In this document: positions 1 to 64,000 of the stretch, piece after piece | Layout of the letters: each line of letters starts with the position of its first letter | Numbering within the stretch: position 1 is the first letter of the stretch | Origin: Sediminivirga luteola | GTDB lineage: Bacteria > Actinomycetota > Actinomycetes > Actinomycetales > Brevibacteriaceae | Length of the DNA stretch: 64,000 nt | Direction of reading: 5' to 3' | Assembly: GCF_014639315.1 (NCBI RefSeq) | Contig: NZ_BMFY01000001.1 | Location: 310,001-374,000, forward strand | Position numbers and translations under genes: made by a program | Notes under the pieces: generated by a model | The model's input: only the letters and a program-made list of their open reading frames with translations | Told to the model about the DNA's origin: nothing | Database searches by the model: none

Positions 1-114
1 GCCTGCGCGGTGCGGATTGTGGATGATCTCGCCGGCGAGCCGCTCGCTGTGACCGCCGGATCGCCTGACCTGTGGACGCCGGCGGACGTGATGCTGGAGG
101 AATCGACCTCGTGA
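1..114 (+). CDS. C-terminal fragment of an unidentified protein
   Basis: An open frame enters from the left edge and ends at a TGA at 112-114, giving the last 37 residues of a protein (ending in LEESTS). Codon use is typical of the window, with G or C in most third positions. There is too little sequence to assign a family. The remaining bases up to 190 hold no gene I can support. Confidence 0.5.
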   Translation, partial: ACAVRIVDDLAGEPLAVTAGSPDLWTPADVMLEESTS

Positions 115-190
115 GGAACCGATGCGAGGGAGGAGACCGCCGTGCCGGGCGCACCGGGACAGGACCGCGGAGTGGTGCAGGGCAGGAGGC

Positions 191-562
191 CTACCTCCAC
201 ATCACGCCGTGGTCGACGTGCTCGCGGACGCGGTACTGGATCATCCGTCTCAGGAGATCGGCGGGCAGGGGCTCCGCATAGGGGAGCGCGACGCTGCCCT
301 TGCCGGTGGTGAATGCCGCCAGCTCCGTCGCGAATGTCTCCCGCGTGCTGGGCGTGAAGACGATGTTCGCGTGGTGCTTGAACGCGTTGAGGACGAACAG
401 GATCGTCCCGGAGGGGTGGACATAGGCAGGTGAGCCCCACTTGATCGCCTCGGCGGCGTCCGGGGCGCTTTCCTGGCAGAGGGCGCGCAGTTCCACGATC
501 CGGCTCTGTGCCGGGCCTTCAAGCGCTTCGATGTACTCGTCCACCGATGTCGGTCTGCCCAT
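191..562 (-). CDS. DUF1801 (YdhG-like) domain protein
   Basis: This 123-residue protein has the family features of DUF1801: an N-terminal helix starting VDEYIEAL, a central KWGSPAYVH segment where the family has a W-G-x-P motif, and a C-terminal part ending in an IQYRVREHVDHG helix. The fold is a small alpha/beta domain found in Bacillus Fra/YdhG-type proteins and many uncharacterised proteins, and its biochemical role is unsettled. There is no signal peptide, so it is probably cytoplasmic. The start codon ATG (560-562) has TACCGT exactly six bases upstream (569-574 on the minus strand) and no ribosome-binding site, which suggests a leaderless mRNA. It stands alone, downstream of the terminator of the protease operon. 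Confidence 0.8.
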   Translation of the reverse strand: MGRPTSVDEYIEALEGPAQSRIVELRALCQESAPDAAEAIKWGSPAYVHPSGTILFVLNAFKHHANIVFTPSTRETFATELAAFTTGKGSVALPYAEPLPADLLRRMIQYRVREHVDHGVMWR

Positions 563-680
563 GACGCCACGGTACCGGAGACGCCCGCTACCGCCGGGCG
601 TCTCCCGCTCCCCGGAAAGCGCTTCCGCACTCGACGAGCCCCGGTGCTGTGAACATGAGTGTCCCCCGCTCCGCGCAAAG

Positions 681-726
681 CGCTTCCCTCCCCGTCACCC
701 GTGTGCGGATGGCGGGGAGGGAAGCG
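681..726 (-). terminator. Intrinsic terminator of the htrA operon
   Basis: A 17-bp stem (681-697 paired with 710-726, one G-U pair) closes a 12-base loop, 22 bases after the protease stop codon. The outer arm reads CGCTTCCCTCCCCG against its exact complement. There is no long T tract, which is usual for terminators in high-GC actinobacteria. Confidence 0.75.
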
Positions 727-748
727 GCGAGCCAGCCGGAAGGCCCGG

Positions 749-3001
749 TCAGCTGCCCTGCAGGGTGACGCTCAGCTGCTGCTCCTGACCGTCCCTGACC
801 ACCGTGATGGTCACGTCCTGCCCGATGCGCAGGGAACGGATGAGGGCTTGCAGGGAGATGGCGTTGTTGATCTGGACATCGTCCACCGCGATGATGTGGT
901 CTCCCGCTTGGATCCCGCCCTGCTCGGCCGCGGAGCCGGGATCCACCTGGCCGACCTCCGCGGAGCCACGGGTGATGCCGCCGGACTCCACCGACGAGGA
1001 CGTCAGGGTGATGCCCAGCGCCGGGTGCTCGGCGGTGCCGGTCTCGATCAGCTGGTCCGCGATGGTCACGGCGCTCGTGATCGGGATGGCGAAGCCGATG
1101 CCGATCGACCCGGCCTGGCCGCCGCTGGGACCGCCCTGCTGCAGGTTCGCGATCGAGGAGTTCACCCCGATCACCTCGCCCTGGCTGTTGATCAGCGGGC
1201 CGCCGGAGTTACCCGGGTTGATGGCGGCATCGGTCTGGATCGCGTTGGTGATGGTCGTCGCGATGTCATCGCTGCTCGGGTCCTCACCCAGGTTCTGGGT
1301 GGTGACCGGGCGGTTGAGCGCGGAGACGATGCCGGTGGTGACGGTGTCGGCCAGGCCCAGGGGGTTGCCGAGGGCCATGACCGGATCGCCCACCCGGATG
1401 GCGGAGGAATCGCCCACCGGCAGCGGTGCGAAGCCGTCGGGGACCTGGCTGAGCTCGAGCACCGCGACGTCGGTGTTCGGGTCCCGGCCCGTGATCTGGG
1501 CCGGCACGGTGCTGCCGTCGTTGAAAGCGACCAGCACCTCGCCCCCGGCGGTGTCGGCCGGGGCGACGACGTGGCTGTTGGTGACCACGTGTCCCTGATC
1601 GTCGTAGAGGAAACCGGAGCCCTGGCCCTGCAGCTGCCCGTCGACGCCCACCTGGATCGCGACGACGCTCTGCGAGGCCTGCTCGGCGATGGCGCTCCAG
1701 TCCGGTGCGTCGGCGACGGCGACCGGCGCCTCCTGCTCTGCCTGGGTCGTCTCCGGCTCCGCGGTGCTGTCCATCAGGGCGGCCACGCCGATGCTCGCCC
1801 CGGCCGTCACGAGTGCCGTGAGCACGACCGCCACGATGAGGGCGAGCCAGCCGGGCCCGCGCCGCTTCTCCCGCGTCGCCGGCTGCGGTTCGGCGCCGGG
1901 TCCCCCGAAGGAGCCGGAGGATCCCGGGGCCGGGGCGGAACCGGAGTAGGCTGTGCCGGCGCCGCCAGGCCCGGCCGGAGGCGGAGAGGAGCTAGCCGGC
2001 TGTGAGAACGACGGCGCGGCGAAGGACGGCGACGTGCCCTGGCCGTAGGACGCCGGGCCGGACCCGCCGGGGGTCCCGTGTCCGGGCTGCCCGGTATGGG
2101 CGCCTGGGGCGAACCGGTCGGCGCCGGACTGCGTATGGTCCGCCGGAGAGGATCCAGGCTGGCCGGTGCCCGACGGGCTGCTGACGTAACCCGGTGTGTG
2201 CTGGCTGCCGTACCGCGGCCCCGGCGCCGCGGAACGCGCAGGCGATCCGGGCTGCCCGTACCCACTGGGCTGAGACCCGTACGGCCCGCTGTGCGTGCTG
2301 GGCTGGGAGCCGCTATGCGTACCGGGCTGGGAGCCGCCCGGCTGCCCCTGAGAGGGAACGGCCCGCTGCGCGCTGCCCTGCGGCGGGTGCGCGGACGCGC
2401 GCTGTGAGCCGAAGGGAGAGGTCCCGCTCCCCGAGCCGGGGGACGCGGAAGCGGAGAAGGGCTGACGCTGGCCCTGAGAGCCCTGAGAGCCCTGAGAGCC
2501 CTGAGAGCCCTGAGAGCCCTGAGAGCCCTGAGAGCCCGGCGAGCCCTGAGAGCCTGTCACGCCGTCACGGGCTCCCTGCCCGGAACTGGACTGCCCGGCG
2601 CCGGACTGCCCGGCGCCGGACTGGGAGGACGCGGACTGCGGGGTTACGGGCTGAGGCGATCCGGGTTGTTGAGACGACCCGGGTCGGGACGAGCCTGAGG
2701 ACGCTGAGCCGGACTGGGGCGTGCCGGACTGGGCTGCGCCGGGCTGTCGGGATCCCGGCTGGGAAAATCCGGGCTGGAACGCACCGGACTGCTGGGGCCC
2801 CGGCTGGGACGACCCCGGCTGAGACGAGTCGGGCTGAGACTGCCCTGGCTGAGACGACCCGGCGGACTGAGGTCCGGACTGAGACGAGGCGGAATGCGGA
2901 CTCCCGGGGGAGGACCCGGCGGGATCTGGCTGCGAACCGGGTCCGCGGCGCTGCTCGTCCTCGGGGCGAGGCACCCCGGGCTCGAAGGGGTTCTGGCTCA
3001 T
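749..3001 (-). CDS. HtrA/DegP-like membrane-anchored serine protease with PDZ domain
   Basis: A 750-residue trypsin-like protease. Residues 1-375 are a low-complexity Ser/Gln/Gly/Pro-rich cytoplasmic tail, 384-408 a single membrane helix, about 435-650 the protease domain, and about 655-745 one PDZ domain. The catalytic triad is readable: His477 (TNSHVV), Asp511 (NTDVAVLEL) and Ser599 (NPGNSGGPL). Such proteases degrade or refold misfolded envelope proteins. Its start overlaps the kinase stop by four bases (ATGA), so it is translationally coupled to the two-component system upstream. The gene order response regulator, kinase, protease matches mycobacterial mprA-mprB-pepD. The odd part is the N-terminal tail, more than twice the length of the tail in PepD, which includes GSQ tripeptides encoded by a tandem DNA repeat. 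Confidence 0.93.
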   Translation of the reverse strand: MSQNPFEPGVPRPEDEQRRGPGSQPDPAGSSPGSPHSASSQSGPQSAGSSQPGQSQPDSSQPGSSQPGPQQSGAFQPGFSQPGSRQPGAAQSGTPQSGSASSGSSRPGSSQQPGSPQPVTPQSASSQSGAGQSGAGQSSSGQGARDGVTGSQGSPGSQGSQGSQGSQGSQGSQGSQGQRQPFSASASPGSGSGTSPFGSQRASAHPPQGSAQRAVPSQGQPGGSQPGTHSGSQPSTHSGPYGSQPSGYGQPGSPARSAAPGPRYGSQHTPGYVSSPSGTGQPGSSPADHTQSGADRFAPGAHTGQPGHGTPGGSGPASYGQGTSPSFAAPSFSQPASSSPPPAGPGGAGTAYSGSAPAPGSSGSFGGPGAEPQPATREKRRGPGWLALIVAVVLTALVTAGASIGVAALMDSTAEPETTQAEQEAPVAVADAPDWSAIAEQASQSVVAIQVGVDGQLQGQGSGFLYDDQGHVVTNSHVVAPADTAGGEVLVAFNDGSTVPAQITGRDPNTDVAVLELSQVPDGFAPLPVGDSSAIRVGDPVMALGNPLGLADTVTTGIVSALNRPVTTQNLGEDPSSDDIATTITNAIQTDAAINPGNSGGPLINSQGEVIGVNSSIANLQQGGPSGGQAGSIGIGFAIPITSAVTIADQLIETGTAEHPALGITLTSSSVESGGITRGSAEVGQVDPGSAAEQGGIQAGDHIIAVDDVQINNAISLQALIRSLRIGQDVTITVVRDGQEQQLSVTLQGS
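2472..2552 (-). repeat. 9-bp tandem repeat inside the protease gene
   Basis: Nine units of CCCTGAGAG (plus strand) lie head to tail. Seven perfect copies at 2472-2534 are followed by one degenerate and one perfect copy. On the coding strand the repeat encodes GSQ tripeptides at residues about 150-177. The unit is a multiple of three, so changes in copy number would keep the frame. Confidence 0.9.
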
Positions 3002-4713
3002 GGCTTACCTTCTTCCTTCTTCTGATGCTGAGCGGAGTCCTCTGCCTCTGCGGGCGGGGAGTCCGCCACGGGGAGCAGCACCCGGAAGGTGGCGCCGCCT
3101 CCCTCCGTCTGGTGCACGGTGATCTCGCCGGCGTGGCGTTCGACGATGGCCCGGACGATGGACAGACCCAGTCCCGAACCACCAGTGTCCCTGTTCCGCG
3201 AGCTGTCCAGGCGGGTGAACCGCTCGAAGATCCTGGGAATGTCCTCCTCGGCGATGCCGTCGCCGTGGTCCCTGATCTCGATGCACACGTACCGCCCGCT
3301 TGCCTTGGCGCCGTCGTGGCGTGCGCCGACGTCCGGGACGATGCGCGGCTGGGAACCAGTCTGCTTGCGCCGTACGCGCAGCTCGGCGGTGGACATCTGG
3401 GCGGCGTCGGTGCTCGCCGGTGCTGGCGCCGGCTGCTGATCGGCGATGCGCATCTCGCCGATGGCGAACTCGATGGGGCTGCCGGCCGGCGTGTGCCGGA
3501 TGGCGTTGCCGCTGAGGTTCACGATGACCTGGCGCAGCTGGCTCTCGGCTCCGTACACCGGGCCGACCGGCTGCGCTTCACCGCCGTCCAGGGACATCAG
3601 GCTGATATCGCGCTCGGGGGCCTGGGCGGCGGCGTCGGCGGCGGCGTCGCGGACGATCTCGAAGGCGTCCACCAGCGACTTCTTGACCTCCTGCTGCTCG
3701 TCCAGCCGCGCCAGCGCCACCAGATCGTCCACCAGGGCGCCCAGCCGCAGCGCCTCAGCCTCGATCCGGCGCATCGCGGCGGACACGTCCTCGGGCTTGG
3801 CGATCGCCCCCTGCCGGTAGAGCTCGGCGTATCCGCGGATCGTCACCAGCGGCGTGCGCAGCTCGTGGCTGGCGTCGGCGACGAACTGGCGCATGCGCCG
3901 CTCCGAGCGGCTCTGACCGTCGAAGTTCCGTTCGATCTTCCCCAGCATGGTGTTCAGCGAGGCGGCCAGGCGACCCATCTCGGTGTTGCGCGGATAGGGC
4001 CGCACCCGCTGGGAGAGGTCCCCGGCGGCGATGCGCGCGGCCGTGTCCTGGATCTCCCGCAGCGGGCGGAAAGTGTGCGTGACGATGATGTAGCCCACCC
4101 CGCCGGCCAGTCCGAGCGCGATGATCCCGATGCCGATCATGGTGTTCCGCGCCCGCTCGGTGATCCCGTCGATGTCCTGTTCGAAGGGCAGCGCGATCGC
4201 CACCACGAAGTCGGTGTTCTGCACGGTGAGCACCCTGGCGCGCCAGTTGCTCCCGGTGCCCTCCACCGTGAACGGCTCGCCGTTGCGGGCGGTCACGAGA
4301 GAGGCATCGATGCGCGGCAGCAGCGGCCGGTTGTGCGGATCGGGGGACACGGGGTCGGAGACCGGGGTGCCGTCGGCGCGGAAGAACTGAACGTAATACT
4401 GACCCGGCAGGAGGGTCTGCAGCAGCTCCTCCGCATTGGCGTCGTCGGCGCTGGCCAGGCCGCTCGGCAGCAGGACCTGCTCGGCGGCGGTCAGGGCGAG
4501 GGCCTCGGAGGTCTGGATCAGCCGCTCGTCGGTGCGCTCGATCAGGCTGTGCCGCAGATTCTGCAGCGACCACGCGCTCGTGCCCAGCAGCGCCAGCAGA
4601 ATCAGGGTCACCAGGATGCTCACCAGCTTCCGGGTGAGCGACCATTCCTCCCACAGCAGCATCTTCTGCCCGCTGGAGGCGCTTCGCGCGAGGAATCCGC
4701 GCTGACGTGCCAT
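2998..4713 (-). CDS. HAMP-domain sensor histidine kinase (MprB/TrcS type)
   Basis: A 571-residue membrane kinase. Membrane helices lie at about 28-48 and 192-213 and flank an extracytoplasmic sensor of about 145 residues. HAMP follows (about 214-265), then HisKA with the phospho-acceptor His283 in ASHELRTP, then the ATPase domain with N-box (N399/N403 region), DHGDGI and GGSGLGLS boxes. It should phosphorylate the response regulator encoded just upstream. The ATPase domain carries an unusual insert of about 50 polar, Ala/Pro-rich residues (about 421-470) between the N-box and G1 box. The stop codon overlaps the start of the htrA-like gene, so kinase and protease are probably made together. 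Mycobacterial MprB responds to envelope stress; the same signal here is inference. Confidence 0.93.
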   Translation of the reverse strand: MARQRGFLARSASSGQKMLLWEEWSLTRKLVSILVTLILLALLGTSAWSLQNLRHSLIERTDERLIQTSEALALTAAEQVLLPSGLASADDANAEELLQTLLPGQYYVQFFRADGTPVSDPVSPDPHNRPLLPRIDASLVTARNGEPFTVEGTGSNWRARVLTVQNTDFVVAIALPFEQDIDGITERARNTMIGIGIIALGLAGGVGYIIVTHTFRPLREIQDTAARIAAGDLSQRVRPYPRNTEMGRLAASLNTMLGKIERNFDGQSRSERRMRQFVADASHELRTPLVTIRGYAELYRQGAIAKPEDVSAAMRRIEAEALRLGALVDDLVALARLDEQQEVKKSLVDAFEIVRDAAADAAAQAPERDISLMSLDGGEAQPVGPVYGAESQLRQVIVNLSGNAIRHTPAGSPIEFAIGEMRIADQQPAPAPASTDAAQMSTAELRVRRKQTGSQPRIVPDVGARHDGAKASGRYVCIEIRDHGDGIAEEDIPRIFERFTRLDSSRNRDTGGSGLGLSIVRAIVERHAGEITVHQTEGGGATFRVLLPVADSPPAEAEDSAQHQKKEEGKP

Positions 4714-4776
4714 CGGCTACCTGTTCATCACTTGGTCATGGACGGTCGTGGATGATCGTGCCCAGCCCCGGCGCTC

Positions 4777-5526
4777 TCACTCCGCGGGGGTGCGGAGCAT
4801 GTAGCCGACGCCGCGCTTGGTCTGGATCATCGGCTGCCACTTGTGCTTGTCCTCCTCGCTCACCGTCGGGGGAGCGGTGTCCACCTTGCGACGGAGGTAG
4901 GAGATATAGGACTCGACGATACCGGTGTCACCGCCGAAATCGTACTCCCAGACGTGGTCGAGGATCTGCGCCTTGGAGAGCACCCGGTTGGCGTTGAGCA
5001 TCAGATAGCGCAGCAGCTTGAACTCGGTGGGGGAGAGCTCGATCAGCACCCCGGCGCGGCGGACCTCGTGGGTGTCGTCGTCCAGCTCCAGATCGCCGAC
5101 GACGACCACGGCGTTGTCCTCGTCCTGCTCGCCCCGGGTGCGGCGCAGCACGGCGCGGATGCGGGCCACGACCTCTTCGAGGCTGAAGGGCTTGGTGACG
5201 TAGTCGTCGCCGCCGACCGTCAGACCGGTGATCTTGTCGGAGGTGTCGTCGCGGGCGGTCAGGAAGACGACCGGGATGTGCCGTTCGGCGGTGCGGAGCC
5301 GGCGGGTCACGGTGAAGCCGTCCATATCGGGCAGCATGACGTCCAGGACCAGGAGGTCCGGGTCGGTTTCCTCAGCCAGTTTCAGTGCCTCGTTGCCGGT
5401 GCCGGCGGAGACCACCTCGAACCCGGCGAAGCGCAGGCTGGTGGAGAGGAGTTCGCGGATGTTCGGCTCGTCGTCCACGACCAGGAGTCGTGCCTCGGCC
5501 TCGGTGTTCTGCTTGGTGGCGTTCAT
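4777..5526 (-). CDS. OmpR/PhoB-family response regulator (MprA/TrcR type)
   Basis: The start is ATG at 5526, which begins MNATKQNTEAEARLLVVDDE and gives 249 residues. An upstream extension of the frame lacks conservation features. The receiver domain (about 12-125) has the acidic pair D18/D19, phospho-acceptor Asp62 (LVLDVMLPD), a switch Thr in FLTARDD and Lys in VTKPF. The C-terminal winged helix (about 148-247) contains LSPTEFKLLRYLM and ends TKRGVGYMLR. It is the first gene of the three-gene operon with the kinase and HtrA-like protease, 63 bases before the kinase. It should bind DNA when phosphorylated; self-regulation of the operon is likely by analogy to mprAB but is not shown here. Confidence 0.93.
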   Translation of the reverse strand: MNATKQNTEAEARLLVVDDEPNIRELLSTSLRFAGFEVVSAGTGNEALKLAEETDPDLLVLDVMLPDMDGFTVTRRLRTAERHIPVVFLTARDDTSDKITGLTVGGDDYVTKPFSLEEVVARIRAVLRRTRGEQDEDNAVVVVGDLELDDDTHEVRRAGVLIELSPTEFKLLRYLMLNANRVLSKAQILDHVWEYDFGGDTGIVESYISYLRRKVDTAPPTVSEEDKHKWQPMIQTKRGVGYMLRTPAE

Positions 5527-5705
5527 GCCCCCACGATGCACCGCAATCCTGGAAGTCTGCTGGACGTGTACTGGACGATTTTCGGACGTCTGCTGAAGGA
5601 CCCGCCGGGCTGTGACATCGGGACGGCCTAGCGCACGGCAGGAATACACTCCGGTGCGGCATGGTTGGACACAGCTGGCAGAGAGCCGCAAGAAGAGGAG
5701 AGCCC

Positions 5706-7361
5706 GTGACCGGTCCGCTCATCGTGCAGAGCGACAAGACCCTGCTGCTCGAGGTCGACCATGAGGACGCGCTGGAAGCGCGCATGGCCATCGCGCCGTT
5801 CGCCGAGCTGGAGCGCGCGCCCGAGCACATCCACACCTATCGCCTGACCCCGCTGAGCCTCTGGAACGCCCGGGCGGCCGGTTATGACGCGGAGACCGTC
5901 ATCGACGCCCTGATGGAGCACTCGAAGTACCCGGTCCCGCATGCGCTGCTGATCGACATCGCGGACACGATGGACCGGTACGGACGGCTCCAGATCCTGC
6001 CCCATCCGGCGCACGGCCTGGTGCTGCACTCCGAGGAGCCCGCTGTGCTCACGGAGGTCGCCGGGGCCGCGCGCACCCAGGGCATGCTGGGCGCCCGGAT
6101 CGACGAGAACACCATCGCCGTCCATCCCAGCGAACGCGGCGCGCTCAAGCAGGCACTCGTCAAGATCGGCTGGCCCGCCGAGGACCTGGCCGGGCACGTG
6201 GACGGCGAGGCCCATCCGATCGCCCTGGCAGGGCAGGACGAATGGCGCCTGCGCCCGTACCAGGAGGAAGCCGTGGGCAGCTTCCTCGACGGCGGCTCCG
6301 GCGTGGTCGTCCTGCCCTGCGGCGCCGGTAAGACCCTCGTGGCCGCGGGCACCCTGGCCCGGCTTCAGACCACCGCCCTGATCCTGGTCACCAACACGGT
6401 CTCGGCCAGGCAGTGGCGGGCCGAGCTGCTGCGCCGCACGAGCCTGACCGAGGATGAGATCGGCGAGTACTCCGGCGCGGTCAAGGAGATCCGGCCGGTG
6501 ACCATCGCCACCTACCAGGTGCTGACCACGCGCCGTAAGAAGGCCTACCTGCACCTGGAGCTGCTTGATGCCCGGGACTGGGGCCTCGTCGTCTACGACG
6601 AGGTGCATCTGCTGCCGGCGCCCGTGTTCCGGATGACGGCGGACCTCCAGGCCCGCCGTCGCCTGGGGCTGACCGCGACCCTGGTCCGCGAGGACGGCCG
6701 GGAGGACGAGGTGTTCTCCCTCATCGGCCCCAAACGGTTCGACACCCCCTGGAAGGACATCGAGGCACAGGGCTACATCGCCCCGGCCCGCTGTGCCGAG
6801 GTGCGGGTGACCCTGAGCCGTGGCGAGCGGATGGCCTACGCGACCGCGGAGGCCGAGGATCAGTACCGGTTGGCGGCGTGCTCCCCGGAGAAGCTGGACA
6901 CGGTCGAGCGGATCATGGCGGCGCATCCGGGGGAGCAGACCCTCGTCATCGGCCAGTACCTGGATCAGCTGGAGGAGACGGGCGAACGCATCGGCGCTCC
7001 CGTCGTCACCGGGCAGACGCCGGTCTCGGAGCGCGAGCGCCTGTTCGAGGGGTTCCGGCGCGGGGAGGTCCCGGCGCTCGTGGTCTCCAAGGTGGCCAAT
7101 TTCTCCGTCGACCTGCCCGAGGCCTCGGTCTCCATCCAGATCTCCGGCTCCTTCGGCTCGCGGCAGGAGGAGGCGCAGCGACTCGGGCGCGTCCTCCGGC
7201 CCAAGGCCGATGGCCGTACGGCGTACTTCTACACCATCGTCGCCCGGGACACGGTGGACCAGGACTTCGCCGCTCGCCGGCAGCGTTTCCTGGCTGAGCA
7301 AGGCTATGCGTACACCATCGTCGACGCCGCCGATCTGCAACCGGGCCTCCTGCGCGACTGA
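5706..7361 (+). CDS. xpb: XPB/Rad25-type DNA repair helicase
   Basis: A 551-residue superfamily 2 helicase very like mycobacterial XPB (Rv0861c): it begins MTGPLIVQSDKTLLLEVDH and has an N-terminal XPB-specific domain (1-175), Walker A GAGKT at 206-210, a DEVH box at 298-301, GLTATL motif III and motif VI QRLGRVLRPK. It unwinds DNA 3'-5' and is thought to act in nucleotide excision repair. I chose the GTG at 5706 over the ATG at 5661 because GAGGAG lies just before it and the protein then starts where homologues start. In mycobacteria the next gene is the Helicase_C_3 protein; here that partner is found at 12118-14163, separated by the salvage cassette. Confidence 0.95.
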   Translation: MTGPLIVQSDKTLLLEVDHEDALEARMAIAPFAELERAPEHIHTYRLTPLSLWNARAAGYDAETVIDALMEHSKYPVPHALLIDIADTMDRYGRLQILPHPAHGLVLHSEEPAVLTEVAGAARTQGMLGARIDENTIAVHPSERGALKQALVKIGWPAEDLAGHVDGEAHPIALAGQDEWRLRPYQEEAVGSFLDGGSGVVVLPCGAGKTLVAAGTLARLQTTALILVTNTVSARQWRAELLRRTSLTEDEIGEYSGAVKEIRPVTIATYQVLTTRRKKAYLHLELLDARDWGLVVYDEVHLLPAPVFRMTADLQARRRLGLTATLVREDGREDEVFSLIGPKRFDTPWKDIEAQGYIAPARCAEVRVTLSRGERMAYATAEAEDQYRLAACSPEKLDTVERIMAAHPGEQTLVIGQYLDQLEETGERIGAPVVTGQTPVSERERLFEGFRRGEVPALVVSKVANFSVDLPEASVSIQISGSFGSRQEEAQRLGRVLRPKADGRTAYFYTIVARDTVDQDFAARRQRFLAEQGYAYTIVDAADLQPGLLRD

Positions 7362-7669
7362 CCGGCCCACAGGGCCGTCCCCTGGGGCCAGGCCGGCCAG
7401 CCGAGTTGACCGGCCGCTGCGAGGAGAACCCACCCGTGATCTGCCGTGGGGAACTCCTGGGAACTCGAAACAGCGGTGGCGATTCGAGCGGCAGGAGCCT
7501 CGCGGACCGGCCCGGCTTGCGTGGCCGGCTCACTGCCCCGGTGATGCGCGGCCGTGCCGGCCGGCGGACTCCGGGCTGTGCTAGGGGTCGCCTTGCGGGC
7601 CCCGCGCTGCAGGCACGCCTGTGCCGGACCGGCTGATCCGGATGATCTGGCGGGCGGTGCAGCGCACTC
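7362..7669. other. Intergenic region without a supported gene
   Basis: About 310 bases between xpb and the GntR promoter. The short open frames here have no recognisable protein features. Several short G/C-rich inverted repeats follow the xpb stop codon (such as GGCCCACAGGGCC) and may contribute to termination, but none is a convincing hairpin. Confidence 0.4.
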
Positions 7670-7699
7670 TTGTGTGTACAGGTTCTAGACAGGTACAGT
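7670..7699 (+). promoter_or_regulatory. Leaderless promoter and putative GntR operator
   Basis: TTGTGT (7670-7675) and TACAGT (7694-7699) are spaced by 18 bases, and the ATG of the GntR gene lies six bases after the -10 box, so transcription probably begins at the start codon. The promoter spacer contains the symmetric element TGTAC...TCTAGA...GTACA (7675-7697) and a direct ACAGGT repeat. This layout suits autorepression by the GntR protein, but that is inference. Confidence 0.6.
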
Positions 7700-7705
7700 C
7701 TTCGC

Positions 7706-8440
7706 ATGGACACGCCACCGGTGGCGCCCCGGCACGCGGGCAAGAGCGCGGTCATCGCCGACACGCTCCGGCGCGCCATCCTCTCCGGCGCCTATCACCA
7801 CGGCGCCCTCCTCCCGGGCGAGGACGCCCTGGCGCAGCAGTTCGACGTCAGCCGCGGCACCATCCGCCGGGTCCTGGCCCAGCTCGGCCGGGAATCCCTC
7901 ATCTCCACCCGCACGGGTGTCGGCTCCACCGTGACCTTCGACGGGCAGGCCATCGACCAGCAGCTCGGCTGGGGGCGTGCGCTGACCGATTCCGGGGCGC
8001 GCACCAGCGTCACCGTCCTGCGGATGGAGATCGTCGACGACCCCGATCTGGCCGCCACCCTGGACACGCCCGGCACCGAGTTCCTCGCCCTGGACCGGTT
8101 GCGGCGCCTGGAAGCAGGCGCACCCGTCTCCCTGGAACGCAGCCGCGTGCCCGCCCTCGGCGACATCCGTCAGGTGCCGCGGCGGGGCCTGATCAACGAC
8201 TCGCTCACCGCCACCCTGTCCGCCGCCGGGATGCAGCCGGCCCGCGGCGAACAGTGGGTGAGCGTGGCCGCGCTCAGCGTCGACGACGCCGCCCTGCTGG
8301 AGCGCGCGGCCGGTGACCAGGTGCTGCACAGCTCCCGGATCACCCGCGACGACGACGGCCGTCTCGTGGAGAAGGTCGTCAGCCTCCTCGACCCCCAGCA
8401 CTTCCGCATCCACCTCACCTTCGAAAGGCCCACGCCGTGA
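7706..8440 (+). CDS. GntR-family regulator with UTRA domain
   Basis: A 244-residue transcription factor. A winged helix-turn-helix (about 10-75) contains LPGEDALAQQFDVSRGTIRR, and a UTRA effector-binding domain (about 90-240) follows. UTRA proteins bind small sugars, amino acids or nucleoside-like ligands and release DNA on binding. The ATG at 7706 is preferred: TACAGT stands six bases before it and the helix-turn-helix starts soon after. It is the first gene of a tightly packed operon (GTGA overlap with the next gene) with an ADP-ribosylglycohydrolase, an NCS1 permease and a PfkB kinase, and is probably their local regulator. Confidence 0.9.
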   Translation: MDTPPVAPRHAGKSAVIADTLRRAILSGAYHHGALLPGEDALAQQFDVSRGTIRRVLAQLGRESLISTRTGVGSTVTFDGQAIDQQLGWGRALTDSGARTSVTVLRMEIVDDPDLAATLDTPGTEFLALDRLRRLEAGAPVSLERSRVPALGDIRQVPRRGLINDSLTATLSAAGMQPARGEQWVSVAALSVDDAALLERAAGDQVLHSSRITRDDDGRLVEKVVSLLDPQHFRIHLTFERPTP

Positions 8441-9441
8441 CCCGCCACGATCGCGCACTCGCCAGCCTGCAGGGCCTCGCCCTCGGCGATGCGCTGGGCA
8501 TGCCCACCCAGTCCCTTTCCGCCGAGACGATCCGCCGGGACTACGGCGTCGTCGACCGCCTGCTCCCGGCCGGACCCCATCAGCAGATCGCCGCGGGAAT
8601 GCCCGCCGGGCGGATCACCGACGACACCGAGCAGGCCATCCTGCTGGCGGAACTGCTGCTGGAGCACCGCGGTGACATCCCCGCCCGCAGCCTCGCCGAG
8701 CGCCTTCTCGCCTGGGAGCAGCACATGGCGGCGACCGGCTCCCTCGACTTGCTCGGGCCCTCCACCAAAGCCGCGCTGGAACGTCTGCAAGCCGGCGAAT
8801 CCCCCGAGGAGACCGGCCGGTTCGGCACCACCAACGGTGCGGCGATGCGCATCGCCCCGGTCGGGATCGCCTTCCCGGCAGACCCGGCCGAGGCGTTCCT
8901 GGACGCGGTGCGAAGCGCCTCCAGCATCACCCACAACACCAGCATCGGCCTGGCCGCGGCAGCCGCCGTGGGGGCCGCCGTGAGCACCGGCATCGACGGC
9001 GCGAACCCCGAGGAGGCGCTCCGCCGCGCCATCGACGCCGCCGCGCTCGCCGAGGCGACCACGCCCTGGGCCGCGGGCGGGAAGATCTCGGAACGCACCC
9101 GGTGGGCGGCGGAGGAACTGCGTCGCCGGCCGGAACCGGAAGACCGCGCCGCCTTCGTCATCGGCGTCATCGGCACCTCGGTCGCCGCCCAGGAATCCGT
9201 GGTGGCCGCCCTCGCCATGGCCGCCACCTCCACGGACCCGTGGCGCACGCTCTGCGAGGCGGCGAGCTACGGCGGCGACACCGACACCGTCGCCGCCATC
9301 GCCGGGGCCGTGCTCGGCGCCGTACACGGGCTCGGGGCATGGCCCGCCGATGCCGTCGCGCGCGTCACCGAGCTCAACGAACTCTCCCTGCCCGGCATCG
9401 CCGCCTCCCTGCTGGAGCTGCGCACCGCGCGGGGGTCCTGA
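8437..9441 (+). CDS. ADP-ribosylglycohydrolase-family protein
   Basis: A 334-residue all-helical DraG/ARH-type hydrolase. Metal-binding motifs are visible: LGDALGMP near the N-terminus, ITDDTEQA at about 66-73 and YGGDTDTVA near residue 280. The family removes ADP-ribose from proteins or small molecules using two metal ions. The GTG start overlaps the GntR stop (GTGA), so the two are coupled. With a nucleobase/nucleoside permease and a sugar kinase next to it, its likely substrate is a small nucleoside-like compound rather than a modified protein; this is an inference from context only. Confidence 0.88.
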   Translation: MTRHDRALASLQGLALGDALGMPTQSLSAETIRRDYGVVDRLLPAGPHQQIAAGMPAGRITDDTEQAILLAELLLEHRGDIPARSLAERLLAWEQHMAATGSLDLLGPSTKAALERLQAGESPEETGRFGTTNGAAMRIAPVGIAFPADPAEAFLDAVRSASSITHNTSIGLAAAAAVGAAVSTGIDGANPEEALRRAIDAAALAEATTPWAAGGKISERTRWAAEELRRRPEPEDRAAFVIGVIGTSVAAQESVVAALAMAATSTDPWRTLCEAASYGGDTDTVAAIAGAVLGAVHGLGAWPADAVARVTELNELSLPGIAASLLELRTARGS

Positions 9442-9536
9442 AGCGGTACAGCATGCCGGGCGCGCACCACCGCACGGCACCGCCGGAACCCGCGCACCGA
9501 AACGACGCACCTTCACACAACGACGTCTGGAGCACC

Positions 9537-10964
9537 ATGAACGAGACCACACCGCCGAACGGGTCGCTCACCGCGATCGAACAGCGCGGCATCGAACCCG
9601 TCCCCGCGGACCAGCGGACCGGCAACCCCTTCCAGCTCTTCTGGGTCTGGTTCGCCGCCAACATCTCCATCCTGGGCATACCGCTCGGCGCCACCCTGGT
9701 GGTGCTCGGCCTCAACGTCTGGCAGGCGCTCCTGGCGGCGGTGATCGGCTCGGTGGGCTCCTTCGCCATCGTCGGCATCGTCTCCGTGGCCGGCCGCCGG
9801 GGAGGCGCTCCGAGCATGACCCTCTCCCGGGCGGTCTTCGGAGTGCGCGGCAACGCGGCGCCCACCTTCGTCACGCTCATCTCCCGGCTGGGCTGGGAGA
9901 CGGTCAACACCACCACCGGCGCCTTCGTCCTGCTCTCCCTGTTCTCGATCTTCACCGGCAGCGCCATCGCCGCCAAGGAAGCGCCCCTGCTCACGCTGCT
10001 CGGCATCGGCATCTTCGTGCTGTGCACCCTCCTGGTCTCGGGACTCGGGCACGCCGCGATCCTCGTCATCCAGCGCTGGGCGACCTGGATCTTCGGCGCG
10101 CTCAACCTCGTGGTGGGCGGTTTCCTGATCGTCAACGTGGACTGGCAGACCGTCGGCGCGATGCCGGCCGGGCCCCTCAGTGCCGTCATCCTGGGCATCG
10201 CGACCATCGCCGCGGGCACCGGCATCGGCTGGGCCGCGGCCGGCGCCGATATGGCCCGCTACCAGCGCACTTCCGTCAAGGCCGCGCACCTCATCGCCTC
10301 CAGCGCCGCCGGCGCGGGCATCCCGCTGATCCTCCTCATCGGCCTGGGATCCCTGCTGACAGCCAGCGACGACTCGCTCGCCTCGGCCACCGACCCGGTG
10401 GCCGCCATCCGCGAACTGCTGCCGCCGGAGATGGCGGCGCCCTACCTGATCGCGGCCTTCGGCGGCCTGCTGCTCTCCAATCACCTCTCGGTGTACTCGG
10501 CCGGCCTGACGACGATCACCCTGGGCCTGCGCGTGCGACGGGTCTACGCCGTGACCGTCGACGTGATCGTGACGTTCCTGGGCGCGATCTACTTCATGCT
10601 CATCGCCGACAGCTTCTACGACCCCTTCATCGCGTTCATCTCCCTGCTGGCCATCCCGCTGACCGCCTGGCTCGGCGTGTTCCTGGCCGATATGGTGCAC
10701 CGGCGCCACTACCAGGCCGCGGGCCTGCTCGACATGACCGCCTCCAGCCGGTACTGGTACCGCGGCGGCTTCGAATGGCGCGCCCTCCTGGCCTGGGCCG
10801 TCGCGATCGCGGCCGGTTACGGCACCCGCGCCGCCGATCAAGCCGGCATCGCCTGGCTCGTCACCTTCGCCGCCGCCTTCGGCCTCTACCTCCTGATGGG
10901 AGGCGCGCCCGCCCGGGACCGGGCTGACACCGCCGCGCCGACGGTGCAGCGGAGCGGCCGATGA
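9537..10964 (+). CDS. NCS1-family cytosine/purine/nucleoside permease
   Basis: A 475-residue protein with about 12 hydrophobic membrane segments and the family features of purine-cytosine permeases: an N-terminal TGNPFQLFWVWFAAN segment, a Gly-rich first helix pair, and a conserved GIGWAAAGADMARYQR stretch mid-protein. It should import a nucleobase, nucleoside or similar compound by cation symport. The ATG at 9537 follows GGAG with short spacing. It lies 95 bases after the ADP-ribosylglycohydrolase gene and overlaps the kinase gene by four bases. The exact substrate cannot be read from the sequence. Confidence 0.92.
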   Translation: MNETTPPNGSLTAIEQRGIEPVPADQRTGNPFQLFWVWFAANISILGIPLGATLVVLGLNVWQALLAAVIGSVGSFAIVGIVSVAGRRGGAPSMTLSRAVFGVRGNAAPTFVTLISRLGWETVNTTTGAFVLLSLFSIFTGSAIAAKEAPLLTLLGIGIFVLCTLLVSGLGHAAILVIQRWATWIFGALNLVVGGFLIVNVDWQTVGAMPAGPLSAVILGIATIAAGTGIGWAAAGADMARYQRTSVKAAHLIASSAAGAGIPLILLIGLGSLLTASDDSLASATDPVAAIRELLPPEMAAPYLIAAFGGLLLSNHLSVYSAGLTTITLGLRVRRVYAVTVDVIVTFLGAIYFMLIADSFYDPFIAFISLLAIPLTAWLGVFLADMVHRRHYQAAGLLDMTASSRYWYRGGFEWRALLAWAVAIAAGYGTRAADQAGIAWLVTFAAAFGLYLLMGGAPARDRADTAAPTVQRSGR

Positions 10965-11923
10965 GCGCCGGGCCCAGGGAACACGGCGGCCGGCTGCTGT
11001 ACACCGGCAATGTGATCGCCGATGTGGTCCTCACCGTCGACGCGCTGCCCGAGCCCGGCGGCGACGTCCTGGCCGGCTCATCCCAGCTGCTGGCCGGAGG
11101 CGGCTTCAACATCCTCGCCGCGGCCCGCCGGGACGGCGCCGAGGTGCTCTACTGCGGGCACTACGGTACCGGGGTGTTCGGGACGATCGTCGCCGAGGCG
11201 CTGCAGCACGAGGGCATCCCATGCGCCCACCCGCCCCGCACGGATGCTGACAGCGGGTACTGCATCGTGCTCGTCGACCGGAACGCCGAACGCACCTTCG
11301 TCACCCACAGCGGTGCCGAGGCATACCTCGACGAATCCGATCTGACGGCGCTCACGGTGGGCGATGGCGACGTGATCGGCGTCTCCGGATACAGCCTCGC
11401 GCATCCGCGCAACGCCGCCGCCGTGAGCGCATGGCTGTCCTCGGTCCCGGAGGCCGCCCGCGTCATCCTGGACCCCTCGCCCCTGGTGGCTCAGCTGCCG
11501 GTCGCGGTGCTCGACGCGGTGCTGGCCCGTACCGATCTGCTCAGTGCCAACGCCCGTGAGATCGGCATCCTGGCCGGGGACCGCCGGGAAACGGTGGAAC
11601 GAGCCGCGCAAGGCGTACTACCGCGGCTGCGTGCAGGCGGGGCCGTCCTGGCCCGGGACGGAAGCCGTGGCTGCTGGATCGTGCGGCCTGGGACCGCTCC
11701 CGTGCATGTGCCCGGATTCCCGGTCCGCGCGGTCGACACCACCGGCGCCGGAGACGCCCACACCGGCGTCCTGGCGGCGGGCCTGCTGGGCGGGCTGAGC
11801 CTGCCGTCCGCCGTCCGCCGGGCCAATGCGGCGGCGGCGCTCGCGGTGACCCGCCTGGGACCGGCGACGAGCCCCACAGCGGAGGAGATCGACGCCTTGC
11901 TGCGCGAGAACACCCCGTCGTAA
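10961..11923 (+). CDS. PfkB-family (ribokinase-like) sugar or nucleoside kinase
   Basis: A 320-residue kinase. PfkB signature 1 is seen near residue 40-60 (LAGGGFNILAAARRDGAEV) and signature 2 with the catalytic aspartate is DTTGAGDAHTG near residue 260. Family members phosphorylate ribose, nucleosides, pseudouridine or related sugars. The start ATG overlaps the permease stop (ATGA), so transport and phosphorylation are coupled. A plausible route is import, hydrolysis of a glycosidic bond by the ADP-ribosylglycohydrolase relative, and phosphorylation of the sugar. The convergent gene starts 194 bases later; that gap shows no clear terminator. Confidence 0.9.
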   Translation: MSAGPREHGGRLLYTGNVIADVVLTVDALPEPGGDVLAGSSQLLAGGGFNILAAARRDGAEVLYCGHYGTGVFGTIVAEALQHEGIPCAHPPRTDADSGYCIVLVDRNAERTFVTHSGAEAYLDESDLTALTVGDGDVIGVSGYSLAHPRNAAAVSAWLSSVPEAARVILDPSPLVAQLPVAVLDAVLARTDLLSANAREIGILAGDRRETVERAAQGVLPRLRAGGAVLARDGSRGCWIVRPGTAPVHVPGFPVRAVDTTGAGDAHTGVLAAGLLGGLSLPSAVRRANAAAALAVTRLGPATSPTAEEIDALLRENTPS

Positions 11924-12117
11924 GACGTAGACACTGAGATCGGCCCGCCCGAGCATCGGCGCGGGCATCCCACCTTTCGGCGCCACGCCGGGCGTGGCCG
12001 TACGAGGGCACCCGGTCATTCCCGAGGGAACTCCGTCGCGCGCCGCTGATCACGGGCAGCACGGCTGGAGTAACGCTCGGAGCGCACTGCACGGCAGGCT
12101 GCCGCGACGGCAGGCGC

Positions 12118-14163
12118 TCATCCTGCCGGGCGGACCGCCTGGACCCGGTGGAGCACCAGCGTGATCTCGGCGTCATCGGCGACCCGCCGGGCCCGGATGC
12201 GCCCGCCGTGCACCGACAGCGGCACGATGTGCAACTGGTGCGCGCCGCCGCGGGAGTCGGCCGCGGTCACGATCACCGCACGGCCGGCGGAGGCGGCGTC
12301 CTGCAGCCGCCCGGCCAGGGACTCGGGAGCGCTCGCGGCGCCTTCCTGCGGCTCCTCGGCGGGCTCCGCCAGCCAGCGTTCGGCGGCGGCGCGCACGGCT
12401 TCCCCGGGCAGCGCGCGCGGCCCGGAGGAGATGGCCGGGGCCGAGGGCTCGGGCGCCCGGGGCGGCGGCTCCGTGGTGACGACCGGGACGCCGTCCTGCT
12501 CAGCGACCGCCCTGACCCCGATCTCCTCCAGCGCCTGGATCAGCGCGACCGGCGTGACGGCTGAGATCGCGACGGTCGGCGCGATCCGCTGGAGGCCCAG
12601 GCCGATCGGCTGCTGGGCCAGGATCCGTTCCAGTTCGTCCGGTTCCTCCGTCCGGACGTAACCGCGGGCGCGGCCCACCCGGATCCGGCCGAAGCGACGG
12701 TCGGCATCGGCGATGAGGTACTCCAGCGGCTGGGGGATGCCGGTGGGCGACCACTCGCGCAAGCGCTCCAGGATCGTCTGGGCCGTCAGGCCGCGATGCA
12801 TCCCCGCCGTCACGCTCTCGGGCGTGAACCGGAAGATCTGCCCCTGGCCCCGCCCGCGCGGGGTGGCGACGGAAGTGAGGAATCCGCGCAGCTCAGGGGC
12901 CGGCACTCCCGGCACGATCGCCGTCAGATCCGCCTGCAGCAGGACCTCGTGCGTGTGGGCCGGCAACAGCGCCGCCATCTCCTCGCGGGCGCCGTTGCGC
13001 TCCCCGGCACTCCACCGGCGCCCCGCCGGCGAGCAGCCGATCGCGTCGCCGCGCAGCGGCCGGGTCGCCAGGCCCAGGCGGATGGCCCCGTCGATGACGC
13101 CCGGCAGCAGGCTCTCCCGCCGGGCGAATCCGAGCGGACGCCGCCAGCGGAGCCGGGCGGCCAGCTCCGCGCGGGGAACCACCGTGCCCTCGGGCACTTC
13201 GGTGAGTTCGCGCAGCACCTCCGCCCGCAGTCCCGGCAGCCCGGCCCGCTCGCTCCCGGGGGCCAGCAAGGCGACGTCGTCGTTCCCGGCCGGCTGCCGG
13301 AGAGAAGCCCACCAGCTCTGCATCAGCTTGGCCCACTGCTCGGGGACCGCCAGAGCGGAGAACTCGCCCGCCCGGCGGGTGGGCAGCCAGTGCTCCTCGT
13401 CTTCACCGATCAGTGCCGCGCCGTACGCCAGCTCGACCGCGAAGGCCAGCTCCGCCTGGTCGGTGTCGAGAGTCTGCGCCAGGCGCTGCGCGTCCCGGCG
13501 TCCCATGCCGCCCGAGCGCAGCCGGCGCGGCGGATCTGCGTCGATGGCGTCCAGCAGCGCGATGATGAGACCGATCGTCGAGGTGACGGTGCCGGCGACC
13601 AGATGCGCGGCGCGGTCAGCCGGCAGCGGGGCCGGGGTGAATCCGGGTGGTCCGGCCGGGCCCGGCTGCCCGCTGAGATCATCGTGCCCGCCGACGTCAC
13701 CGAGCCCGGAGAGGGCGGCCTGGGCGTCGGTCTCCTCGGCGCGCAGCACCCGGAAGATCTCCGGTTGCAGGCGCACCGCCAGCGGCGGCCCGTCGTGCGC
13801 CGGGGCCTCGCCGTCTGCCCCACTCAGTCCGGCAGGGCCGCTCCCGGGATGCGCCGGCCAGACGAGACCGAGGAGGATGAGCGCATCAAGCGCGGGGCCC
13901 GGCTCTGCCGGCACGGAGCCGAGCGGGTCCTCGGCGGCTTCGGCGAGCCGGAGGAGGCAGGTGAGTTCCGGGGCGTTCAGATGGTCCACCGCCCTGGCGA
14001 CGCTCGCACGGGACGACGCTCGCGCGGTGAAGGCGCGCAGGTCGCGCGGCAGCGGGTGCAGGGTGTCCGGACGCCGCATCGCCATGGCGGCCACCTGGCC
14101 GGCGTCCAGCCCGGACAGCCATGCGGTGAAGGTCTGCGCGCGAGCGGGGCGGGAAGGTGCCAT
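12118..14163 (-). CDS. Helicase_C_3 (XPB/Ssl2-associated) domain protein
   Basis: A 681-residue protein without an obvious Walker A motif. Its C-terminal half, with features such as EYLIADADRRFGRIRVGRARGYVR and LQRIAPTVAIS, matches the helicase-associated domain family (PF13625, Helicase_C_3) of mycobacterial Rv0862c, which is encoded beside XPB. The N-terminal half (about 1-330) looks like a series of winged-helix-type helical repeats. The likely role is as a partner of XPB in DNA repair, but no activity is established. I take the ATG at 14163: a TACTAT box lies six bases upstream (14170-14175), fitting a leaderless mRNA. Confidence 0.85.
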   Translation of the reverse strand: MAPSRPARAQTFTAWLSGLDAGQVAAMAMRRPDTLHPLPRDLRAFTARASSRASVARAVDHLNAPELTCLLRLAEAAEDPLGSVPAEPGPALDALILLGLVWPAHPGSGPAGLSGADGEAPAHDGPPLAVRLQPEIFRVLRAEETDAQAALSGLGDVGGHDDLSGQPGPAGPPGFTPAPLPADRAAHLVAGTVTSTIGLIIALLDAIDADPPRRLRSGGMGRRDAQRLAQTLDTDQAELAFAVELAYGAALIGEDEEHWLPTRRAGEFSALAVPEQWAKLMQSWWASLRQPAGNDDVALLAPGSERAGLPGLRAEVLRELTEVPEGTVVPRAELAARLRWRRPLGFARRESLLPGVIDGAIRLGLATRPLRGDAIGCSPAGRRWSAGERNGAREEMAALLPAHTHEVLLQADLTAIVPGVPAPELRGFLTSVATPRGRGQGQIFRFTPESVTAGMHRGLTAQTILERLREWSPTGIPQPLEYLIADADRRFGRIRVGRARGYVRTEEPDELERILAQQPIGLGLQRIAPTVAISAVTPVALIQALEEIGVRAVAEQDGVPVVTTEPPPRAPEPSAPAISSGPRALPGEAVRAAAERWLAEPAEEPQEGAASAPESLAGRLQDAASAGRAVIVTAADSRGGAHQLHIVPLSVHGGRIRARRVADDAEITLVLHRVQAVRPAG

Positions 14164-14250
14164 CGCTCCATAGTACGAGGCGGGCCGGCGCCGGGTGCGC
14201 CCGTCCCGGGTGGCGGTGCCGGCGTCCGGCGCGGGCGATATACTCGGGGC

Positions 14251-14556
14251 ATGTCCATTCCCGCAGACGCCGGCACCGGTCAGCCCGGCGGCACCAGCGC
14301 GCCCGGCAGCAACGCCGCTGCGTCCGCGCACGGGCAGCAGGCGGCCGACTCACCGGTGGACAGGACGCTGACCGCAGCAGCGGTCGTCCTGACGGTGGCC
14401 GCCTCCCTGGCACTGGCGGGAGTGATCCTCATCGGCCTCTTCGCGCCGCCGGCGCCGGCCGTGCTGACCTGGACGGCGATGGTGGGCTTCCCGCTGGCTT
14501 TCGCCCTCCTGATCGCGATCGTCATCAGAGCGATCGGCCGCCGCAGGAAGTTCTAG
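14251..14556 (+). CDS. Small two-helix membrane protein
   Basis: A 101-residue protein with a Gly/Ala/Ser-rich cytoplasmic N-terminus (1-40), two membrane helices (about 41-63 and 72-94) and a basic RRRKF tail. No family is recognised with certainty; similar small proteins occur beside the Helicase_C_3 gene in other actinobacteria. TATACT (14239-14244) lies six bases before the ATG, a clear leaderless start. It is divergent from the Helicase_C_3 gene, with 87 bases between the two starts and a -10 box for each. Confidence 0.75.
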   Translation: MSIPADAGTGQPGGTSAPGSNAAASAHGQQAADSPVDRTLTAAAVVLTVAASLALAGVILIGLFAPPAPAVLTWTAMVGFPLAFALLIAIVIRAIGRRRKF

Positions 14557-14702
14557 AAGGACCTCTCGCCGGCCCCGCCCCTGGCACGCGGAAGGCAGAT
14601 TCCCGGCCTGGCCCGGACCCCTCAAGGCTTGCCGCCAGCTGACTGTTCCCATCCCTTGTGATCCCGCAGGTGCACCCGACGCACGCAGAGTAAGGAGAGA
14701 CC

Positions 14703-15083
14703 ATGCCGACCGGAAAAGTGAAGTTCTTCGATGTGGAGAAGGGCTTCGGTTTCGTCACGGGTGACGACGGCGAGCAGGCGTTCCTGCACGCCTCGGCGCT
14801 GCCGGACGGCGTGACGGAACTCAAGCCGGGCACTCGTCTGGACTATGACATCGTCGCCGGACGCAAGGGCACGCAGGTGCTCAAGGCGCGCCTTCTGGAA
14901 CCGGCCAAGCCGGCCCGCCGGAAGCGCCGTTCCGCCACCGAGCTGTCCTCGATGGTGCAGGATGTCATCAACCTCCTGGATCAGGAGAGCAACAGCCTGC
15001 GCCAGGGGCGGTATCCTGACCGTGCACACGGCAAGAAGATCGCCGCGCTGCTGCGCGCCATCGCCGATGACCTGGAAGGCTGA
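14703..15083 (+). CDS. Cold-shock domain protein with C-terminal extension
   Basis: A 126-residue protein. Residues 1-65 are a cold-shock domain with both RNA-binding motifs (KGFGFV and AFLHASAL). A basic linker (RRKRRS) and a helical tail of about 50 residues follow. Cold-shock proteins bind single-stranded RNA and DNA and melt RNA structure. The longer form with a helical tail matches actinobacterial CspB (about 135 residues) rather than the 67-residue CspA. A strong AAGGAGA site precedes the ATG. It sits 16 bases before the DUF3027 gene and is probably co-transcribed with it. Confidence 0.93.
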   Translation: MPTGKVKFFDVEKGFGFVTGDDGEQAFLHASALPDGVTELKPGTRLDYDIVAGRKGTQVLKARLLEPAKPARRKRRSATELSSMVQDVINLLDQESNSLRQGRYPDRAHGKKIAALLRAIADDLEG

Positions 15084-15099
15084 AGGAGGATCCCGTTAC

Positions 15100-15873
15100 G
15101 TGAAAGCCGCGAAGCCCGACGCCGTGCTGGCTGAGGCCACCGTGCTGGCCCGTCAGGCGATCGAGGAGATCGCCCCCGCCAGCGAGATCGGCGAGCACCA
15201 GGGCGTCCGCGCCGAGGGGCAGCGTCTGGTCAGTCACTATTTCGCCTGCACCGCCCCGGGATACCGCGGATGGTCCTGGGTGGCGGTCCTGGCGAGGGTG
15301 CCCCGCAGTAAGAAGGCCACGGTCTGCGAGACCGCGCTGCTGCCCGGCGACGATGCGCTCATCTCCCCGCCGTGGGTGCCGTGGGAGAAGCGCCTGGAAC
15401 CGGGCGACCTGCGCCCAGAAGACACGCTGCCCCGGCTCGACGCGGATCCGGCGCTGCAGCCAGGATACGAGCAGACCGGTGCCGGCCAGGAGGATTACGA
15501 GGACGTCACCGACATCGACCGGCTCGCGTTCTTCGAACTCGGGCTCGGCCGGGAACGGGTGCTCTCGCCGGAAGGCCTGCGGCGGGCCGCGGAGCGCTGG
15601 CAGGACAGCGAGCGGGGTCCCCGGGGGGAGTACTCCCGGCACGCGGAGAAGAACTGCGGATCCTGCGGGTACCTGCTCCCGATTGCCGGCGGCCTGCGCC
15701 AGCAGTTCGGCATCTGCGCCTCGGAGTGGTCCCCGCACGACGGGAAGGTCGTCTCCCTCGACGCCGGCTGTGGCGCGCATTCCGAGACGGACGTGGTCCA
15801 CGAGACCCGGGAACCCGCGCAGCCCATGATCGACGATCTCGGGCGCGGACTGGAGCCCACCTCCCTGCGCTGA
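15100..15873 (+). CDS. DUF3027 protein
   Basis: A 257-residue protein of an actinobacteria-specific family (compare Rv0883c, also near serC). Its C-terminal third contains NCGSCGYLLP and later Cys residues (GICASEW, DAGCGAHSE), a probable zinc site also found in the family. No enzymatic motif is seen. I chose GTG at 15100 because AAGGAGG lies just upstream. The position directly after the cold-shock gene is conserved in related genomes as far as I recall; the function is unknown. Confidence 0.85.
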   Translation: MKAAKPDAVLAEATVLARQAIEEIAPASEIGEHQGVRAEGQRLVSHYFACTAPGYRGWSWVAVLARVPRSKKATVCETALLPGDDALISPPWVPWEKRLEPGDLRPEDTLPRLDADPALQPGYEQTGAGQEDYEDVTDIDRLAFFELGLGRERVLSPEGLRRAAERWQDSERGPRGEYSRHAEKNCGSCGYLLPIAGGLRQQFGICASEWSPHDGKVVSLDAGCGAHSETDVVHETREPAQPMIDDLGRGLEPTSLR

Positions 15874-15930
15874 ACGGTCGTGCCCGGCGCCCGGCGCCGC
15901 ACGCTGGCGAGCACCCGATAGGGTGGTGCC

Positions 15931-16434
15931 ATGAGCGCTGCCGTGATCGCTGCCATCCTGTGCGGCCTGGCCATCCTGGTCGGCTGCCTGGGAATCATCG
16001 TGCCGGTGCTTCCCGGTAGCATCCTGATCCTCATCGCGGGGCTGGCCTGGGCCATCGTCGCCGGCGGTCCCGCCGGATGGATCGCTTTCGCGGTGATCGC
16101 CGTGTTCTCCACCGCCGGTATGACCATCAGCTGGGTCCTCACCGGCCGGCGTCTCAAGGAGCGCGCCGTCCCCAACAGTTCCATCCTGTGGAGCGCCGTC
16201 GGCGCCGTGATCGGCTTCTTCGTGATTCCCGTGCTCGGGCTCGCCGTCGGCTTCCTGGCCGGGCTCTACGCCGCCGAGTACGCCCGCCTCCGTGACGCCC
16301 GGCGGGCCTGGGAGTCCAGCATCGCCGCGATCAAGGCGCTCGGCATCGGGATCCTCGTCGAGTTCATCCTCGCCGTCGGGTCCGCTCTGACCTTCGCCGT
16401 CTCCGTGGCGACGCATTTCCTCCAGGCCGCCTGA
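15931..16434 (+). CDS. DUF456 membrane protein
   Basis: A 167-residue protein with four or five membrane segments and the DUF456 pattern: an N-terminal GIIVPVLPGS segment, a central polar region (TGRRLKERAVPNSSILWSAVGA) and a second GFFVIPVLGLAVGFLAG hairpin. The function is unknown. TAGGGT (15919-15924) stands six bases before the ATG with no ribosome-binding site, so this is another likely leaderless gene. It converges with serC. Confidence 0.85.
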   Translation: MSAAVIAAILCGLAILVGCLGIIVPVLPGSILILIAGLAWAIVAGGPAGWIAFAVIAVFSTAGMTISWVLTGRRLKERAVPNSSILWSAVGAVIGFFVIPVLGLAVGFLAGLYAAEYARLRDARRAWESSIAAIKALGIGILVEFILAVGSALTFAVSVATHFLQAA

Positions 16435-16479
16435 GCGCTGCCTGCGACGAGTCAGACAGCGCTGCCTGACGGGTCAGAC
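16434..16479. repeat. Short tandem duplication between DUF456 and serC
   Basis: AGCGCTGCCTGCGACGAGTC plus AGAC at 16434-16457 is followed by a 22-base near copy at 16458-16479. The junction forms an imperfect 20-bp palindrome (16451-16470, GTCAGACAGC/GCTGCCTGAC) that could act as a weak two-way terminator between the convergent genes. It runs into the last two codons of serC. Confidence 0.7.
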
Positions 16480-17601
16480 GAGGGTGCCCAGCACATACTC
16501 GATGCTGGCGATCAGCTGCCGCACGTCCTGCGGGTCCACGGAGACGAAGGTCGCCACCCGGAGCTGGTTGCGGCCGAGCTTCCGGTACGGTTCCACGTCG
16601 ACGATGCCGTTCTCCCGCAGTACCTGCGCCAGGGCCGTCGCGTCCACCTCCGGATCGAAATCGAGGGTGACGACTACGTCGGAGCGGAACGCCGGATCCG
16701 CCACGAACGGCGTGACGTCATCGCGTCCGGCAGCCCAGTCGTATAGCAGTGCGGCGCTCTCGGCGGTGCGCTCGGCCGCCCAGGAGAGCCCGCCGTTGCC
16801 GTTGATCCAGTCGATCTGCTCGGCCAGCAGCAGCAGGGTCGCCACCGCCGGCGTGTTGTAGGTCTGGTTCTTCCGGGAGTTCTCCACGGCCGTGACCAGA
16901 TCCAGCGAGGCGGGAATCCACCGCCCGGAGTCCTTGATCTCCTGAGCCCGGGCCAGCGCCCGGGGTGACATGACCGCCAGCCACAGGCCGCCGTCGGCGC
17001 TCATGTTCTTCTGCGGGGCGAAGTAGTAGACGTCCGCCTGGGTGATGTCCACCTCCAGGCCGCCGGCGCCGGAGGTGGCATCGACCACCATGAGGGCGTC
17101 TTCGGCGGCACCCGTGATGCGGGTGACGGGGACCGCCACGCCGGTCGAGGTCTCGTTGTGCGGCCAGGCATAGACATCGGCGCCGGCCACCGCCTGCGGC
17201 AGGCCTCCGGTACCGGGCTCGTACCGCTGGACGTCGCTGGGCTCCAGATGCGGCGCACCGTCGGTGGCGGCGGCGAACTTCGCGCCGAACTCGCCGAACG
17301 CGGCGTGGGCCGCTTTGCGGCGCACCAGTCCGAAGGCTGCCACGTCCCAGAAGACGGTGGACCCGCCGTTGCCCAGGACGACCTCGTAGCCGTCCGGCAG
17401 ATTGAACAGCTCGGCCAGACCCGTGCGGATCCGGCCGACGAGGTTCTTCACGGGCGCCTGCCGGTGTGAAGTGCCCAGCAGCGCCGGCCCGGCCTCGGCC
17501 AGGCGTTCCACCTGGGCGGCACGGACCCGGGCCGGACCGGAACCGAAGCGGCCGTCGGCGGGGAGGAGGTCTGCGGGAATCTGGATGCTCTGCTCAGTCA
17601 C
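16474..17601 (-). CDS. serC: Phosphoserine aminotransferase
   Basis: A 375-residue PLP enzyme of the actinobacterial SerC type. It begins MTEQSIQIPADLLPADGRFGSG-like sequence, and the PLP lysine is Lys198 in APQKNMS. It converts 3-phosphohydroxypyruvate and glutamate to phosphoserine in serine synthesis, and in some bacteria also acts in PLP synthesis. The GTG at 17601 is preferred; TAGACT lies seven bases upstream (17609-17614). It is divergent from pdxH, the PLP salvage oxidase, a functionally sensible pairing because SerC requires PLP. Confidence 0.93.
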   Translation of the reverse strand: MTEQSIQIPADLLPADGRFGSGPARVRAAQVERLAEAGPALLGTSHRQAPVKNLVGRIRTGLAELFNLPDGYEVVLGNGGSTVFWDVAAFGLVRRKAAHAAFGEFGAKFAAATDGAPHLEPSDVQRYEPGTGGLPQAVAGADVYAWPHNETSTGVAVPVTRITGAAEDALMVVDATSGAGGLEVDITQADVYYFAPQKNMSADGGLWLAVMSPRALARAQEIKDSGRWIPASLDLVTAVENSRKNQTYNTPAVATLLLLAEQIDWINGNGGLSWAAERTAESAALLYDWAAGRDDVTPFVADPAFRSDVVVTLDFDPEVDATALAQVLRENGIVDVEPYRKLGRNQLRVATFVSVDPQDVRQLIASIEYVLGTLV

Positions 17602-17721
17602 GCGCCCAAGTCTACGCAGCCCGGATCCGGGGACCGGTGCGCGAGCCCGCGGCGGGGACGGCCCGTGGTGCGAGGCGCCCCGCACTGCGCGCCAGCCTGC
17701 CCGCGGTCCTACGCTGGAGCC

Positions 17722-18396
17722 ATGAGCACGCACGTGGACCCGGAGTTCGCCGGGCGCAGAGTCGAGTACACCGGCGACGGCCTGAGCGAATCGCAGCTAC
17801 GGCCGACCCCCGCGGAGCAGTTCCGTGCCTGGTACGCCGATGCGGCGGAGGCTGGCGGCGAGTCCAACGCGATGGTCCTGGCCACGGCGGGAGAGGAAGG
17901 GCCGAGCGCGCGGATCGTGCTGCTCAAGGGGTTCGATGCCGAGGGGTTCTGCTTCTATACGAACTACGGCTCCGCCAAGGCCGCCGACATCGCCACCGAC
18001 GACCGGGTGGCACTCGTCTTCCCCTGGCACCACCTGCAACGCCAGGTACGGGTCTCCGGCCGGGCGGTGAAGGCGCCGGCGGAACGCTCCGATGCGTACT
18101 TCGCCAGCCGGGATCGGTTCAGCCGGCTCACGGCGTGGGCCTCGCAGCAGTCCCGGCCCGCCGAGGGGCGCGCGCAGCTCGATGCGCAACTGGCGCAGGT
18201 CGAGAGCCGGTTCGGCGCCGGGGACGTCCCCAGGCCGGAGTTCTGGGGCGGCTACATCGTGCAGCCGCGCGAGATCGAGTTCTGGGCAGGCCGCCTCGGC
18301 CGCTTCCACGACCGCCTGGTCTTCCGCCGTCGCGGCGAGGCGCCGGCATCCCTGGAAGACGCCGCCGGATGGGAAGTGCTCCGGCGACAGCCCTGA
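17722..18396 (+). CDS. pdxH: Pyridoxamine 5'-phosphate oxidase
   Basis: A 224-residue FMN enzyme. FMN- and substrate-binding parts are recognisable: RIVLLKGFDAEGFCFYTNY, a short FPWHHLQRQVRV stretch, and the C-terminal EFWAGRLGRFHDRLVFRR motif. It oxidises pyridoxamine or pyridoxine 5'-phosphate to PLP. ATG at 17722 follows TACGCT (17710-17715) by six bases, so the mRNA is probably leaderless. It is transcribed away from serC. Confidence 0.95.
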   Translation: MSTHVDPEFAGRRVEYTGDGLSESQLRPTPAEQFRAWYADAAEAGGESNAMVLATAGEEGPSARIVLLKGFDAEGFCFYTNYGSAKAADIATDDRVALVFPWHHLQRQVRVSGRAVKAPAERSDAYFASRDRFSRLTAWASQQSRPAEGRAQLDAQLAQVESRFGAGDVPRPEFWGGYIVQPREIEFWAGRLGRFHDRLVFRRRGEAPASLEDAAGWEVLRRQP

Positions 18397-18460
18397 GCCG
18401 GTGCTACCGCCCGCGGTGTCACCGAGTGGCGAGATTACGGTCCGCCGAACATCGCACAGA

Positions 18461-18466
18461 TATAAT
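18461..18466 (+). promoter_or_regulatory. -10 box of the DtxR-family gene
   Basis: A perfect TATAAT stands 70 bases before the GTG start of the DtxR-family gene, in a sequence that is otherwise very G/C-rich. No good -35 element is visible at 16-18 bases upstream. The resulting leader would be about 60 bases long. Confidence 0.6.
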
Positions 18467-18536
18467 TGCGAGGTAGTTCTCCCGGCCCCGGATCGCCCCC
18501 ACGAGGCCGGTTCTCCCTGCAGCAAAGGAAGCCCTC

Positions 18537-19241
18537 GTGAACGACTTGGTCGATACCACCGAGATGTATCTCAAGGCCATCATCGAGCTCGAAGAAGAGT
18601 CGATCGTCCCCTTGCGCGCGCGGATCTCGGAGCGTCTGGGCCACAGCGGGCCCACCGTTTCCCAGACCGTGGCGCGGATGGAACGCGACGGTCTGCTCGT
18701 GGTGGAGACCGACCGGCACCTGCAGCTGACCGAGCGCGGACGCAAGCTCGCCACGGAGGTAATGCGCAAGCACCGTCTTGCCGAAAGGCTGCTGTCCGAC
18801 GTCATCGGGCTGGAATGGGAGCTGCTGCACGACGAAGCGTGCCGCTGGGAGCATGTGATGAGCCAGCAGGTGGAGGAGAAGCTGCTCGAGCTCCTTCCCG
18901 TGACGAGCACCAGCCCCTACGGCAACCCGATCCCGGGACTGGATGAGATCGGCGGGGCGCCCAGCGTGGAGGAACCCGTGATCTCCCTGCTGAGCTACTG
19001 CAACCGCAACCCCGACCGGTCACGGGAAGGCATCACCGGGCTGGAGGTGGCCTGGCTCGGCGAGCCCATCCAGGTGGACGCGGAGCTGCTCTCCCAGTTC
19101 AAGGAGGTCGGCATCCTCCCCGGCGCCGAGATCGCGGCGCAGCGGCTGGACTCGTATGTCAGTGCCGGGATCGAGGGTGGCGAGCAGGTGCTCGACTTGC
19201 CCGACGACGTCGCTGTTCACGTTTTCATCAAGCAAAAGTAA
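18537..19241 (+). CDS. DtxR/IdeR-family metal-dependent regulator
   Basis: A 234-residue regulator close to DtxR length. All metal ligands of diphtheria DtxR occur at the same numbers: Met10, Cys102, Glu105 and His106 (primary site), and His79, Glu83 and His98 (ancillary site). The DNA-binding helix lies around 37-50 (SGPTVSQTVARME). The C-terminal 150-230 region is an SH3-like FeoA domain. With the primary-site Cys present it fits an iron (IdeR/DtxR) rather than a manganese (MntR) sensor. It should repress iron-uptake genes when Fe(II)-bound. AAGGAAG precedes the GTG start. No adjacent iron-uptake gene is seen. Confidence 0.92.
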   Translation: MNDLVDTTEMYLKAIIELEEESIVPLRARISERLGHSGPTVSQTVARMERDGLLVVETDRHLQLTERGRKLATEVMRKHRLAERLLSDVIGLEWELLHDEACRWEHVMSQQVEEKLLELLPVTSTSPYGNPIPGLDEIGGAPSVEEPVISLLSYCNRNPDRSREGITGLEVAWLGEPIQVDAELLSQFKEVGILPGAEIAAQRLDSYVSAGIEGGEQVLDLPDDVAVHVFIKQK

Positions 19242-19278
19242 CAGTCTTTTCTTCCCGTCTGACCAGGAAATATATCGA

Positions 19279-19325
19279 GAATGTCACGCGGGGCGCGGCG
19301 AAATCGTGATCCTCGCGTGACATTC
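19279..19325. repeat. 12-bp perfect inverted repeat before the riboswitch
   Basis: GAATGTCACGCG (19279-19290) is repeated inverted at 19314-19325 with 23 bases between. The right arm covers the -35 box of the riboswitch promoter. It may terminate the DtxR-family transcript, or be a binding site for a repressor or activator of the cell-wall hydrolase genes. Confidence 0.75.
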
Positions 19326-19345
19326 GATCTCAGATCGGTTACGGT
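19317..19345 (+). promoter_or_regulatory. Promoter of the riboswitch-NlpC/P60 operon
   Basis: GTGACA (19317-19322) and TACGGT (19340-19345) are exactly 17 bases apart. The predicted start, near 19352, is where the riboswitch sequence begins. Confidence 0.6.
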
Positions 19346-19351
19346 TGTCAC

Positions 19352-19567
19352 GGCCCACTGAACAACGGCGGGCTGCCGGAGCCCAGGACCGAACATCGCC
19401 TCTGGGAGACGGCAGAGCGGAACACATCAAGGCGATGGCGGGGGACCCACTCACCGCTGGCGATCAGCCGGCTTGGGGTGAAGCCCTCTGAGGGACGCGG
19501 ACACCGCGTCGCAAGGCGGGCCGAGCATCTCCAGCTCGAATCCGACAGCTCACCTCGCAGGTCCATG
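19352..19567 (+). ncRNA. c-di-AMP (ydaO/yuaA) riboswitch
   Basis: The roughly 215-base leader has the hallmarks of the ydaO class: CAGGACCGAAC near the 5' side, GGGGGACCCAC, TTGGGGTGAAGCC, and the highly conserved 3' block CGAATCCGACAGCTCACCTC followed by GCAGGT. In actinobacteria this class precedes NlpC/P60 and Rpf-type cell-wall hydrolases, and ligand binding turns expression off. Exact ends are approximate; the ribosome-binding region of the next gene follows within 15 bases of the 3' block, which allows control of translation or termination. Confidence 0.93.
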
Positions 19568-19579
19568 GAGATTACCTAC

Positions 19580-20362
19580 ATGTCACGAAGGAAAATGAGC
19601 CGTCACGCTGCGGACACCAAGGTCAGGACGCCGCTGACGGACCTCACGGACGCGCTCGGCGCGAACGGGGCCATCGTCGGACGCCGCGCCGCCGTCGCAG
19701 TCGCCTCGCTCGGCCTGGTCGGCACGCTCGGCCTCTCTGAGGGCCAGGAGCCCGCCACCGCCGACACGGAAGAAGCCGCAGCCGCCGAATCCCAGACCCG
19801 CGCCGAGGTCCCCAACGCCGCTTTCGCGGCCGTCGACACCGAGGCTGCCTCCTTCGCCGGTGGGCTCGCGGTCGAGGGCGCCACCGCCGCTCCGGAACCC
19901 GAGCCCGAGCCTGAGGCGACCCCGGCCACCAACGGCGCCGGCTCCTCCTCGTCCTCATCTTCTTCACAGAGCTCCTCCGAGTCGGGCTCCTCCGCCGGCG
20001 AGGATGTCGCCCTTCCCGATGGCGACAAGGCCTCCCAGGTCATCGCGCTCGCCCGTCAGTACGTCGGCGTCCCGTACGTCTCCGGCGGCACCACGCCCTC
20101 CGGCTGGGACTGCTCCGGCTTCACCCAGTACGTGTTCAACCAGGTCGGCGTCAGCCTGCCGCGTACCTCCGGCGCTCAGCGCAACGCCGGCCGTGTCGTC
20201 TCCGCCGCCGAGGCCAAGCCGGGCGACCTGGTGTGGCGCCCCGGCCACGTGGGCATCTACGCGGGCAACGGGATGATGTACGACGCGGGCTCCCCGCGGT
20301 CGAACACCTCCTACCGCAGCCACTCCTGGATGGGTAGCGTCACCTACATCCGGGTGCTCTAA
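19580..20362 (+). CDS. Secreted NlpC/P60 peptidoglycan endopeptidase
   Basis: A 260-residue protein. A basic N-terminus with a hydrophobic segment (about 36-53, RRAAVAVASLGLVGTLGL) looks like a signal peptide. An acidic Pro/Glu and then Ser-rich linker runs to about 145. The NlpC/P60 domain (about 150-260) has catalytic Cys178 (GWDCSGF) and His223 (PGHVGIY). Such enzymes cleave gamma-D-Glu-diaminopimelate bonds in peptidoglycan stems. The third catalytic residue is not obvious. I take ATG 19580; ATG 19595 has a better AAGGA site and is possible. Control by the c-di-AMP riboswitch is strongly indicated. Confidence 0.9.
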   Translation: MSRRKMSRHAADTKVRTPLTDLTDALGANGAIVGRRAAVAVASLGLVGTLGLSEGQEPATADTEEAAAAESQTRAEVPNAAFAAVDTEAASFAGGLAVEGATAAPEPEPEPEATPATNGAGSSSSSSSSQSSSESGSSAGEDVALPDGDKASQVIALARQYVGVPYVSGGTTPSGWDCSGFTQYVFNQVGVSLPRTSGAQRNAGRVVSAAEAKPGDLVWRPGHVGIYAGNGMMYDAGSPRSNTSYRSHSWMGSVTYIRVL

Positions 20363-20368
20363 ATCTTT

Positions 20369-21082
20369 ATGGTTCACAGCCGCAAGAGCGCACGCCGCGC
20401 CGCCGCCGGACCCGTCAGGACGCCTCTCACTCCGCTCGTGGAGGCGCTCAACGCGGGCCGGGTCACGGTGGCGCGGCGTACTGCCGTTCTGGCCGGCACC
20501 GCCGGGGCGCTCGTCGCCGTGGGCGGGGCGCCGGTCGAGGAGCCGGCCGACGATGTCCCCGCGGAGCAGAGCGCGCCCCCGGCCGAGGTATCCGTCGCCA
20601 ATGCGGCATACATCGCCGTCGACGCCGAGCAGGGCGCAGCGGCCGCCGCGGTTTTCGAGGTCGCCGCGGAGCAGGCAGAGCGCCCCGAACCGGCCGGCAG
20701 CGCCTCCCCGGAGGCGGTCGATGCGGAGGCGGGCAGCACCGCGACCGGCGACGCCTCCGAGCTCATCTCGATCGCCAAGCAGTACCTCGGGGTCCCCTAT
20801 GTGTGGGGCGGTACCAGCCCGAGTGGCTTCGACTGCTCCGGGTTCACCAGTTACGTCTACCAGCAGGTGGGCGTGAACCTGCCGCGGACCTCCTCGGCTC
20901 AGCTGAACGCCGGCTCGCGCGTCTCCGCCGCAGAGGCCAAGCCGGGCGATCTGGTGGGGCGGCCTGGGCATGTGGGCATCTACTTGGGCGACGGCAAGAA
21001 GATCCACTCGCCCCACACGGGCTCAGTGGTCAAGATCGACGACCTCTCCCGCTCCGACACCACCTTCGTGCGGGTGCTCTGA
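20369..21082 (+). CDS. Second secreted NlpC/P60 endopeptidase (tandem paralogue)
   Basis: A 237-residue paralogue of the preceding protein, sharing its layout: basic start, short hydrophobic segment (about 38-53), Ala/Glu-rich linker and NlpC/P60 domain with Cys156 (DCSGF) and His201 (PGHVGIY), with His216 (SPHTGSV) as a good third residue. It starts only seven bases after the first gene's stop and has no ribosome-binding site, so its translation is probably coupled. Both genes should come under the riboswitch. A small oddity is Gly in GDLVGRPGH, where the first copy and most relatives have an aromatic residue. Confidence 0.88.
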   Translation: MVHSRKSARRAAAGPVRTPLTPLVEALNAGRVTVARRTAVLAGTAGALVAVGGAPVEEPADDVPAEQSAPPAEVSVANAAYIAVDAEQGAAAAAVFEVAAEQAERPEPAGSASPEAVDAEAGSTATGDASELISIAKQYLGVPYVWGGTSPSGFDCSGFTSYVYQQVGVNLPRTSSAQLNAGSRVSAAEAKPGDLVGRPGHVGIYLGDGKKIHSPHTGSVVKIDDLSRSDTTFVRVL

Positions 21083-21437
21083 CCCCGCCACGCCGGATCC
21101 TTCCCCGGGAACTGCCCACGGCGTATGACGCCTGAACCATAAGTTCACCGCGCGTACACCGTCGGATGCGGGGGAACCGCGCTGGATGTTCTAGTCTTGT
21201 GCTAGGAATCACAGCAGGACACGGAGGGTGGGCGATGCGCTCAGAGGATGTCTTCCCGCGGATATGCATATCCGCTGCTCCGCGCTGGTTCGAGCTCATA
21301 GTCTCGGATCGGCCTCATACTGCCGTGCAAAGGCGTCGCGACTTCGCGGCGCCTTTCGTGTTTCCCGGCTGCGGGGGCAGGGCGGCGCGCAGCAGCCTGC
21401 ACGCCGCCACCGGGCACGGCAGCACAGGGGCGGAAGG
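21083..21437. other. Intergenic region with palindrome and hairpin
   Basis: This 355-base gap has no convincing gene. It contains a perfect 18-bp palindrome, GCGGATATGCATATCCGC, at 21258-21275, a possible -10 box CATACT at 21316-21321, and the hairpin listed next. A 68-residue open frame from ATG 21235, preceded by GGAGGG, runs through the hairpin and is not supported by composition. Confidence 0.6.
21329..21356 (+). terminator. Terminator-like hairpin
   Basis: AAAGGCG (21329-21335) pairs with CGCCTTT (21350-21356), and inside it CGCG (21337-21340) pairs with CGCG (21345-21348) around an ACTT loop, giving a continuous 12-bp stem with one U-G pair. CGTGTTT follows. It either ends the NlpC/P60 transcript or acts in the leader of the HNH gene. 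Confidence 0.65.
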
Positions 21438-21938
21438 ATGAAGACACTCGTGCTGAACGCCGGGTACGAGCCCCTCTCCGTCGTCTCGTTCCGCCGCGCC
21501 ATCGTCCTCGTGCTCTCGGGAAAGGCGACCGTGGTCGCCGATGAGCCGGTCCCGGTCCGGGCGCAGACGGTGCAGATGAACTCGCCCAGCGTCATCGTGC
21601 TCACCACCTACGTCACGCCGCCCAGGCGCCGCCGCGTGGCGGTGTCCCGCCGCGGCATCCTCCGGCGGGACCGGCACAGGTGCGGCTACTGCGGGGGCTA
21701 CGCGAATACGATCGACCACGTCCTGCCGCGCTCACGCGGTGGGCAGAACACCTGGGAGAACCTGGTCGCCTGTTGCCGCGAGTGCAACAACCGGAAAGGT
21801 GATCACACGCCCGCGGAGATGGGATGGCGGCTGCGGGTGACCCCGGCGCAGCCGCGGACGAGCACGTGGTTCATCCCCGACTCGGAGAAGTACGAGCCCC
21901 AGTGGGCGGAATTCCTCAGCTACGCCCGCGTGGCATAA
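21438..21938 (+). CDS. HNH endonuclease-family protein
   Basis: A 166-residue protein. The N-terminal part (1-75) starts MKTLVLNAGYEPLSVV, typical of an actinobacterial and cyanobacterial HNH family. The HNH core holds CGYCG, IDHVLPRSRGG, ENLVACCRECNNRKG: a zinc-binding CxxC pair flanking the DH and N residues of the ββα-metal nuclease fold. The cellular role is unknown; it is a stand-alone chromosomal gene and not part of an intron or intein. ATG 21438 follows GGAAGG. Confidence 0.9.
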   Translation: MKTLVLNAGYEPLSVVSFRRAIVLVLSGKATVVADEPVPVRAQTVQMNSPSVIVLTTYVTPPRRRRVAVSRRGILRRDRHRCGYCGGYANTIDHVLPRSRGGQNTWENLVACCRECNNRKGDHTPAEMGWRLRVTPAQPRTSTWFIPDSEKYEPQWAEFLSYARVA

Positions 21939-22014
21939 CCCCGGGTCGCTCGGACGGCCGGGTGAACGGCGTGGCTGTGGAAAGCCACGCTCCACGGTGC
22001 CCCGGAAACGACAC

Positions 22015-22057
22015 GATGGCCGCGATCTTCCGTCATCGACGGGAGATCGCGGCCATC
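22015..22057. terminator. Bidirectional terminator
   Basis: A perfect 14-bp outer stem (22015-22028 with 22044-22057, GATGGCCGCGATCT and its complement) continues into an inner CCGTC/GACGG stem. It lies between the convergent HNH and GlsB-like genes. A smaller hairpin (GCGTGGCT...AGCCACGC, 21969-21990) precedes it. Confidence 0.85.
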
Positions 22058-22149
22058 GGCATGAGCCCTCAGGGCCCGGGCTTCGCGGGTGGAAGCCTCA
22101 CGGCTGCACCGCTATGGCGCCAGAGCGCCGGGGGCCGGATACGGATTCG

Positions 22150-22422
22150 TCAGGTCGTGGTGCGCTTGCTGCGGCCCGTGATCAGACCCCAGATGAGCAG
22201 CACGACGATGGAGCCACCGATCGCGAGCAGCCAGGAGCTCAGCGAGAAGAACTCGTTGACTCCGGTGTCGAAGATGATGGAGCCCAGCCAACCGCCCAGG
22301 AGCGCCCCAACGACGCCCAGCAGGAGAGTGGCGAGGATACCGCCGCCTTGACGACCCGGGAGGATCAGCTTGGCGATGGCGCCGGCAATCAGACCGAGCA
22401 GGAGAAAAGCCAGGAAACCCAT
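22150..22422 (-). CDS. GlsB/YeaQ/YmgE-family stress-response membrane protein
   Basis: A 90-residue membrane protein with three hydrophobic segments and the family's Gly-rich pattern: GLIAGAIAKLILPGRQGGG, then a TLLLGVVGALLGGWLG segment. The family (transglycosylase-associated proteins) is linked to stress responses, with no established activity. The ATG at 22422 is preferred because the hydrophobic helix begins there and GAGGTG lies just upstream. The C-terminus is basic (RSKRTTT). Confidence 0.9.
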   Translation of the reverse strand: MGFLAFLLLGLIAGAIAKLILPGRQGGGILATLLLGVVGALLGGWLGSIIFDTGVNEFFSLSSWLLAIGGSIVVLLIWGLITGRSKRTTT

Positions 22423-22641
22423 GTCATTCACCTCATCACTGGATTCGAGTGAACCTTCTGGCACTTAGCAGCCTAACAACAGCTGCGGCACCGGTGCCCA
22501 CCCGGGGTCGTTTGCCGTGATCAGAGGGGACCAGGACCAGCATGCGAGTAGTGGAGCGCCGGTATGCGGCGGAACCTGCCGAGGACCCGTCCGGTCGGCT
22601 ACTGTGAGAGACCACAGCCATCGTCAGGCGGGAGGCTAGAG

Positions 22642-23673
22642 ATGAACACCGCGGCCGCTGAGAAGATCGTCCTCGTCGGGATCGACGGTTCCGAATCGAG
22701 CCAGAACGCGCTGGACTGGGCGATCCAGGAGGCGAAGGAACGCGGCTGGCCCATCCGCCTGCTGAGCGCCTACACCATTCCGAGCGTCGCGGCGGCGACC
22801 ATCGACGTCTCCTACGTCCCCTTCGACGACGAGGCGATCCGCGCCTCGGTGGAGGAGACCCTGACGACCGCCGCGGAACGGGTGCGCTCCGAGGGGGTAC
22901 CCGTGGAAGCGGTGATCGAGGTGGGGGACCCGGCCTCGGTCCTGATCGAGGAATCCAAGAGCGCCTGCCTGGCCGTCGTCGGCACCCGGGGGAGGGGCGG
23001 CATCGCCGGACGTCTGCTTGGCACCGTCTCCATCGCGCTGCCCTCCCACTCTGCCTGTCCCACCGCCGTCATCCCGACCGATTGGCGACCCGGTACGCAC
23101 CGGTCGCCGCAACCCTCGCAGGCCCGATGCGTGCGCACGGACGAGGGCGATGTCGCGATTCCGGAGGACGACGGTGGCCTGGACGAACGTCCCGGACGGG
23201 ACTACAGCGGCGCTGTGGTCGTCGGCGTCGACGCTCTCGGCCGGGAGTCGCCGGCGTTGTGGACCGCGGCGGCCTACGCCTCGCGTCACAACAAGCCGCT
23301 GGCCATCCTGGCGGTCATGACCACCACCGTGCTGGGACCGGAGTGGCTGCCCAGCGCCTCCGATCTGGAGCGCTACCTCAACGAGTGCGCGGAGAAGCTC
23401 GACGCCTGCCGCTACTCTCTGGCTGAGCGCTACCCCGATCTGCGGGTGTCCTGGCATCTCTACGAGGGATCTCCCTCGGAGGCGCTCGTGCGCGCCTCCG
23501 ACACCGCCGATGTGCTCGTAGTGGGTTCCCGGGGGCGGGGCGGCTTCGCAGGGCTGCTGCTGGGGTCGACCTCGCAGGCGGTGCTGCCGCACTCTCGGTG
23601 CCCCACCATCGTGGTGCGCATCGGGACGGAACTCCTCGGCGAGGACGAGGAGCCCCTGCAGGAGGAGCGCTAG
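22642..23673 (+). CDS. Tandem-domain universal stress protein
   Basis: A 343-residue protein made of two Usp domains (about 8-145 and 195-330), each with the ATP-binding G-x2-G-x9-G-S/T type motif: GTRGRGGIAGRLLGTVS in the first and GSRGRGGFAGLLLGSTS in the second. A poorly ordered linker joins them. Two-domain, ATP-binding Usp proteins are common in actinobacteria and rise under hypoxia or stationary phase. GGGAGG precedes the ATG at 22642. It lies five bases before the 3-methyladenine glycosylase gene, so the two probably share a transcript. Confidence 0.92.
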   Translation: MNTAAAEKIVLVGIDGSESSQNALDWAIQEAKERGWPIRLLSAYTIPSVAAATIDVSYVPFDDEAIRASVEETLTTAAERVRSEGVPVEAVIEVGDPASVLIEESKSACLAVVGTRGRGGIAGRLLGTVSIALPSHSACPTAVIPTDWRPGTHRSPQPSQARCVRTDEGDVAIPEDDGGLDERPGRDYSGAVVVGVDALGRESPALWTAAAYASRHNKPLAILAVMTTTVLGPEWLPSASDLERYLNECAEKLDACRYSLAERYPDLRVSWHLYEGSPSEALVRASDTADVLVVGSRGRGGFAGLLLGSTSQAVLPHSRCPTIVVRIGTELLGEDEEPLQEER

Positions 23674-23677
23674 CGGA

Positions 23678-24322
23678 GTGCCGGAGCAGATCGGACGGGA
23701 GTTCTTCGCGCGGCCCATCCTTGAGGTGGCGCCCCGGGTGCTCGGGGGAGTGCTCCGCCGGCATGAGGCGGACGGGGACGTGGCCATCCGCCTCACCGAG
23801 GTGGAGGCGTACGACGGCACGATCGATCCCGCCTCGCACGCCTACCGCGGGCGGACGGCCCGGAACGCGACGATGTTCGGCCCGCCCGGTCACCTGTACT
23901 GCTACTTCATCTACGGGATGCACCACAGCCTGAACATGGTGTGCGGACCGGAGGGCGCCCCCACCGGTCTGCTCATCCGCGCCGGCGAGGTCGTGCACGG
24001 CGAGGCGCTGGCGCGGCAGCGGCGCGAGCGGCGCAGGACCGTCTCCTCGCGCACACGCGCTCCCATGCTGCATGCGGCGCTCGCGCGCGGACCGGGCTGC
24101 GTGGCGCAGGCGCTCGGCGTCACGCTGGACAACGACGGTGACGATCTGTTCGGGCCCGGCTGGAGCTTCCAGCCGCCTGCCAGCGCATCCGAGGACGTTC
24201 AGCAGGGGCCACGGGTCGGGGTGTCCCGGGCCGCGGACGTCCCGTGGCGGTTCTGGCTCCCGGGAGAGCCCAGCGTCTCCGCCTACCGGGCAGCGCAGCC
24301 CCGTGCGGGTGCGAGCCGTTGA
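23678..24322 (+). CDS. 3-methyladenine DNA glycosylase (AAG/MPG family)
   Basis: A 214-residue glycosylase of the AAG fold. Visible family motifs include the RPILEVAPRVLGG start, the VEAYDG catalytic-glutamate segment, FGPPGHLYCYFIYGMHHSLNMVC, and GLLIRAGE. It excises alkylated bases to start base-excision repair. GTG at 23678 follows the Usp stop by five bases. An Arg-rich part around 110-125 varies between family members. The 150-base gap after it contains only a TGCATG/CGTG-rich stretch and no gene. Confidence 0.93.
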   Translation: MPEQIGREFFARPILEVAPRVLGGVLRRHEADGDVAIRLTEVEAYDGTIDPASHAYRGRTARNATMFGPPGHLYCYFIYGMHHSLNMVCGPEGAPTGLLIRAGEVVHGEALARQRRERRRTVSSRTRAPMLHAALARGPGCVAQALGVTLDNDGDDLFGPGWSFQPPASASEDVQQGPRVGVSRAADVPWRFWLPGEPSVSAYRAAQPRAGASR

Positions 24323-24473
24323 GAGAGGGGTGACCCCAGTCCTGCTGCATGCATGTCCGCGTGCGTGTGCGTCTGCATGCGCGGCACGGCGTGTCCGGCA
24401 CGGCGGGCTGGGTGAAAGCGGCTGGTCGTCGAGGCGACGCCACGCATTGGGCCGCCGCTGGCGGCCGGGCCGC

Positions 24474-25652
24474 TCAGGTCCTGCGCGGCAGTGAGAACAG
24501 CAGCGCGAGGACAGCGAGCATCACCACGGCCGTCAATGCCACCGGGAGGGACAGGACGGCGCTCAGGACGCCGATCACGGGACTGAGCCCGATGGAGGCG
24601 GTCCGCATCGTCCAGCTGATCCAGGTCACCCCGCTATGCGCGGGCAGGCTGGGTACGGCATCCGCGCGGGCGAAGGCGATGGGCACCGTGATCGCGCTGC
24701 CCAGGCCGGCCAGGGCGAGACCTGCCAGCGTGAGCGCGGCATTCGGGGCCCATGCCGCGCAGGAGAGCCCCGCGATCACGGCGGTGAGGCTCAGCGCGAG
24801 GGCGCGCCGGTCGCCGAGCACGTCGATCAGGCGGTCTCCCAGCAGGCGGCCGATGAACTGCGCTCCCAGCAGCACGCTCAGGCCGATGCCGGCCGACGTC
24901 ACCGGGAGGTCGCGTTCGGTGGCCAGGAGGATTGCCGACCAGTTGTTCCCGATGTCCTCCACCGAGACTCCGGCCAGGGCGATCAGCGCCAGAGGCAGGA
25001 GGACCAGGACCATGCGTCCGCGCAGCGGCTGGGGTGGCGGTACGTTCCCGGGTGCGGGCGCGGGTGCCGCGTCAGGGCGGGGCTCCCGGAGGAACGCGCG
25101 GGCGGCCAGCGACATCATCAGGATGCAGAACGCCGCCCAGAGACCCATGTGCACCAGCAGCGGAAGCCCGGCGATGGCCGCGGCAGTCCCCACACCCCCG
25201 CCGATCGCCGCGCCGATGCTCCACCCCGCGTGCATCGTGTTCAGCAATGAGCGCCCGTAGGCCTTCTGGACGCGGATGCCCTGCGAGTTCTGCGCGACGT
25301 CGACGACGGCGTCCCCGCAACCGGCGAGGACCAGGCCGAGGAGGAACAGCCACGGCTGGCCGGTTGCGGCACCCGCCGCAGCCAGCACGAATGCCGCGCC
25401 GATCCAGACGGTGCCGAGCACCGCGGCCCGGGTGACGCCCAGCCGCCGTGAGATCACCCCCGGCAGGTGCAGTGCCAGCATGCCGCCCACCGCGTAGCCG
25501 GCCACCAGGAGCCCGAAGAGGGCGGCATCGACGCCGAGCTCCGTCTTCACCTCGGCATAGCGGGCCAGCAGGGAGGCGGGGAGCGCACCGTTGGTGGCGA
25601 AGGCGAGCGTAGCGGCGATGCGGGCGCGCCGAGGGGCGGGGGAGGAACGCAT
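24474..25652 (-). CDS. MFS transporter
   Basis: A 392-residue major facilitator protein with about 12 membrane helices, beginning RRARIAATLAFATNGALPASLLARYAEV, the pattern of small actinobacterial MFS exporters and sugar-type transporters (related to FsrA/YbjJ-like proteins). The substrate is not predictable. Its start codon overlaps the stop of a 46-residue open frame that in turn overlaps the DeoR-family gene, so all three are likely translated from one mRNA and controlled by the DeoR protein. Confidence 0.88.
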   Translation of the reverse strand: MRSSPAPRRARIAATLAFATNGALPASLLARYAEVKTELGVDAALFGLLVAGYAVGGMLALHLPGVISRRLGVTRAAVLGTVWIGAAFVLAAAGAATGQPWLFLLGLVLAGCGDAVVDVAQNSQGIRVQKAYGRSLLNTMHAGWSIGAAIGGGVGTAAAIAGLPLLVHMGLWAAFCILMMSLAARAFLREPRPDAAPAPAPGNVPPPQPLRGRMVLVLLPLALIALAGVSVEDIGNNWSAILLATERDLPVTSAGIGLSVLLGAQFIGRLLGDRLIDVLGDRRALALSLTAVIAGLSCAAWAPNAALTLAGLALAGLGSAITVPIAFARADAVPSLPAHSGVTWISWTMRTASIGLSPVIGVLSAVLSLPVALTAVVMLAVLALLFSLPRRT

Positions 25653-25792
25653 CAGCGGAACCTCCCGGCGCTGACGCCGGCCTGACCGGCGAGGAGGGTG
25701 GTGCTGGTGCCGGACACAGCAGTCACGGTGCCGGCAGCGTGCACCGTGCCGGTGCGTGCGCGGCGTTGCGCCGGCGGCGCTGCGGTACTCAT
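25652..25792 (-). CDS. 46-residue bridging open frame between deoR-like and MFS genes
   Basis: ATG at 25792 overlaps the DeoR stop (ATGA) and the TGA at 25652-25654 overlaps the MFS start (TGATG). The frame therefore fills exactly the 136-base gap between the two genes. The peptide (Ala, Thr, Gly and Arg-rich, start MSTAAPPAQRRARTG) has no recognised domain. It may only pass ribosomes on to the MFS gene, or be a small protein of its own. Confidence 0.4.
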   Translation of the reverse strand: MSTAAPPAQRRARTGTVHAAGTVTAVSGTSTTLLAGQAGVSAGRFR

Positions 25793-26547
25793 GCCGTGAC
25801 CACGTCGATGGCGGCCTCGGTCAGGAGCCCGAGTTCCTCGCGGGACAGACTGCGGTCGGTGACCAGGACGTCGAATGCGTCGAGACCGGCGATCGCAGCG
25901 AAGGCGGTGCGTCCCCATTTGGTGCTGTCGCACAGCAGGATCCGCCGTTCGGCGGACCGCATGGCAGCGTGCTTGATGGCCGCGTCCTCCGTGTCGTACG
26001 CCGTGGCTCCGCTCTCCAGACTGACCGCGCAGGGGGCGATGAGCGCGGTGTCGAAGCGCAGGTCCGCCAGCGTCCGCTGGGTGAGCGGGCCGGTGAAGGA
26101 GCGTTCGTCCCGGCGCAGCTCGCCCCCGGGGACGGTGACCGTCAGACTGGTACTGCTTGCCGTTGCCTCGAGCGACGGGAGGGAGAGGGGCACCACCCGG
26201 AGGGACTGATCGGTGATCGCCCGCGCCACTTCCACCGCGGTGGTGCCGCTGTCCAGGACGATCGCCTCCCCGGGGGCCAGCATCCCGGCCACGGCGCGAG
26301 CGATTCGTTGCTTTCCCTCGGTGTTCGTGGATGCCCGCGAGGAGAACTGCGCGCCGAAACCGCGTACTTGGAGGCGCCGGGCGCCGCCGTGCACCCGCCG
26401 CAGGAGTCCCTGGGAGTCGAGTTCGGCGAGGTCACGGCGGAGGGTCGCCTCGGAAGCGCCGAGTTCCTCCGCCAGTTCCGTCACCGCGGCGAAGTCGGAC
26501 TTCTCAAGGTGGGCGACGATCCGTCGGTGCCGTTCGCTTGTCCGCAT
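25789..26547 (-). CDS. DeoR-family transcriptional regulator
   Basis: A 252-residue regulator. The N-terminal winged helix (1-57) contains SDFAAVTELAEELGASEATLRRDL, and the C-terminal DeoRC sugar-phosphate sensor has the expected EAIVLDSGTTA phosphate-binding loop and a DSTKWGRTAF motif near the end. DeoR proteins repress until bound by a phosphorylated sugar. The ATG at 26547 has TATCGT seven bases upstream (26555-26560). Repeats that could be its operator lie just beyond. The ORF overlap suggests that it controls the downstream MFS transporter. Confidence 0.92.
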   Translation of the reverse strand: MRTSERHRRIVAHLEKSDFAAVTELAEELGASEATLRRDLAELDSQGLLRRVHGGARRLQVRGFGAQFSSRASTNTEGKQRIARAVAGMLAPGEAIVLDSGTTAVEVARAITDQSLRVVPLSLPSLEATASSTSLTVTVPGGELRRDERSFTGPLTQRTLADLRFDTALIAPCAVSLESGATAYDTEDAAIKHAAMRSAERRILLCDSTKWGRTAFAAIAGLDAFDVLVTDRSLSREELGLLTEAAIDVVTA

Positions 26548-26572
26548 TCCTCAAACGATAGAACGCCGTGAC

Positions 26573-26604
26573 TGAACAATCAAACTGCGTGATCGAACGA
26601 TCAC
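26573..26604 (-). promoter_or_regulatory. Putative DeoR operator
   Basis: Two similar decamers, TGAACAATCA (26573-26582) and CGAACGATCA (26594-26603), are 21 bases apart, two helical turns. The second lies within a perfect 16-bp palindrome, GTGATCGAACGATCAC (26589-26604). The site is 26 bases upstream of the DeoR start codon on the minus strand. Confidence 0.6.
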
Positions 26605-26686
26605 GGCTGGGTATGCGGCGACGTTGACGGGATGCTGCGCGTGCCGACCGGGTCACTGCGTGCTCGCAGGCCGAGCTGCTGATCCC

Positions 26687-27313
26687 TCAGGCGGCGAAGT
26701 CGATCAGGGCCTCGGCAAACTGGCCAGGAGCGCTCCGGTTCGATTCGTGACCAGCCAGGCGGAGATTCACCGCCCGTGCATCCGGGATCCGCTCGGGCGC
26801 ATCGGCGACGGGTTTGTAGTGCACCCGGTCGAGCTTGCCGTTGACGAGCATGACCGGACTCTGGATCCGATGCAGATCATCGCGCAGGTCGAGCCCGGCG
26901 TACATCCGCAGCTGTGACCGTACCCGCCGGACGTGCAAGCGGCGTCCGCTGCTGATCTGCACGAACTGGTGCACTAGCGGGTAGGCGGTGCGCAGGAAAG
27001 TCCCGGGTCCGCGGCCTGTTTTCACCTGGAGTCCGGCGAGCACATAACGGTGCCTGCCGGCTTGGTGATCGATGGCATGAGCGGCCGCGATGACCGCGCC
27101 GTAGGACAGCCCGCACACCACAGCCTCGTGGTCCGTGATCCGTCGGTCGAGATCCGCCACGGTGCGGCGCAGGGAGAAGGCGGTCCCGTCGAAGCCCAGC
27201 GTGAGGACATCGATGAGGGTCACGGGCGTCGACTCATCCAGGTGCGCGAGCACCCGGTCCCAGTCACTCGTGTCCTGAGCGAGGCCCTGTAAGAGATAGC
27301 GCGGACGGGGCAT
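26687..27313 (-). CDS. Alpha/beta hydrolase
   Basis: A 208-residue alpha/beta-hydrolase fold protein. The nucleophile elbow is CGLSYGAV (Ser69), the acid is probably the Asp of NGKLDRVHY (near 165) and the base His is in LAGHESNR (near 190). The lid is short. Substrate unknown; the family covers esterases, thioesterases and C-C hydrolases. GGGAG precedes the ATG. It stands between the DeoR/MFS unit and the degenerate tRNA copy. Confidence 0.85.
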   Translation of the reverse strand: MPRPRYLLQGLAQDTSDWDRVLAHLDESTPVTLIDVLTLGFDGTAFSLRRTVADLDRRITDHEAVVCGLSYGAVIAAAHAIDHQAGRHRYVLAGLQVKTGRGPGTFLRTAYPLVHQFVQISSGRRLHVRRVRSQLRMYAGLDLRDDLHRIQSPVMLVNGKLDRVHYKPVADAPERIPDARAVNLRLAGHESNRSAPGQFAEALIDFAA

Positions 27314-27361
27314 GGGTCTCCCGGTCGGTGGTGGCAGGCGGCTGTGACGTTCCTGCCCTCG

Positions 27362-27432
27362 CGCCCCGGCAGGGTTCGGACTGCGGCACCCGCTTTAGGA
27401 GAGCGGTGCTCGATCCCCTGAGCTACGGAGGC
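27362..27432 (-). pseudogene. Degenerate copy of tRNA-Arg(CCT)
   Basis: This 71-base sequence is nearly identical to the intact tRNA-Arg 730 bases away, including the D arm and the CCGCT-CTCCTAA-AGCGG anticodon arm. The two outermost acceptor pairs are broken (G-G and C-C), and the T arm has lost a base and the TTCGA motif (GCAG-TCCGAAC-CCTGC). It is very probably non-functional. Confidence 0.8.
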
Positions 27433-27548
27433 GGGGGCGCTGCAAGCAGCACCTGTTCATGGTAGCGGCTCACCCCTGGCACTGGGACGGGGTCTTGGGG
27501 GGCTGTGGCTCGAGGGAGTTGAAAGGCTGAATCGATAGTCTGGGGACT

Positions 27549-28145
27549 GTGCAGGTCAGAAGGGGAAAAGCGCCGGACAGTCTGGAGCTGGTCACGACTG
27601 CGGAGTTCTGGCCGGCGATGTCGGCAGGGTTCTTCGCGTTCTTTGCCGCGCTTGTCTGGGCGCCCGCCGGGATCGGTGCGCTTCAGGGGTACCCTCTCCG
27701 GGAGGCTGCCACCGGGACGCAGCTCAGCGTGCTGCTGTTCACCGCCATCGGAGTGTTCTTCGTCTGGTTCAACGGCAAGTGGCACCTCTCGGGACGTGCC
27801 GTGCTGCATTCCGAAGAGATCTGCCAGACCCAGCTCCGGCGCTGGTTCGGCTTCGTGCGCGAGGATCGCCGCTTCGCCCCCGCCGACGTGGAGACCGTGC
27901 TGCTGCGCACCGCCAGGAGGACCAAACCATCGGACGCGAGCATCATTGCGCTCGGTGTGCCGCAGTACGTCTCTGAGGTGAGCGTCCGTCTGCGCGGCGG
28001 AGAGGAGGTGCTGCTGGGCCGTGGTTCGAAGGCGATCGTGCCCGGCCGGTACACCCGGGCTGAGGACCTGCCGCTGACGAAGGAGGCGGCCCGCGTGGCC
28101 AAGCTGTTCCGGACCACAGTGGAGCGCAGCGTACAGCGGTGGTGA
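27549..28145 (+). CDS. Two-helix membrane protein of unknown function
   Basis: A 198-residue protein. Two membrane helices (about 20-45 and 58-76) are followed by a cytoplasmic part of 120 residues predicted as beta-rich, with HLSGRAVLHSEEICQTQLRRWFG and later VLLGRGSKAI, possibly a PH-like fold. No family is recognised. The GTG start at 27549 has TAGTCT seven bases upstream and no ribosome-binding site. It lies between the degenerate and intact tRNA-Arg copies, which makes it a possible passenger of an old insertion. Confidence 0.7.
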   Translation: MQVRRGKAPDSLELVTTAEFWPAMSAGFFAFFAALVWAPAGIGALQGYPLREAATGTQLSVLLFTAIGVFFVWFNGKWHLSGRAVLHSEEICQTQLRRWFGFVREDRRFAPADVETVLLRTARRTKPSDASIIALGVPQYVSEVSVRLRGGEEVLLGRGSKAIVPGRYTRAEDLPLTKEAARVAKLFRTTVERSVQRW

Positions 28146-28159
28146 CCTCCGCCACACGG

Positions 28160-28232
28160 CGCCCCCGGCAGGATTCGAACCTGCGACACCCGCTTTAGGA
28201 GAGCGGTGCTCTATCCCCTGAGCTACGGGGGC
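28160..28232 (-). tRNA. tRNA-Arg (anticodon CCT)
   Basis: The minus strand folds into a complete cloverleaf: acceptor GCCCCCG/CGGGGGC, D arm GCTC...GAGC, anticodon arm CCGCT-CTCCTAA-AGCGG with anticodon CCT, variable GTGTC, T arm GCAGG-TTCGAAT-CCTGC and discriminator G. CCA is not encoded. Length 73 bases. Confidence 0.97.
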
Positions 28233-28631
28233 AACTCAAACGCGGACCAGTCTACGGCATGTGCCCGCATCTCGTTCGCGCGCCTCGGTTCCCGATGCGC
28301 GCTGTACCCGCCGCCTCTGTGTTCAACCCTTCAAAGTTCAACCCTTCAAAGTTTCGGTCTACAGCGACACCGCGAGCTCCCATGCCTGCTGCGAGGGTTG
28401 CGTGTCGCGTCGCCAGCGCGATGGTGCTGGCCGGGGCAAGGCCGTGGCGCAGCCTCGAGGCGGTTGCCGCCAGGCGCTATGCGCCGCGCTGCCGGTTCAG
28501 GGGCATCCACGGTGTCTCGGTGTGACGATCCATGCAAAGCCGCGCGAAAGTTCCGGTTTCAGTCGTAGCCGCCGTATATGCGTCAGATATTGAGCATGGA
28601 CACGACGTAATGCACCGATTACCATCATCGT
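28233..28631. other. Intergenic region with a 15-bp tandem repeat
   Basis: A 399-base gap between the tRNA-Arg and the Lrp-type gene. It holds two perfect copies of GTTCAACCCTTCAAA (28321-28350) and is locally less G/C-rich than the surroundings (28530-28630 contains GTATATGCGTCAGATATTGA). No gene is supported. The last 100 bases presumably hold the control site of the catabolic operon. Confidence 0.5.
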
Positions 28632-29696
28632 GTGGTCAAGAGCACAAGAGAGATCCTCGATCCTGTGGACCAGCAGATCGTGGCGGCGCTGCACGGCGCT
28701 GGCCGAGACTCCTGGGAGAACGTGGCGGCACGGACCTCGTGCTCCGCGAGCACGGCCCGGCGTCGCTTCGAGGCGCTCTCGGACGCCGGCCTGGTGCGCG
28801 TGATCGGAGCCACCGACGTCAGCCGCCTCGGCATCGGCACACCGGTCATCCTCCGCTTCCGCGGTGTGCCGGGCGAGGTCGAATCGTTCATGGCCGCGCT
28901 GGGACAGCGCAGCGATGTGCGGTTCCTCACCGCCGTGGCCGGCTCGGCGGACTGCGTGGCCGAACTCGTCGTCCCCGAGATGGGCGATTTCGTCCAGCTG
29001 ATGACGCAGCTGGTGGACGGCACGTCGATCACCACGGAGAGCTTCGTCGTCACCCACACCTACCGTTCCGGGCAGGACTGGCTTCCGTGGCACGACGAGG
29101 CACCGGACAGAGCAGGTCAGGCCGGCGGCCAGCAAGATGCCGCGGGGCGGGACCTGCCGTCCCCGGTGACCATCTCCCGGGTCGAGGCGGGCGTGCTGAG
29201 CCACCTCATGACCGACGGGAGGATCCCGGTGGGCGTGCTGGCCGGGGCCGTCGGCTGCTCAGAGCGGGCCGCCGCCGGTGCCATCGAGTCACTGCGCGCC
29301 AAGGAACTCCTCGACTTCCGCGTCCTGGTGGAGCCCGAGCTCCTCGGCTACCGCGCCGAGTGCTTCGTCTGGCTCGACGTCGTTCCCGGAGCGCTCCAGG
29401 AGACGGCAGCGCGGCTGGCCGCGCACCCCGGGACCAAGTACCTCTCGGCGACGACCGGACGCTTCGGGCTCGTGGGCCAGGTGGCACTGCCGGGCATCGC
29501 CGACATCCACGACTACACCACGACGGTGCTCGGCGCCCTGCCGGGCGTGCGGTCGGTGGACGTGACATTGCAGGTGGCGACCGCCAAGCGGGTCTGGACC
29601 CGGGTCATCGACGGAGCGTACGCCGCTCCGGAGGGACCCATCGGCGTCGTGGCGGCGCTCGGAGACGGCGCAGCGCGCCGGGACAGGGAGAGATGA
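28632..29696 (+). CDS. Double-module Lrp/AsnC-family regulator
   Basis: A 354-residue protein with two complete Lrp units. The first is a helix-turn-helix (about 9-60, LDPVDQQIVAALHGAGRDSWENVAARTSCSAS with overlapping motif parts) plus AsnC/RAM sensor (about 65-140). The second is a helix-turn-helix (about 178-230) plus sensor (about 240-315). Standard Lrp proteins have one unit of about 150 residues. The RAM domain usually binds amino acids or related small acids. GTG at 28632 has TACCAT six bases upstream (28620-28625), so the mRNA is likely leaderless. Its stop overlaps the next gene (ATGA), making it the local regulator of a five-gene operon. Confidence 0.9.
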   Translation: MVKSTREILDPVDQQIVAALHGAGRDSWENVAARTSCSASTARRRFEALSDAGLVRVIGATDVSRLGIGTPVILRFRGVPGEVESFMAALGQRSDVRFLTAVAGSADCVAELVVPEMGDFVQLMTQLVDGTSITTESFVVTHTYRSGQDWLPWHDEAPDRAGQAGGQQDAAGRDLPSPVTISRVEAGVLSHLMTDGRIPVGVLAGAVGCSERAAAGAIESLRAKELLDFRVLVEPELLGYRAECFVWLDVVPGALQETAARLAAHPGTKYLSATTGRFGLVGQVALPGIADIHDYTTTVLGALPGVRSVDVTLQVATAKRVWTRVIDGAYAAPEGPIGVVAALGDGAARRDRER

Positions 29697-30616
29697 ACGT
29701 GGCAGAGCTGGAGCCCTGGGCCTGGCCCAGGGAGACATGGCAGGGGCACGTCGACCGCGTGCGGGCCGGCAGGCGCCTGGTCGCCGACGACCCGGCGCGG
29801 CGGTGGCCGCAGGGGGCGCGATGCGCGGTGCTCATCAGCTTCGACTCCGATCACGAGACGCCGTACCTGCGCGACGGCGAGGTGTCCCCGGGGATGATGG
29901 CGCAGGGACAGTACGGCAACCGGGCCGGAGTACCGCGGATCCTGGAGGTGCTGCGCCGGTACGACGTTCCCGCGAGCTTCTACATCCCGGCGGTCTCGGC
30001 GCTGCTGCGCACCGACGAGGTGCCCGGATACGTCGACGCCGGCCACGAGGTCGCGGTGCACGGCTGGATCCACGAGCGGAACACCCTGCTGTCCTACGAG
30101 GCCGAGCTGGACCTCCTCGGCCGGGCCGTGGAAGTGCTGGAATCTCAATCGGGCAGCCGTCCCACCGGCATCCGGACCCCCTCATGGGACTTCTCGGACT
30201 CCACCATGCGCGTCATCCGCGAGCTCGGCTTCGCCTACGATTCCTCTCTCATGGCCGATGACGAGCCCTATGAGCTGATCGAGGACGGCGAACCCACCGG
30301 CGTCATCGAGATCCCCGTCGAATGGATCCGGGACGACGCGCCCTACTTCATGATGTCGCGCTTCGGCGGGCTGCGGCCGCATCTGGCGCCGCGCGACGTG
30401 GAACAGATCTGGAAGGACGAGTTCGACGGCGCCTACGCCGAGGGCGGGGTCTTCGACCTCACCATGCACCCGCACATCATCGGGCACCGTTCGCGCACCT
30501 CGATGCTGGCCAGGCTGCTGGAGTACGCCCGCTCCTTCGACGATGTCTGGTTCGGCACCCACGCACAGCTGGCAGAACACCTGCGCGGCAACTTCGATCT
30601 AGGGGGATTACGGTGA
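29693..30616 (+). CDS. Polysaccharide-deacetylase-fold (NodB) hydrolase, PgdA/PuuE-like
   Basis: A 307-residue NodB-fold enzyme without a signal peptide. Likely metal ligands are Asp53 in ISFDSDHE and His123/His127 in VAVHGWIHE. It resembles cytoplasmic HpPgdA/PuuE-type proteins, which include allantoinases and cyclic imide hydrolases, more than secreted chitin or peptidoglycan deacetylases. In this operon, with a carboxylate transporter and two dehydrogenases, hydrolysis of a cyclic amide or an N-acyl small molecule is a better guess than cell-wall editing. It is coupled to its neighbours by four-base overlaps on both sides. Confidence 0.85.
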   Translation: MNVAELEPWAWPRETWQGHVDRVRAGRRLVADDPARRWPQGARCAVLISFDSDHETPYLRDGEVSPGMMAQGQYGNRAGVPRILEVLRRYDVPASFYIPAVSALLRTDEVPGYVDAGHEVAVHGWIHERNTLLSYEAELDLLGRAVEVLESQSGSRPTGIRTPSWDFSDSTMRVIRELGFAYDSSLMADDEPYELIEDGEPTGVIEIPVEWIRDDAPYFMMSRFGGLRPHLAPRDVEQIWKDEFDGAYAEGGVFDLTMHPHIIGHRSRTSMLARLLEYARSFDDVWFGTHAQLAEHLRGNFDLGGLR

Positions 30617-31926
30617 CGACACCGGAGATGACACACGAACAGGCCACCAAGCTCACCCCGAAGGGCCGCAAAGCGCTCGTCGCCGGAGGCATCGGCAACA
30701 CCGTCGAATGGGTCGACTGGGCGATCTACACCACCTTCTCCTCGGTGTTCGCCGTCCACTTCTTCCCCTCCGAGGATCCCGTCGCCGCCCTGCTGGCGAC
30801 GCTGGCCGTCTTCGCCGTGGGCTTCATCATGCGGCCGGTCGGCGCGGCGCTCCTGGGCGCCTACGCCGACAAGCACGGGCGCAAGAAGGGCCTGACCCTG
30901 ACCATCGGGCTGATGGCCGGCGCCTCGCTCGTGATCGGGCTGACCCCGGACTACTCCAGCATCGGCATCCTGGCGCCCATCATCCTGGTACTGGCGCGGA
31001 TGGTGCAGGGGCTCTCCGCCGGCGGTGAGTTCGGCGCCGCATCGGCCTTCATGGTCGAGTCCGCCGCGCCCCGCCGGCGCGCCTTCGCCGGCTCCTGGCA
31101 GCAGGTCTCGGTCGGAGCCGGCGTGCTCATCGCCTCCGGCATCGGTGCCGTGATCACCTCGACCCTCGACTCCGAGGCGCTCGACAGCTGGGGCTGGCGA
31201 CTCGCCTTCATCATCGGAGCGGCGCTGGGTCTGTTCGGGCTGTGGCTGCGCGCCTCGGTGGAGGAGTCCGACTCCTTCCAGAACGCCAAGAAGGAGCGGG
31301 AGGCCGCCTCCGCAGCGGACCGGATGAGCTCCTTCGTCCAGATCTTCGCCAAGCACCCGGCCGCCGTCGCCCGTGTCTTCGGCATCACCATCGCCGGCAC
31401 CCTGCTGTACTACATCTGGGTCTCCTATCTGCCGACCTACGCGCACGTGACCACTGGCCTGCCGCTGAACCAGGCGCTGACGGCGAACTTCATCGCGATG
31501 GCATACTTCATCGCGCTGCTGCCCTTCGCCGGCATCCTCTCGGACATCGTCGGCCGCAAGCCCACCATGTCCGCCTTCGCCGCCGGGTTCCTGCTGCTGT
31601 CCTTCCCGATGCTGAACTTCATGGGCAACAGCTTCTGGGGCTTCCTGGTGATCGAGCTCATCGGCGTCACCCTGCTGCTGGGCTACTCGGCCAACTGCGC
31701 CGTCATCATGGCCGAGCAGTTCCCGCCGGAGGTGCGTGCCACCGGCATCGGACTGCCCTACGCCCTGGCGGTGGCCGCGTTCGGCGGTACCGCGCCGTAC
31801 ATCATCACCTGGATGAACGAGGCCGGGCACGGTGACAAAGTCTGGATCTACTGCGCCATCGCCGCCGCCATCGGGCTGGTCGTCTACCTGACCATGCCCG
31901 AGACCAAGGGGAAGAAGCTCGCATGA
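30613..31926 (+). CDS. MFS transporter of the metabolite:H+ symporter (MHS) type
   Basis: A 437-residue transporter with 12 membrane helices and the MHS signatures: IGNTVEWVDWAIYTTFSSVFAVHFFP at the start (given here in parts: GNTVEWVDW, FSSVFAVHFFP), ADKHGRKKGL between helices 2 and 3, and the LSAGGEFGAA motif in helix 4. MHS members import shikimate, alpha-ketoglutarate, citrate, proline/betaine and similar acids. GTG at 30613 overlaps the deacetylase stop (GTGA). It presumably imports the operon's substrate. Confidence 0.92.
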   Translation: MTTPEMTHEQATKLTPKGRKALVAGGIGNTVEWVDWAIYTTFSSVFAVHFFPSEDPVAALLATLAVFAVGFIMRPVGAALLGAYADKHGRKKGLTLTIGLMAGASLVIGLTPDYSSIGILAPIILVLARMVQGLSAGGEFGAASAFMVESAAPRRRAFAGSWQQVSVGAGVLIASGIGAVITSTLDSEALDSWGWRLAFIIGAALGLFGLWLRASVEESDSFQNAKKEREAASAADRMSSFVQIFAKHPAAVARVFGITIAGTLLYYIWVSYLPTYAHVTTGLPLNQALTANFIAMAYFIALLPFAGILSDIVGRKPTMSAFAAGFLLLSFPMLNFMGNSFWGFLVIELIGVTLLLGYSANCAVIMAEQFPPEVRATGIGLPYALAVAAFGGTAPYIITWMNEAGHGDKVWIYCAIAAAIGLVVYLTMPETKGKKLA

Positions 31927-32717
31927 GCGGCCACGCCCTGGTCACCGGTGCCGCCAGCGGCATCGGCAAGGAGATCGCCCGCGCCTTCGCCGCCCGCGGA
32001 TACCGGCTGCATCTGGTGGACTTCGACGGCGGTCGGCTGGAGCAGACCGCGGCCGAACTCACCGGGCTTCCCGGCAGCGGCGTGACCGTCGGCACGCAGG
32101 TGCTCGACCTCAGGGAGGCCGGCGCCGCCGAGGAAGCCGTGCAGGCGGCCTGGGAGGCCGCGCCGGTGGACGTCCTGGTCAACGCCGCCGGGATCTATCC
32201 CGCCGTGCCGCTGCTGGAACTCGGCGCCGGGCTGTGGGACGCCGTGCAGGCGGTCAACGTGCGTGCACCCGTGCTGCTGACCGTGGCACTGGCCCGCCGC
32301 GCGGTCGCCGCCGGGACCAGGCCGAACGTCGTCAACATCTCCTCCGGTGCCGCTCTGCGGGCCAGGCCGGGAGCGGCGCCCTACACCACCTCGAAAGCGG
32401 CACTGGAGATGGCGACGAAGGCCGCGGCCCTCGAACTCGGTCAGCACGGCATCCGCGTCAACGCCGTGGCACCGGGCTTCGTCGAGGTGGACAGCACCGT
32501 CAACCCGCTGCGGGAGGACTACGCCGCCACAGTGGCGGTCAACCCGCTCGGTCGCACCGGGAGGCCCGAGGACATCGCCCGGGCGGTCCTGTGGCTGGCC
32601 GGGCCGGAAGCGGAATGGATCACCGGGGAGGTGCTGCGGGTGGACGGAGGTGCCGCCGCCGGCGCCCTGAACCTGCCCCTGCACTGGGATTCCCCGAGAA
32701 CGGAGACGGAGGCGTAG
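31923..32717 (+). CDS. Short-chain dehydrogenase/reductase
   Basis: A 264-residue SDR. The cofactor loop is TGAASGIGKEIA near residue 7, NAAG follows at about 86-89, and the catalytic Ser and Tyr-Lys are in NISSGA and YTTSKAAL. The acidic residue after beta-2 (VDFD) favours NAD. It overlaps the transporter gene by four bases and abuts the PanE-like gene. It should oxidise or reduce an alcohol/ketone made from the imported compound. Confidence 0.92.
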   Translation: MSGHALVTGAASGIGKEIARAFAARGYRLHLVDFDGGRLEQTAAELTGLPGSGVTVGTQVLDLREAGAAEEAVQAAWEAAPVDVLVNAAGIYPAVPLLELGAGLWDAVQAVNVRAPVLLTVALARRAVAAGTRPNVVNISSGAALRARPGAAPYTTSKAALEMATKAAALELGQHGIRVNAVAPGFVEVDSTVNPLREDYAATVAVNPLGRTGRPEDIARAVLWLAGPEAEWITGEVLRVDGGAAAGALNLPLHWDSPRTETEA

Positions 32718-33752
32718 ATGAGCACCAGCCGGAACTACACCGTGGTCGGGGGCGGCGCCATCGGCGGTACGCTCGCCGTGCACCTGGCAGCGGCCGGGCA
32801 TGAAGTGCGGATCGTCGATGCCGACGCCGGGCACGTGCAGGCGATCAATGCGCGCGGTCTCACCATCGAGACGCCGCAGGGGAACCTGAACCAGAAGATC
32901 GCCGCCTCCATCCCGGACGAGGGGCCGGCAGTGCTCGGCGCGGTCCTGCTGGCGGTGAAGAGCCAGGCGACCGAGGCGGCGATGGGCTGGATCGCGCCCC
33001 GGCTTGCCGCGGACGGCTATGTGGCCTCCATGCAGAACGGCCTGAACGAACCGGCGATCGCGGCGCGCATCGGCGCGGAGCGCACGGTGGAGGCATTCGT
33101 GGATCTGTTCGCCGATGTGACCGGTCCCGGGGTCGTCAAGGACGGCGGCGCGGGCACCATCGCCCTGGGGGACTACGGCGGAGCCGGCGCCGCATCTGCG
33201 CGCGGCGATGAGGCCAGCGAGCGGGTGCGCGCGCTCGCTGAGGACCTGTGGCACTGGGGCGAGCCCATCGTCACAGGGAACGTGCGGGGATTCCTCTGGG
33301 CGAAGCTTGCGTTCGGTGCGATGCTGACCGCAACCGCCCTGCAGGACGAGGACATGTCGGTGCTGGTGGACCGGCATCGGGACGTGATGACGCGCCTGGC
33401 CAGGGAGGTCTTCGCCGTGGCCGTCACGGAAGGCGTGCAGCTGGAGCCGTTCGACGCCTTCGAACCCGAGCTCTACGCCGAGGGTGCCGATCCGGCCGCC
33501 CACGAGGCCTCCGTCAGCCGGCTGGTGGAGTGGCTGGACGGCCAGGCCAAGAAGCGCTCCGGCATCTGGCGCGATCTGGCCGTGCGACGGCGTCCGACGG
33601 AGATCCCGCATCAGTACGGCACCGTGCTGGATCTCGCAGCGGAGCGCGGCATCCAGACGCCGGTCCTGGCCAGGCTCGTGCGGCTGATCCAGTCGCTCGA
33701 ACGCGGCGAAGCGCAGATGGGCCCGCACCTACTGGACGAACTGGCTGCCTGA
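32718..33752 (+). CDS. 2-dehydropantoate 2-reductase (PanE/ApbA) family protein
   Basis: A 344-residue NADPH-dependent reductase-fold protein. The nucleotide-binding loop is VGGGAIGGTLA near the N-terminus. The all-helical C-terminal domain contains the WAKLAFGAMLTATAL stretch with the family's catalytic Lys. It starts directly after the SDR stop (TAG then ATG). PanE relatives reduce other alpha-keto acids too. Its place as the last gene of a catabolic operon, far from other pantothenate genes, argues for a substrate other than ketopantoate. Confidence 0.88.
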   Translation: MSTSRNYTVVGGGAIGGTLAVHLAAAGHEVRIVDADAGHVQAINARGLTIETPQGNLNQKIAASIPDEGPAVLGAVLLAVKSQATEAAMGWIAPRLAADGYVASMQNGLNEPAIAARIGAERTVEAFVDLFADVTGPGVVKDGGAGTIALGDYGGAGAASARGDEASERVRALAEDLWHWGEPIVTGNVRGFLWAKLAFGAMLTATALQDEDMSVLVDRHRDVMTRLAREVFAVAVTEGVQLEPFDAFEPELYAEGADPAAHEASVSRLVEWLDGQAKKRSGIWRDLAVRRRPTEIPHQYGTVLDLAAERGIQTPVLARLVRLIQSLERGEAQMGPHLLDELAA

Positions 33753-33768
33753 ATGGTGTGAGGGACAG

Positions 33769-33810
33769 CGGCAGCGGCCGGGCAGACAAGCGTCTGCCCG
33801 GCCGCTGCCG
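33769..33810. terminator. Bidirectional terminator
   Basis: A perfect 19-bp stem (33769-33787 with 33792-33810) closes an AAGC loop. It is 17 bases after the PanE-like stop and lies between convergent genes. Confidence 0.93.
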
Positions 33811-33859
33811 TGCTCGCCGGCGTGTCCGGGATCTCCGGCCGGCGAGACGGGCGGCGAGC

Positions 33860-34348
33860 TCAGCGTCCCCCGGCGGTGGTCATCGGACGGCCGGTCTCCA
33901 GCAGCGTCTTGAGGCTGGAGAGCTCCCATGGCCAGCCTCCGCCGCCGTTCTCCGCATCGCCGTTGCCGGCCACATCGGCGGCCGTCTTGGGGGACTCGGG
34001 AAGTTCGTGAGTGAGGGTCACCCGGGTCAGGCCGGAGGGCCCTTCAGCGATGTCCCAGGTCAGGCGAGACGGCGGCTCGTCATGCCAGACGGCTGCCCAG
34101 TCCAGGACCAGCTTGCGGGGCGGATCGGCCTCGACGACCGTGCCGGTGACGGCGACGTCGCCCATCCCCATCTGCTTCATCTCATCGGTCGTCAGGTGCC
34201 GGAATGCGCCCCCGGGCGCAAGATCGATCTCCAGCGCACCGCCGTACCCGTACTTCGTCGTGTACTCGGATGAGACGATCGCCTCCCATACCTTCGCCGC
34301 CGGGGCATCGATGTAGATGCCGAAGACCTGTGTGCTCGAATCAGCCAT
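33860..34348 (-). CDS. SRPBCC/AHSA1-domain protein
   Basis: A 162-residue protein with the START-like AHSA1 fold: FGIYIDAPAAKVWEAIVSSEY at the start, ending in a C-terminal amphipathic helix (ELSSLKTLLETG). Such proteins bind small hydrophobic ligands in a central cavity. Its start overlaps the ArsR-family gene by eight bases; ArsR-AHSA1 pairs are common in actinobacteria. A Gly-rich insert (GNGDAENGGGGW) precedes the last helix. Function unknown. Confidence 0.9.
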   Translation of the reverse strand: MADSSTQVFGIYIDAPAAKVWEAIVSSEYTTKYGYGGALEIDLAPGGAFRHLTTDEMKQMGMGDVAVTGTVVEADPPRKLVLDWAAVWHDEPPSRLTWDIAEGPSGLTRVTLTHELPESPKTAADVAGNGDAENGGGGWPWELSSLKTLLETGRPMTTAGGR

Positions 34349-34676
34349 CGTCCTTCTCCGCTCGCTCTTTCACGTCGATGAGCGCCCTGATGCGCCCCTC
34401 GGTGTACTTGTCGATCCACCGGTCGTGGATCATCCGGATGGGCACGGGATTGAGGTAGTGGTGCTTCTCCCGTCCCGCTTTGCGGGAGATGACGAGATCG
34501 GCCTGCTCGAGCACACGCAGGTGCTTGGCGACTCCGAACCGCGACATCTCGGTATGCCCCGTGACGACTTCCTCCAGCTCGCTGAGCGAACGGCCGTCCC
34601 GTTCGAACAGCGCGTCCAGCAGGAGCCTGCGCGTGCCGTCGGCCAGGGCTTTGAAGACCAGGTCGTCGTCGGGCAT
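34341..34676 (-). CDS. ArsR-family transcriptional regulator
   Basis: A 111-residue winged-helix protein: LVFKALADGTRRLLLDALFE, then RFGVAKHLRVLEQADLV recognition helix and a wing (RKAGREKHHYLNP). No Cys-based metal site is present, so it is not a metal sensor of the ArsR/SmtB kind. It likely represses itself and the overlapping AHSA1 gene. The ATG at 34676 has TATTGT six bases upstream (34683-34688), which suggests a leaderless mRNA. Confidence 0.92.
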   Translation of the reverse strand: MPDDDLVFKALADGTRRLLLDALFERDGRSLSELEEVVTGHTEMSRFGVAKHLRVLEQADLVISRKAGREKHHYLNPVPIRMIHDRWIDKYTEGRIRALIDVKERAEKDDG

Positions 34677-34689
34677 GCCTCAACAATAG

Positions 34690-34705
34690 GTGACCAAATA
34701 GTCAC
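34690..34705 (-). promoter_or_regulatory. Putative ArsR operator
   Basis: GTGAC-CAAATA-GTCAC, a perfect five-base inverted repeat with an A/T-rich centre, lies directly upstream of the -10 box of the ArsR gene. Its position would let a bound repressor block transcription. Confidence 0.55.
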
Positions 34706-34926
34706 GTGTCAATGGACGTAGTGGTCCGGTGCCGCGGTCGGCTGTGGACATCGGGGCAGGCGCGGGAACCTGTGCACGCCAAGGATGTGACGATGCTGCC
34801 GTGGTCGTCCGGGGCGGAGCGCGCCCGTCTGACCCCGCCGTGAACCCTGTGCCGCTGCGTGAAAATCTGCGCATTCACCGGTGCGGGCTCCCCGGTTCGC
34901 GGGCCCGGATTCGGTAGTGTCGCAGT

Positions 34927-37900
34927 GTGTATCCGCAAGGAGAGGTACTCGATGCAGTGAGCGCACAGAACTCGGACGCTTCCGGTACTCCCGCCGGGGT
35001 GGCAGAGGTCCTCGCAGCCTGGAAGGAACGGGCGGCGGCCATCGGCGGGCGCGACACCATGCTCAATTTCCGTGAGACGCATGACGGAAGCATCGATCTG
35101 TCCGGCGCCCACCCCTCCGGTCTGGCGCAGCTGCTGGCCGGACGCGCCACCCGCCTGTCCAGCCTGGTCCGCGACCACGAAGCCCTCGCGGAGGCGCGCC
35201 GCCGGGCCCGGGCGATCCAGTCCAAGGCCGAGCAGCTCATCGCCGAGCGTGCCCTGGACGCCGCCCATCTGGCGATCGGCATCGCCTCCTGGTCCCAGCC
35301 CGAGCAGGAACGCGGCGGAGACCTCTCCGCGCCCGTGCTGCTGCGCCGTGTGGCGCTGGTGCCACGCGGACAGCGCGGCGACGACTTCGAACTCAAACTC
35401 GCCGACGAGGTGGTCGTCAACCCGGCCCTGGTGCGGCACCTCTCCAGCCAGCACGGCATCGAGGTGCCCGTGCGGGAATGGACGGAACTGGCCCGCGCCC
35501 GGCAGGGCTTCGACCCCAACCCCGTCTTCGACCGGCTGCGGGCCCTGACCAAGCCGGTGCCGGGCTTCCTGGTGCTGCCGCGACTGGTCGTGTCCACCTT
35601 CGCGGACCTGCGCGGCCCGATGCTCCAGGACCCCGTTCCCCTGGAACACCCCATCATCGCCGGCCTGGCCGGCGATGAGCAGGCGCGGGCACGCTACTAC
35701 AGCGACGAAGTCGAGCCCTCGTCCCAGGGCCGCCGGGCATGGCAGCCGCTGGACTACCGGCCCACCGGTGCCGGCAGCGTCGCGTTGAGCACCGCGCTCG
35801 CGGCCGGGGACGAGGACCCCGAGGCGGGCTTCGCGGACGACTTCGCCGCCGCGGCCGCGGTCCCCGCGCCCCGTCCGCTGCAGGACCGTGACCCCCGGGA
35901 AGAACTCCTCGTGGTGGACGTCGATGGCGATCAGCAGCACGTGATCGACCGCGCCCGCCAGGGCGAGTCGATGGTCGTGGACACCCCGCCGGGCACCGGC
36001 GCCACCCAACTGGCCGTGGCTGCCACGGCAGCCCTGGCCCACGACGGCAACCGGGTGCTCTTCCTGGCGCAGGACTCCGACGCCCTGGACGCCTACGCCG
36101 CACGCCTGGCAGAGGCCGGTCTGGAGGACTTCGCCCTGGACTCCCGGCTGACCCGGGCCCAGCTGCGCCGGCGTCTGATCTCCAGGATCGCCGTCAACGA
36201 GCGGACCGAGTGGCCGGACGTCGAACGGCTCGCCGAACGGCACGGCCAGCTGCGCGCCGAACTCGCCTCCCACGCCGATGCCCTGCACCGCGTCTGGGAC
36301 CCCTGGGGCGTGTCCGTCTTCGACACCATGCAGCACCTGGCCCGGCTCACCAGCGTCCAGCCCAGCCCGGAGACTTCCGTGCGGCTCTCGGAGGAGCTGC
36401 TCACCAAGACCAAGGAGGAACTCCAGGAGCTCAAGGCGGATCTGCTGGAGTTCTCTCGGCTCGGCGCCTTCACGATGGACTCCTCCGACACCGTCTGGTT
36501 CGGTGCCCGGATCTCCACCGCCGAGGAGGCCGAGGACGCCTCCCGCACCGCGCGGGAAGCCGCCGCGGACTACTTGCCGCCGCTGATGGAGACGATGCCG
36601 GGGCTGCTGCGCGAGGCCGGGTTCGGGCCCGCCCGCACCGTGGCCGAATGGGGCACCGCGCTGGAGACCCTGATGCGGATCCGGCGGAGCCTGGACAGCT
36701 TCTCCTCCGAGGTCTACGAGCACTCCCTGGACGACCTCATCCACGCCACCGCGAACCCGCGTGAACGCGCCGAGTCCGGCGTGGAGATGAAACGCTCGGA
36801 ACGCTCCCGGCTGAAGAAGGTCGCACGCGAGTACGTCCGGCCCGGAGCGCATGTGCCGGAGCTGCACGAGGCGCTGGTGCAGGTCAAGAAGGAGAAGACC
36901 GCCTGGCTCGCCCTGGCGGAGAAGCCGGGTGTGCCACGGTTGCCGAAGGGGCTGGCCGAGGCGCACGCGCGGTACACCGCCCTGGCGGCCAAGCTCAATC
37001 GCCTGGAGCCGGTGCTGGAGACCACCCCCGACGGCGGCGATCTGGCCCATATGCAGGTCGAGGAGCTCCAAGCCCGCCTGCAGGCCCTCGGCGAGGAGCA
37101 GGGGGCGCTCGACGAATTGCCCGCCCGGTTCGAGCTCGATCGCAGACTGCGCGGCGCGGGACTGTCCGAGCTGATGGAGGACCTGCGGGAACGGCGCGTG
37201 CCGCACGAACTGGTCGCCGACGAGTTCGATCTGGCCTGGTGGGCCTCCGTGCTGCAGGCGATGGCGCGCAGCGACTCCGCCGTCGGCGGTCACGACGGGG
37301 ACCACATGCACAAGATCGCCGGCGAGTTCCGCCTGGCCGACGCCGCCGTCATCGAGCAGGGGCACAACCGGCTGCTCTGGCGCCTGTCCCGCATGTGGCG
37401 CGAGGTCATCGCCACCCGCCCGGATCAGGCGAAGCGGCTCAAGGCGGCGCTGCTGTCCGGCGACCCGGACTTGCGCGAACTCGTTGCCGAGGCACCCGAG
37501 GTGACCGGTGTGCTGGCGCCGGTGTGGATGATGAGCCCGCTGCACGTGGCGGCCCAGCTGCCGCCCGGACCGTTCTTCGACACCGTCATCGTCGCCGATG
37601 CCGGGCGGATCTCGGTGGCCGAGGCGCTGCCGGCGCTGGCCCGCGCCCGGCAGGTCATCGCGCTCGGCGACGACCGGCTGCTGGGACCGGGGGAGTTCCG
37701 GGTCGGTGCCGAGCGGCGCCGTGACTACTTCGCCGAAGCGCCGCCGACGACCGAGCCGAGCCTCTACGGCGAGCTCTCGGAGTTCCTGCCCACCCGGCGG
37801 CTCCGGACCAGCTACCGCGTCTCCCCGCCGGGCCTGGTGGACTTCGCCAACCGGCACTTCTACGACAGCCAGATCGCGACGCTGCCCTACGCCTTCACCG

Positions 37901-39159
37901 GCGACGGCAGCGGCCTGGAGTTCTCCTATGTGGCGGAGGGCATCGGCGTCCCGGGCACCTCGACCGGTCAGGTGGAGAGCCCGGAGGCGGAAGTGGACCG
38001 GGTGGTGCAGCTGGTCATGCGCCACGCACGCCAGAACACCCGCCAGTCCCTGGCGGTCATCACCGTCTCCCAGGCCCACGCGCAGCGGATCGCCGTGGCC
38101 ATCCGCAACGCGATCCGCGACTACCCGTATGTGGCCTCGTTCTTCACCGCGGGCCGCAAGGAGCCCTTCGTCGTGACGCACTGCGAGCGGATCCACGGCA
38201 TGGCGCGCGATGCGGTGATCTTCTCGCTCGGCTACGGCCGCACCCGGCACGGCCGGGTGATCCACAAGCTCGGGCCGCTCTCCCAGCCCGGCAGCGAGCG
38301 CTATCTGGCCGCCGCGATCACCAGGGCGCGCCGCAAGCTCACGGTGGTCTCCAGCATCGACCCCGACGATCTGGACATCAGCCGGCTCAGCCACGGCGCC
38401 GCGCTGCTGCCGGCGATCCTCAAAGAGGCCGCCGCGGGCGGGATCACCGCCGAGCCCGCCCAGCCGGGCGATCCACGCGACCCGCTGCTGTACGACATCG
38501 CCGAGCGGCTGCTGCGCAAGGGCGTCGTGGCCCAGGAGAACTACGCCGGCATCGACCTGGCGGTGGCGAACTCGCTCGGCGAGGAGCACGGGATGATCGT
38601 CGCGGTGGAGAGCGACGGCCTGAACTACGTCAGCATCGGGAGCGTCCGCGAGCGGGAACGCCGCCGGCCCGAGCAACTGGCCCGGCGCGGGTGGCGGCAT
38701 GTGCGGGTATGGAGCACGGACGCGTTCGTCGAACCCCAGGCGGAGGCGGACCGGATCTTCTCGGTCTGGCGTGAGACGGTCGAGGAACTCTCGCCCAAGG
38801 CGGTGCTCGATGCCTCCCGTACGGCCGCGCAGGTCCTCAACCGCCGCGGCACCCGGCCCCGCATGAGGGTGGGCATCCCCATCCACAAGTGCGATCCGGC
38901 CGATGTCGATGCGATGGTCGACTGGATCCAGTCCGACGATGTCGTCCGTGACGACGAGGAACTGCGCGAGCAGCTCCGACAGGCCCTGGCGCAGAAGGCC
39001 CGCACCCCGGTGGTGGAGCACGCCCTGGACGAGGCCGTGCGCCGGTACCGGCGTCGTGCCGCCGGCCTGGAGCCGGAAACCCCCGGGACCGCGGACGCCC
39101 AGGCGGGCAGCCATGCCGGGCACGCCGATGCGGGCGGACGCGGTGACGGGGACGCCTGA
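34927..39159 (+). CDS. Large superfamily 1 helicase-like protein with C-terminal REase-fold nuclease domain
   Basis: A 1,410-residue protein. SF1 (Upf1/Dna2-like) features are recognisable: a TPPGTGATQ loop (353-361), VADAGR (889-894), ALGDDRLLGPG, LRTSYRVSPPGLVDFANRHFY, HCERIHGMARDAVIFSL, and AAAITRARRKLTVVSS. The Walker A lysine is replaced by Ala359, Walker B reads D891-A-G, and motif III lacks its Gln, so ATP hydrolysis is doubtful. Residues about 380-850 are helical. At about 1190-1285 an REase-fold domain of the Vsr/DUF559 type (REase_MTES_1575-like) keeps D1210 (GIDLAVA) and E1228-S-D1230, then RRRPEQLARRGW and VRVWSTD. The GTG start at 34927 has TAGTGT six bases upstream; GTG 34957 is possible. 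A role in defence or nucleic-acid processing is inference. Confidence 0.88.
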   Translation: MYPQGEVLDAVSAQNSDASGTPAGVAEVLAAWKERAAAIGGRDTMLNFRETHDGSIDLSGAHPSGLAQLLAGRATRLSSLVRDHEALAEARRRARAIQSKAEQLIAERALDAAHLAIGIASWSQPEQERGGDLSAPVLLRRVALVPRGQRGDDFELKLADEVVVNPALVRHLSSQHGIEVPVREWTELARARQGFDPNPVFDRLRALTKPVPGFLVLPRLVVSTFADLRGPMLQDPVPLEHPIIAGLAGDEQARARYYSDEVEPSSQGRRAWQPLDYRPTGAGSVALSTALAAGDEDPEAGFADDFAAAAAVPAPRPLQDRDPREELLVVDVDGDQQHVIDRARQGESMVVDTPPGTGATQLAVAATAALAHDGNRVLFLAQDSDALDAYAARLAEAGLEDFALDSRLTRAQLRRRLISRIAVNERTEWPDVERLAERHGQLRAELASHADALHRVWDPWGVSVFDTMQHLARLTSVQPSPETSVRLSEELLTKTKEELQELKADLLEFSRLGAFTMDSSDTVWFGARISTAEEAEDASRTAREAAADYLPPLMETMPGLLREAGFGPARTVAEWGTALETLMRIRRSLDSFSSEVYEHSLDDLIHATANPRERAESGVEMKRSERSRLKKVAREYVRPGAHVPELHEALVQVKKEKTAWLALAEKPGVPRLPKGLAEAHARYTALAAKLNRLEPVLETTPDGGDLAHMQVEELQARLQALGEEQGALDELPARFELDRRLRGAGLSELMEDLRERRVPHELVADEFDLAWWASVLQAMARSDSAVGGHDGDHMHKIAGEFRLADAAVIEQGHNRLLWRLSRMWREVIATRPDQAKRLKAALLSGDPDLRELVAEAPEVTGVLAPVWMMSPLHVAAQLPPGPFFDTVIVADAGRISVAEALPALARARQVIALGDDRLLGPGEFRVGAERRRDYFAEAPPTTEPSLYGELSEFLPTRRLRTSYRVSPPGLVDFANRHFYDSQIATLPYAFTGDGSGLEFSYVAEGIGVPGTSTGQVESPEAEVDRVVQLVMRHARQNTRQSLAVITVSQAHAQRIAVAIRNAIRDYPYVASFFTAGRKEPFVVTHCERIHGMARDAVIFSLGYGRTRHGRVIHKLGPLSQPGSERYLAAAITRARRKLTVVSSIDPDDLDISRLSHGAALLPAILKEAAAGGITAEPAQPGDPRDPLLYDIAERLLRKGVVAQENYAGIDLAVANSLGEEHGMIVAVESDGLNYVSIGSVRERERRRPEQLARRGWRHVRVWSTDAFVEPQAEADRIFSVWRETVEELSPKAVLDASRTAAQVLNRRGTRPRMRVGIPIHKCDPADVDAMVDWIQSDDVVRDDEELREQLRQALAQKARTPVVEHALDEAVRRYRRRAAGLEPETPGTADAQAGSHAGHADAGGRGDGDA

Positions 39160-39379
39160 GCCGGACCCCGCGCACCGGTCCGAGCCGGAGTCCGCCGGGC
39201 AGGAGGCCGCCGGGACAGGGAACAGCGTCGGGAGCCACGACCCGGAGGCGGCACGCGCCGCCGCCCGCGCGAGGGAGGCCTATCGCAGGCTGCTGGCGAA
39301 CCGCTCTCAGGACGCCGGTGACGGCGAAGACGACGGCGATGACGAGCGGATCATGCGCGAACGCCCGCCCCACTGGTGA
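39128..39379 (+). CDS. Small acidic protein ending in RPPHW
   Basis: An 83-residue protein whose start overlaps the end of the helicase-like gene by 32 bases (a GTG at 39143 is the alternative). The N-terminal half is Pro/Glu/Ser-rich and disordered. A helix EAARAAARAREAYRRLLANR follows, then an acidic stretch and the C-terminal motif ERIMRERPPHW, which I recall from small actinobacterial proteins. Overlap suggests that it works with, or is made with, the helicase-like protein. Confidence 0.6.
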   Translation: MRADAVTGTPEPDPAHRSEPESAGQEAAGTGNSVGSHDPEAARAAARAREAYRRLLANRSQDAGDGEDDGDDERIMRERPPHW

Positions 39380-39499
39380 GGCCGCCGGGTGTGAGTGCCG
39401 TCGGGCGGGCGCCGAGTGAACCGGGCCCGGCAGACGGCGTTCCCGCCGCAGGTGTTGCAGCAGAGCGGGAGCACGCGGAACAAGGCACGGGACAGCAAG

Positions 39500-39531
39500 A
39501 AGGTCCGGGAGACCGTGGTCTCCCGGACCTT
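39500..39531. terminator. Bidirectional terminator
   Basis: AAGGTCCGGGAGACC (39500-39514) pairs with its exact complement GGTCTCCCGGACCTT (39517-39531). The loop is GT, so in practice the inner pair opens. It ends the helicase-like transcript and, in the other direction, mscL. Confidence 0.85.
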
Positions 39532-39624
39532 CCGCTTTGTCCCTGGGGTGCCGCTCGTGCGTCGCTTCTCAAGCGAACTGCGGCCGCGCGGACGAAGAAG
39601 CCCGCGCCCGCCGGTACGGCGGCT

Positions 39625-40095
39625 TCAGTGGCGAGGTGCGCCGCCGGCCTCGGTGCCGCCCTGGCCGTCTACGGTGCCGGTCACGCCCGGGGTGCCGGGT
39701 GTCCCGGCCTGGCCGGCGTTCTGGGCCTGCAGCAGATCCCGGATCTCGGTGAGCAGTTCCTCCATGGTCGGAGGGGTCTCATCGGTCTTGCCACGCAGAT
39801 CGTTGAGCTTGTTCATCGGGGCGATGATGATGAAGTAGACCACCCCGGCAACGATCAGGAAGTTGATCAGCGCGGTGATGACGGCGCCCACATCCACGGT
39901 GGTGGCCTCAAGCCCGGGCCTGATCGTCCACTGCAGCGCCGGCGTGTCAGGTGATCCGACGGCCGCGATGAGCGGATTGATCACCCGGTCGGAGATGGCG
40001 GTGACGACATTGGTGAAAGCCGCGCCCACGATCACCGCGGTGGCCAGCTCGATCACATTGCCGCGGAGAATGAAGTCTCTGAATCCACTCAGCAT
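39625..40095 (-). CDS. mscL: Large-conductance mechanosensitive channel
   Basis: A 156-residue channel protein. It begins MLSGFRDFILRGNVIELATAVIVGAAF, typical of MscL, with TM1 at about 15-43, a periplasmic loop, TM2 at about 70-93 and the cytoplasmic helix EELLTEIRDLLQAQ (about 112-125). The homopentamer opens on membrane stretch and releases solutes during hypo-osmotic shock. The C-terminal tail (127-156) is Gly/Thr-rich and longer than in E. coli. AAGGAG precedes the ATG. It is also linked to mprAB-pepD and galU genes in mycobacteria. Confidence 0.96.
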   Translation of the reverse strand: MLSGFRDFILRGNVIELATAVIVGAAFTNVVTAISDRVINPLIAAVGSPDTPALQWTIRPGLEATTVDVGAVITALINFLIVAGVVYFIIIAPMNKLNDLRGKTDETPPTMEELLTEIRDLLQAQNAGQAGTPGTPGVTGTVDGQGGTEAGGAPRH

Positions 40096-40162
40096 GGTGG
40101 CTCCTTAAGCCGTTTACTGCACAAACACGGTACGCGGCAAGTCTATAGAAAGCAGGCCCCCA

Positions 40163-40849
40163 TCAGGGGCCGGACAGCATCTCTCCGGTGTGGCTTCCGT
40201 CTCCGATGAGTGCGAAACTCAGCGGAGAACCGCTCGCGGAGGCCAGGACGGACGCCTCTTCCGGACTGACCGCGACGGTCACGACGGTGCCGCCGCCGGC
40301 AGCGAGAGCGGCCACGTCCTCCCGTGAGACGGAGGCCACCCAGGCGCTCTCCAGCAGCAGCTCGGCGTCTCCGCCGAGTCCTTCCAGGGGTGCGGCGAAC
40401 ACCCGGATCCTGCTGCCCGGCTGTAGCAGCACGGACGCGGACGGATCCGCGAAGCGCAGCGGCATCAGCATGCTGCCCTCGGCCCCGCCCGAGGAGGCGG
40501 CTCCGAGCAAGGCCGCGGCCGTGAGCGGCGCGCCGGCATTCATCGGCGCCGCGAGCACGCGGCCGACCGCGACGTCGGCATCTTCGACCGCGCCCGCCGG
40601 AACAAGGCCCGGTGGGTACTCGGCCATGGCAAGGTCGCCGGCCCGGAGCTCAGCTCCCGGTGGCAGGTCCCGGGCGGCGACGGCGATGGCGACGGTGCCG
40701 CCGCCGGGCACCAGGGCATGGGCCAGCAGCACGGTTGCCAGGGCCAGCAGCGCCGCGGCGGCAGGACGCCGCAGACGAGGCGGCACGGCCGGGAAGCGCG
40801 ATCTGAGTCGGCCGGCGAGGCCGCCGAGAGCGGAGAGCAGAGAGGACAT
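40163..40849 (-). CDS. SAF-domain membrane protein
   Basis: A 228-residue protein. A membrane helix at about 33-52 (PAAAALLALATVLLAHAL) is followed by an SAF domain (about 60-125) starting AARDLPPGAELRAGDLAMAEYPPGLVPAGA. SAF domains occur in CpaB/FlgA-type pilus and flagellar assembly proteins and in sugar-acid enzymes; here no pilus genes are nearby. A homologue in this place, between mscL and the FmdB-like gene, is common in actinobacteria. The ATG at 40849 is chosen because the membrane segment follows it; upstream frame is not protein-like. Function unknown. Confidence 0.82.
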   Translation of the reverse strand: MSSLLSALGGLAGRLRSRFPAVPPRLRRPAAAALLALATVLLAHALVPGGGTVAIAVAARDLPPGAELRAGDLAMAEYPPGLVPAGAVEDADVAVGRVLAAPMNAGAPLTAAALLGAASSGGAEGSMLMPLRFADPSASVLLQPGSRIRVFAAPLEGLGGDAELLLESAWVASVSREDVAALAAGGGTVVTVAVSPEEASVLASASGSPLSFALIGDGSHTGEMLSGP

Positions 40850-41140
40850 GCCCGCCACAGTAGGGGCCACACCGGCCGGTACGGCCGGAACCATCGGCGG
40901 CTGTGGACGGCACCTGAAGCGGGCACCACCCTGTGACCGCGAGACGCATCGGTCTGTGACCTTAGGTGTTGCAGCTGCCTTGGTCCGGGCGCTCTGTGCC
41001 TGGCAGCCCAGGCGCCGCCGGTTTGCACCCGCAACCGCAGCCGATGCAGGCCCGCTTGTGCCTGGCGGCCCCATGTGCGACCGGGCCACCGGCGGGGTCA
41101 TTCCTCTGGCACTGCGGATGGTGCAGACGGCCGGGGCCGC

Positions 41141-41491
41141 TCAGCTGGCGGCGGCGTCCGAGGACGTGGAGGAGGACGCCGGTGCGCTGCTGGCCGTAGC
41201 TGCGCTGGAGGAGGACTCCTTCGATGAGGAGCTCTTCGGGGCGGAGTCCTTCGAGCCGGAGCCGGCAGGGTCGCTCGACGAGGCCCCCGAGGGCACGCTG
41301 GACGAAGAGCCGGAATCGCGCGAGTCGGTGCGGTAGAAACCGGACCCCTTGAACACCACGCCCACGCTGCCGAAGTTCTTGCGCAGCCGCCCGCCGCATT
41401 CCGGGCAGGCGGTGAGCGCCTCATCGCTGAAGCTCTGGCGGATGTCGAAAGCGTGATCGCACTCGGTGCAACGGTACGAGTACGTGGGCAC
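41141..41491 (-). CDS. FmdB-family zinc-ribbon protein
   Basis: A 116-residue protein. Residues 1-50 are a zinc ribbon with two CxxC pairs (TECDHAFD with Cys9/Cys12 and ACPECGG), then GVVFKGSGFYRTD. The remaining 60 residues are a Ser/Ala-rich disordered tail. The same arrangement is seen in Rv0991c, reported in mycobacteria to act as a redox-regulated chaperone; the equivalence is by position and motif only. GAGGAG precedes the GTG start. The 290 bases between this gene and the SAF-domain gene hold no gene I can support. Confidence 0.9.
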   Translation of the reverse strand: MPTYSYRCTECDHAFDIRQSFSDEALTACPECGGRLRKNFGSVGVVFKGSGFYRTDSRDSGSSSSVPSGASSSDPAGSGSKDSAPKSSSSKESSSSAATASSAPASSSTSSDAAAS

Positions 41492-41729
41492 GGCGGTCTC
41501 CTCGGGACTAAAGGGCTAGGGCACCGCACGCCTGGCATGCGGGGCGGGTGTCATTCTTCGGCGCTTGCCGGCCGGCGGATCGCCGGACGCGGCGTACATG
41601 CGCCGCCGCTGATTATAACCGTGCCGGCCGGCTGCGCCGCCATCGCCCACTGCCGGAGGAATGACCCCGCCTCGGCTGCGGTTGCGGCGGGTGCGGACCG
41701 GCCGGGCCCGCCGCATCGGCTGGGGCGAT

Positions 41730-42500
41730 TCAGATGCAACGCAGACCTGCCGGAGTGGCGACGGCGTGGACGCGCAGATCGTGTCCGGCGGCGGGGATGC
41801 TGTCCGCCGGGAGGACCTCTTCCTCATAGACCACCCCGGCCAGCAACGGGCGTCCGGGGTGCCCGCCATGCGCCCAGCGCGCGCGATCCGGCGCAGTGGC
41901 CTTCTGGTCGGGTCCGCCGCCGATGCCCGTGGCCTCGTCCGCCGCCTCAGCCGCCGGGCGTGCAGAAGCCGTCACATCCGTCGCCGCGGCGCCGGGACCT
42001 CCCGCGCCGGCTGCAGCGGGCGGGATCGCCGGTGCTTCCCCCTGCGGGCCGAAACTGCGGTCGTAGTAGCCGCCGCCCTGCCCGAGCCGGAGCCCGCCGG
42101 AACTGAGCGCCAGCGCCGGGATCAGGATCACATCGACGGTATGCAGCAGATCCTGGCTGTTCAACGACGCCTCGGCCGGCTCGGCGATGCCGAACGAGCC
42201 CGTGCCCGGCGCCAGCAGGTCCAGCTCGTCTGGATCCCAGCGGCCCCATCGCAGCGCGTTCCTTCCCCGCGCCACCGGGAGCCAGACCGGGACGCCCGCC
42301 CGGTGCGCGGCCTGCAGCAGCGGGACGATGTCCGGTTCGTGCGGCATCGGCGCATATGCCGCCAGTCCCCGGCACGGCAGCAGGGAAGCCAGCACGCCGG
42401 CAAGCCGGCTTGCGCGTTCCCGGCGGGTCTCGACGTCCAGCAGGCGCCTGTCCGCGCGGATGCGCGAGCGCAGGGCCGCTTTGCCGTCCAGTGAGGTCAT
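41730..42500 (-). CDS. 5-formyltetrahydrofolate cyclo-ligase
   Basis: A 256-residue enzyme that turns 5-formyl-THF into 5,10-methenyl-THF with ATP. The N-terminal KAALRSRIRADRR helix and the LRLGQGGGYYDR ATP-binding motif (about 137-148) are clear, and the C-terminal ADSIPAAGHDLRVHAVAT is typical. About 55 extra Ala/Gly/Pro-rich residues (about 150-205) lie between the ATP loop and the final strand; relatives are near 190-200 residues. TAGACT lies six bases before the ATG. It is divergent from galU with only 37 bases between start codons. The 238 bases downstream of it (41492-41729) show no gene. Confidence 0.9.
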   Translation of the reverse strand: MTSLDGKAALRSRIRADRRLLDVETRRERASRLAGVLASLLPCRGLAAYAPMPHEPDIVPLLQAAHRAGVPVWLPVARGRNALRWGRWDPDELDLLAPGTGSFGIAEPAEASLNSQDLLHTVDVILIPALALSSGGLRLGQGGGYYDRSFGPQGEAPAIPPAAAGAGGPGAAATDVTASARPAAEAADEATGIGGGPDQKATAPDRARWAHGGHPGRPLLAGVVYEEEVLPADSIPAAGHDLRVHAVATPAGLRCI

Positions 42501-42506
42501 GCCCGG

Positions 42507-42531
42507 AGTCTACTGCTACGCCCAGTAGAGT
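42507..42531. promoter_or_regulatory. Divergent pair of leaderless -10 boxes
   Basis: TAGACT (minus strand, 42507-42512) and TAGAGT (plus strand, 42526-42531) each end six bases before a start codon: 5-formyl-THF cyclo-ligase at 42500 and galU at 42538. The two transcription starts are about 37 bases apart, so the -35 region of each gene overlaps the coding start of the other. Confidence 0.75.
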
Positions 42532-42537
42532 GAGCAC

Positions 42538-43440
42538 ATGACCGAACCGAAGAGAACCGTGCGCAAAGCCGTGATCCCGGTGGCCGGACTCGGCACCCGT
42601 TTCCTCCCGGCGACCAAGGCCACCCCCAAAGAGATGCTGCCCGTCGTCGACAAGCCGGCGATCCAGTACGTGGTGGAAGAGGCCGTGCAGGCGGGGATCG
42701 ACGACATCGTCATGATCACCGGCCGGAACAAGCGCCCGCTGGAGGACCACTTCGACCGCGTCGTCGGCCTGGAGGCGGCCCTGCGGAAGAAGGGCGATAT
42801 GGAGAAGCTGGCCGCGGTCCAGCACTCCACCGACCTGGCCGATATCCACTATGTCCGCCAGGGCGATCCCCTCGGTCTGGGCCACGCCGTGCTCAAAGGT
42901 GCCAAGCACGTCGGCCGCGAGCCGTTCGCCGTGCTGCTGGGCGATGATCTCATCGACGAGGCCAATCCGATCCTGCCGGAGATGATCCGCGCCCTGGAGC
43001 AGACCGGCGGCTCTGTGGTGGCGCTCATGGAGGTGCCCCGGGAGAGCATCAACCTCTACGGCTGCGCGGCCGTGGAGCGCACCGGCGACGACGGGATCGT
43101 GAAGATCACCGGCCTGGTGGAGAAGCCGGACCCCGCGGAGGCTCCGTCGAACCTCGCCATCATCGGCCGGTACGTCCTCAACCCCGAGGTGTTCGACGTG
43201 CTCGAACGCACCGAGCCCGGCCGCGGCAACGAGATCCAGCTGACGGACGCTCTGCAGTCCATCGCGACCGATCCGGACTCCGGCGGCGTCTACGGGGTCG
43301 TGCTGCGCGGCAAGCGCTACGACACCGGTGACAAGTTGGATTACATCAAGGCGGTCGTCCAGCTGGCGGCGCAGCGCGAGGACCTGGGCGCCGACCTGCG
43401 CGACTGGATCAAGGAGTTCGCGGGGGACCTGGACGCCTGA
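42538..43440 (+). CDS. galU: UTP-glucose-1-phosphate uridylyltransferase
   Basis: A 300-residue nucleotidyltransferase. The N-terminal VAGLGTRFLPATKATPKEMLP motif (in parts GLGTRFLPATKA and PKEMLPVVDKP) and the later VEKPDPAEAPSNLAIIGRY and KRYDTGDKLDY segments are diagnostic. It makes UDP-glucose for cell-wall polymers and glycolipids. The ATG is leaderless by the -10 position. The next gene is moeA, 36 bases away, the same order as in mycobacteria and streptomycetes. Confidence 0.96.
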   Translation: MTEPKRTVRKAVIPVAGLGTRFLPATKATPKEMLPVVDKPAIQYVVEEAVQAGIDDIVMITGRNKRPLEDHFDRVVGLEAALRKKGDMEKLAAVQHSTDLADIHYVRQGDPLGLGHAVLKGAKHVGREPFAVLLGDDLIDEANPILPEMIRALEQTGGSVVALMEVPRESINLYGCAAVERTGDDGIVKITGLVEKPDPAEAPSNLAIIGRYVLNPEVFDVLERTEPGRGNEIQLTDALQSIATDPDSGGVYGVVLRGKRYDTGDKLDYIKAVVQLAAQREDLGADLRDWIKEFAGDLDA

Positions 43441-43476
43441 GCGACATCCTCGAGGGCATACGATCCGGGACGGGCG

Positions 43477-44817
43477 ATGACCAGAGTCTCCTATGATGCG
43501 CATCTGAAGCGGGTGCTGGGCCTGAGCGCCCGACTCGCGGCCGCGCTAGGGCAGGAGACCGTGCCGCTGACGTCCGCCTACGGCCGGGTGAGCGCCACGG
43601 AGATCACGGCTCCGGAGGACCTGCCGCTGTTCGCCAACTCCCAGATGGACGGCTTCGCGGTGGGGCCGGGCGTGACGTGCGGTTCCACGCTGCCGGTGAT
43701 CGGTGATATCCCGGCCGGTCAAGCCCTGGACGGACCGTTGCCGCCGGGCACGGCGGCGCGGATCATGACCGGTGCCGCCGTGCCCGAAGGCGCCGCCGCC
43801 GTGGTCCCGGTCGAATGGACCGATGTGCCCGCCGGCCCCGTTCCGCTGCCAGAGCACGTGACGGTCCGGGACGTGCCGGCGGAGCACCGCGACCCTGACG
43901 GGAGCCTGGCGGCCGGCACGTATGTCCGGCCGCGCGGTGACGACGTGCCCGCCGGCGCGACCCTCGTCCGTGCGGGAGAGCGCCTGAGCGCGCGTCACGT
44001 GGGCACGCTCGGCTCCCTGGGACTGGCGCAGGTCCAGGTGCGGCGCCGGCCCCGGCTGGCGGTGCTCTCCACCGGTTCCGAACTCGTCCCGCCCGGCAGC
44101 CCGCGCGCCGCCGGGCAGATCTGGGAGTCCAACTCCGCCATGCTCGCGGCGCTGGCCGCCGGCACCGGTGACGTCGAGGCCGGTCCTGTCGTCGCTGCGG
44201 TGCACGACACCCCGGCCGCGGTGGCCGGCGCCGTCGACGAGCTGACCGGCCACGCCGATGTGCTGCTCACCAGCGGGGGCGTCTCCGCGGGCGCCTTCGA
44301 CGAGACCAAGGCGGTGCTGCGGCAGCGCGACGGCATGTGGTTCGGCTCGGTGGCGATGCAGCCCGGTGGCCCCCAGGGCGCCGGGCTCGTCCCGGTGGCC
44401 CAGCCCGCCGGCGCCGATGACCCGGAGGATGGCAGCGATCACCGCGGAGACGGCAGCCACGGCAGGAACGACGCCGGCCGTGAGGCCCTGGTGCTCGCTC
44501 TGCCGGGCAACCCGGTCTCCGCGGCGGTGTCGTTCGAGGCCTTCGTCCGTCCGGCACTGGCCGCCCTGCACGGCCGGGCCTTCCGGCGGCGTCTGCGCAG
44601 CCTTCCCGCGGCGGAGGGTTTCGGCTCCCCGGCGGGGAAACTGCAGTTCGCCAGGGTGCGGCTCCACGACGACGCGGTGTACCGGCTCGGGGGCCCCGGC
44701 TCTCACCTGGTGGCGCATCTGGCCTCCGCGGACGCCTTGGCCCTCGTGCCGCCTGAGGTCACGGCGGTGGCGCCGGGTGACCGTCTGGAATGCTGGGAAC
44801 TGGAGGATCGAGGATGA
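43477..44817 (+). CDS. moeA: Molybdopterin molybdenumtransferase
   Basis: A 446-residue MoeA. SQMDGFAV and the PVIGDIPAG stretch come early, GAAVPEGAAAVVPVEWT follows, and the molybdopterin-binding core shows LLTSGGVSAGAFD and ALPGNPVSAAVSFE. It inserts molybdate into adenylated molybdopterin. Just before PGNPVS there is an extra polar stretch of about 28 residues rich in Asp, Gly and His (GADDPEDGSDHRGDGSHGRN), absent in typical MoeA. The gene starts 36 bases after galU and overlaps moaC by four bases. Confidence 0.94.
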   Translation: MTRVSYDAHLKRVLGLSARLAAALGQETVPLTSAYGRVSATEITAPEDLPLFANSQMDGFAVGPGVTCGSTLPVIGDIPAGQALDGPLPPGTAARIMTGAAVPEGAAAVVPVEWTDVPAGPVPLPEHVTVRDVPAEHRDPDGSLAAGTYVRPRGDDVPAGATLVRAGERLSARHVGTLGSLGLAQVQVRRRPRLAVLSTGSELVPPGSPRAAGQIWESNSAMLAALAAGTGDVEAGPVVAAVHDTPAAVAGAVDELTGHADVLLTSGGVSAGAFDETKAVLRQRDGMWFGSVAMQPGGPQGAGLVPVAQPAGADDPEDGSDHRGDGSHGRNDAGREALVLALPGNPVSAAVSFEAFVRPALAALHGRAFRRRLRSLPAAEGFGSPAGKLQFARVRLHDDAVYRLGGPGSHLVAHLASADALALVPPEVTAVAPGDRLECWELEDRG

Positions 44818-45416
44818 ACCAGGACGAATCTCGCCGCGCCCGCGACGGCGCCCTGCCAGCCGAGCCCGTCGTCCCGCCGCGGGAACCCGCTGACCCTCAG
44901 CCTGCGCCCGGCCCTCAGCCGCAGGGCACTCCCCGGGAGGCTGGCGCGCTCCCGCATCTGGACGAGTCCGGCCATGCCCGGATGGTCGACATCACCGCAA
45001 AGCCCGTCACCGCCCGGACCGCCACGGCCGGGGCGCGCGTGCGGATGAGCGCCGAGGCGCTGGAGCTCCTGAGCGCCGGCGAGCTTCCCAAAGGCGATGC
45101 CCTCGCGGTGGCCCGGCTGGCGGGCATCCAGGCGGTCAAGAAGACACCCGACCTGGTGCCGCTGGCCCATCCCATCGCGGTGCATGGCGTCGACGTGGCG
45201 CTGGTGCCCGGTACTCAAGGCGTGGACATCAGCGTGACCGTCCGGACCGCCGACCGCACCGGCATCGAGATGGAGGCCCTCACCGGGGCGAGCGTCGCGG
45301 CGTTGTCCCTGATCGACATGATCAAGGCCGTTGACCGCTCGGCGTGGATTGAGTACGTTCGCATTGACCACAAGAGCGGTGGCCGATCGGGGGAATACAG
45401 CCGTGACCGGCGTTGA
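44814..45416 (+). CDS. moaC: Cyclic pyranopterin monophosphate synthase
   Basis: A 200-residue MoaC. The catalytic core starts at about residue 55 (GHARMVDITAKPVTARTA) and carries KGDALAVARLAGIQAVKKT, LVPLAHPI and EMEALTGASVAALSLIDMIKA. It converts the MoaA product to cyclic pyranopterin in molybdenum cofactor synthesis. The first 50 residues are a Pro/Ala-rich extension beyond the usual 155-165-residue protein. The ATG overlaps the moeA stop (ATGA). No moaA, moaD or moaE gene is seen in the window. Confidence 0.95.
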   Translation: MNQDESRRARDGALPAEPVVPPREPADPQPAPGPQPQGTPREAGALPHLDESGHARMVDITAKPVTARTATAGARVRMSAEALELLSAGELPKGDALAVARLAGIQAVKKTPDLVPLAHPIAVHGVDVALVPGTQGVDISVTVRTADRTGIEMEALTGASVAALSLIDMIKAVDRSAWIEYVRIDHKSGGRSGEYSRDRR

Positions 45417-46128
45417 GCGACGCGCACATGCCGCGGGCGGCGACGGCTCCTCGCGCACCGCGATCGTCCTGGTCGTGTCCTCCTCCGCCGCGGATGGGCG
45501 GGCCCGCGACACCACCGGCCCCACCATCGCCCGGGCGCTGCGCTCCTGGGGCCTGGACGCGGAGGACCCGATCGTCATCGCCGACGGAGCCCCCGTCGGG
45601 CGGACCATCGCCTGGGCGGCGGAGCACTTCGATCTCATCATCACCACCGGCGGCACGGGCGTGACGCCCGACGACCGCACCCCGGAGGAGACCGCGTCCC
45701 TGCTGGACCGGCAGATCCCGGGAATCCCGGAGCTGCTGCGCCGACGCGGCACCGAGGCCGGGGTGCCCACGGCGGTGCTGTCCCGGGGTCTGGCCGGGAC
45801 CATCGGGCGCAGTCTGGTGATCAACCTGCCGGGCTCACCCGGGGCGGTCGCCGGCGCCCTCGACGTGCTCGGCGACATCGTCCCGCATGCCCTGGCGCAG
45901 CTGGGCGCCCCGGCCAGGGCCCGTCGGCGCCACCCGGCCCGAGCGCTGAGCCGCCGCGAAGCCGAGGAGATCCTGGAGATGCCGGCCGCCTGGACCGCGC
46001 CGCCACCGGATCGCCCGCGCGCCGGCGGCGAGGGGGACGCCACGGTGGTGGAACTCCCGCGCCCGGGCCGCGACGGCGACGAACGGGCCGATGAGCCGGG
46101 TGACGATCCGGGCGAAGGCCGTTCGTGA
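45403..46128 (+). CDS. moaB: Molybdopterin-binding protein of the MoaB/Mog family
   Basis: A 241-residue protein. The molybdopterin-binding domain (about 18-165) contains TTGGTGVTPDDRTPE and NLPGSPGAVAGAL. It catalyses or supports adenylation of molybdopterin before MoeA acts. The C-terminal 75 residues are an Arg/Pro/Asp-rich tail not found in E. coli MoaB or Mog. GTG at 45403 overlaps moaC by 14 bases, and its own stop overlaps the next gene (GTGA). Confidence 0.9.
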   Translation: MTGVERRAHAAGGDGSSRTAIVLVVSSSAADGRARDTTGPTIARALRSWGLDAEDPIVIADGAPVGRTIAWAAEHFDLIITTGGTGVTPDDRTPEETASLLDRQIPGIPELLRRRGTEAGVPTAVLSRGLAGTIGRSLVINLPGSPGAVAGALDVLGDIVPHALAQLGAPARARRRHPARALSRREAEEILEMPAAWTAPPPDRPRAGGEGDATVVELPRPGRDGDERADEPGDDPGEGRS

Positions 46129-46766
46129 GCCCGCGTGGCCCCGAACTCGTGCACGGCGAGGTCCTGCTACGGCCGCTGGAACGCCGTGACGGCCGCGCCT
46201 ACCGGGAAGTGCGCCGGCACAACCGCGACTGGCTCCGGCCCTGGGATGCGACGAATCCCGATGCCGCAGACGTCGCCCCCAGCTTCCAGGAACTGCTGCG
46301 GTACTACCGGCGGCAGGAGCGACGAGGCGAGGCGCTGCCGATGGCGGTCCTCGTCGGCGGGCGGTTCTGCGGTCAGGTCACCGCGCACGGCATCCAGTGG
46401 GGTGCGCTGCGCAGCGCCGCCATCGGCTACTGGATCGACCGCCGCATGGCCGGCCGCGGGATCACGCCCCTGGCCGTCGCGCTGCTGACCGATCACCTGC
46501 TGCTGGACATGGGACTGCACCGCGTGGAGATCAACATCCGGCCCGAGAACGAGGCGAGCCTGCGGGTGGTGGAGAAGCTCGGTTTCCGGGACGAGGGGCT
46601 GCGCGAGCGCTACATGCACATCGACGGGAAGTGGCGCGACCACCGCACCTTCGCCCTCGTGGCCGAGGACATCCCCGAGGGACTCACCGCCCTGTGGCTG
46701 CACACCTTGCAGGCCCAGCAGGCACACGACGATGCCGCGCATCCGGGGGACGACCTCGACGACTAG
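46125..46766 (+). CDS. rimJ: RimJ/RimL-like GNAT N-acetyltransferase
   Basis: A 213-residue GNAT protein: RPLERRDGRAYREVRRHNRDWL at the start, the acetyl-CoA loop at about 105-125 (GYWIDRRMAGRGITPLAVALL) and HRVEINIRPENEASLRVVEKLGF near 130-155. It resembles RimJ, which acetylates ribosomal protein S5 in E. coli, though actinobacterial targets are less certain. GTG overlaps the moaB stop. It is the last gene of the galU-moeA-moaC-moaB-rimJ run; in mycobacteria and streptomycetes the SepX-like gene usually comes next, but here a catabolic island intervenes. Confidence 0.9.
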   Translation: MSPRGPELVHGEVLLRPLERRDGRAYREVRRHNRDWLRPWDATNPDAADVAPSFQELLRYYRRQERRGEALPMAVLVGGRFCGQVTAHGIQWGALRSAAIGYWIDRRMAGRGITPLAVALLTDHLLLDMGLHRVEINIRPENEASLRVVEKLGFRDEGLRERYMHIDGKWRDHRTFALVAEDIPEGLTALWLHTLQAQQAHDDAAHPGDDLDD

Positions 46767-46785
46767 CGTCCCCGTGGCAGCGGCC

Positions 46786-47712
46786 TCAGAAGCCGACGTT
46801 CGCGGCGCCCTTGAGCTGGAGGATCTCGCGTGCCTCGTCCGGCGCGGCGATCTCCAGCCCGAGCGCCTCCAGGATGGTACGGATCCTCGTGACCTGCTGC
46901 GCATTGGACTCCGCCAGCTCACCGGGACCGATCCACAGCGAGTCCTCCAGCCCGACCCGTACATGGGATCCCATCGCCGCGCCGATGGTGGCCAGCGGCA
47001 GCTGATTCCGCCCGGCTCCCAGGATGGACCACTGGTAGTCGTCACCCAGTAGCCGATCCGCCGTGCGGCGCATGTGCATCAGATCCTCCGGATGGGCGCC
47101 GATGCCGCCGAGCAGCCCGAACACCGACTGCACGAACAGCGGCCCCTTCGCCAGGCCCCGGCCGTGGAAGTGCGCCAGGTTGTTCAGATGCGAGATGTCG
47201 TAACACTCGAACTCGAAGCGGGTTCCGTTGCCGTTGCCGATCCCCAGGATCGTCTCGATGTCAGCGAAGGTGTTCTTGAACACCAGGTCCCGCGAACCCT
47301 CCAGGTGCTGCCGTTCCCAGTCGTGCTCGAACTCGGTGAAGCGCTGCAGCATGGGGTACAGGCCGAAGTTCATCGAGCCCATGTTGAGGCTGGCCAGTTC
47401 GGGCTTGAACTCCGAGACCGGCCGCATCCGCTCCTCGACCGTCATATGCGGCGACCCGCCGGTGGTGATGTTCACCACCGCGGTGGTGTGCGCCTTGATC
47501 TGCTCCAGGATCGGCACGAAATGCTCCGGGTCCTGGGAGGGGCGCCCATCGACGGGGTGCCTGGCGTGCATGTGCACCACTGCCGCGCCGGCCTCCGCGG
47601 CGCCGATGGCGGCCTCGGCGATCTCGGTCGGGCTCACCGGCAGGTGCGGTGACATGGAGGGCGTGTGGATGGCGCCGGTGACGGCGGAGGTGATGATGAC
47701 CTTGCGCGGCAT
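46786..47712 (-). CDS. Beta-keto acid cleavage enzyme (BKACE, DUF849 family)
   Basis: A 308-residue TIM-barrel enzyme. The zinc-binding His47 and His49 are in VVHMHARHP, ITSAVTGAIHTPSMSP forms the first strand, NITTGGSPHM the second motif, and VGLEDSLWIGPGELAESNAQQV the signature near the C-terminus, with Glu256. Family members condense a beta-keto acid with acetyl-CoA and split it into acetoacetate and a new acyl-CoA. The founding case is 3-keto-5-aminohexanoate cleavage; substrates vary widely. AAGGAG precedes the ATG. It is the last gene of an operon with a TRAP transporter, LacI regulator and SDR. Confidence 0.93.
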   Translation of the reverse strand: MPRKVIITSAVTGAIHTPSMSPHLPVSPTEIAEAAIGAAEAGAAVVHMHARHPVDGRPSQDPEHFVPILEQIKAHTTAVVNITTGGSPHMTVEERMRPVSEFKPELASLNMGSMNFGLYPMLQRFTEFEHDWERQHLEGSRDLVFKNTFADIETILGIGNGNGTRFEFECYDISHLNNLAHFHGRGLAKGPLFVQSVFGLLGGIGAHPEDLMHMRRTADRLLGDDYQWSILGAGRNQLPLATIGAAMGSHVRVGLEDSLWIGPGELAESNAQQVTRIRTILEALGLEIAAPDEAREILQLKGAANVGF

Positions 47713-47739
47713 GGCAGGCTCCTTCGTCGGTCTTGGGGG

Positions 47740-48543
47740 TCAGTAGAGCTTCTCGGTGTTGCCGTCCACGGCGAGCGCCTGACCGGTGATGCTGGCGGCC
47801 AGGGGGCTGGCCAGGAACACGGCCGCATCGGCGATGTCGTCCGGCTCGATGAGGCGTCCCAGGGACGACTGGGCCCGGTACAGCCGGGCCACCTCGCCGA
47901 CGTCGCGGCCGAGCATCTGCGCCTTGGCCTCGATCACGCCGTCGATGCGCGGTCCGTTCACCGCTCCCGGGCAGATGGCGTTGACCCGGATGCCCTCGGC
48001 GCCGAGCTCGATGGCCAGGGTCTTGGTGAGGCCGATCACCGCCCACTTCGAGGACGAATAGGGACTCCGGCCGGCCATGCCCAGCCGCCCGGCGGCCGAG
48101 GACAGGTTCACGATGCTGGCGTTCTCGCTGCGGCGCAGCAGGGCCAGGCCGTGCTTGACCGCGTAGAACTGGCTGTGGATGTTGACGTCGAAGGTACGCC
48201 GCCACGCCTCGGAGTCCAGCGTCTCGATCGGGCCGGTCGGCCCGGCGATGCCGGCGTTGTTGACCAGCACGTCCAGCCCGCCCAGCTCGGCGCCGGCAGC
48301 GTCCATCAGCGCGGCCGTCTGCTCCTCCGAGGCGCTGTCGGAGACCACCGCGGTCAACCCGTCCCGGCGGGCGGCCTCAACCGCGCCCTCGTCGATGTCG
48401 CTGACCAGCACGCGGGCGCCGAGTTCGCGGAACCGCCCGGCGATGGCGCGGCCGATGCCCGCCGCGCCGGCGGTGATCAGGACGCGCCGGCCGGTGAAAT
48501 CGGTGAGATTGCGCGCAGGGGCGGATGAGGGGGTGTCGGTCAC
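47740..48543 (-). CDS. Short-chain dehydrogenase/reductase
   Basis: A 267-residue SDR. The cofactor loop TAGAAGIGRAIA is at about 25-36, the acidic SDID after beta-2 favours NAD, NNAG is at about 95-98, and the catalytic residues lie in NLSSAAG and YSSSKWAV. It probably oxidises a hydroxyl group of the imported compound to the keto group that BKACE needs. The GTG start overlaps the LacI-type stop codon (GTGA); BKACE follows 27 bases later. Confidence 0.92.
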   Translation of the reverse strand: MTDTPSSAPARNLTDFTGRRVLITAGAAGIGRAIAGRFRELGARVLVSDIDEGAVEAARRDGLTAVVSDSASEEQTAALMDAAGAELGGLDVLVNNAGIAGPTGPIETLDSEAWRRTFDVNIHSQFYAVKHGLALLRRSENASIVNLSSAAGRLGMAGRSPYSSSKWAVIGLTKTLAIELGAEGIRVNAICPGAVNGPRIDGVIEAKAQMLGRDVGEVARLYRAQSSLGRLIEPDDIADAAVFLASPLAASITGQALAVDGNTEKLY

Positions 48544-49763
48544 GTCACGGTGCCTTTCGGATGGGTGCTGGGTCCTGGTGGCGAGTCCTCTGCGATGCTC
48601 GCAGCGTGGGTCTGGGCGGGTGCCGCAGGGCGGGTCCGGGAGCGTGCCGCGGTGTGGCTCCCAGCCGGCGCCGGCTCGCTCCCGGCGCCGGCGGAGGGCC
48701 GGCAGCCGCAGGAGCGGCCGATGTGCAACTCGTGCTCGAACACGGTCGCCGTGCAGGTGCGCCGCGGCGTGGTGATCTGGTCCAGCAGCAGCTCGACGGT
48801 CCGGGCGGACATGGCCGCGGTCGGCTGCACCGCCGTGGTCAGCCCGATCATCGCCGAACGCGAGTGCGGAAGACCGTCGCAACTGACGATGGCGACGTCC
48901 TCCGGCACGCGCAGGCCGCGGGCCAGCAGATGGTCCATGATGCCGATGGCGATCTCGTCCGAGCCGCAGGCGATCGCCCGCGGCGGGTTCCCGTCCTGGA
49001 GCAGGTGCCGGGCAGCGGCTCGGCCGCCGTCGGCGTTGAGCATGGTGCTGATCTTCCGGTTCCCGCCGATGGTCACACCCGCCGCCTCGGCGGTCTGGAT
49101 GAAGGACTGCTCGCGCTGCAGCGAGGCGCTGGAGAACCTGGGCCCGATGACCGTCGCGATGTCCGTGTATCCGTGCTCCAGGAGGTGGCGCATCAGCTGC
49201 GCGGCGGCCGCTCCGTCGTGGATGCCGACGAAGTCACCGGGCACGTGATCGAGCCGGCGGGACAGGTAGACGTAGGGGATGCCGCGCTGGCGCAGCGTGC
49301 GCACCGCCCGGGCGTCCTCGCGCAGCGCCGCCACGAGGATGACCCCGTCCACGTTCCGCGCGGCCAGGGTGGAGGCGCACTGCGCGAGGGTGTCCGGATC
49401 GTCCTGCGTCGTGGTGACGAACACCTCGAAGCCCTCCCGGGCGGTGACGGTGATGACGTCCTGTGCCCAGCGGGTGTACATCGGGTTGACGATGTTCGGG
49501 ACGATCAGCCCGATCACGCGGGTGAGCTGACGCGTCCGGGAGGCGGTCTCGCGGTGCGGCCGGTAGCCCAGCGTGTTGGCAACGTTGACGATGTGCCGCC
49601 GGGTTTCGGCGGAGACCCCGCCGCGGCCGTTCATCACGTAGCTCACCGCGGCGGGGGAGACCCCCGCTGCCCGGGCCACTGCCGCGGCCGAGACCCGGGC
49701 GGGCCGCCGGACCTGCTCGGGGCGCCCGGAGGCCGTGCGGGCATCGTCCTTCGCCTGGCTCAT
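48540..49763 (-). CDS. LacI-family transcriptional regulator
   Basis: A 407-residue regulator. The helix-turn-helix and hinge (about 22-80) include VSAAAVARAAGVSPAAVSYVMNG, with a sugar-binding-type sensor domain to about 355 and a long Pro/Ala/Ser-rich tail. A Cys pair (GRSCGCRP) follows the sensor core. ATG 49763 is chosen for its AAGGAG site. It lies inside the operon that it probably controls, 38 bases after dctM and overlapping the SDR gene. A matching palindrome sits in the dctP promoter. Confidence 0.9.
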   Translation of the reverse strand: MSQAKDDARTASGRPEQVRRPARVSAAAVARAAGVSPAAVSYVMNGRGGVSAETRRHIVNVANTLGYRPHRETASRTRQLTRVIGLIVPNIVNPMYTRWAQDVITVTAREGFEVFVTTTQDDPDTLAQCASTLAARNVDGVILVAALREDARAVRTLRQRGIPYVYLSRRLDHVPGDFVGIHDGAAAAQLMRHLLEHGYTDIATVIGPRFSSASLQREQSFIQTAEAAGVTIGGNRKISTMLNADGGRAAARHLLQDGNPPRAIACGSDEIAIGIMDHLLARGLRVPEDVAIVSCDGLPHSRSAMIGLTTAVQPTAAMSARTVELLLDQITTPRRTCTATVFEHELHIGRSCGCRPSAGAGSEPAPAGSHTAARSRTRPAAPAQTHAASIAEDSPPGPSTHPKGTVT

Positions 49764-49801
49764 GGCGGTGCGCTCCTTCGCGACGGTCTGTGACTCCATT
49801 C

Positions 49802-51082
49802 TCACCCGCCTCCGCCCAGCATGCCCGGCAGCCACAGCGACAGCTGGGGCAGGGCGGTGACCAGGACGATGTTCAGGGCCAGGACGCCCAGGAACGGGAC
49901 GACGGCCTTGGAGAGCGTCATGAGGTTCACCCGCGCGATGTCGGAGGCGACGAACAGGTTCAGGCCCACGGGCGGGGTAACCAGCCCGACCGCGAGGTTC
50001 ACCACCATGATGACGCCGAAGTGGACCGGGTCGATGCCCACGGCGGTGGCCATCGGCAGCAGGATCGGCACGAAGATCAGGATGGCCGCGGCGGCCTCGA
50101 TGAACATGCCGGCGACGAGCAGCAGCAGGTTCGCCATGATCAGGAAGCCGATGACCCCGAGGTTCATCGCGGTCAGCGTCTCCACCACCTGCGTCGGGAA
50201 GCCCAGCACGTTGATGAAGAAGGCGAACAGGCCGGCGGTGGAGATGATGACCATGATCGTTCCGCTGGTCACGGCGGAGTCGGTCAGGGCTTTCATCAGC
50301 TTCCGCGGTGTGATCTGCCGGTAGACCGCGCCCAGCGCGGCCGCGTAGAACACCGCGACGACGGCTGCCTCGGTCGGGGTGAAGATGCCGCCGTAGATGC
50401 CGCCGAGCACGATCACCGGCATCAACAGCGCCAGGATCGACTTCCGGAAGGAGGTGAAGACCTCCCCGGCGGTGGTCTTCGCCGTGCCGACGTAGCCGCG
50501 CTTCTTGGACACCGCGTAGGCGAAGAGCAGCAGCGAGGTGGTCAGCACCAGGCCCGGCAGAATGCTGGCGATGAACATATCGCCGGCGGAGACGTTCGCG
50601 GCCACCGCGTAGAGGATCAGCGGGATGCTCGGCGGGATGATGACGCCGAGCGAGCCGGCCACCGCCTGGTTCGCGCCGGTGAAGCCGCGGTCGTATCCCT
50701 TGGCGAGCATCGCCGGGACCAGGATGGCGCCGATGGCTGCGACCGTGGCCGCTCCCGATCCGGAGATCGCGGCGAAGAACATCGAGGCGATGACGGCGGT
50801 CATCGCCAGCCCGCCCGTGCGGTGCCCGATGAGCGCATTGCCGAACCGGACCAGGCGCTCGGAGATCCCGCCGGCCTGCATCAGATGCCCGGCCAGGATG
50901 AAGAACGGGATCGCCATGAGCGGGAAGGAGTTCAGCGCGTTGAACATCTGCTGAGGGACGACCTGGAGGCCGAAGACCCCGGATGCGCCGATGGCGGCGG
51001 TGGTGCCCAGGGCGATGGCCACGGCGATGGGCACGCCGATGCCGAGCAGGACGAGCGCGATGACGACGAGGAGGATCATCAT
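49802..51082 (-). CDS. dctM: TRAP transporter large membrane subunit (DctM)
   Basis: A 426-residue, about 12-helix membrane protein of the DctM family. It begins with hydrophobic MMILLVVIALVLLGIGVPIAV and contains GSGAATVAAIGAILVPAMLAKGYDR in parts (SGSGAAT, PAMLAKGYDR) and VTPPVGLNLFVASDI near the end, all typical. It forms the translocation channel with DctQ, driven by a sodium or proton gradient. Its start overlaps the DctQ stop by four bases. Confidence 0.95.
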   Translation of the reverse strand: MMILLVVIALVLLGIGVPIAVAIALGTTAAIGASGVFGLQVVPQQMFNALNSFPLMAIPFFILAGHLMQAGGISERLVRFGNALIGHRTGGLAMTAVIASMFFAAISGSGAATVAAIGAILVPAMLAKGYDRGFTGANQAVAGSLGVIIPPSIPLILYAVAANVSAGDMFIASILPGLVLTTSLLLFAYAVSKKRGYVGTAKTTAGEVFTSFRKSILALLMPVIVLGGIYGGIFTPTEAAVVAVFYAAALGAVYRQITPRKLMKALTDSAVTSGTIMVIISTAGLFAFFINVLGFPTQVVETLTAMNLGVIGFLIMANLLLLVAGMFIEAAAAILIFVPILLPMATAVGIDPVHFGVIMVVNLAVGLVTPPVGLNLFVASDIARVNLMTLSKAVVPFLGVLALNIVLVTALPQLSLWLPGMLGGGG

Positions 51083-51669
51083 CGGCGATCACCCCCTTCC
51101 TCCGGGCCGGGTCCGTCCGGGGAATCGGCCGGCTTCCCGAGCTCCGTGATCTGCTCCGCGGCGGCCTCCGCCTCGCTCTTCATCTCGATGCCGAGGTGGA
51201 ACTTGCTCATGGCATGGAGGGTGTTGAGCATCATCAGCGCCCCGGCCACCGGCAGCGCGGCGATCGCCCAACTCATGCTGATCCCGGTGGCCGGTGCCAG
51301 CTGGTAGGACACCGCGGTGGCGATGGAGGTGCCGAAGACGATCAGGAGCAGGTAGAAGAAGATGGAGACGATCCAGGCGGTCAGCATCACCGCGGCGCGG
51401 GATCGTCCCGTCATCAGGCGTTCCAGCGCGTCCACCCGGATCATCCGGTTGTCCTTGATGGCGTAGGCGGCGCCCAGCAGGACGAGCCAGACCATGACGA
51501 AGCGCGAGATCTCCTCGGAGAAGTGCAGGGCGTCGCCGACGACGAACCGGGCGAAGACCTGCCAGCCGATCAGCACGCACATGCTCCCCAGCAGAGCCGC
51601 CAGGACCCAGCGGAGCACCATGTTGACCGGCTCCATGAAGGCCACGATGGCGCGGGCGGATTTAGTCAT
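51079..51669 (-). CDS. dctQ: TRAP transporter small membrane subunit (DctQ)
   Basis: A 196-residue protein with four membrane helices and the DctQ pattern: GWQVFARFVVGDALHFSEEISRFVMVWLVLLGAAYA in parts (QVFARFVV, SEEISRFVMVW, LLGAAYAIKDNRMIRVD). It bridges DctM and the binding protein. ATG at 51669 overlaps dctP by eight bases. The C-terminal 45 residues are acidic and extend beyond the usual length of about 160. Confidence 0.93.
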   Translation of the reverse strand: MTKSARAIVAFMEPVNMVLRWVLAALLGSMCVLIGWQVFARFVVGDALHFSEEISRFVMVWLVLLGAAYAIKDNRMIRVDALERLMTGRSRAAVMLTAWIVSIFFYLLLIVFGTSIATAVSYQLAPATGISMSWAIAALPVAGALMMLNTLHAMSKFHLGIEMKSEAEAAAEQITELGKPADSPDGPGPEEGGDRR

Positions 51670-52840
51670 CGTCGGCCTCGCTCTCATCGGAGGCGGTCCC
51701 CGGTTCCGGAGCTCCGGCGCTGCCGGCGGCCAGGGCGTCCATGCCCTCGGCCGGGGGTACCGCATCGGCTTCGTCGAGGACCCGCTGGACCAGGTCCCGG
51801 GGGATCCGCTCCCGCCACCGGTCCAGCACGGGCTGGGCGGCTTCCTCAAAGGCGTCGCGGTCGATCTCGGAGACTTCCACGCCGTTGTCCTGCAGCGTCT
51901 GCAGGCCTTCTTCCTCGGCCTCGATGCTGGCGATGCGCTGCTGGCCCGTCGCATACAGGCCGGCTTCCAGGATCGCCTCCTGATCCGCTGGGGAGAAGCT
52001 CTCGAAGTAGCTCTGCGAGATCATGATCGGCGCGGGGGAGTAGACGTGCTGGGACAGGCTCAGGTGGCTCTGCACCTCGTAGAACCGCACGTCGACGATG
52101 GTGGCGATCGGGTTCTCCTGGGAGTCGATGACGCCCTGCTGCAGGCCCGTGTAGACCTCGGGCCAGGCCATCGGCAGCGCATTCGCGCCGAACGTGCCCC
52201 AGGTGTCCAGCTGCGCCTCGCTCTCCTGCGTGCGGTGGCGCATTCCGGCGAGGTCGTCCGGGGTGACGACCGGCCGCTGCGAGTTGGTCAGGTAGCGGAA
52301 GCCGTTCTCCGCCCAGCCGAGGATCTTCACGCCGGTGATCTCCTCGAATTCCTGGGCCAGCTCGTCGCCGATCTCCCCGTCCAGGGTGTGATAGACGTGC
52401 GCCAGGTCGCGGAAGATGTACGGCATGTCGAAGAGCATGAACGAGGGGACGAACCCGCCCATCGGGCCGGTGGAGGTGATGCCCATCTGGATCGCGTTGA
52501 TGGACATGCCCTCGACCACCTCGCGCTCGCCGCCGAGCGCGTTGTTGTAATGGAACCGGACGCCGATGCGATCATCCGTCAGCTCGCTCAGCTTCTCCGC
52601 GAAGGCGACTCCGCCCAGGTGATGGTGGGAGCCTTCGCCGAGCGCCAGGCTGAAGTCGATGATGCCGGTGTAGTCGTCGTCCTTGGGCAGGACGGTGCCG
52701 CAGCCGCTCAAGCCGCCCAGGGTGAGGGTGGAGGCCATGCCTGCCACCGCAAGACCCAGGGCGCGTCTGCGGGAGATTCCTCGTGGTGGAGGCGTGCCGG
52801 GTGGTCCCGGCCGCCGATGGTCATGGTGCGTAGTGCGCAT
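51662..52840 (-). CDS. dctP: TRAP transporter solute-binding protein (DctP), lipoprotein
   Basis: A 392-residue extracytoplasmic binding protein. Twin arginines (SRRRALGLA, about 23-31) lead into a hydrophobic stretch and the lipobox LGGLSGC with Cys47, so it is probably a Tat- or Sec-exported lipoprotein. The DctP fold follows, with the RYLTNSQRPVVTPDDLAGMRHRT region that contains the conserved Arg binding a carboxylate, and the QQGVIDSQENP motif. The last 25 residues are an acidic tail. ATG 52840 has GGAG five bases away; GTG 52846 is the longer option. It is the first gene of the operon. Confidence 0.93.
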   Translation of the reverse strand: MRTTHHDHRRPGPPGTPPPRGISRRRALGLAVAGMASTLTLGGLSGCGTVLPKDDDYTGIIDFSLALGEGSHHHLGGVAFAEKLSELTDDRIGVRFHYNNALGGEREVVEGMSINAIQMGITSTGPMGGFVPSFMLFDMPYIFRDLAHVYHTLDGEIGDELAQEFEEITGVKILGWAENGFRYLTNSQRPVVTPDDLAGMRHRTQESEAQLDTWGTFGANALPMAWPEVYTGLQQGVIDSQENPIATIVDVRFYEVQSHLSLSQHVYSPAPIMISQSYFESFSPADQEAILEAGLYATGQQRIASIEAEEEGLQTLQDNGVEVSEIDRDAFEEAAQPVLDRWRERIPRDLVQRVLDEADAVPPAEGMDALAAGSAGAPEPGTASDESEADDD

Positions 52841-52873
52841 GTTCACTCCGTTGTGAGCGTGGCGGTGGCCTTC

Positions 52874-52902
52874 AACGTAGAAAGCACCTGAGCGTTCAGC
52901 AA
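52874..52902 (-). promoter_or_regulatory. dctP promoter with LacI-type operator
   Basis: On the minus strand TTGCTG (52897-52902) and TACGTT (52874-52879) are 17 bases apart. The palindrome CTGAGCGTTCAG (52888-52899) covers the spacer and part of the -35 box, where a LacI-type repressor would block polymerase. The -10 box itself lies in a near-palindrome TTCAACGTAGAA (52871-52882). Confidence 0.65.
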
Positions 52903-53005
52903 CATTAAGTTGAAGACCTCTTCGTGAGGCGGCGCCTTGACCGGCAGGCCGGGGCGGCTGGCTTAAGGGTCCTTAACGCCGGCTGCCGCGATTAGCATCG
53001 GCGGC

Positions 53006-54139
53006 ATGACCGATCGCAACGACGCGTCCCGGACCGGCTCCCCGCAATCGCCCTCCTGCCACTCGGCAGACCCGTCGGCAGCGCCGGGGAAGACGGCGCA
53101 CTCAGCAGATGCGGTGACGCGTTCCTCGCCCCAGCCGGCGCGGCGGCCCGCTCACGCATCGCCCCCGGACGACCCGCCGGTGTCAGTCGCGGCCGTCGTC
53201 GGCCTGGGCTATATGGGCGGCGGCATCGCCGCCTCCATCGCCCGCGCCGGCGTTCAGTGCCGGGTCTTCGACGCGGACGCCGAGCGCACCGCCGCACGGA
53301 TCCAGGAACTCGCTGCGGAGTTCGCGCGGCTGGCCGAGGACGGGCTGGTCGCGGCGGATGAGGCGCGCGCGGTGGCGGAGAACCTGGTGCCCGGCTCTTC
53401 CCTGGAGGCGGACCTGCCCGCGGCGCAGGTGGTCATCGAGGCGGTACCGGAATCGCCCCAGCTCAAACATGCGGTGCTGGGCGAGATCGACCGCTGCGCC
53501 GCGCCGGACGCCGTCATCGGCACGAACACCTCGTCCATCCGGATCGCCGAACTGGCCGGCGCGCTCCGCGACCCGGGCCGGTTCGCCGGGACGCACTGGA
53601 TGAACCCGGCCCCCTTCGTCCCCGGTGTCGAGATCGTCCCTTCACCGCACACCGGCCCGGAGACCGTGGAGCGGCTGCGCCGGTTCCACACCCAGGTCGG
53701 CAAAGTGCCCACCGTCGTCGGCGACGTCACCGGTTTCGTGGCGAACCGGCTGCAGCACGTCATGTTCTGCGAGGCGGCCAGGCTCGTCGCCGAGGGCGTG
53801 GCCAGCGCGGTCGAGGTGGACGAGGTGGTGCGGCACTCGTTCGGCTACCGGCTCGCCGCGTTCGGTCCCTTCGAAGTCGCCGACATCGCCGGGCTGGACG
53901 TCTATCAGGCCTCAGTGGGCCTGCAGAAAGACGCCTACGGTGAACGCTTCGCAGTGCCCGAGGCGCTGCGCGAGCTGGTCGCCGACGGCCGGCTCGGGCT
54001 GAAGTCCGGTGCCGGCTTCACGCCACTGGCCGGCCGCGACCCGAAGGAAGTGGCGCTCGCGCGCGACCGCTACTTCATCGAGCTGACCAGGCTGCTGGAG
54101 CGTCCCGGCTCGCCCGGCCCGGCGCTCCGCGGCGAGTGA
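53006..54139 (+). CDS. 3-hydroxyacyl-CoA dehydrogenase-family protein
   Basis: A 377-residue protein. Residues 1-58 are a disordered Ser/Pro/Ala-rich leader. The Rossmann domain starts at 61 (VAAVVGLGYMGGG), with IEAVPES and IGTNTSSIRI as in 3-hydroxybutyryl-CoA dehydrogenases, then the catalytic His in GTHWMNPAP and the C-terminal helical domain with GFVANRLQH. It should oxidise a 3-hydroxy acid or its CoA ester with NAD. It is transcribed divergently from dctP, shares its control region, and has TAGCAT seven bases before the ATG. A 258-base gap without genes follows. Confidence 0.9.
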   Translation: MTDRNDASRTGSPQSPSCHSADPSAAPGKTAHSADAVTRSSPQPARRPAHASPPDDPPVSVAAVVGLGYMGGGIAASIARAGVQCRVFDADAERTAARIQELAAEFARLAEDGLVAADEARAVAENLVPGSSLEADLPAAQVVIEAVPESPQLKHAVLGEIDRCAAPDAVIGTNTSSIRIAELAGALRDPGRFAGTHWMNPAPFVPGVEIVPSPHTGPETVERLRRFHTQVGKVPTVVGDVTGFVANRLQHVMFCEAARLVAEGVASAVEVDEVVRHSFGYRLAAFGPFEVADIAGLDVYQASVGLQKDAYGERFAVPEALRELVADGRLGLKSGAGFTPLAGRDPKEVALARDRYFIELTRLLERPGSPGPALRGE

Positions 54140-54397
54140 CCTCCGTACGCCGCCAACGGCAGCCATCGTCGATCTGGCCGAAATGGTCGGGTTGATCGGG
54201 ATTCACGGGCAACCATTTCGCGTGAACCGGCGACCGGGAACCGGCCGGCTGGCCGCGTGTGCTGGGCGCGGCAGTGCGCGAAGCAAGGAGGCCTGCTGTA
54301 TGGAGGCGGGCCGGCGTGCGTGCTGACCGCGGGATTTTTACGCTGACACGCCTATCAGGTCCCGGCTTCCCGAACGGCTCGCCTCTAAGGTTGAGAC

Positions 54398-56233
54398 GTG
54401 GATACGAGCATTGTGATCGCGCTGGCCCTCGGGCTCATCTTCGTCGTCACGCTGCCTCAGCTGCTCGCCCGCCACGCGGAGATCCAGGAACGCGCGGACG
54501 TCGATCGCGTTCCAGGCGACCTGCGGGACATCAGCGCCGAGGCTCCATCCACCGGGACTCGTTCCACCGCGCCCCTGCTGCCGCGTGCCAGTGCCATGCC
54601 GGCGCAGCGGGCCGAGCCGCTTGCCAGTGCTCGGGCGAGCGCATCCGCCCACGCAGCCCCTGAGCGCCAGGGAGCCGCCCCCGACGAGAATGCCGCAGGC
54701 GCGGATCATGCGGCCGCGCCCCGGCTGCGCGTACTGCGCGGGGGCGCTCAGGAAGAGCGGGAGCGGGTCAGGGAACTGCTCTCCCCGGCCGCCCGGGCCG
54801 CCGGCGAGGACGCCGCCGGACTCGCACATCGCCAGGTGCTGCCGCTCGCCGCGGGCGAGGCGCACCCGGTCACCCATATCGTCAACGCTACGGAGCGCAC
54901 CGCCATGCCTTCCTCCCAGCACTCCACCCCGGCCGGCCGGAGACTCTCGCCCGCCCCGCGCCTTCCCCGCAACGCCGCCGGCGACCGGCGCGCGCCGAGA
55001 CAGACTGGTACGCCGGCATCCGCGAGGAGCGCGGGCGCCGCGCCGCGCCGCCCGGCCCGTGACCATGTGGCGCAGCGCCCGGTCCGTGGCCAGGCAGCCC
55101 GTCCCGCTGCGGCGCCCGTGCCGGCGAGGCGGCGTTCACCGCTGCTGCCGGTCCTGGGCATGACCGTGCTGCTGGGCGTTCCGGTCGTTTTGGTGCTCGC
55201 GGTGCTCGCCGCCTTCTCCGTCGTGGGCTGGGAGGTTCCCGCCGCCGCAGCGCTGGTGACGGTGCTCGCGCTCTTCGGTGTGCGGATGCTCAACACCCGG
55301 CGCTCCGCCCCCGCGGACGGTGCTGCCGGGCAGAGCGCCACGGGGAAGAGCGCGGCCGCGTCCCGCGCCGAGGACACCGCCCATACCGCCACCGAGCAGA
55401 ACCGGGCGCCGCGCGAATCCCGTTCGTCTGGCGGAGCCGGGACGGGCACCGGAGCCGCGACGCCGGCGAAGGCCGCCTCGAAGAGAACCGCCGGGGACCG
55501 CCTGGCGCAGGCGCGCCGCGCCCGCCAGACCGGCACCGGCGATGCCCGTACCGCCTCCCCTGCTACGGCGACCGGCAGCACCCAGAACCACGCCGACCGT
55601 GCACAGGAGGCCGTCGTCCTGGACCGGGACGCCCTCCGGAAGGCCGTGCGTTCGGCATCCAGGCGGACTCCCGCCGCCGGAACGACCCCAGCGTCGCCCG
55701 GGACCTCTTCTTCCAGGTTCTCCTCCGAGACACTCACCGATGTCGTCCCCACCCTGGACGGTGAGCACGAGGACCGCCGTGTCTCTGCGCGCCACGAGGA
55801 CCGCACGACCACCGCTCGGGACGGAGCCGCTCAGGGCCGCACCGGTGCCACGCCGGGCGGGACCCGCGGCGGCCAGGGCGACGACGTGCCGGAGCCGGCT
55901 GAGGCCGTCAGCTTCGACGAGCTGCTGCAGGAGGACCAGGGCGGCCGCGACGCGACGGGCACCTGGACTCCTCGCCGGCTTCCCGCTCCCACCTACGTCG
56001 GTGCTCCCGCCGCGCCCGCCGGGGAACGGGGCGCCGCCGATGCGGGCCTGGCCGAAGCGCTCGCGATGGAGTTCGCCTCCCAGCCGGGCCACCGGCCGGA
56101 GGTCGACCCGCTCCTGGCACACGGCCGCACCGCGACGAAGCCGGGCCGGGGGAACCCGCAGGAGGCGCACGTGAACAAGGCGGTCAAGTCCGCTCAGGAC
56201 CTGGACAGCGTCCTCCAGCGCCGCCGGGCCTGA
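54398..56233 (+). CDS. sepX: SepX-like (GlpR) membrane protein with long disordered regions
   Basis: A 611-residue protein. An N-terminal membrane helix (about 2-20, TSIVIALALGLIFVVTLPQL) is followed by ARHAEIQERADVDRVPGDLRDIS, the typical start of actinobacterial SepX. Two central helices lie at about 248-270 and 276-296. Most other residues form Ala/Arg/Pro/Thr-rich disordered stretches. In Streptomyces SepX works with cell-division proteins at the membrane. In mycobacteria the homologue follows rimJ. TAAGGT is six bases before the GTG (54386-54391). The protein is longer than the Streptomyces form because of the disordered parts. The assignment rests on layout and neighbourhood. Confidence 0.72.
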   Translation: MDTSIVIALALGLIFVVTLPQLLARHAEIQERADVDRVPGDLRDISAEAPSTGTRSTAPLLPRASAMPAQRAEPLASARASASAHAAPERQGAAPDENAAGADHAAAPRLRVLRGGAQEERERVRELLSPAARAAGEDAAGLAHRQVLPLAAGEAHPVTHIVNATERTAMPSSQHSTPAGRRLSPAPRLPRNAAGDRRAPRQTGTPASARSAGAAPRRPARDHVAQRPVRGQAARPAAAPVPARRRSPLLPVLGMTVLLGVPVVLVLAVLAAFSVVGWEVPAAAALVTVLALFGVRMLNTRRSAPADGAAGQSATGKSAAASRAEDTAHTATEQNRAPRESRSSGGAGTGTGAATPAKAASKRTAGDRLAQARRARQTGTGDARTASPATATGSTQNHADRAQEAVVLDRDALRKAVRSASRRTPAAGTTPASPGTSSSRFSSETLTDVVPTLDGEHEDRRVSARHEDRTTTARDGAAQGRTGATPGGTRGGQGDDVPEPAEAVSFDELLQEDQGGRDATGTWTPRRLPAPTYVGAPAAPAGERGAADAGLAEALAMEFASQPGHRPEVDPLLAHGRTATKPGRGNPQEAHVNKAVKSAQDLDSVLQRRRA

Positions 56234-56349
56234 ACCGCCCGGATCGCAAGACCTGCTGACATTTGTCACCGCACTGCGGTGACGCCGCTCCCGGCAGGAC
56301 GTGAAAACCGGCACTGCCGCCAAGGCGCCCTGAGGCTTAGCGTGGCGGT

Positions 56350-58089
56350 ATGAACGCCGAGACCCCCAGATCGCCGAGCACCCCCGCGCGCCACGGGACC
56401 GCTCCGCGCAAAGACGATCCGCGCGACGGCGTGCCGGGTAGAGATGCGCCACATGCCTCTGCGCCTCACCCCGCGCCGGGTAGTCCTGCACGGCCGCGCC
56501 GCCCGGATCAGGCGATCTGGGCGACCGCCGCGGTGGTGGGCCTGCTCGTCGCGGTACTCGCCTCCGTGCTGGCGCCGCACCGGCCGCAGCCGCCGGCGGC
56601 GCTCGGCGGAGACCCCGTCCTCGTGCAGGAGGCCTCCGCGGTCATCGACGGCCGCTCCGCCCAGGCCGTCGCGGTGGCGCGCTTCCCGCGGACCGCGCCG
56701 GACGATGTGCAGTGGGCGTTCGGCGGTACCCGCAGTGCCGGCGAGGATGTCGCCGTGGGCGCGGAGACACCCTTCGAGACCGGCTCGATCTTCAAGGTGA
56801 TCACCGCCATGACGCTCGCCGAGATGAGCGAACGCGGCGAGACGGCACCCGAGCGGACCCTCGGCGAGGTGTTCCCGGAACTCGGCATCGAGGACCCTGC
56901 GCTCGCCTCGGCGACGCTCGCAGACCTGGCCACGCACACCGCGGGACTGACGTCCGTGCCGGCCGGGCCGAACGTGCTCGGCCAGTGGGTGCTGCCACTG
57001 GCCGCCGGCAGCGATCCCTACCGCGCGACGCCCGAGCCGCTGGAGGCACTCCGCACCACCAGCGTCCAGCAGCCGGGCGAGTACCGGTACTCCAATCTCG
57101 GCTACGCGGTGCTCGGCGCGGCCCTCGCGGAAGAGGCCGGCACACCGTTCCCGGAGCTCGTGCGGGAACGCATCCTGGACCCCCTGGGCATGCACGACAC
57201 CCTCATCGCCACGACGGAGGTTCCCCCGGGAGCGGCGCCGCCGCATCTGCAGCCGGGCGCCCGCGCGCAGCCCTGGCTGAACCCCGCCTACGCCCCGGCC
57301 GGAGTGGGAACGTGGAGCACCCCGGCCGATATGGTCCGGCTGGCACAGGGCGTCGCCACGGGAGAGGCACCGGGCCTCGGCAGCTTGGGCGTCGTCCGGC
57401 CCGATGTGCCCGGCAGCGGCCTCGAAGGACTGGTGCGGGACGGTGCCGCCGTGCACCTCGGCCTGGGCTGGCACATCGTCGAAGACGCCGGCAGCGGCAC
57501 GGTCACGATGCACAACGGTGCCACCTACGGGACGCAGACGATGCTGGCCCTCGGTGAGGACGACGCGGTGGTCGTGATGGGCAACGCAGGCACCCTCACC
57601 GCCACGGAGGCGGGCATCGGCCTGCTGGGACTCGCCCCGGAAGGCGGCGCCGATGCCGGCGCGGACGAGGAACGGATCGCCGCGGCGGTGCTCGCCGCCA
57701 CGCAGCAGTTCGCCGGAGCCGGGCTGACCCTCCTGATGCTGGTGCTGCCGCCGCTCCTGCTGGGCGGGCTCGTGCTGCGCGGCCGGACCCTCATCACCCA
57801 GCGGAGGATGGACCGGCTGCGGCTCATCAGCCTGCCGGCGGGCGCCGTCGCCTGGATGCTCGCCGCGCAGCGCATGGGGGACTGGTCCCTGCTGCCGGCC
57901 CCGGTCTGGGGAGCGGCATGCGGCGCCGTGGTGGCCGGCCTCGTGCTGGCGGCGTGGCGTTTTCGCGCCGCGCCCGTCGAAGCCGCCCGGGTACGGGGAC
58001 TGCATCTGGCGGTGTTCCCCGTCTCCTTGCTGTTCTCCGCCGGCCTGGCAGCGATGTCACTCTGGGGCCTGCTGATCTCCCGGATCTGA
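56350..58089 (+). CDS. Membrane-anchored serine hydrolase (class C beta-lactamase family)
   Basis: A 579-residue protein. A cytoplasmic tail (1-52), a membrane helix (about 55-75), then a beta-lactamase/D-peptidase-type domain (about 90-440) with the S-x-x-K motif at Ser146-x-x-Lys149 (GSIFK), YSN (RYSNLGYAVL) and HNG (TMHNGATYG) in place of KTG. Four C-terminal membrane helices follow (about 455-579). Such penicillin-binding-like proteins include esterases and D-amino-acid peptidases; this one likely acts on the outer face of the membrane. TAGCGT lies six bases before the ATG (56338-56343). The membrane tail makes a simple secreted beta-lactamase unlikely. Confidence 0.88.
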   Translation: MNAETPRSPSTPARHGTAPRKDDPRDGVPGRDAPHASAPHPAPGSPARPRRPDQAIWATAAVVGLLVAVLASVLAPHRPQPPAALGGDPVLVQEASAVIDGRSAQAVAVARFPRTAPDDVQWAFGGTRSAGEDVAVGAETPFETGSIFKVITAMTLAEMSERGETAPERTLGEVFPELGIEDPALASATLADLATHTAGLTSVPAGPNVLGQWVLPLAAGSDPYRATPEPLEALRTTSVQQPGEYRYSNLGYAVLGAALAEEAGTPFPELVRERILDPLGMHDTLIATTEVPPGAAPPHLQPGARAQPWLNPAYAPAGVGTWSTPADMVRLAQGVATGEAPGLGSLGVVRPDVPGSGLEGLVRDGAAVHLGLGWHIVEDAGSGTVTMHNGATYGTQTMLALGEDDAVVVMGNAGTLTATEAGIGLLGLAPEGGADAGADEERIAAAVLAATQQFAGAGLTLLMLVLPPLLLGGLVLRGRTLITQRRMDRLRLISLPAGAVAWMLAAQRMGDWSLLPAPVWGAACGAVVAGLVLAAWRFRAAPVEAARVRGLHLAVFPVSLLFSAGLAAMSLWGLLISRI

Positions 58090-58129
58090 CCGATCCGCCG
58101 GCCCCAGCGACGGGGCGCCAAGGGCTCGC

Positions 58130-59275
58130 TCAGTTGGCGAGCGCTTTGCCCAGGTCCTCCTGCAGGTCCTCGACGTCCTCGATGCCCACGCTGATGCGGA
58201 TGATGTTGTCCGGCACCTCCATCGGAGTGCCCTTCAGCGCGGCGTGCGTCATCTCGGTGGGGTATCCGATGAGGGATTCCACACCGCCCAGGGACTCCGC
58301 CAGGGTGAACAGTTCGGTGGATTCGGCGAGCTTGAGCGCCGCGGCGGCGCCGCCGCGCAGCGCCACCGAGAGCATGCCGCCGAACGACTTCATCTGCTTG
58401 GCGGCGATCTCGTGCCCGGGGTGGTCGGGCAGGCCGGGGTAGTAGACGCGCTCGACCGCCGGGTGCGAGACCAGGTACTCGGCGATCTGCGCGGCATTGC
58501 TGCTGTGCCGGTCCATCCGCACGCCCAGGGTCTTGATCCCCCGCAGCGTCAGCCAGGCGTCGAACGGCCCGGAGACCGCGCCGGCCGCGTTCTGCAGGTA
58601 GGCGATCTTCTGCGCGGCCTCGTCGTCGTCCAGGACGATCGCCCCGCCGACCACATCCGAATGGCCGCCGATGTACTTGGTCGTGGAATGGACCACGGCA
58701 TCGGCGCCCAGGCTCAGCGGCTGCTGCAGATAGGGGGACGCGAACGTGTTGTCCACCACCAGGAAGGCGCCGTGCTCTCGCGCCACTGTGGCGACCGCGG
58801 CGATGTCCACCACGGACATGAGCGGGTTCGTCGGCGTCTCCACCCAGATCATCGCCGCCGGGCTCTGCGCCAGCGAGTCCCGCAGCGCATCGACATCGGC
58901 GAAGTCGGTGGGCACGACCTCCAGTCCCCACTCGGTGTGCACCTGCCCGAACAGGCGATGCGTCCCGCCGTAGGCGTCACTGCTGACCAGCAGCCGGTCG
59001 CCGGGCCGCAGCAGCGCGCGCACCAGGGTGTCCTCCGCGGCCAAGCCGGAGGCGAAGGAGAAACCGTGCGTGCCGCCCTCCAGCGCCGCCAGGTTCTCCT
59101 GCAGCGCGGTGCGGCTCGGGTTGGCGCTACGCGAGTACTCGTAGCCGCTGCGCAGCTGCCCGATGCCGTCCTGCGCGAAGGTGGAGGTCTGGTAGATCGG
59201 CGGGATGACGGCTCCCGTGATCGGATCGGGCTCCTGGCCCGCGTGGATCGCGCGAGTGTTGAAACGCAGAGTCAT
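58130..59275 (-). CDS. metB: Cystathionine gamma-synthase
   Basis: A 381-residue PLP enzyme of the Cys/Met metabolism family. The PLP lysine is Lys200 in HSTTKYIGGHSD, with SRSANPSRTALQ and ETPTNPLM also typical. In actinobacteria close relatives act as cystathionine gamma-synthase and/or gamma-lyase; the sequence alone does not separate them with certainty. Pairing with cystathionine beta-synthase upstream points to cysteine-methionine interconversion (transsulfuration). AGGAG precedes the ATG. It follows the CBS gene by 150 bases, with a hairpin between. Confidence 0.92.
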   Translation of the reverse strand: MTLRFNTRAIHAGQEPDPITGAVIPPIYQTSTFAQDGIGQLRSGYEYSRSANPSRTALQENLAALEGGTHGFSFASGLAAEDTLVRALLRPGDRLLVSSDAYGGTHRLFGQVHTEWGLEVVPTDFADVDALRDSLAQSPAAMIWVETPTNPLMSVVDIAAVATVAREHGAFLVVDNTFASPYLQQPLSLGADAVVHSTTKYIGGHSDVVGGAIVLDDDEAAQKIAYLQNAAGAVSGPFDAWLTLRGIKTLGVRMDRHSSNAAQIAEYLVSHPAVERVYYPGLPDHPGHEIAAKQMKSFGGMLSVALRGGAAAALKLAESTELFTLAESLGGVESLIGYPTEMTHAALKGTPMEVPDNIIRISVGIEDVEDLQEDLGKALAN

Positions 59276-59385
59276 TCTTCTCCTAGTGGGCGAACATCGC
59301 AGGCAGCGGGCGGGAACGGGATCGCTGTCCGTGGGGAGGCAGAACGCACCGTCTCCTCACCATCGGCAGCGTCCGGGCCGCGCGC

Positions 59386-59421
59386 CCTATTCCCGCGACT
59401 CGCTCGTGCCGCGGGAATAGG
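59386..59421 (-). terminator. Hairpin after the CBS gene
   Basis: CCTATTCCCGCG (59386-59397) and CGCGGGAATAGG (59410-59421) form a perfect 12-bp stem with a 12-base loop, four bases beyond the CBS stop. There is no T tract. It may end or attenuate transcription before the cystathionine gamma-synthase gene. Confidence 0.75.
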
Positions 59422-59425
59422 CCGG

Positions 59426-60871
59426 TCAGGACTCGCGGCCGAGCCCGTAGGTGAGCAGATCGTGCCGGGTGAGCACGCCCACCGGGGTGGCGTCGTCGAT
59501 CACCAGCAGGGCGTTGGCCTCGGAGAGCTTGTCCCGGGCCTCGCGCAGGCACTGCTTGGCGCCGATGAGTGGCAGCGGTTCCAGGTTCAGCTCCGAGATG
59601 GGATCGCTGGTCTTGGCGTCGCCGGCGAACAGCGCCTCGGTGAGGCGGCGTTCGTCGATGGCGCCGGCGACCTCGCCGATCACGACCGGCGGCTCGGCCT
59701 GGAGCACCACGAGCTGGTCCACGCCGTAGGTGTTCATCTCCGCGATGGCCTCCCCGATGGTGGCCTCCTTGCGGACGTAGTAGATGCTGTTGTCCGGCTT
59801 GGGCGCGATGATGTCGGAGACGCGCACCTCGTGCCCCGGCTCGTCCGGGGAGCATGCGGAGGGCAGGAAGCCGTAGGACTTCATCCAGTCGTCGTTGAAG
59901 ATCTTGCCCAGGTAGCCGCGGCCGCCATCGGGCAGGAGCACCACGACCACGTCATCGGCGGTGAGGGTGCGGGCCTTCTTCAGTGCGCAGGCCACCGCCA
60001 GTCCCGAGGAGCCGCCGAGCAGCAGGCCCTCTTCACGGGCGAGGCGCCGGGTGACCTCGAAGGACTCGGCGTCGGTCGCGGAGAGGATCTCATCGGGCAC
60101 GGAAGGATCGTAGGCGTCGGGCCACATGTCCTCACCCACGCCCTCGGTCAGGTAGGGCCGGCCGGTGCCGCCGGAGTAGACCGAGCCCTCCGGATCGGCG
60201 CCGATGACCTGCACCCGGCCGCCGGAGACCTCCTTGAGGTAGCGGCCGGTGCCGGTGATGGTGCCGCCGGTGCCGACTCCCGCGACGAAGTGCGTGACCT
60301 TGCCGGCGGTGTCGGCCCAGATCTCCGGGCCGGTGCTGGCGTAGTGGGAGGCCGGGCCGTTCGGGTTGGAGTACTGGTCCGGCTTGAAGGCCCCCGGGAT
60401 CTCCTCCACCAGGCGGTCGGAGACGGAGTAGTACGACTCGGGGGAGTCCGGCGCCACGGAGGTGGGGGTCATCACGACCTCGGCGCCGTAGGCCTTGAGC
60501 ACGTTGATCTTGTCCTCGCCCACCTTGTCCGGGCAGACGAACACGCAGCGGTAGCCGCGCTGCTGGGCCACCAGCGCCAGTCCCACGCCGGTGTTGCCGG
60601 AGGTGGGCTCGACGATGGTGCCGCCGGGCTTCAGCAGGCCGGCCTTCTCGGCGGCGTCGATGATGCGCACCGCGATCCGGTCCTTGGCGGAGCCGCCGGG
60701 GTTGAGGTACTCGACCTTCACCAGCACGGTGGCGTCGATGCCCACCGTGACCCGGTTCAGCTTCACCAGCGGGGTGTCGCCGATGAGGTCGAGGATGTTC
60801 TGGGCGTAGTGCATGCCGTCAGGCTGCAGCAGGCGCCGATGCTGGGATTCGGTCGTGTTCAACTCAGGCAC
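59426..60871 (-). CDS. cbs: Cystathionine beta-synthase
   Basis: A 481-residue enzyme. The PLP domain (about 20-340) has the lysine at Lys63 (NPGGSAKDRIA), EPTSGNTGVGLA, GVGTGGTITGTGRYLKE and GGSSGLAVA. A pair of CBS domains (about 360-478) forms the regulatory tail. It condenses serine (or O-acetylserine) with homocysteine to cystathionine. The GTG start at 60871 has TATGCT six bases upstream (60878-60883); the internal Met20 lacks a ribosome-binding site. The haem domain of the human enzyme is absent. Confidence 0.94.
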   Translation of the reverse strand: MPELNTTESQHRRLLQPDGMHYAQNILDLIGDTPLVKLNRVTVGIDATVLVKVEYLNPGGSAKDRIAVRIIDAAEKAGLLKPGGTIVEPTSGNTGVGLALVAQQRGYRCVFVCPDKVGEDKINVLKAYGAEVVMTPTSVAPDSPESYYSVSDRLVEEIPGAFKPDQYSNPNGPASHYASTGPEIWADTAGKVTHFVAGVGTGGTITGTGRYLKEVSGGRVQVIGADPEGSVYSGGTGRPYLTEGVGEDMWPDAYDPSVPDEILSATDAESFEVTRRLAREEGLLLGGSSGLAVACALKKARTLTADDVVVVLLPDGGRGYLGKIFNDDWMKSYGFLPSACSPDEPGHEVRVSDIIAPKPDNSIYYVRKEATIGEAIAEMNTYGVDQLVVLQAEPPVVIGEVAGAIDERRLTEALFAGDAKTSDPISELNLEPLPLIGAKQCLREARDKLSEANALLVIDDATPVGVLTRHDLLTYGLGRES

Positions 60872-60961
60872 CCTCCCAGCATAGACGGTCGGACATGCGC
60901 GCGCCCGTGCCCGAGCCGGGCAGCGACCGGAGCGCGGGGGCCGGGGCCGTGGCCCAGGTGC

Positions 60962-61438
60962 TCAGCCGCGCGTACGCAGCCTCCGTCGTAGACCGCGCTC
61001 GCCGGCCGTCATGACGAGACGGTGGGCACCTCGGGCCAGGCGCCCGGTGGCCCGGACCAGACGGCGGCGGGAGCCGACGTGCCACAGCAGGACGATGCGG
61101 GTGCGGCCCTGCCGCGCCGGATCGGGCCGGGCCTCCCAGCGGCCGGTGCCGTGCAGATCGCCGGAGACCGACATCGACGCCCGGCGGGGCCGCTCGGCTC
61201 CGGTCAGTTCGATCCGGAAGCGCAGGCGGTAGCCGAGCGGGCTGCGGACGGTCAGCACGACGCGGGTGCCGGTCGGATCGTCCTGGTCCCCGGCCGTGCG
61301 CACCGTTCTGGCGGTGGAGACGCCCGGCCACCAGGAGGGCCAGGAATCGGCGTCCGACAGGATTTCCCAGACCCGTTCGGGCGGTGCGGGCACGGTCCAC
61401 ACCGAGGTGAACCGGAACGGCCGGTCCTGCTGGAACAT
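60962..61438 (-). CDS. SRPBCC-family protein
   Basis: A 158-residue START-like protein: FRFTSVWTVPAPPERVWEILSDADSWPSWWPGV in parts (VWTVPAPPERVWEILSD, WPSWWPGV) matches polyketide-cyclase/dehydrase-type lipid-binding proteins. The C-terminal helix is Arg-rich (RRLVRATGRLARGAHRLV), typical of the family. No catalytic residues can be named. GAGGGGAG precedes the ATG at 61438. It lies after the SSADH terminator, so it is probably transcribed on its own. Confidence 0.85.
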   Translation of the reverse strand: MFQQDRPFRFTSVWTVPAPPERVWEILSDADSWPSWWPGVSTARTVRTAGDQDDPTGTRVVLTVRSPLGYRLRFRIELTGAERPRRASMSVSGDLHGTGRWEARPDPARQGRTRIVLLWHVGSRRRLVRATGRLARGAHRLVMTAGERGLRRRLRTRG

Positions 61439-61460
61439 GCGACTCCCCTCGCAGATGGCA

Positions 61461-61499
61461 ACGGGCCCTGCCGGCGCGGGTGGCGCTGGCAGGGCCCGT
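61461..61499 (-). terminator. Terminator of the SSADH gene
   Basis: ACGGGCCCTGCC (61461-61472) pairs perfectly with 61488-61499. The stem continues inward for about five more pairs including one G-U. It is 12 bases after the SSADH stop on the minus strand. Confidence 0.85.
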
Positions 61500-61511
61500 C
61501 GAGGTGTGATG

Positions 61512-62972
61512 TCAGTCGCGCGGCGTGAGCACGAACTTGGTCTCGAGGAACTCCTCGATACCCACCCGGCCGCCCTCGCGGCCGAGGCCGGAGAGCTTGA
61601 CGCCACCGAACGGCGCACCGGGGTTGGAGACGATGCCGGTGTTGAGGCCGATCATGCCGACCTGCAGACGCTCGGACAGCCAGTTGGCGCGGCCGACGTT
61701 CTCGGTGAAGATGTAGCCGGCCAGGCCCAGATCGGTGTCATTGGCGCGGGCGATGGCCTCCTCATCGGTGTCGAAGGAGTAGATCGCCGCGACCGGGCCG
61801 AAGATCTCCGTGGTGGTGATCTCGGCGTCGTCGCTGATGTTCGTCAGCACGGTCGGCTCGTAGAAGTAGCCGGTGCCCTCGACCTGCTTGCCGCCGGTGA
61901 GCACGGTCGCGCCCTTGGACACGGCGTCGTCGACGAGCTCGGTCACCTTGGCCAGCTGCTTCGGGTCCACCAGCGGACCGACCTCGGTGCCCTCCTCCAG
62001 GCCGTTGCCGATCTTCATCGCGCCCATCTTCTCGGCCATGCGGCGGGCGAACTCGTCCACCAGCGAGCTGTGCACGAAGATCCGGTTGGCGGAGGTGCAG
62101 GCCTCGCCGATGTTGCGCATCTTCGCCGCCAGCGCACCGGCCACGGCCTTGTCCAGGTCCGCGTCCTCGGCCACGATGAGCGGGGCGTTGCCGCCGAGCT
62201 CCATGGAAGGCTTGAGGACCTGCTGCGCGGCCTGCTCCAGCAGCTTCACGCCGACCTCGGTGGAGCCGGTGAAGGTGATCTTCCGGGCGATCCCGGACTC
62301 GATCCACGGGCTCACCACGCGAGACGCGGACTCGGAGGTGACGACGTTGAGCACGCCGGCGGGAAGCCCCGCCTCGATCAGCACCTCGACCAGGGCGAGC
62401 GAGGTCAACGGGGTGAGCTTGGCGGGCTTGAACACCATGGTGCATCCGGCGGCCACGGCCGGGCCGATCTTGCGGGTGCCCATCGCCAGCGGGAAGTTCC
62501 ACGGGGTGATGAGGATGGCCGGACCGATCGGCTCGTGGGAGACGGTGACGCGCGACTTGCCGTCCGGGGAGATGGAGAAGTCGCCGCCGATGCGGGCGGC
62601 CTCCTCGGAGAACCAGCGGAAGAACTCGGCGCCGTAGTCGACCTCGCCCTTGGCCTCGGTGAGGGACTTGCCCATCTCCGCGGTCATGATCGCAGCGATG
62701 TCGTCCTGGCGCTCCATGATCAGCTCGTAGGCGCGGCGCAGGATCTCCGCGCGTTCGCGGGGCGCGGTGCGGCCCCACGACTCCTGGGCGCGGCCGGCGG
62801 CCTCAATGGCGTCCTGGGCGTCCTGGGCGGAACCGTCGGCGACGGTGGCGATGACCTCTTCGGTGGCCGGGTTGACCACGTCGACGGTCTTGCCGCCTTC
62901 CGCCTCGCGCCATTCGCCGTCGATGAAGAGCCCGGTGTTGAGCTTGGCGAGCAGCGGGGCAACGTCCACCAT
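61512..62972 (-). CDS. gabD: NAD(P)-dependent succinate-semialdehyde dehydrogenase
   Basis: A 486-residue aldehyde dehydrogenase. Catalytic Glu258 (MELGGNAP) and Cys292 (GEACTSANR) are in place, with ITPWNFPLAM and FTGSTEVG in the cofactor region and LNTGIVSNPGAPFGGVKLSGLGREGG at the C-terminus (read in parts), as in GabD-type enzymes. It oxidises succinate semialdehyde to succinate in GABA or 4-hydroxybutyrate breakdown. AGGAGG precedes the ATG. No GABA transaminase gene lies beside it here. Confidence 0.93.
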   Translation of the reverse strand: MVDVAPLLAKLNTGLFIDGEWREAEGGKTVDVVNPATEEVIATVADGSAQDAQDAIEAAGRAQESWGRTAPRERAEILRRAYELIMERQDDIAAIMTAEMGKSLTEAKGEVDYGAEFFRWFSEEAARIGGDFSISPDGKSRVTVSHEPIGPAILITPWNFPLAMGTRKIGPAVAAGCTMVFKPAKLTPLTSLALVEVLIEAGLPAGVLNVVTSESASRVVSPWIESGIARKITFTGSTEVGVKLLEQAAQQVLKPSMELGGNAPLIVAEDADLDKAVAGALAAKMRNIGEACTSANRIFVHSSLVDEFARRMAEKMGAMKIGNGLEEGTEVGPLVDPKQLAKVTELVDDAVSKGATVLTGGKQVEGTGYFYEPTVLTNISDDAEITTTEIFGPVAAIYSFDTDEEAIARANDTDLGLAGYIFTENVGRANWLSERLQVGMIGLNTGIVSNPGAPFGGVKLSGLGREGGRVGIEEFLETKFVLTPRD

Positions 62973-63522
62973 GGTGTCCTCCTAGATATGTACAGCCTCG
63001 ATATATGCGGCGCCGATGTCTCCTCGGCGGCTTGCGGAGCGGTCCTTCTCGAACGTTCCGCCGCGGCGTCCGGCGGCGATGCCGGCCACTGGACGGCGAA
63101 CGCCCGGGCGTCCCGGGAGATTCCCGGCCGGCGGCGCCGAGCGGCGGAACCTCTCAGTCCTCACCTCAGCCAGTCTAGGGGGAGCAGCCGGCTTCCCGCA
63201 CCGCGGGAGGGGTTTTCCGCCTGCCGGTTCCGCCGGAACGGACCGGCGCCGACGACGGATCACGCGTGAGCCGCTGCGGTTTCCGTATCGGGGGTGTGGC
63301 CGGTTTCCGCACCGCGCGAGCAGTTGGCACGCTGCGGCTGCCGGAACCGCGCGAGCGGCCGGAACGGCCCGCGTGATTCGAGGGTCACGGCGCCGGACAG
63401 CCCCCGCGACACGTTCATCTGTTCGTCACGGCGCCGTCACCCGCGTCTTCATTGCGGGTCACCGCGAGCCGGAAGAGTCGGCACGGTCGTTTTCCCCTCA
63501 GCCCCTCCCCAAGGACGATCTC
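62973..63522. other. Control region between gabD and the phosphodiester glycosidase-type gene
   Basis: A 550-base divergent gap with no supported gene. Close to gabD it holds an A/T-rich stretch (GATATGTACA and GATATATG, 62995-63007) probably containing its promoter. Near 63309-63355 the 10-mer CCGCGCGAGC occurs twice. The right part holds the PhoP-box-like repeats listed next. Confidence 0.55.
63413..63467 (+). promoter_or_regulatory. Possible PhoP (PHO) box array
   Basis: Units at an 11-bp pitch: GTTCATC (63413), CGTCACG (63424), CGTCACC (63435), then after one degenerate unit GGTCACC (63457). Streptomyces PHO boxes are 11-bp direct repeats of GTTCACC type. The array lies 56-110 bases before the start of a secreted phosphodiester glycosidase-type gene. 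Assignment is by pattern only. Confidence 0.4.
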
Positions 63523-64000
63523 ATGATGGATGCTCCCCGGTGCCGCGCCGTGCTCCGCGCGCTGCTGACCCCCGTGCTGGCGGTGCTGCTGGCGTTCCCC
63601 CTGCTCGTTCCCGCCGGCGGCAGGGCTGCGGCCGCGGCCGGCGTCGACACGGCCGCCATGGACCTGGTCTCCGATGGCGTCTTCGCCAGCGCGGAGACCG
63701 ACCGGGTCGCCCCGGGCCTGGACGTGACCCGGTTCTCCCGTCTGGAGGAGGCCGGGTGGACCGCCGGCTCGGTGCTGCGCGCGGATCTGAGCGAGGAGAC
63801 CCTTGAAGTGGACGTCGTGAACTCCGGCGCCGTCACCCGCACCGCGACGGTGTCCGAACACGTGGAGCGTGCCGGGGCCGTCGCCGGGGTGAACGGCGAC
63901 TTCTTCGACATCAACTATTCCAATGCCGCGCAGGGCACCGCCATCGGCGCCGGCGGACTGCTCAACGCCTCGGACGCCGCGCACCCGGCGCTGACCGTCT
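63523..64000 (+). CDS. Secreted phosphodiester glycosidase-family (NAGPA) protein, N-terminal part
   Basis: The first 159 residues of a protein cut by the window edge. A signal peptide spans about 1-38 (basic MMDAPRCRAVLRALL, hydrophobic core, then AAAAAG). The NAGPA-type domain begins near residue 60 and shows AGVNGDFFDINYSNAAQGT, a diagnostic motif of the phosphodiester glycosidase family. Members cleave or handle phosphodiester-linked sugars on cell-wall or extracellular polymers; full-length actinobacterial forms are usually large and multidomain. AAGGAC precedes the two in-frame ATG codons (63523 and 63526). Confidence 0.85.
   Translation, partial: MMDAPRCRAVLRALLTPVLAVLLAFPLLVPAGGRAAAAAGVDTAAMDLVSDGVFASAETDRVAPGLDVTRFSRLEEAGWTAGSVLRADLSEETLEVDVVNSGAVTRTATVSEHVERAGAVAGVNGDFFDINYSNAAQGTAIGAGGLLNASDAAHPALTV

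Follow-up and report, generated by a model that had tools for sequence, protein, structure and literature searches.

The locus and its neighbours

The window analysed here is a stretch of 64,000 nucleotides from Sediminivirga luteola. It contains a long gene for a protein with the domain layout of a superfamily 1 (SF1) helicase, which is referred to below as the pseudohelicase because of its degenerate ATPase motifs, and a small ORF at the 3' end of this gene that is newly recognised here. The features are listed in Table 1. Besides the domains given there, AAA_11 aligned over residues 333-488 but did not reach its Pfam cut-off (18.8 versus 27 bits). Residues 61-80, within DUF4011, form the most conserved 20-residue block across the 80 aligned rows of the clade. 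A winged-helix (DUF3320-like) segment was suspected by eye at about residues 1325-1385 and was discarded, as Pfam was empty over residues 1291-1410.

Table 1. Features of the pseudohelicase locus, with positions in the window
Feature	Position	Residues	Strand	Details
Pseudohelicase gene	34927..39159 (stop included)	1,410 aa	+	GTG start
DUF4011 N-terminal domain	35047..35442	41-172	+	Pfam 1.4e-9; 38.6 bits, above the 22.2-bit cut-off
Degenerate Walker A, TPPGTGATQ	35983..36009	353-361	+	Lys replaced by Ala359
Degenerate Walker B, FDTVIVADAGR	37576..37608	884-894	+	
AAA_12, second helicase lobe	37789..38355	955-1143	+	Pfam 1.4e-6; 28.4 bits, above the 27-bit cut-off
MTES_1575 (Vsr-type REase) domain	38521..38760	1199-1278	+	Pfam 2e-12; 47.5 bits, above the 38.2-bit cut-off
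Small partner ORF	39143..39379	78 aa	+	counted from GTG 39143
PPHW C-terminal codons and stop	39365..39379		+	sole CCNCCNCAYTGGTRA match in the window's genome
MscL	39628..40095		-	convergent neighbour, linkage conserved; Pfam 1.8e-34
SAF-domain protein	40166..41101		-	neighbour, linkage often kept; Pfam 3e-13
FmdB-type zinc-ribbon protein (open frame)	41144..41515		-	linkage conserved; Zn_ribbon_8 1.5e-14
5-formyltetrahydrofolate cyclo-ligase (open frame)	41733..42509		-	neighbour; Pfam 8.1e-26

The downstream neighbourhood is conserved. Either mscL or the gene of the zinc-ribbon protein, which we take to be fmdB, lies within 5 kb downstream at 63 of 81 in-order loci, versus none of 14 outgroup or paralogue loci. 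No order-wide partner was seen upstream, where the widest cluster of open frames touched 7 family codes.

Degenerate ATPase motifs across the clade

With its preceding Asp, Walker A of the window protein reads DTPPGTGATQ. According to the roles assigned to SF1 helicase motifs, Ala890 occupies the Mg-binding Asp site of Walker B and Asp891 the site of the catalytic Glu, and motif III (GDDRLLG) has no Gln. The downstream motifs SYR (R964) and TRARR (R1133, R1135) are retained. Our reading of the sequence thus confirmed this pattern of lost and kept motifs, which had been proposed in the first-pass annotation. The search for relatives matched the pseudohelicase in 39 of 39 genomes, the window's own among them, and since the orthologues also lack the Lys, a sequencing error is unlikely.

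The question raised with the original observation, namely whether the Lys loss is family-wide, could be answered by alignment: it is clade-wide. Lys is found at position 359 in 0/80 clade rows, Glu891 in a single row, and the two Walker B acids never occur together (0/80). The Walker A Lys and the Walker B acids are present in family f5, most of f16 and the outgroups. One locus at a contig end (L097) was left out of the motif counts and of the gene tree.

These counts lend support to the earlier proposal of a helicase-derived, probably ATP-independent scaffold. They have to be weighed against a non-canonical ATPase, in which ATP would be bound and slowly hydrolysed by means of the kept glycine, the motif III Asp and the motif VI arginine. 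Indeed, G356 (75/80), D915 (76/80) and R1135 (69/80) are widely retained, and PPGTGATQ varies little in the window's family. However, in addition to the missing Lys and the never paired Walker B acids, the motif V Glu is present in just 7 of 80 rows, Gln is not one of the residues commonly seen in motif III of the clade, and no clade-specific Lys or Arg was found near the P-loop of the 80 rows that might serve as a substitute. In other clade families the P-loop itself has dissolved, and motif decay differs from family to family. We thus regard residual ATP turnover of this kind as unlikely.

The history of the loss was followed on two quick trees computed without bootstrap, and the number of events has to be read with this in mind. 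The gene tree, from which L120-L126 were omitted and in which 41 rows have an unusual composition, shows at least two changes of Lys state, and the RpoB tree of 30 genomes shows three. The trees disagree on families f2, f7, f14, f15 and f17, which the gene tree groups with other Lys-less families and the RpoB tree with f5 and f16. An AU test on RpoB did not reject a single Lys-less clade (p 0.364). Because of this conflict and the AU result, we claim only that the Lys was lost at least twice, and probably more often. As judged from these comparisons, the Lys loss is a clade-wide trait of an old gene and no local oddity.

A small ORF with a conserved PPHW tail

The start of the partner ORF is ambiguous (GTG 39143, ATG 39128 or ATG 39113), and all three candidates precede the helicase stop. 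Taken from 39113, the product had no match in Pfam or NCBIfam; it is probably largely disordered. Its C-terminus, RERPPHW, is an instance of the more general tail D-x-R-L-x-x-[DEQ]-[RV]-PPHW, which was detected at 73/81 in-order loci and at 0/14 outgroup or paralogue loci. All 95 loci together span 1.217 Mb, and on their two strands the tail matched at only four other places. The eight in-order loci that failed the tail test are all four of f19, two of f3, one at a contig end, and one other with a PPHW-type motif 57 aa ahead of the stop. When PPHW-x-stop was searched in 149 genomes, at least 33 of 101 matches lay 105-715 nt 3' of a helicase match. Actinomyces oris has the same gene order as the window: a DNA helicase, a hypothetical protein ending in RDVPPHWG, mscL and the SAF gene.

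At 13 of the tailed loci the tail is fused to the helicase, still at the free C-terminal end, and the fusion state changed nine times on the gene tree. This repeated fusion and separation bears on the possibility that the PPHW ORF is a gene in its own right and lies nearby only through ancestral linkage. The genes for MscL, the SAF protein and FmdB are likewise linked, and yet they are not suspected partners. Given the fusions, and with the tail kept free in the fused forms, we find the lack of any functional tie distinctly unlikely. The tail is also present at 12/12 loci of f5 and f16, families that include the Lys-bearing in-order proteins, which would fit a loss of the ATPase after the pair had formed.

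A short conserved free C-terminus on an otherwise variable protein is also known from the acidic tail of SSB. The letters of the two tails differ, so that this is an analogy only and no evidence for a common receptor.

Nuclease domain, distribution and possible role

The nuclease-type motif had been described as intact and as the point of the protein. The first part holds, as D1210, E1228 and D1230 form a complete D-E-D set in the window protein, but the second is not supported: D1210 is found in 31/80 clade rows, E1228 in 26/80 and all three residues in just 19/80, a patchy loss of the nuclease site. In the window's own family the set is complete in 13 of 20 rows. A His that follows a conserved Tyr in three of five outgroups is absent from the window protein. 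AlphaFold models made from four sequences each reached a mean pLDDT of 40.2 for residues 312-1290 and of 50.4 for the REase domain, too low for either to count as evidence. When the latter model was compared with the PDB, nothing significant came up (best match E 0.87), and the several REase-type entries near the top were all non-significant. The complete D-E-D set of the window protein is an observation that counts against a pure scaffold.

The top NCBIfam and PADLOC matches of the protein are phage-defence models. ProA (NF058533) scored 462.2 bits and Hhe (NF042953) 266.7 bits, both far below their equivalog cut-offs of 1500 and 2000 bits. The PADLOC candidate defence protein PDC-S37, for which no cut-off is given, scored 492.6 bits at E 7.6e-148 and matched best over 646-1328. 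The large DUF4011 proteins of the MTES_1575/ProA/Hhe/PDC-S37 type share with the window protein DUF4011, the SF1 lobes, of which AAA_11 is below its cut-off here, and the Vsr-type REase in the same arrangement, and the available part of the HEPN-family paper lists MTES_1575 with an SF-I helicase, a Vsr REase and two wHTH domains (PMC3710099). In eight such proteins of our sample (L118-L125) the open frames run to 1,690-2,167 aa and GKS and DEASQ are retained, whereas the window protein is shorter, Lys-less, core to its order and accompanied by the tail ORF. To Upf1/NAM7-type SF1 helicases both lobes match only weakly (E 0.009-0.03), and the matched NAM7 chains have the P-loop Lys, unlike the window protein.

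All 198 genomes sampled from the order gave a match to the pseudohelicase, a weak one in a single genome and one with an E-value of at most 4.8e-63 in the other 197. Outside the order, 4 of 143 genomes have near-full-length copies and a fifth has a divergent one. Its gene tree tracks the families. The open frames are long in the loci read, including those of two genomes of 0.8 Mb (G071; 1,205 aa) and 0.9 Mb (G177; 1,221 aa), where mscL and fmdB adjoin. With this order-wide presence and the linkage to mscL or fmdB, the gene has neither the patchy spread nor the context of a mobile gene. The wider family is mobile, since 375 plasmid records, among them 207 conjugative ones, carry more distant relatives, all below 60% identity; one record, from A. 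oris, reached 80% coverage. Of 50,697 phage records a single one gave a match, a distant one that covers 38% of the query at 24% identity, and 36 pattern stretches on viral contigs included no relative of the protein. Both the defence-model matches and the plasmid-borne relatives count against a housekeeping role.

They are also, with the D-E-D set of the window's family, what speaks for a working anti-phage protein, in which the pseudohelicase would direct an MTES_1575 nuclease that is still active to foreign nucleic acid. The missed equivalog cut-offs, the rarity of the complete nuclease set in the clade, the presence in every sampled order genome, mostly at one fixed chromosomal locus and even below 1 Mb, and the near absence from phage records all argue against it. 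The phage-defence framing is thus weakened, and we consider it improbable for this order.

Over ten close pairs, dN/dS was 0.07-0.27, which indicates purifying selection. The eight Lys-less pairs (0.07-0.24) are no more relaxed than the two Lys-bearing ones (0.25, 0.27), and the REase domain alone gave 0.02-0.04 in three pairs without E1228. That the gene once served defence and is now decaying towards loss would fit the family-to-family variation in motif degeneration, but with these values and the long open frames this can practically be dismissed.

The reading that we favour, with some reservation, is a vertically inherited, order-core, ATP-independent scaffold that has the tail-motif protein as its partner. 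Its ancestor would have been an active DUF4011-SF1-MTES_1575 helicase-nuclease. The present protein may act without ATP hydrolysis and, by analogy with its parent family, would probably bind nucleic acid, while the PPHW tail of the partner might dock on it or bring it to a third component. The age of the gene, its order-wide presence and its usual tail-protein neighbour suggest a shared basic cell function, presumably housekeeping rather than phage defence. A more specific version, which we put forward only tentatively, is an order-defining core complex with a dead helicase-nuclease as hub and the PPHW tail for docking or recruitment; it might serve an undescribed task in DNA or RNA maintenance and would have lost its ATPase several times independently after the pairing.

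PriA belongs to another helicase family than the window protein. It nevertheless offers a parallel: according to the available part of PMC4504706, Deinococcus radiodurans PriA is a pseudohelicase that has lost its ATPase, with the Walker A Lys and the Walker B match missing across a bacterial group, and retains DNA binding and a physical partner. Its role is known, and this part of the paper mentions neither a nuclease domain nor a tail partner.

It is unusual for a gene with over 1,000 codons to be kept in every sampled genome of a large bacterial order, two of less than 1 Mb included, and to have no published function that could be found; no paper on the gene or the tail was among the literature matches listed. 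It appears that a family with known anti-phage members was domesticated here into a housekeeping scaffold in which both enzymatic sites are dispensable, and labels such as 'DNA helicase' or defence protein may mislead in this order. The conserved tail provides a handle, as a short peptide for pull-downs and through natural fused and split versions that can be compared.

Motif degeneration in the pseudohelicase

From N- to C-terminus, Pfam matches in the pseudohelicase are to DUF4011, AAA_11 (sub-threshold), AAA_12 and MTES_1575 (a Vsr-type REase). Inspection of the sequence confirmed what the first-pass annotation had read there: Ala359 in Walker A, a degenerate Walker B (Ala890-Asp891), a motif III that lacks its Gln, and retained SYR and TRARR motifs; the nuclease residues D1210, E1228 and D1230 are likewise all present. 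Among curated models, the best-scoring names are anti-phage ones. PADLOC PDC-S37 scored 492 bits, and neither ProA (462 bits, cut-off 1500) nor Hhe (267 bits, cut-off 2000) reached its cut-off. An antisense open frame of 1,473 aa (34702-39123, minus strand) spans nearly the entire gene; frames like it gave matches in 38 loci, and it was interpreted as a shadow frame, such as GC-rich coding DNA produces, and not as a gene.

Features of the pseudohelicase locus (window positions)
Feature	Position	Strand	Remarks
Pseudohelicase ORF	34927-39159	+	1,410 aa encoded
Small ORF, C-terminus RERPPHW	39113-39379	+	At 3' end of the helicase gene; partner in the majority of in-order loci read, fused in some
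MscL, SAF-domain protein, FmdB-type zinc ribbon, 5-formyl-THF cyclo-ligase			Downstream of pseudohelicase, convergent orientation

Motifs were compared in an alignment of 107 rows (93 in-order, 5 outgroup and 9 ProA-like), which is uncertain for the most degenerate families. The lysine loss, which had been noted for the window's protein with the question of whether it is family-wide, extends through the whole of the window's clade: Lys359 occurs in 0/80 rows, the motif V Glu in 7 and Glu891 in 1, and no row combines the two Walker B acids. The P-loop Lys is kept in 9 of the 12 rows of f5 and f16 (the in-order families with Lys-bearing members), in 5/5 outgroups and in 9/9 ProA-like rows. When the 80 clade rows were set against the comparison rows, no substitute clade-specific basic residue was found near the P-loop; Lys or Arg at 375 is common in both groups and so is not clade-specific. 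By parsimony, the gene tree requires two changes of Lys state; an RpoB tree built from 28 in-order and 2 outgroup genomes requires three. The Lys-less families do not form one clade in the latter, and a single Lys-less clade remains compatible with the RpoB data (AU test, p 0.364). Under either tree the loss is old, and because f16 contains Lys-less members of its own (L081, L101, L105), the residue was lost more than once.

Nuclease residues and selection

D1230 is retained in 79/80 clade rows, D1210 in 31 and E1228 in 26. The nuclease motif described as intact is indeed complete in the window and in 13/20 rows of its family, but only 19/80 clade rows have the full set, whose state changes 11 times on the gene tree; taken as a whole, the family does not depend on it. 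Whole-gene dN/dS was 0.07-0.27 in ten close pairs (Nei-Gojobori; dS is near saturation for L095/L096), with 0.25 and 0.27 in two Lys-bearing pairs versus 0.07-0.24 in eight Lys-less pairs; the REase domain gave 0.02-0.04 in three pairs without E1228. The sequence is thus maintained despite the loss of catalytic residues. The most conserved 20-residue block of the clade (61-80) lies inside DUF4011 and is not a helicase motif.

The tail ORF and the chromosomal address

The small ORF ends in DDERIMRERPPHW at 39379, and neither this protein nor its Actinomyces oris counterpart has a match in Pfam or NCBIfam. A tail was scored as PPH[WFY] within 15 aa of the stop, searching the gene's strand between -60 and +700 nt of the helicase end. 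It was present in 73/81 in-order loci, which were hand-picked non-randomly from match tables for family spread and include some from close relatives, versus 0/14 outgroup or paralogue loci; the pattern turned up 4 times in the remainder of the 1.217 Mb that the 95 loci span (both strands). Thirteen of the 73 tails lie in the helicase frame itself, and fused and separate states require 9 changes on the gene tree (14 fused, L002 counted). As the aromatic residue, W occurs in 63, F in 6 and Y in 4 (0 or 1 residue follows it in 47/73); position -8 is D in 48 and position -1 is R or V in 57. The tail counted for L036 has masked letters immediately before the motif. The loci that failed are L090 (motif 57 aa before its stop), L041, L102, L097 (at a contig end) and the four f19 loci.

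A DNA-pattern scan for PPHW-x-stop gave 101 matches in 76 of 149 order genomes, and 33 of the 38 compared with helicase places lay 3' of the helicase match at a distance of 105-715 nt (same strand required). The pattern is noisy alone, since 29/148 phylum genomes and, with the reversed control, some genomes also matched. PPHW-stop occurs once in the window's genome. The presence of the tail in all 12 loci of f5 and f16 suggests that it is older than the Lys loss.

Of the 81 in-order loci, 63 have MscL or FmdB no more than 5 kb downstream of the helicase, versus 0/14 outgroup or paralogue loci. The linkage is absent from all 5 f11 loci, and some of the unlinked loci are contig ends (L074, L092, L097). 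The f19 loci (L086, L087, L088, L112), which lack the tail in 4/4 and keep the linkage in 1/4, are a natural test case for the purpose that the tail serves. The gene tree (99 rows) follows the family codes with 25 changes (minimum 24).

Distribution and possible role

Pseudohelicase matches were found in 39/39 genomes in a search of relatives and, counting matches (81 loci were read), in 198/198 order genomes from 70 genera. The weakest (G136, an assembly of 580 contigs) was 2.5e-4 and the remaining 197 were 4.8e-63 or better. In the phylum sample 49/148 genomes matched at E 0.001, mostly through short AAA-type stretches or portions of longer ProA-like proteins; among the 143 genomes outside the order, near-full-length copies occur in four (G232, G280, G285, G294), and the copy in G241 is more divergent. 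Among relatives with names, Brevibacterium (NCBI order Micrococcales) is nearest. Open frames of 1,205 and 1,221 aa persist in two genomes sized 0.8 and 0.9 Mb; in these (L095, L096) pseudohelicase, tail ORF (PPHF 11 residues before the stop), mscL and fmdB are all kept in unchanged order.

A role in defence would fit the mobility of the wider family, since 375 plasmid records, 207 of them conjugative, carry distant relatives. By sequence, the ATPase signature is dead in the window's lineage and the nuclease signature dispensable; the gene is core, is under purifying selection and has a tail partner repeatedly fused or separated. We infer a housekeeping role, in which the pseudohelicase would act as an ATP-independent scaffold that probably binds nucleic acid, as would be expected of its parent proteins, and the tail would serve as a docking signal. 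A tested precedent exists in Deinococcus PriA, a helicase retained by a group without its ATPase (PMC4504706). Core status is not unique to the order, because in Pseudomonas aeruginosa a core flank gene has been described that encodes a large DUF4011 protein (PMC10250203), in passages that mention neither ATPase loss nor a tail partner.

In Actinomyces oris (NCBI order Actinomycetales) the gene is present, annotated 'DNA helicase', and gene order matches the window's, minus fmdB. The core neighbourhood lies on a 415-kb Actinomyces oris record labelled plasmid (L127, NZ_CP116225.1 372638-392729), which may be a piece of chromosome. Some genomes encode ProA/MTES_1575-like proteins of 1,690-2,167 aa (L118-L125) with GKS and DEASQ retained; six of them (L120-L125) have Leu or Ile at the position of the REase Glu.
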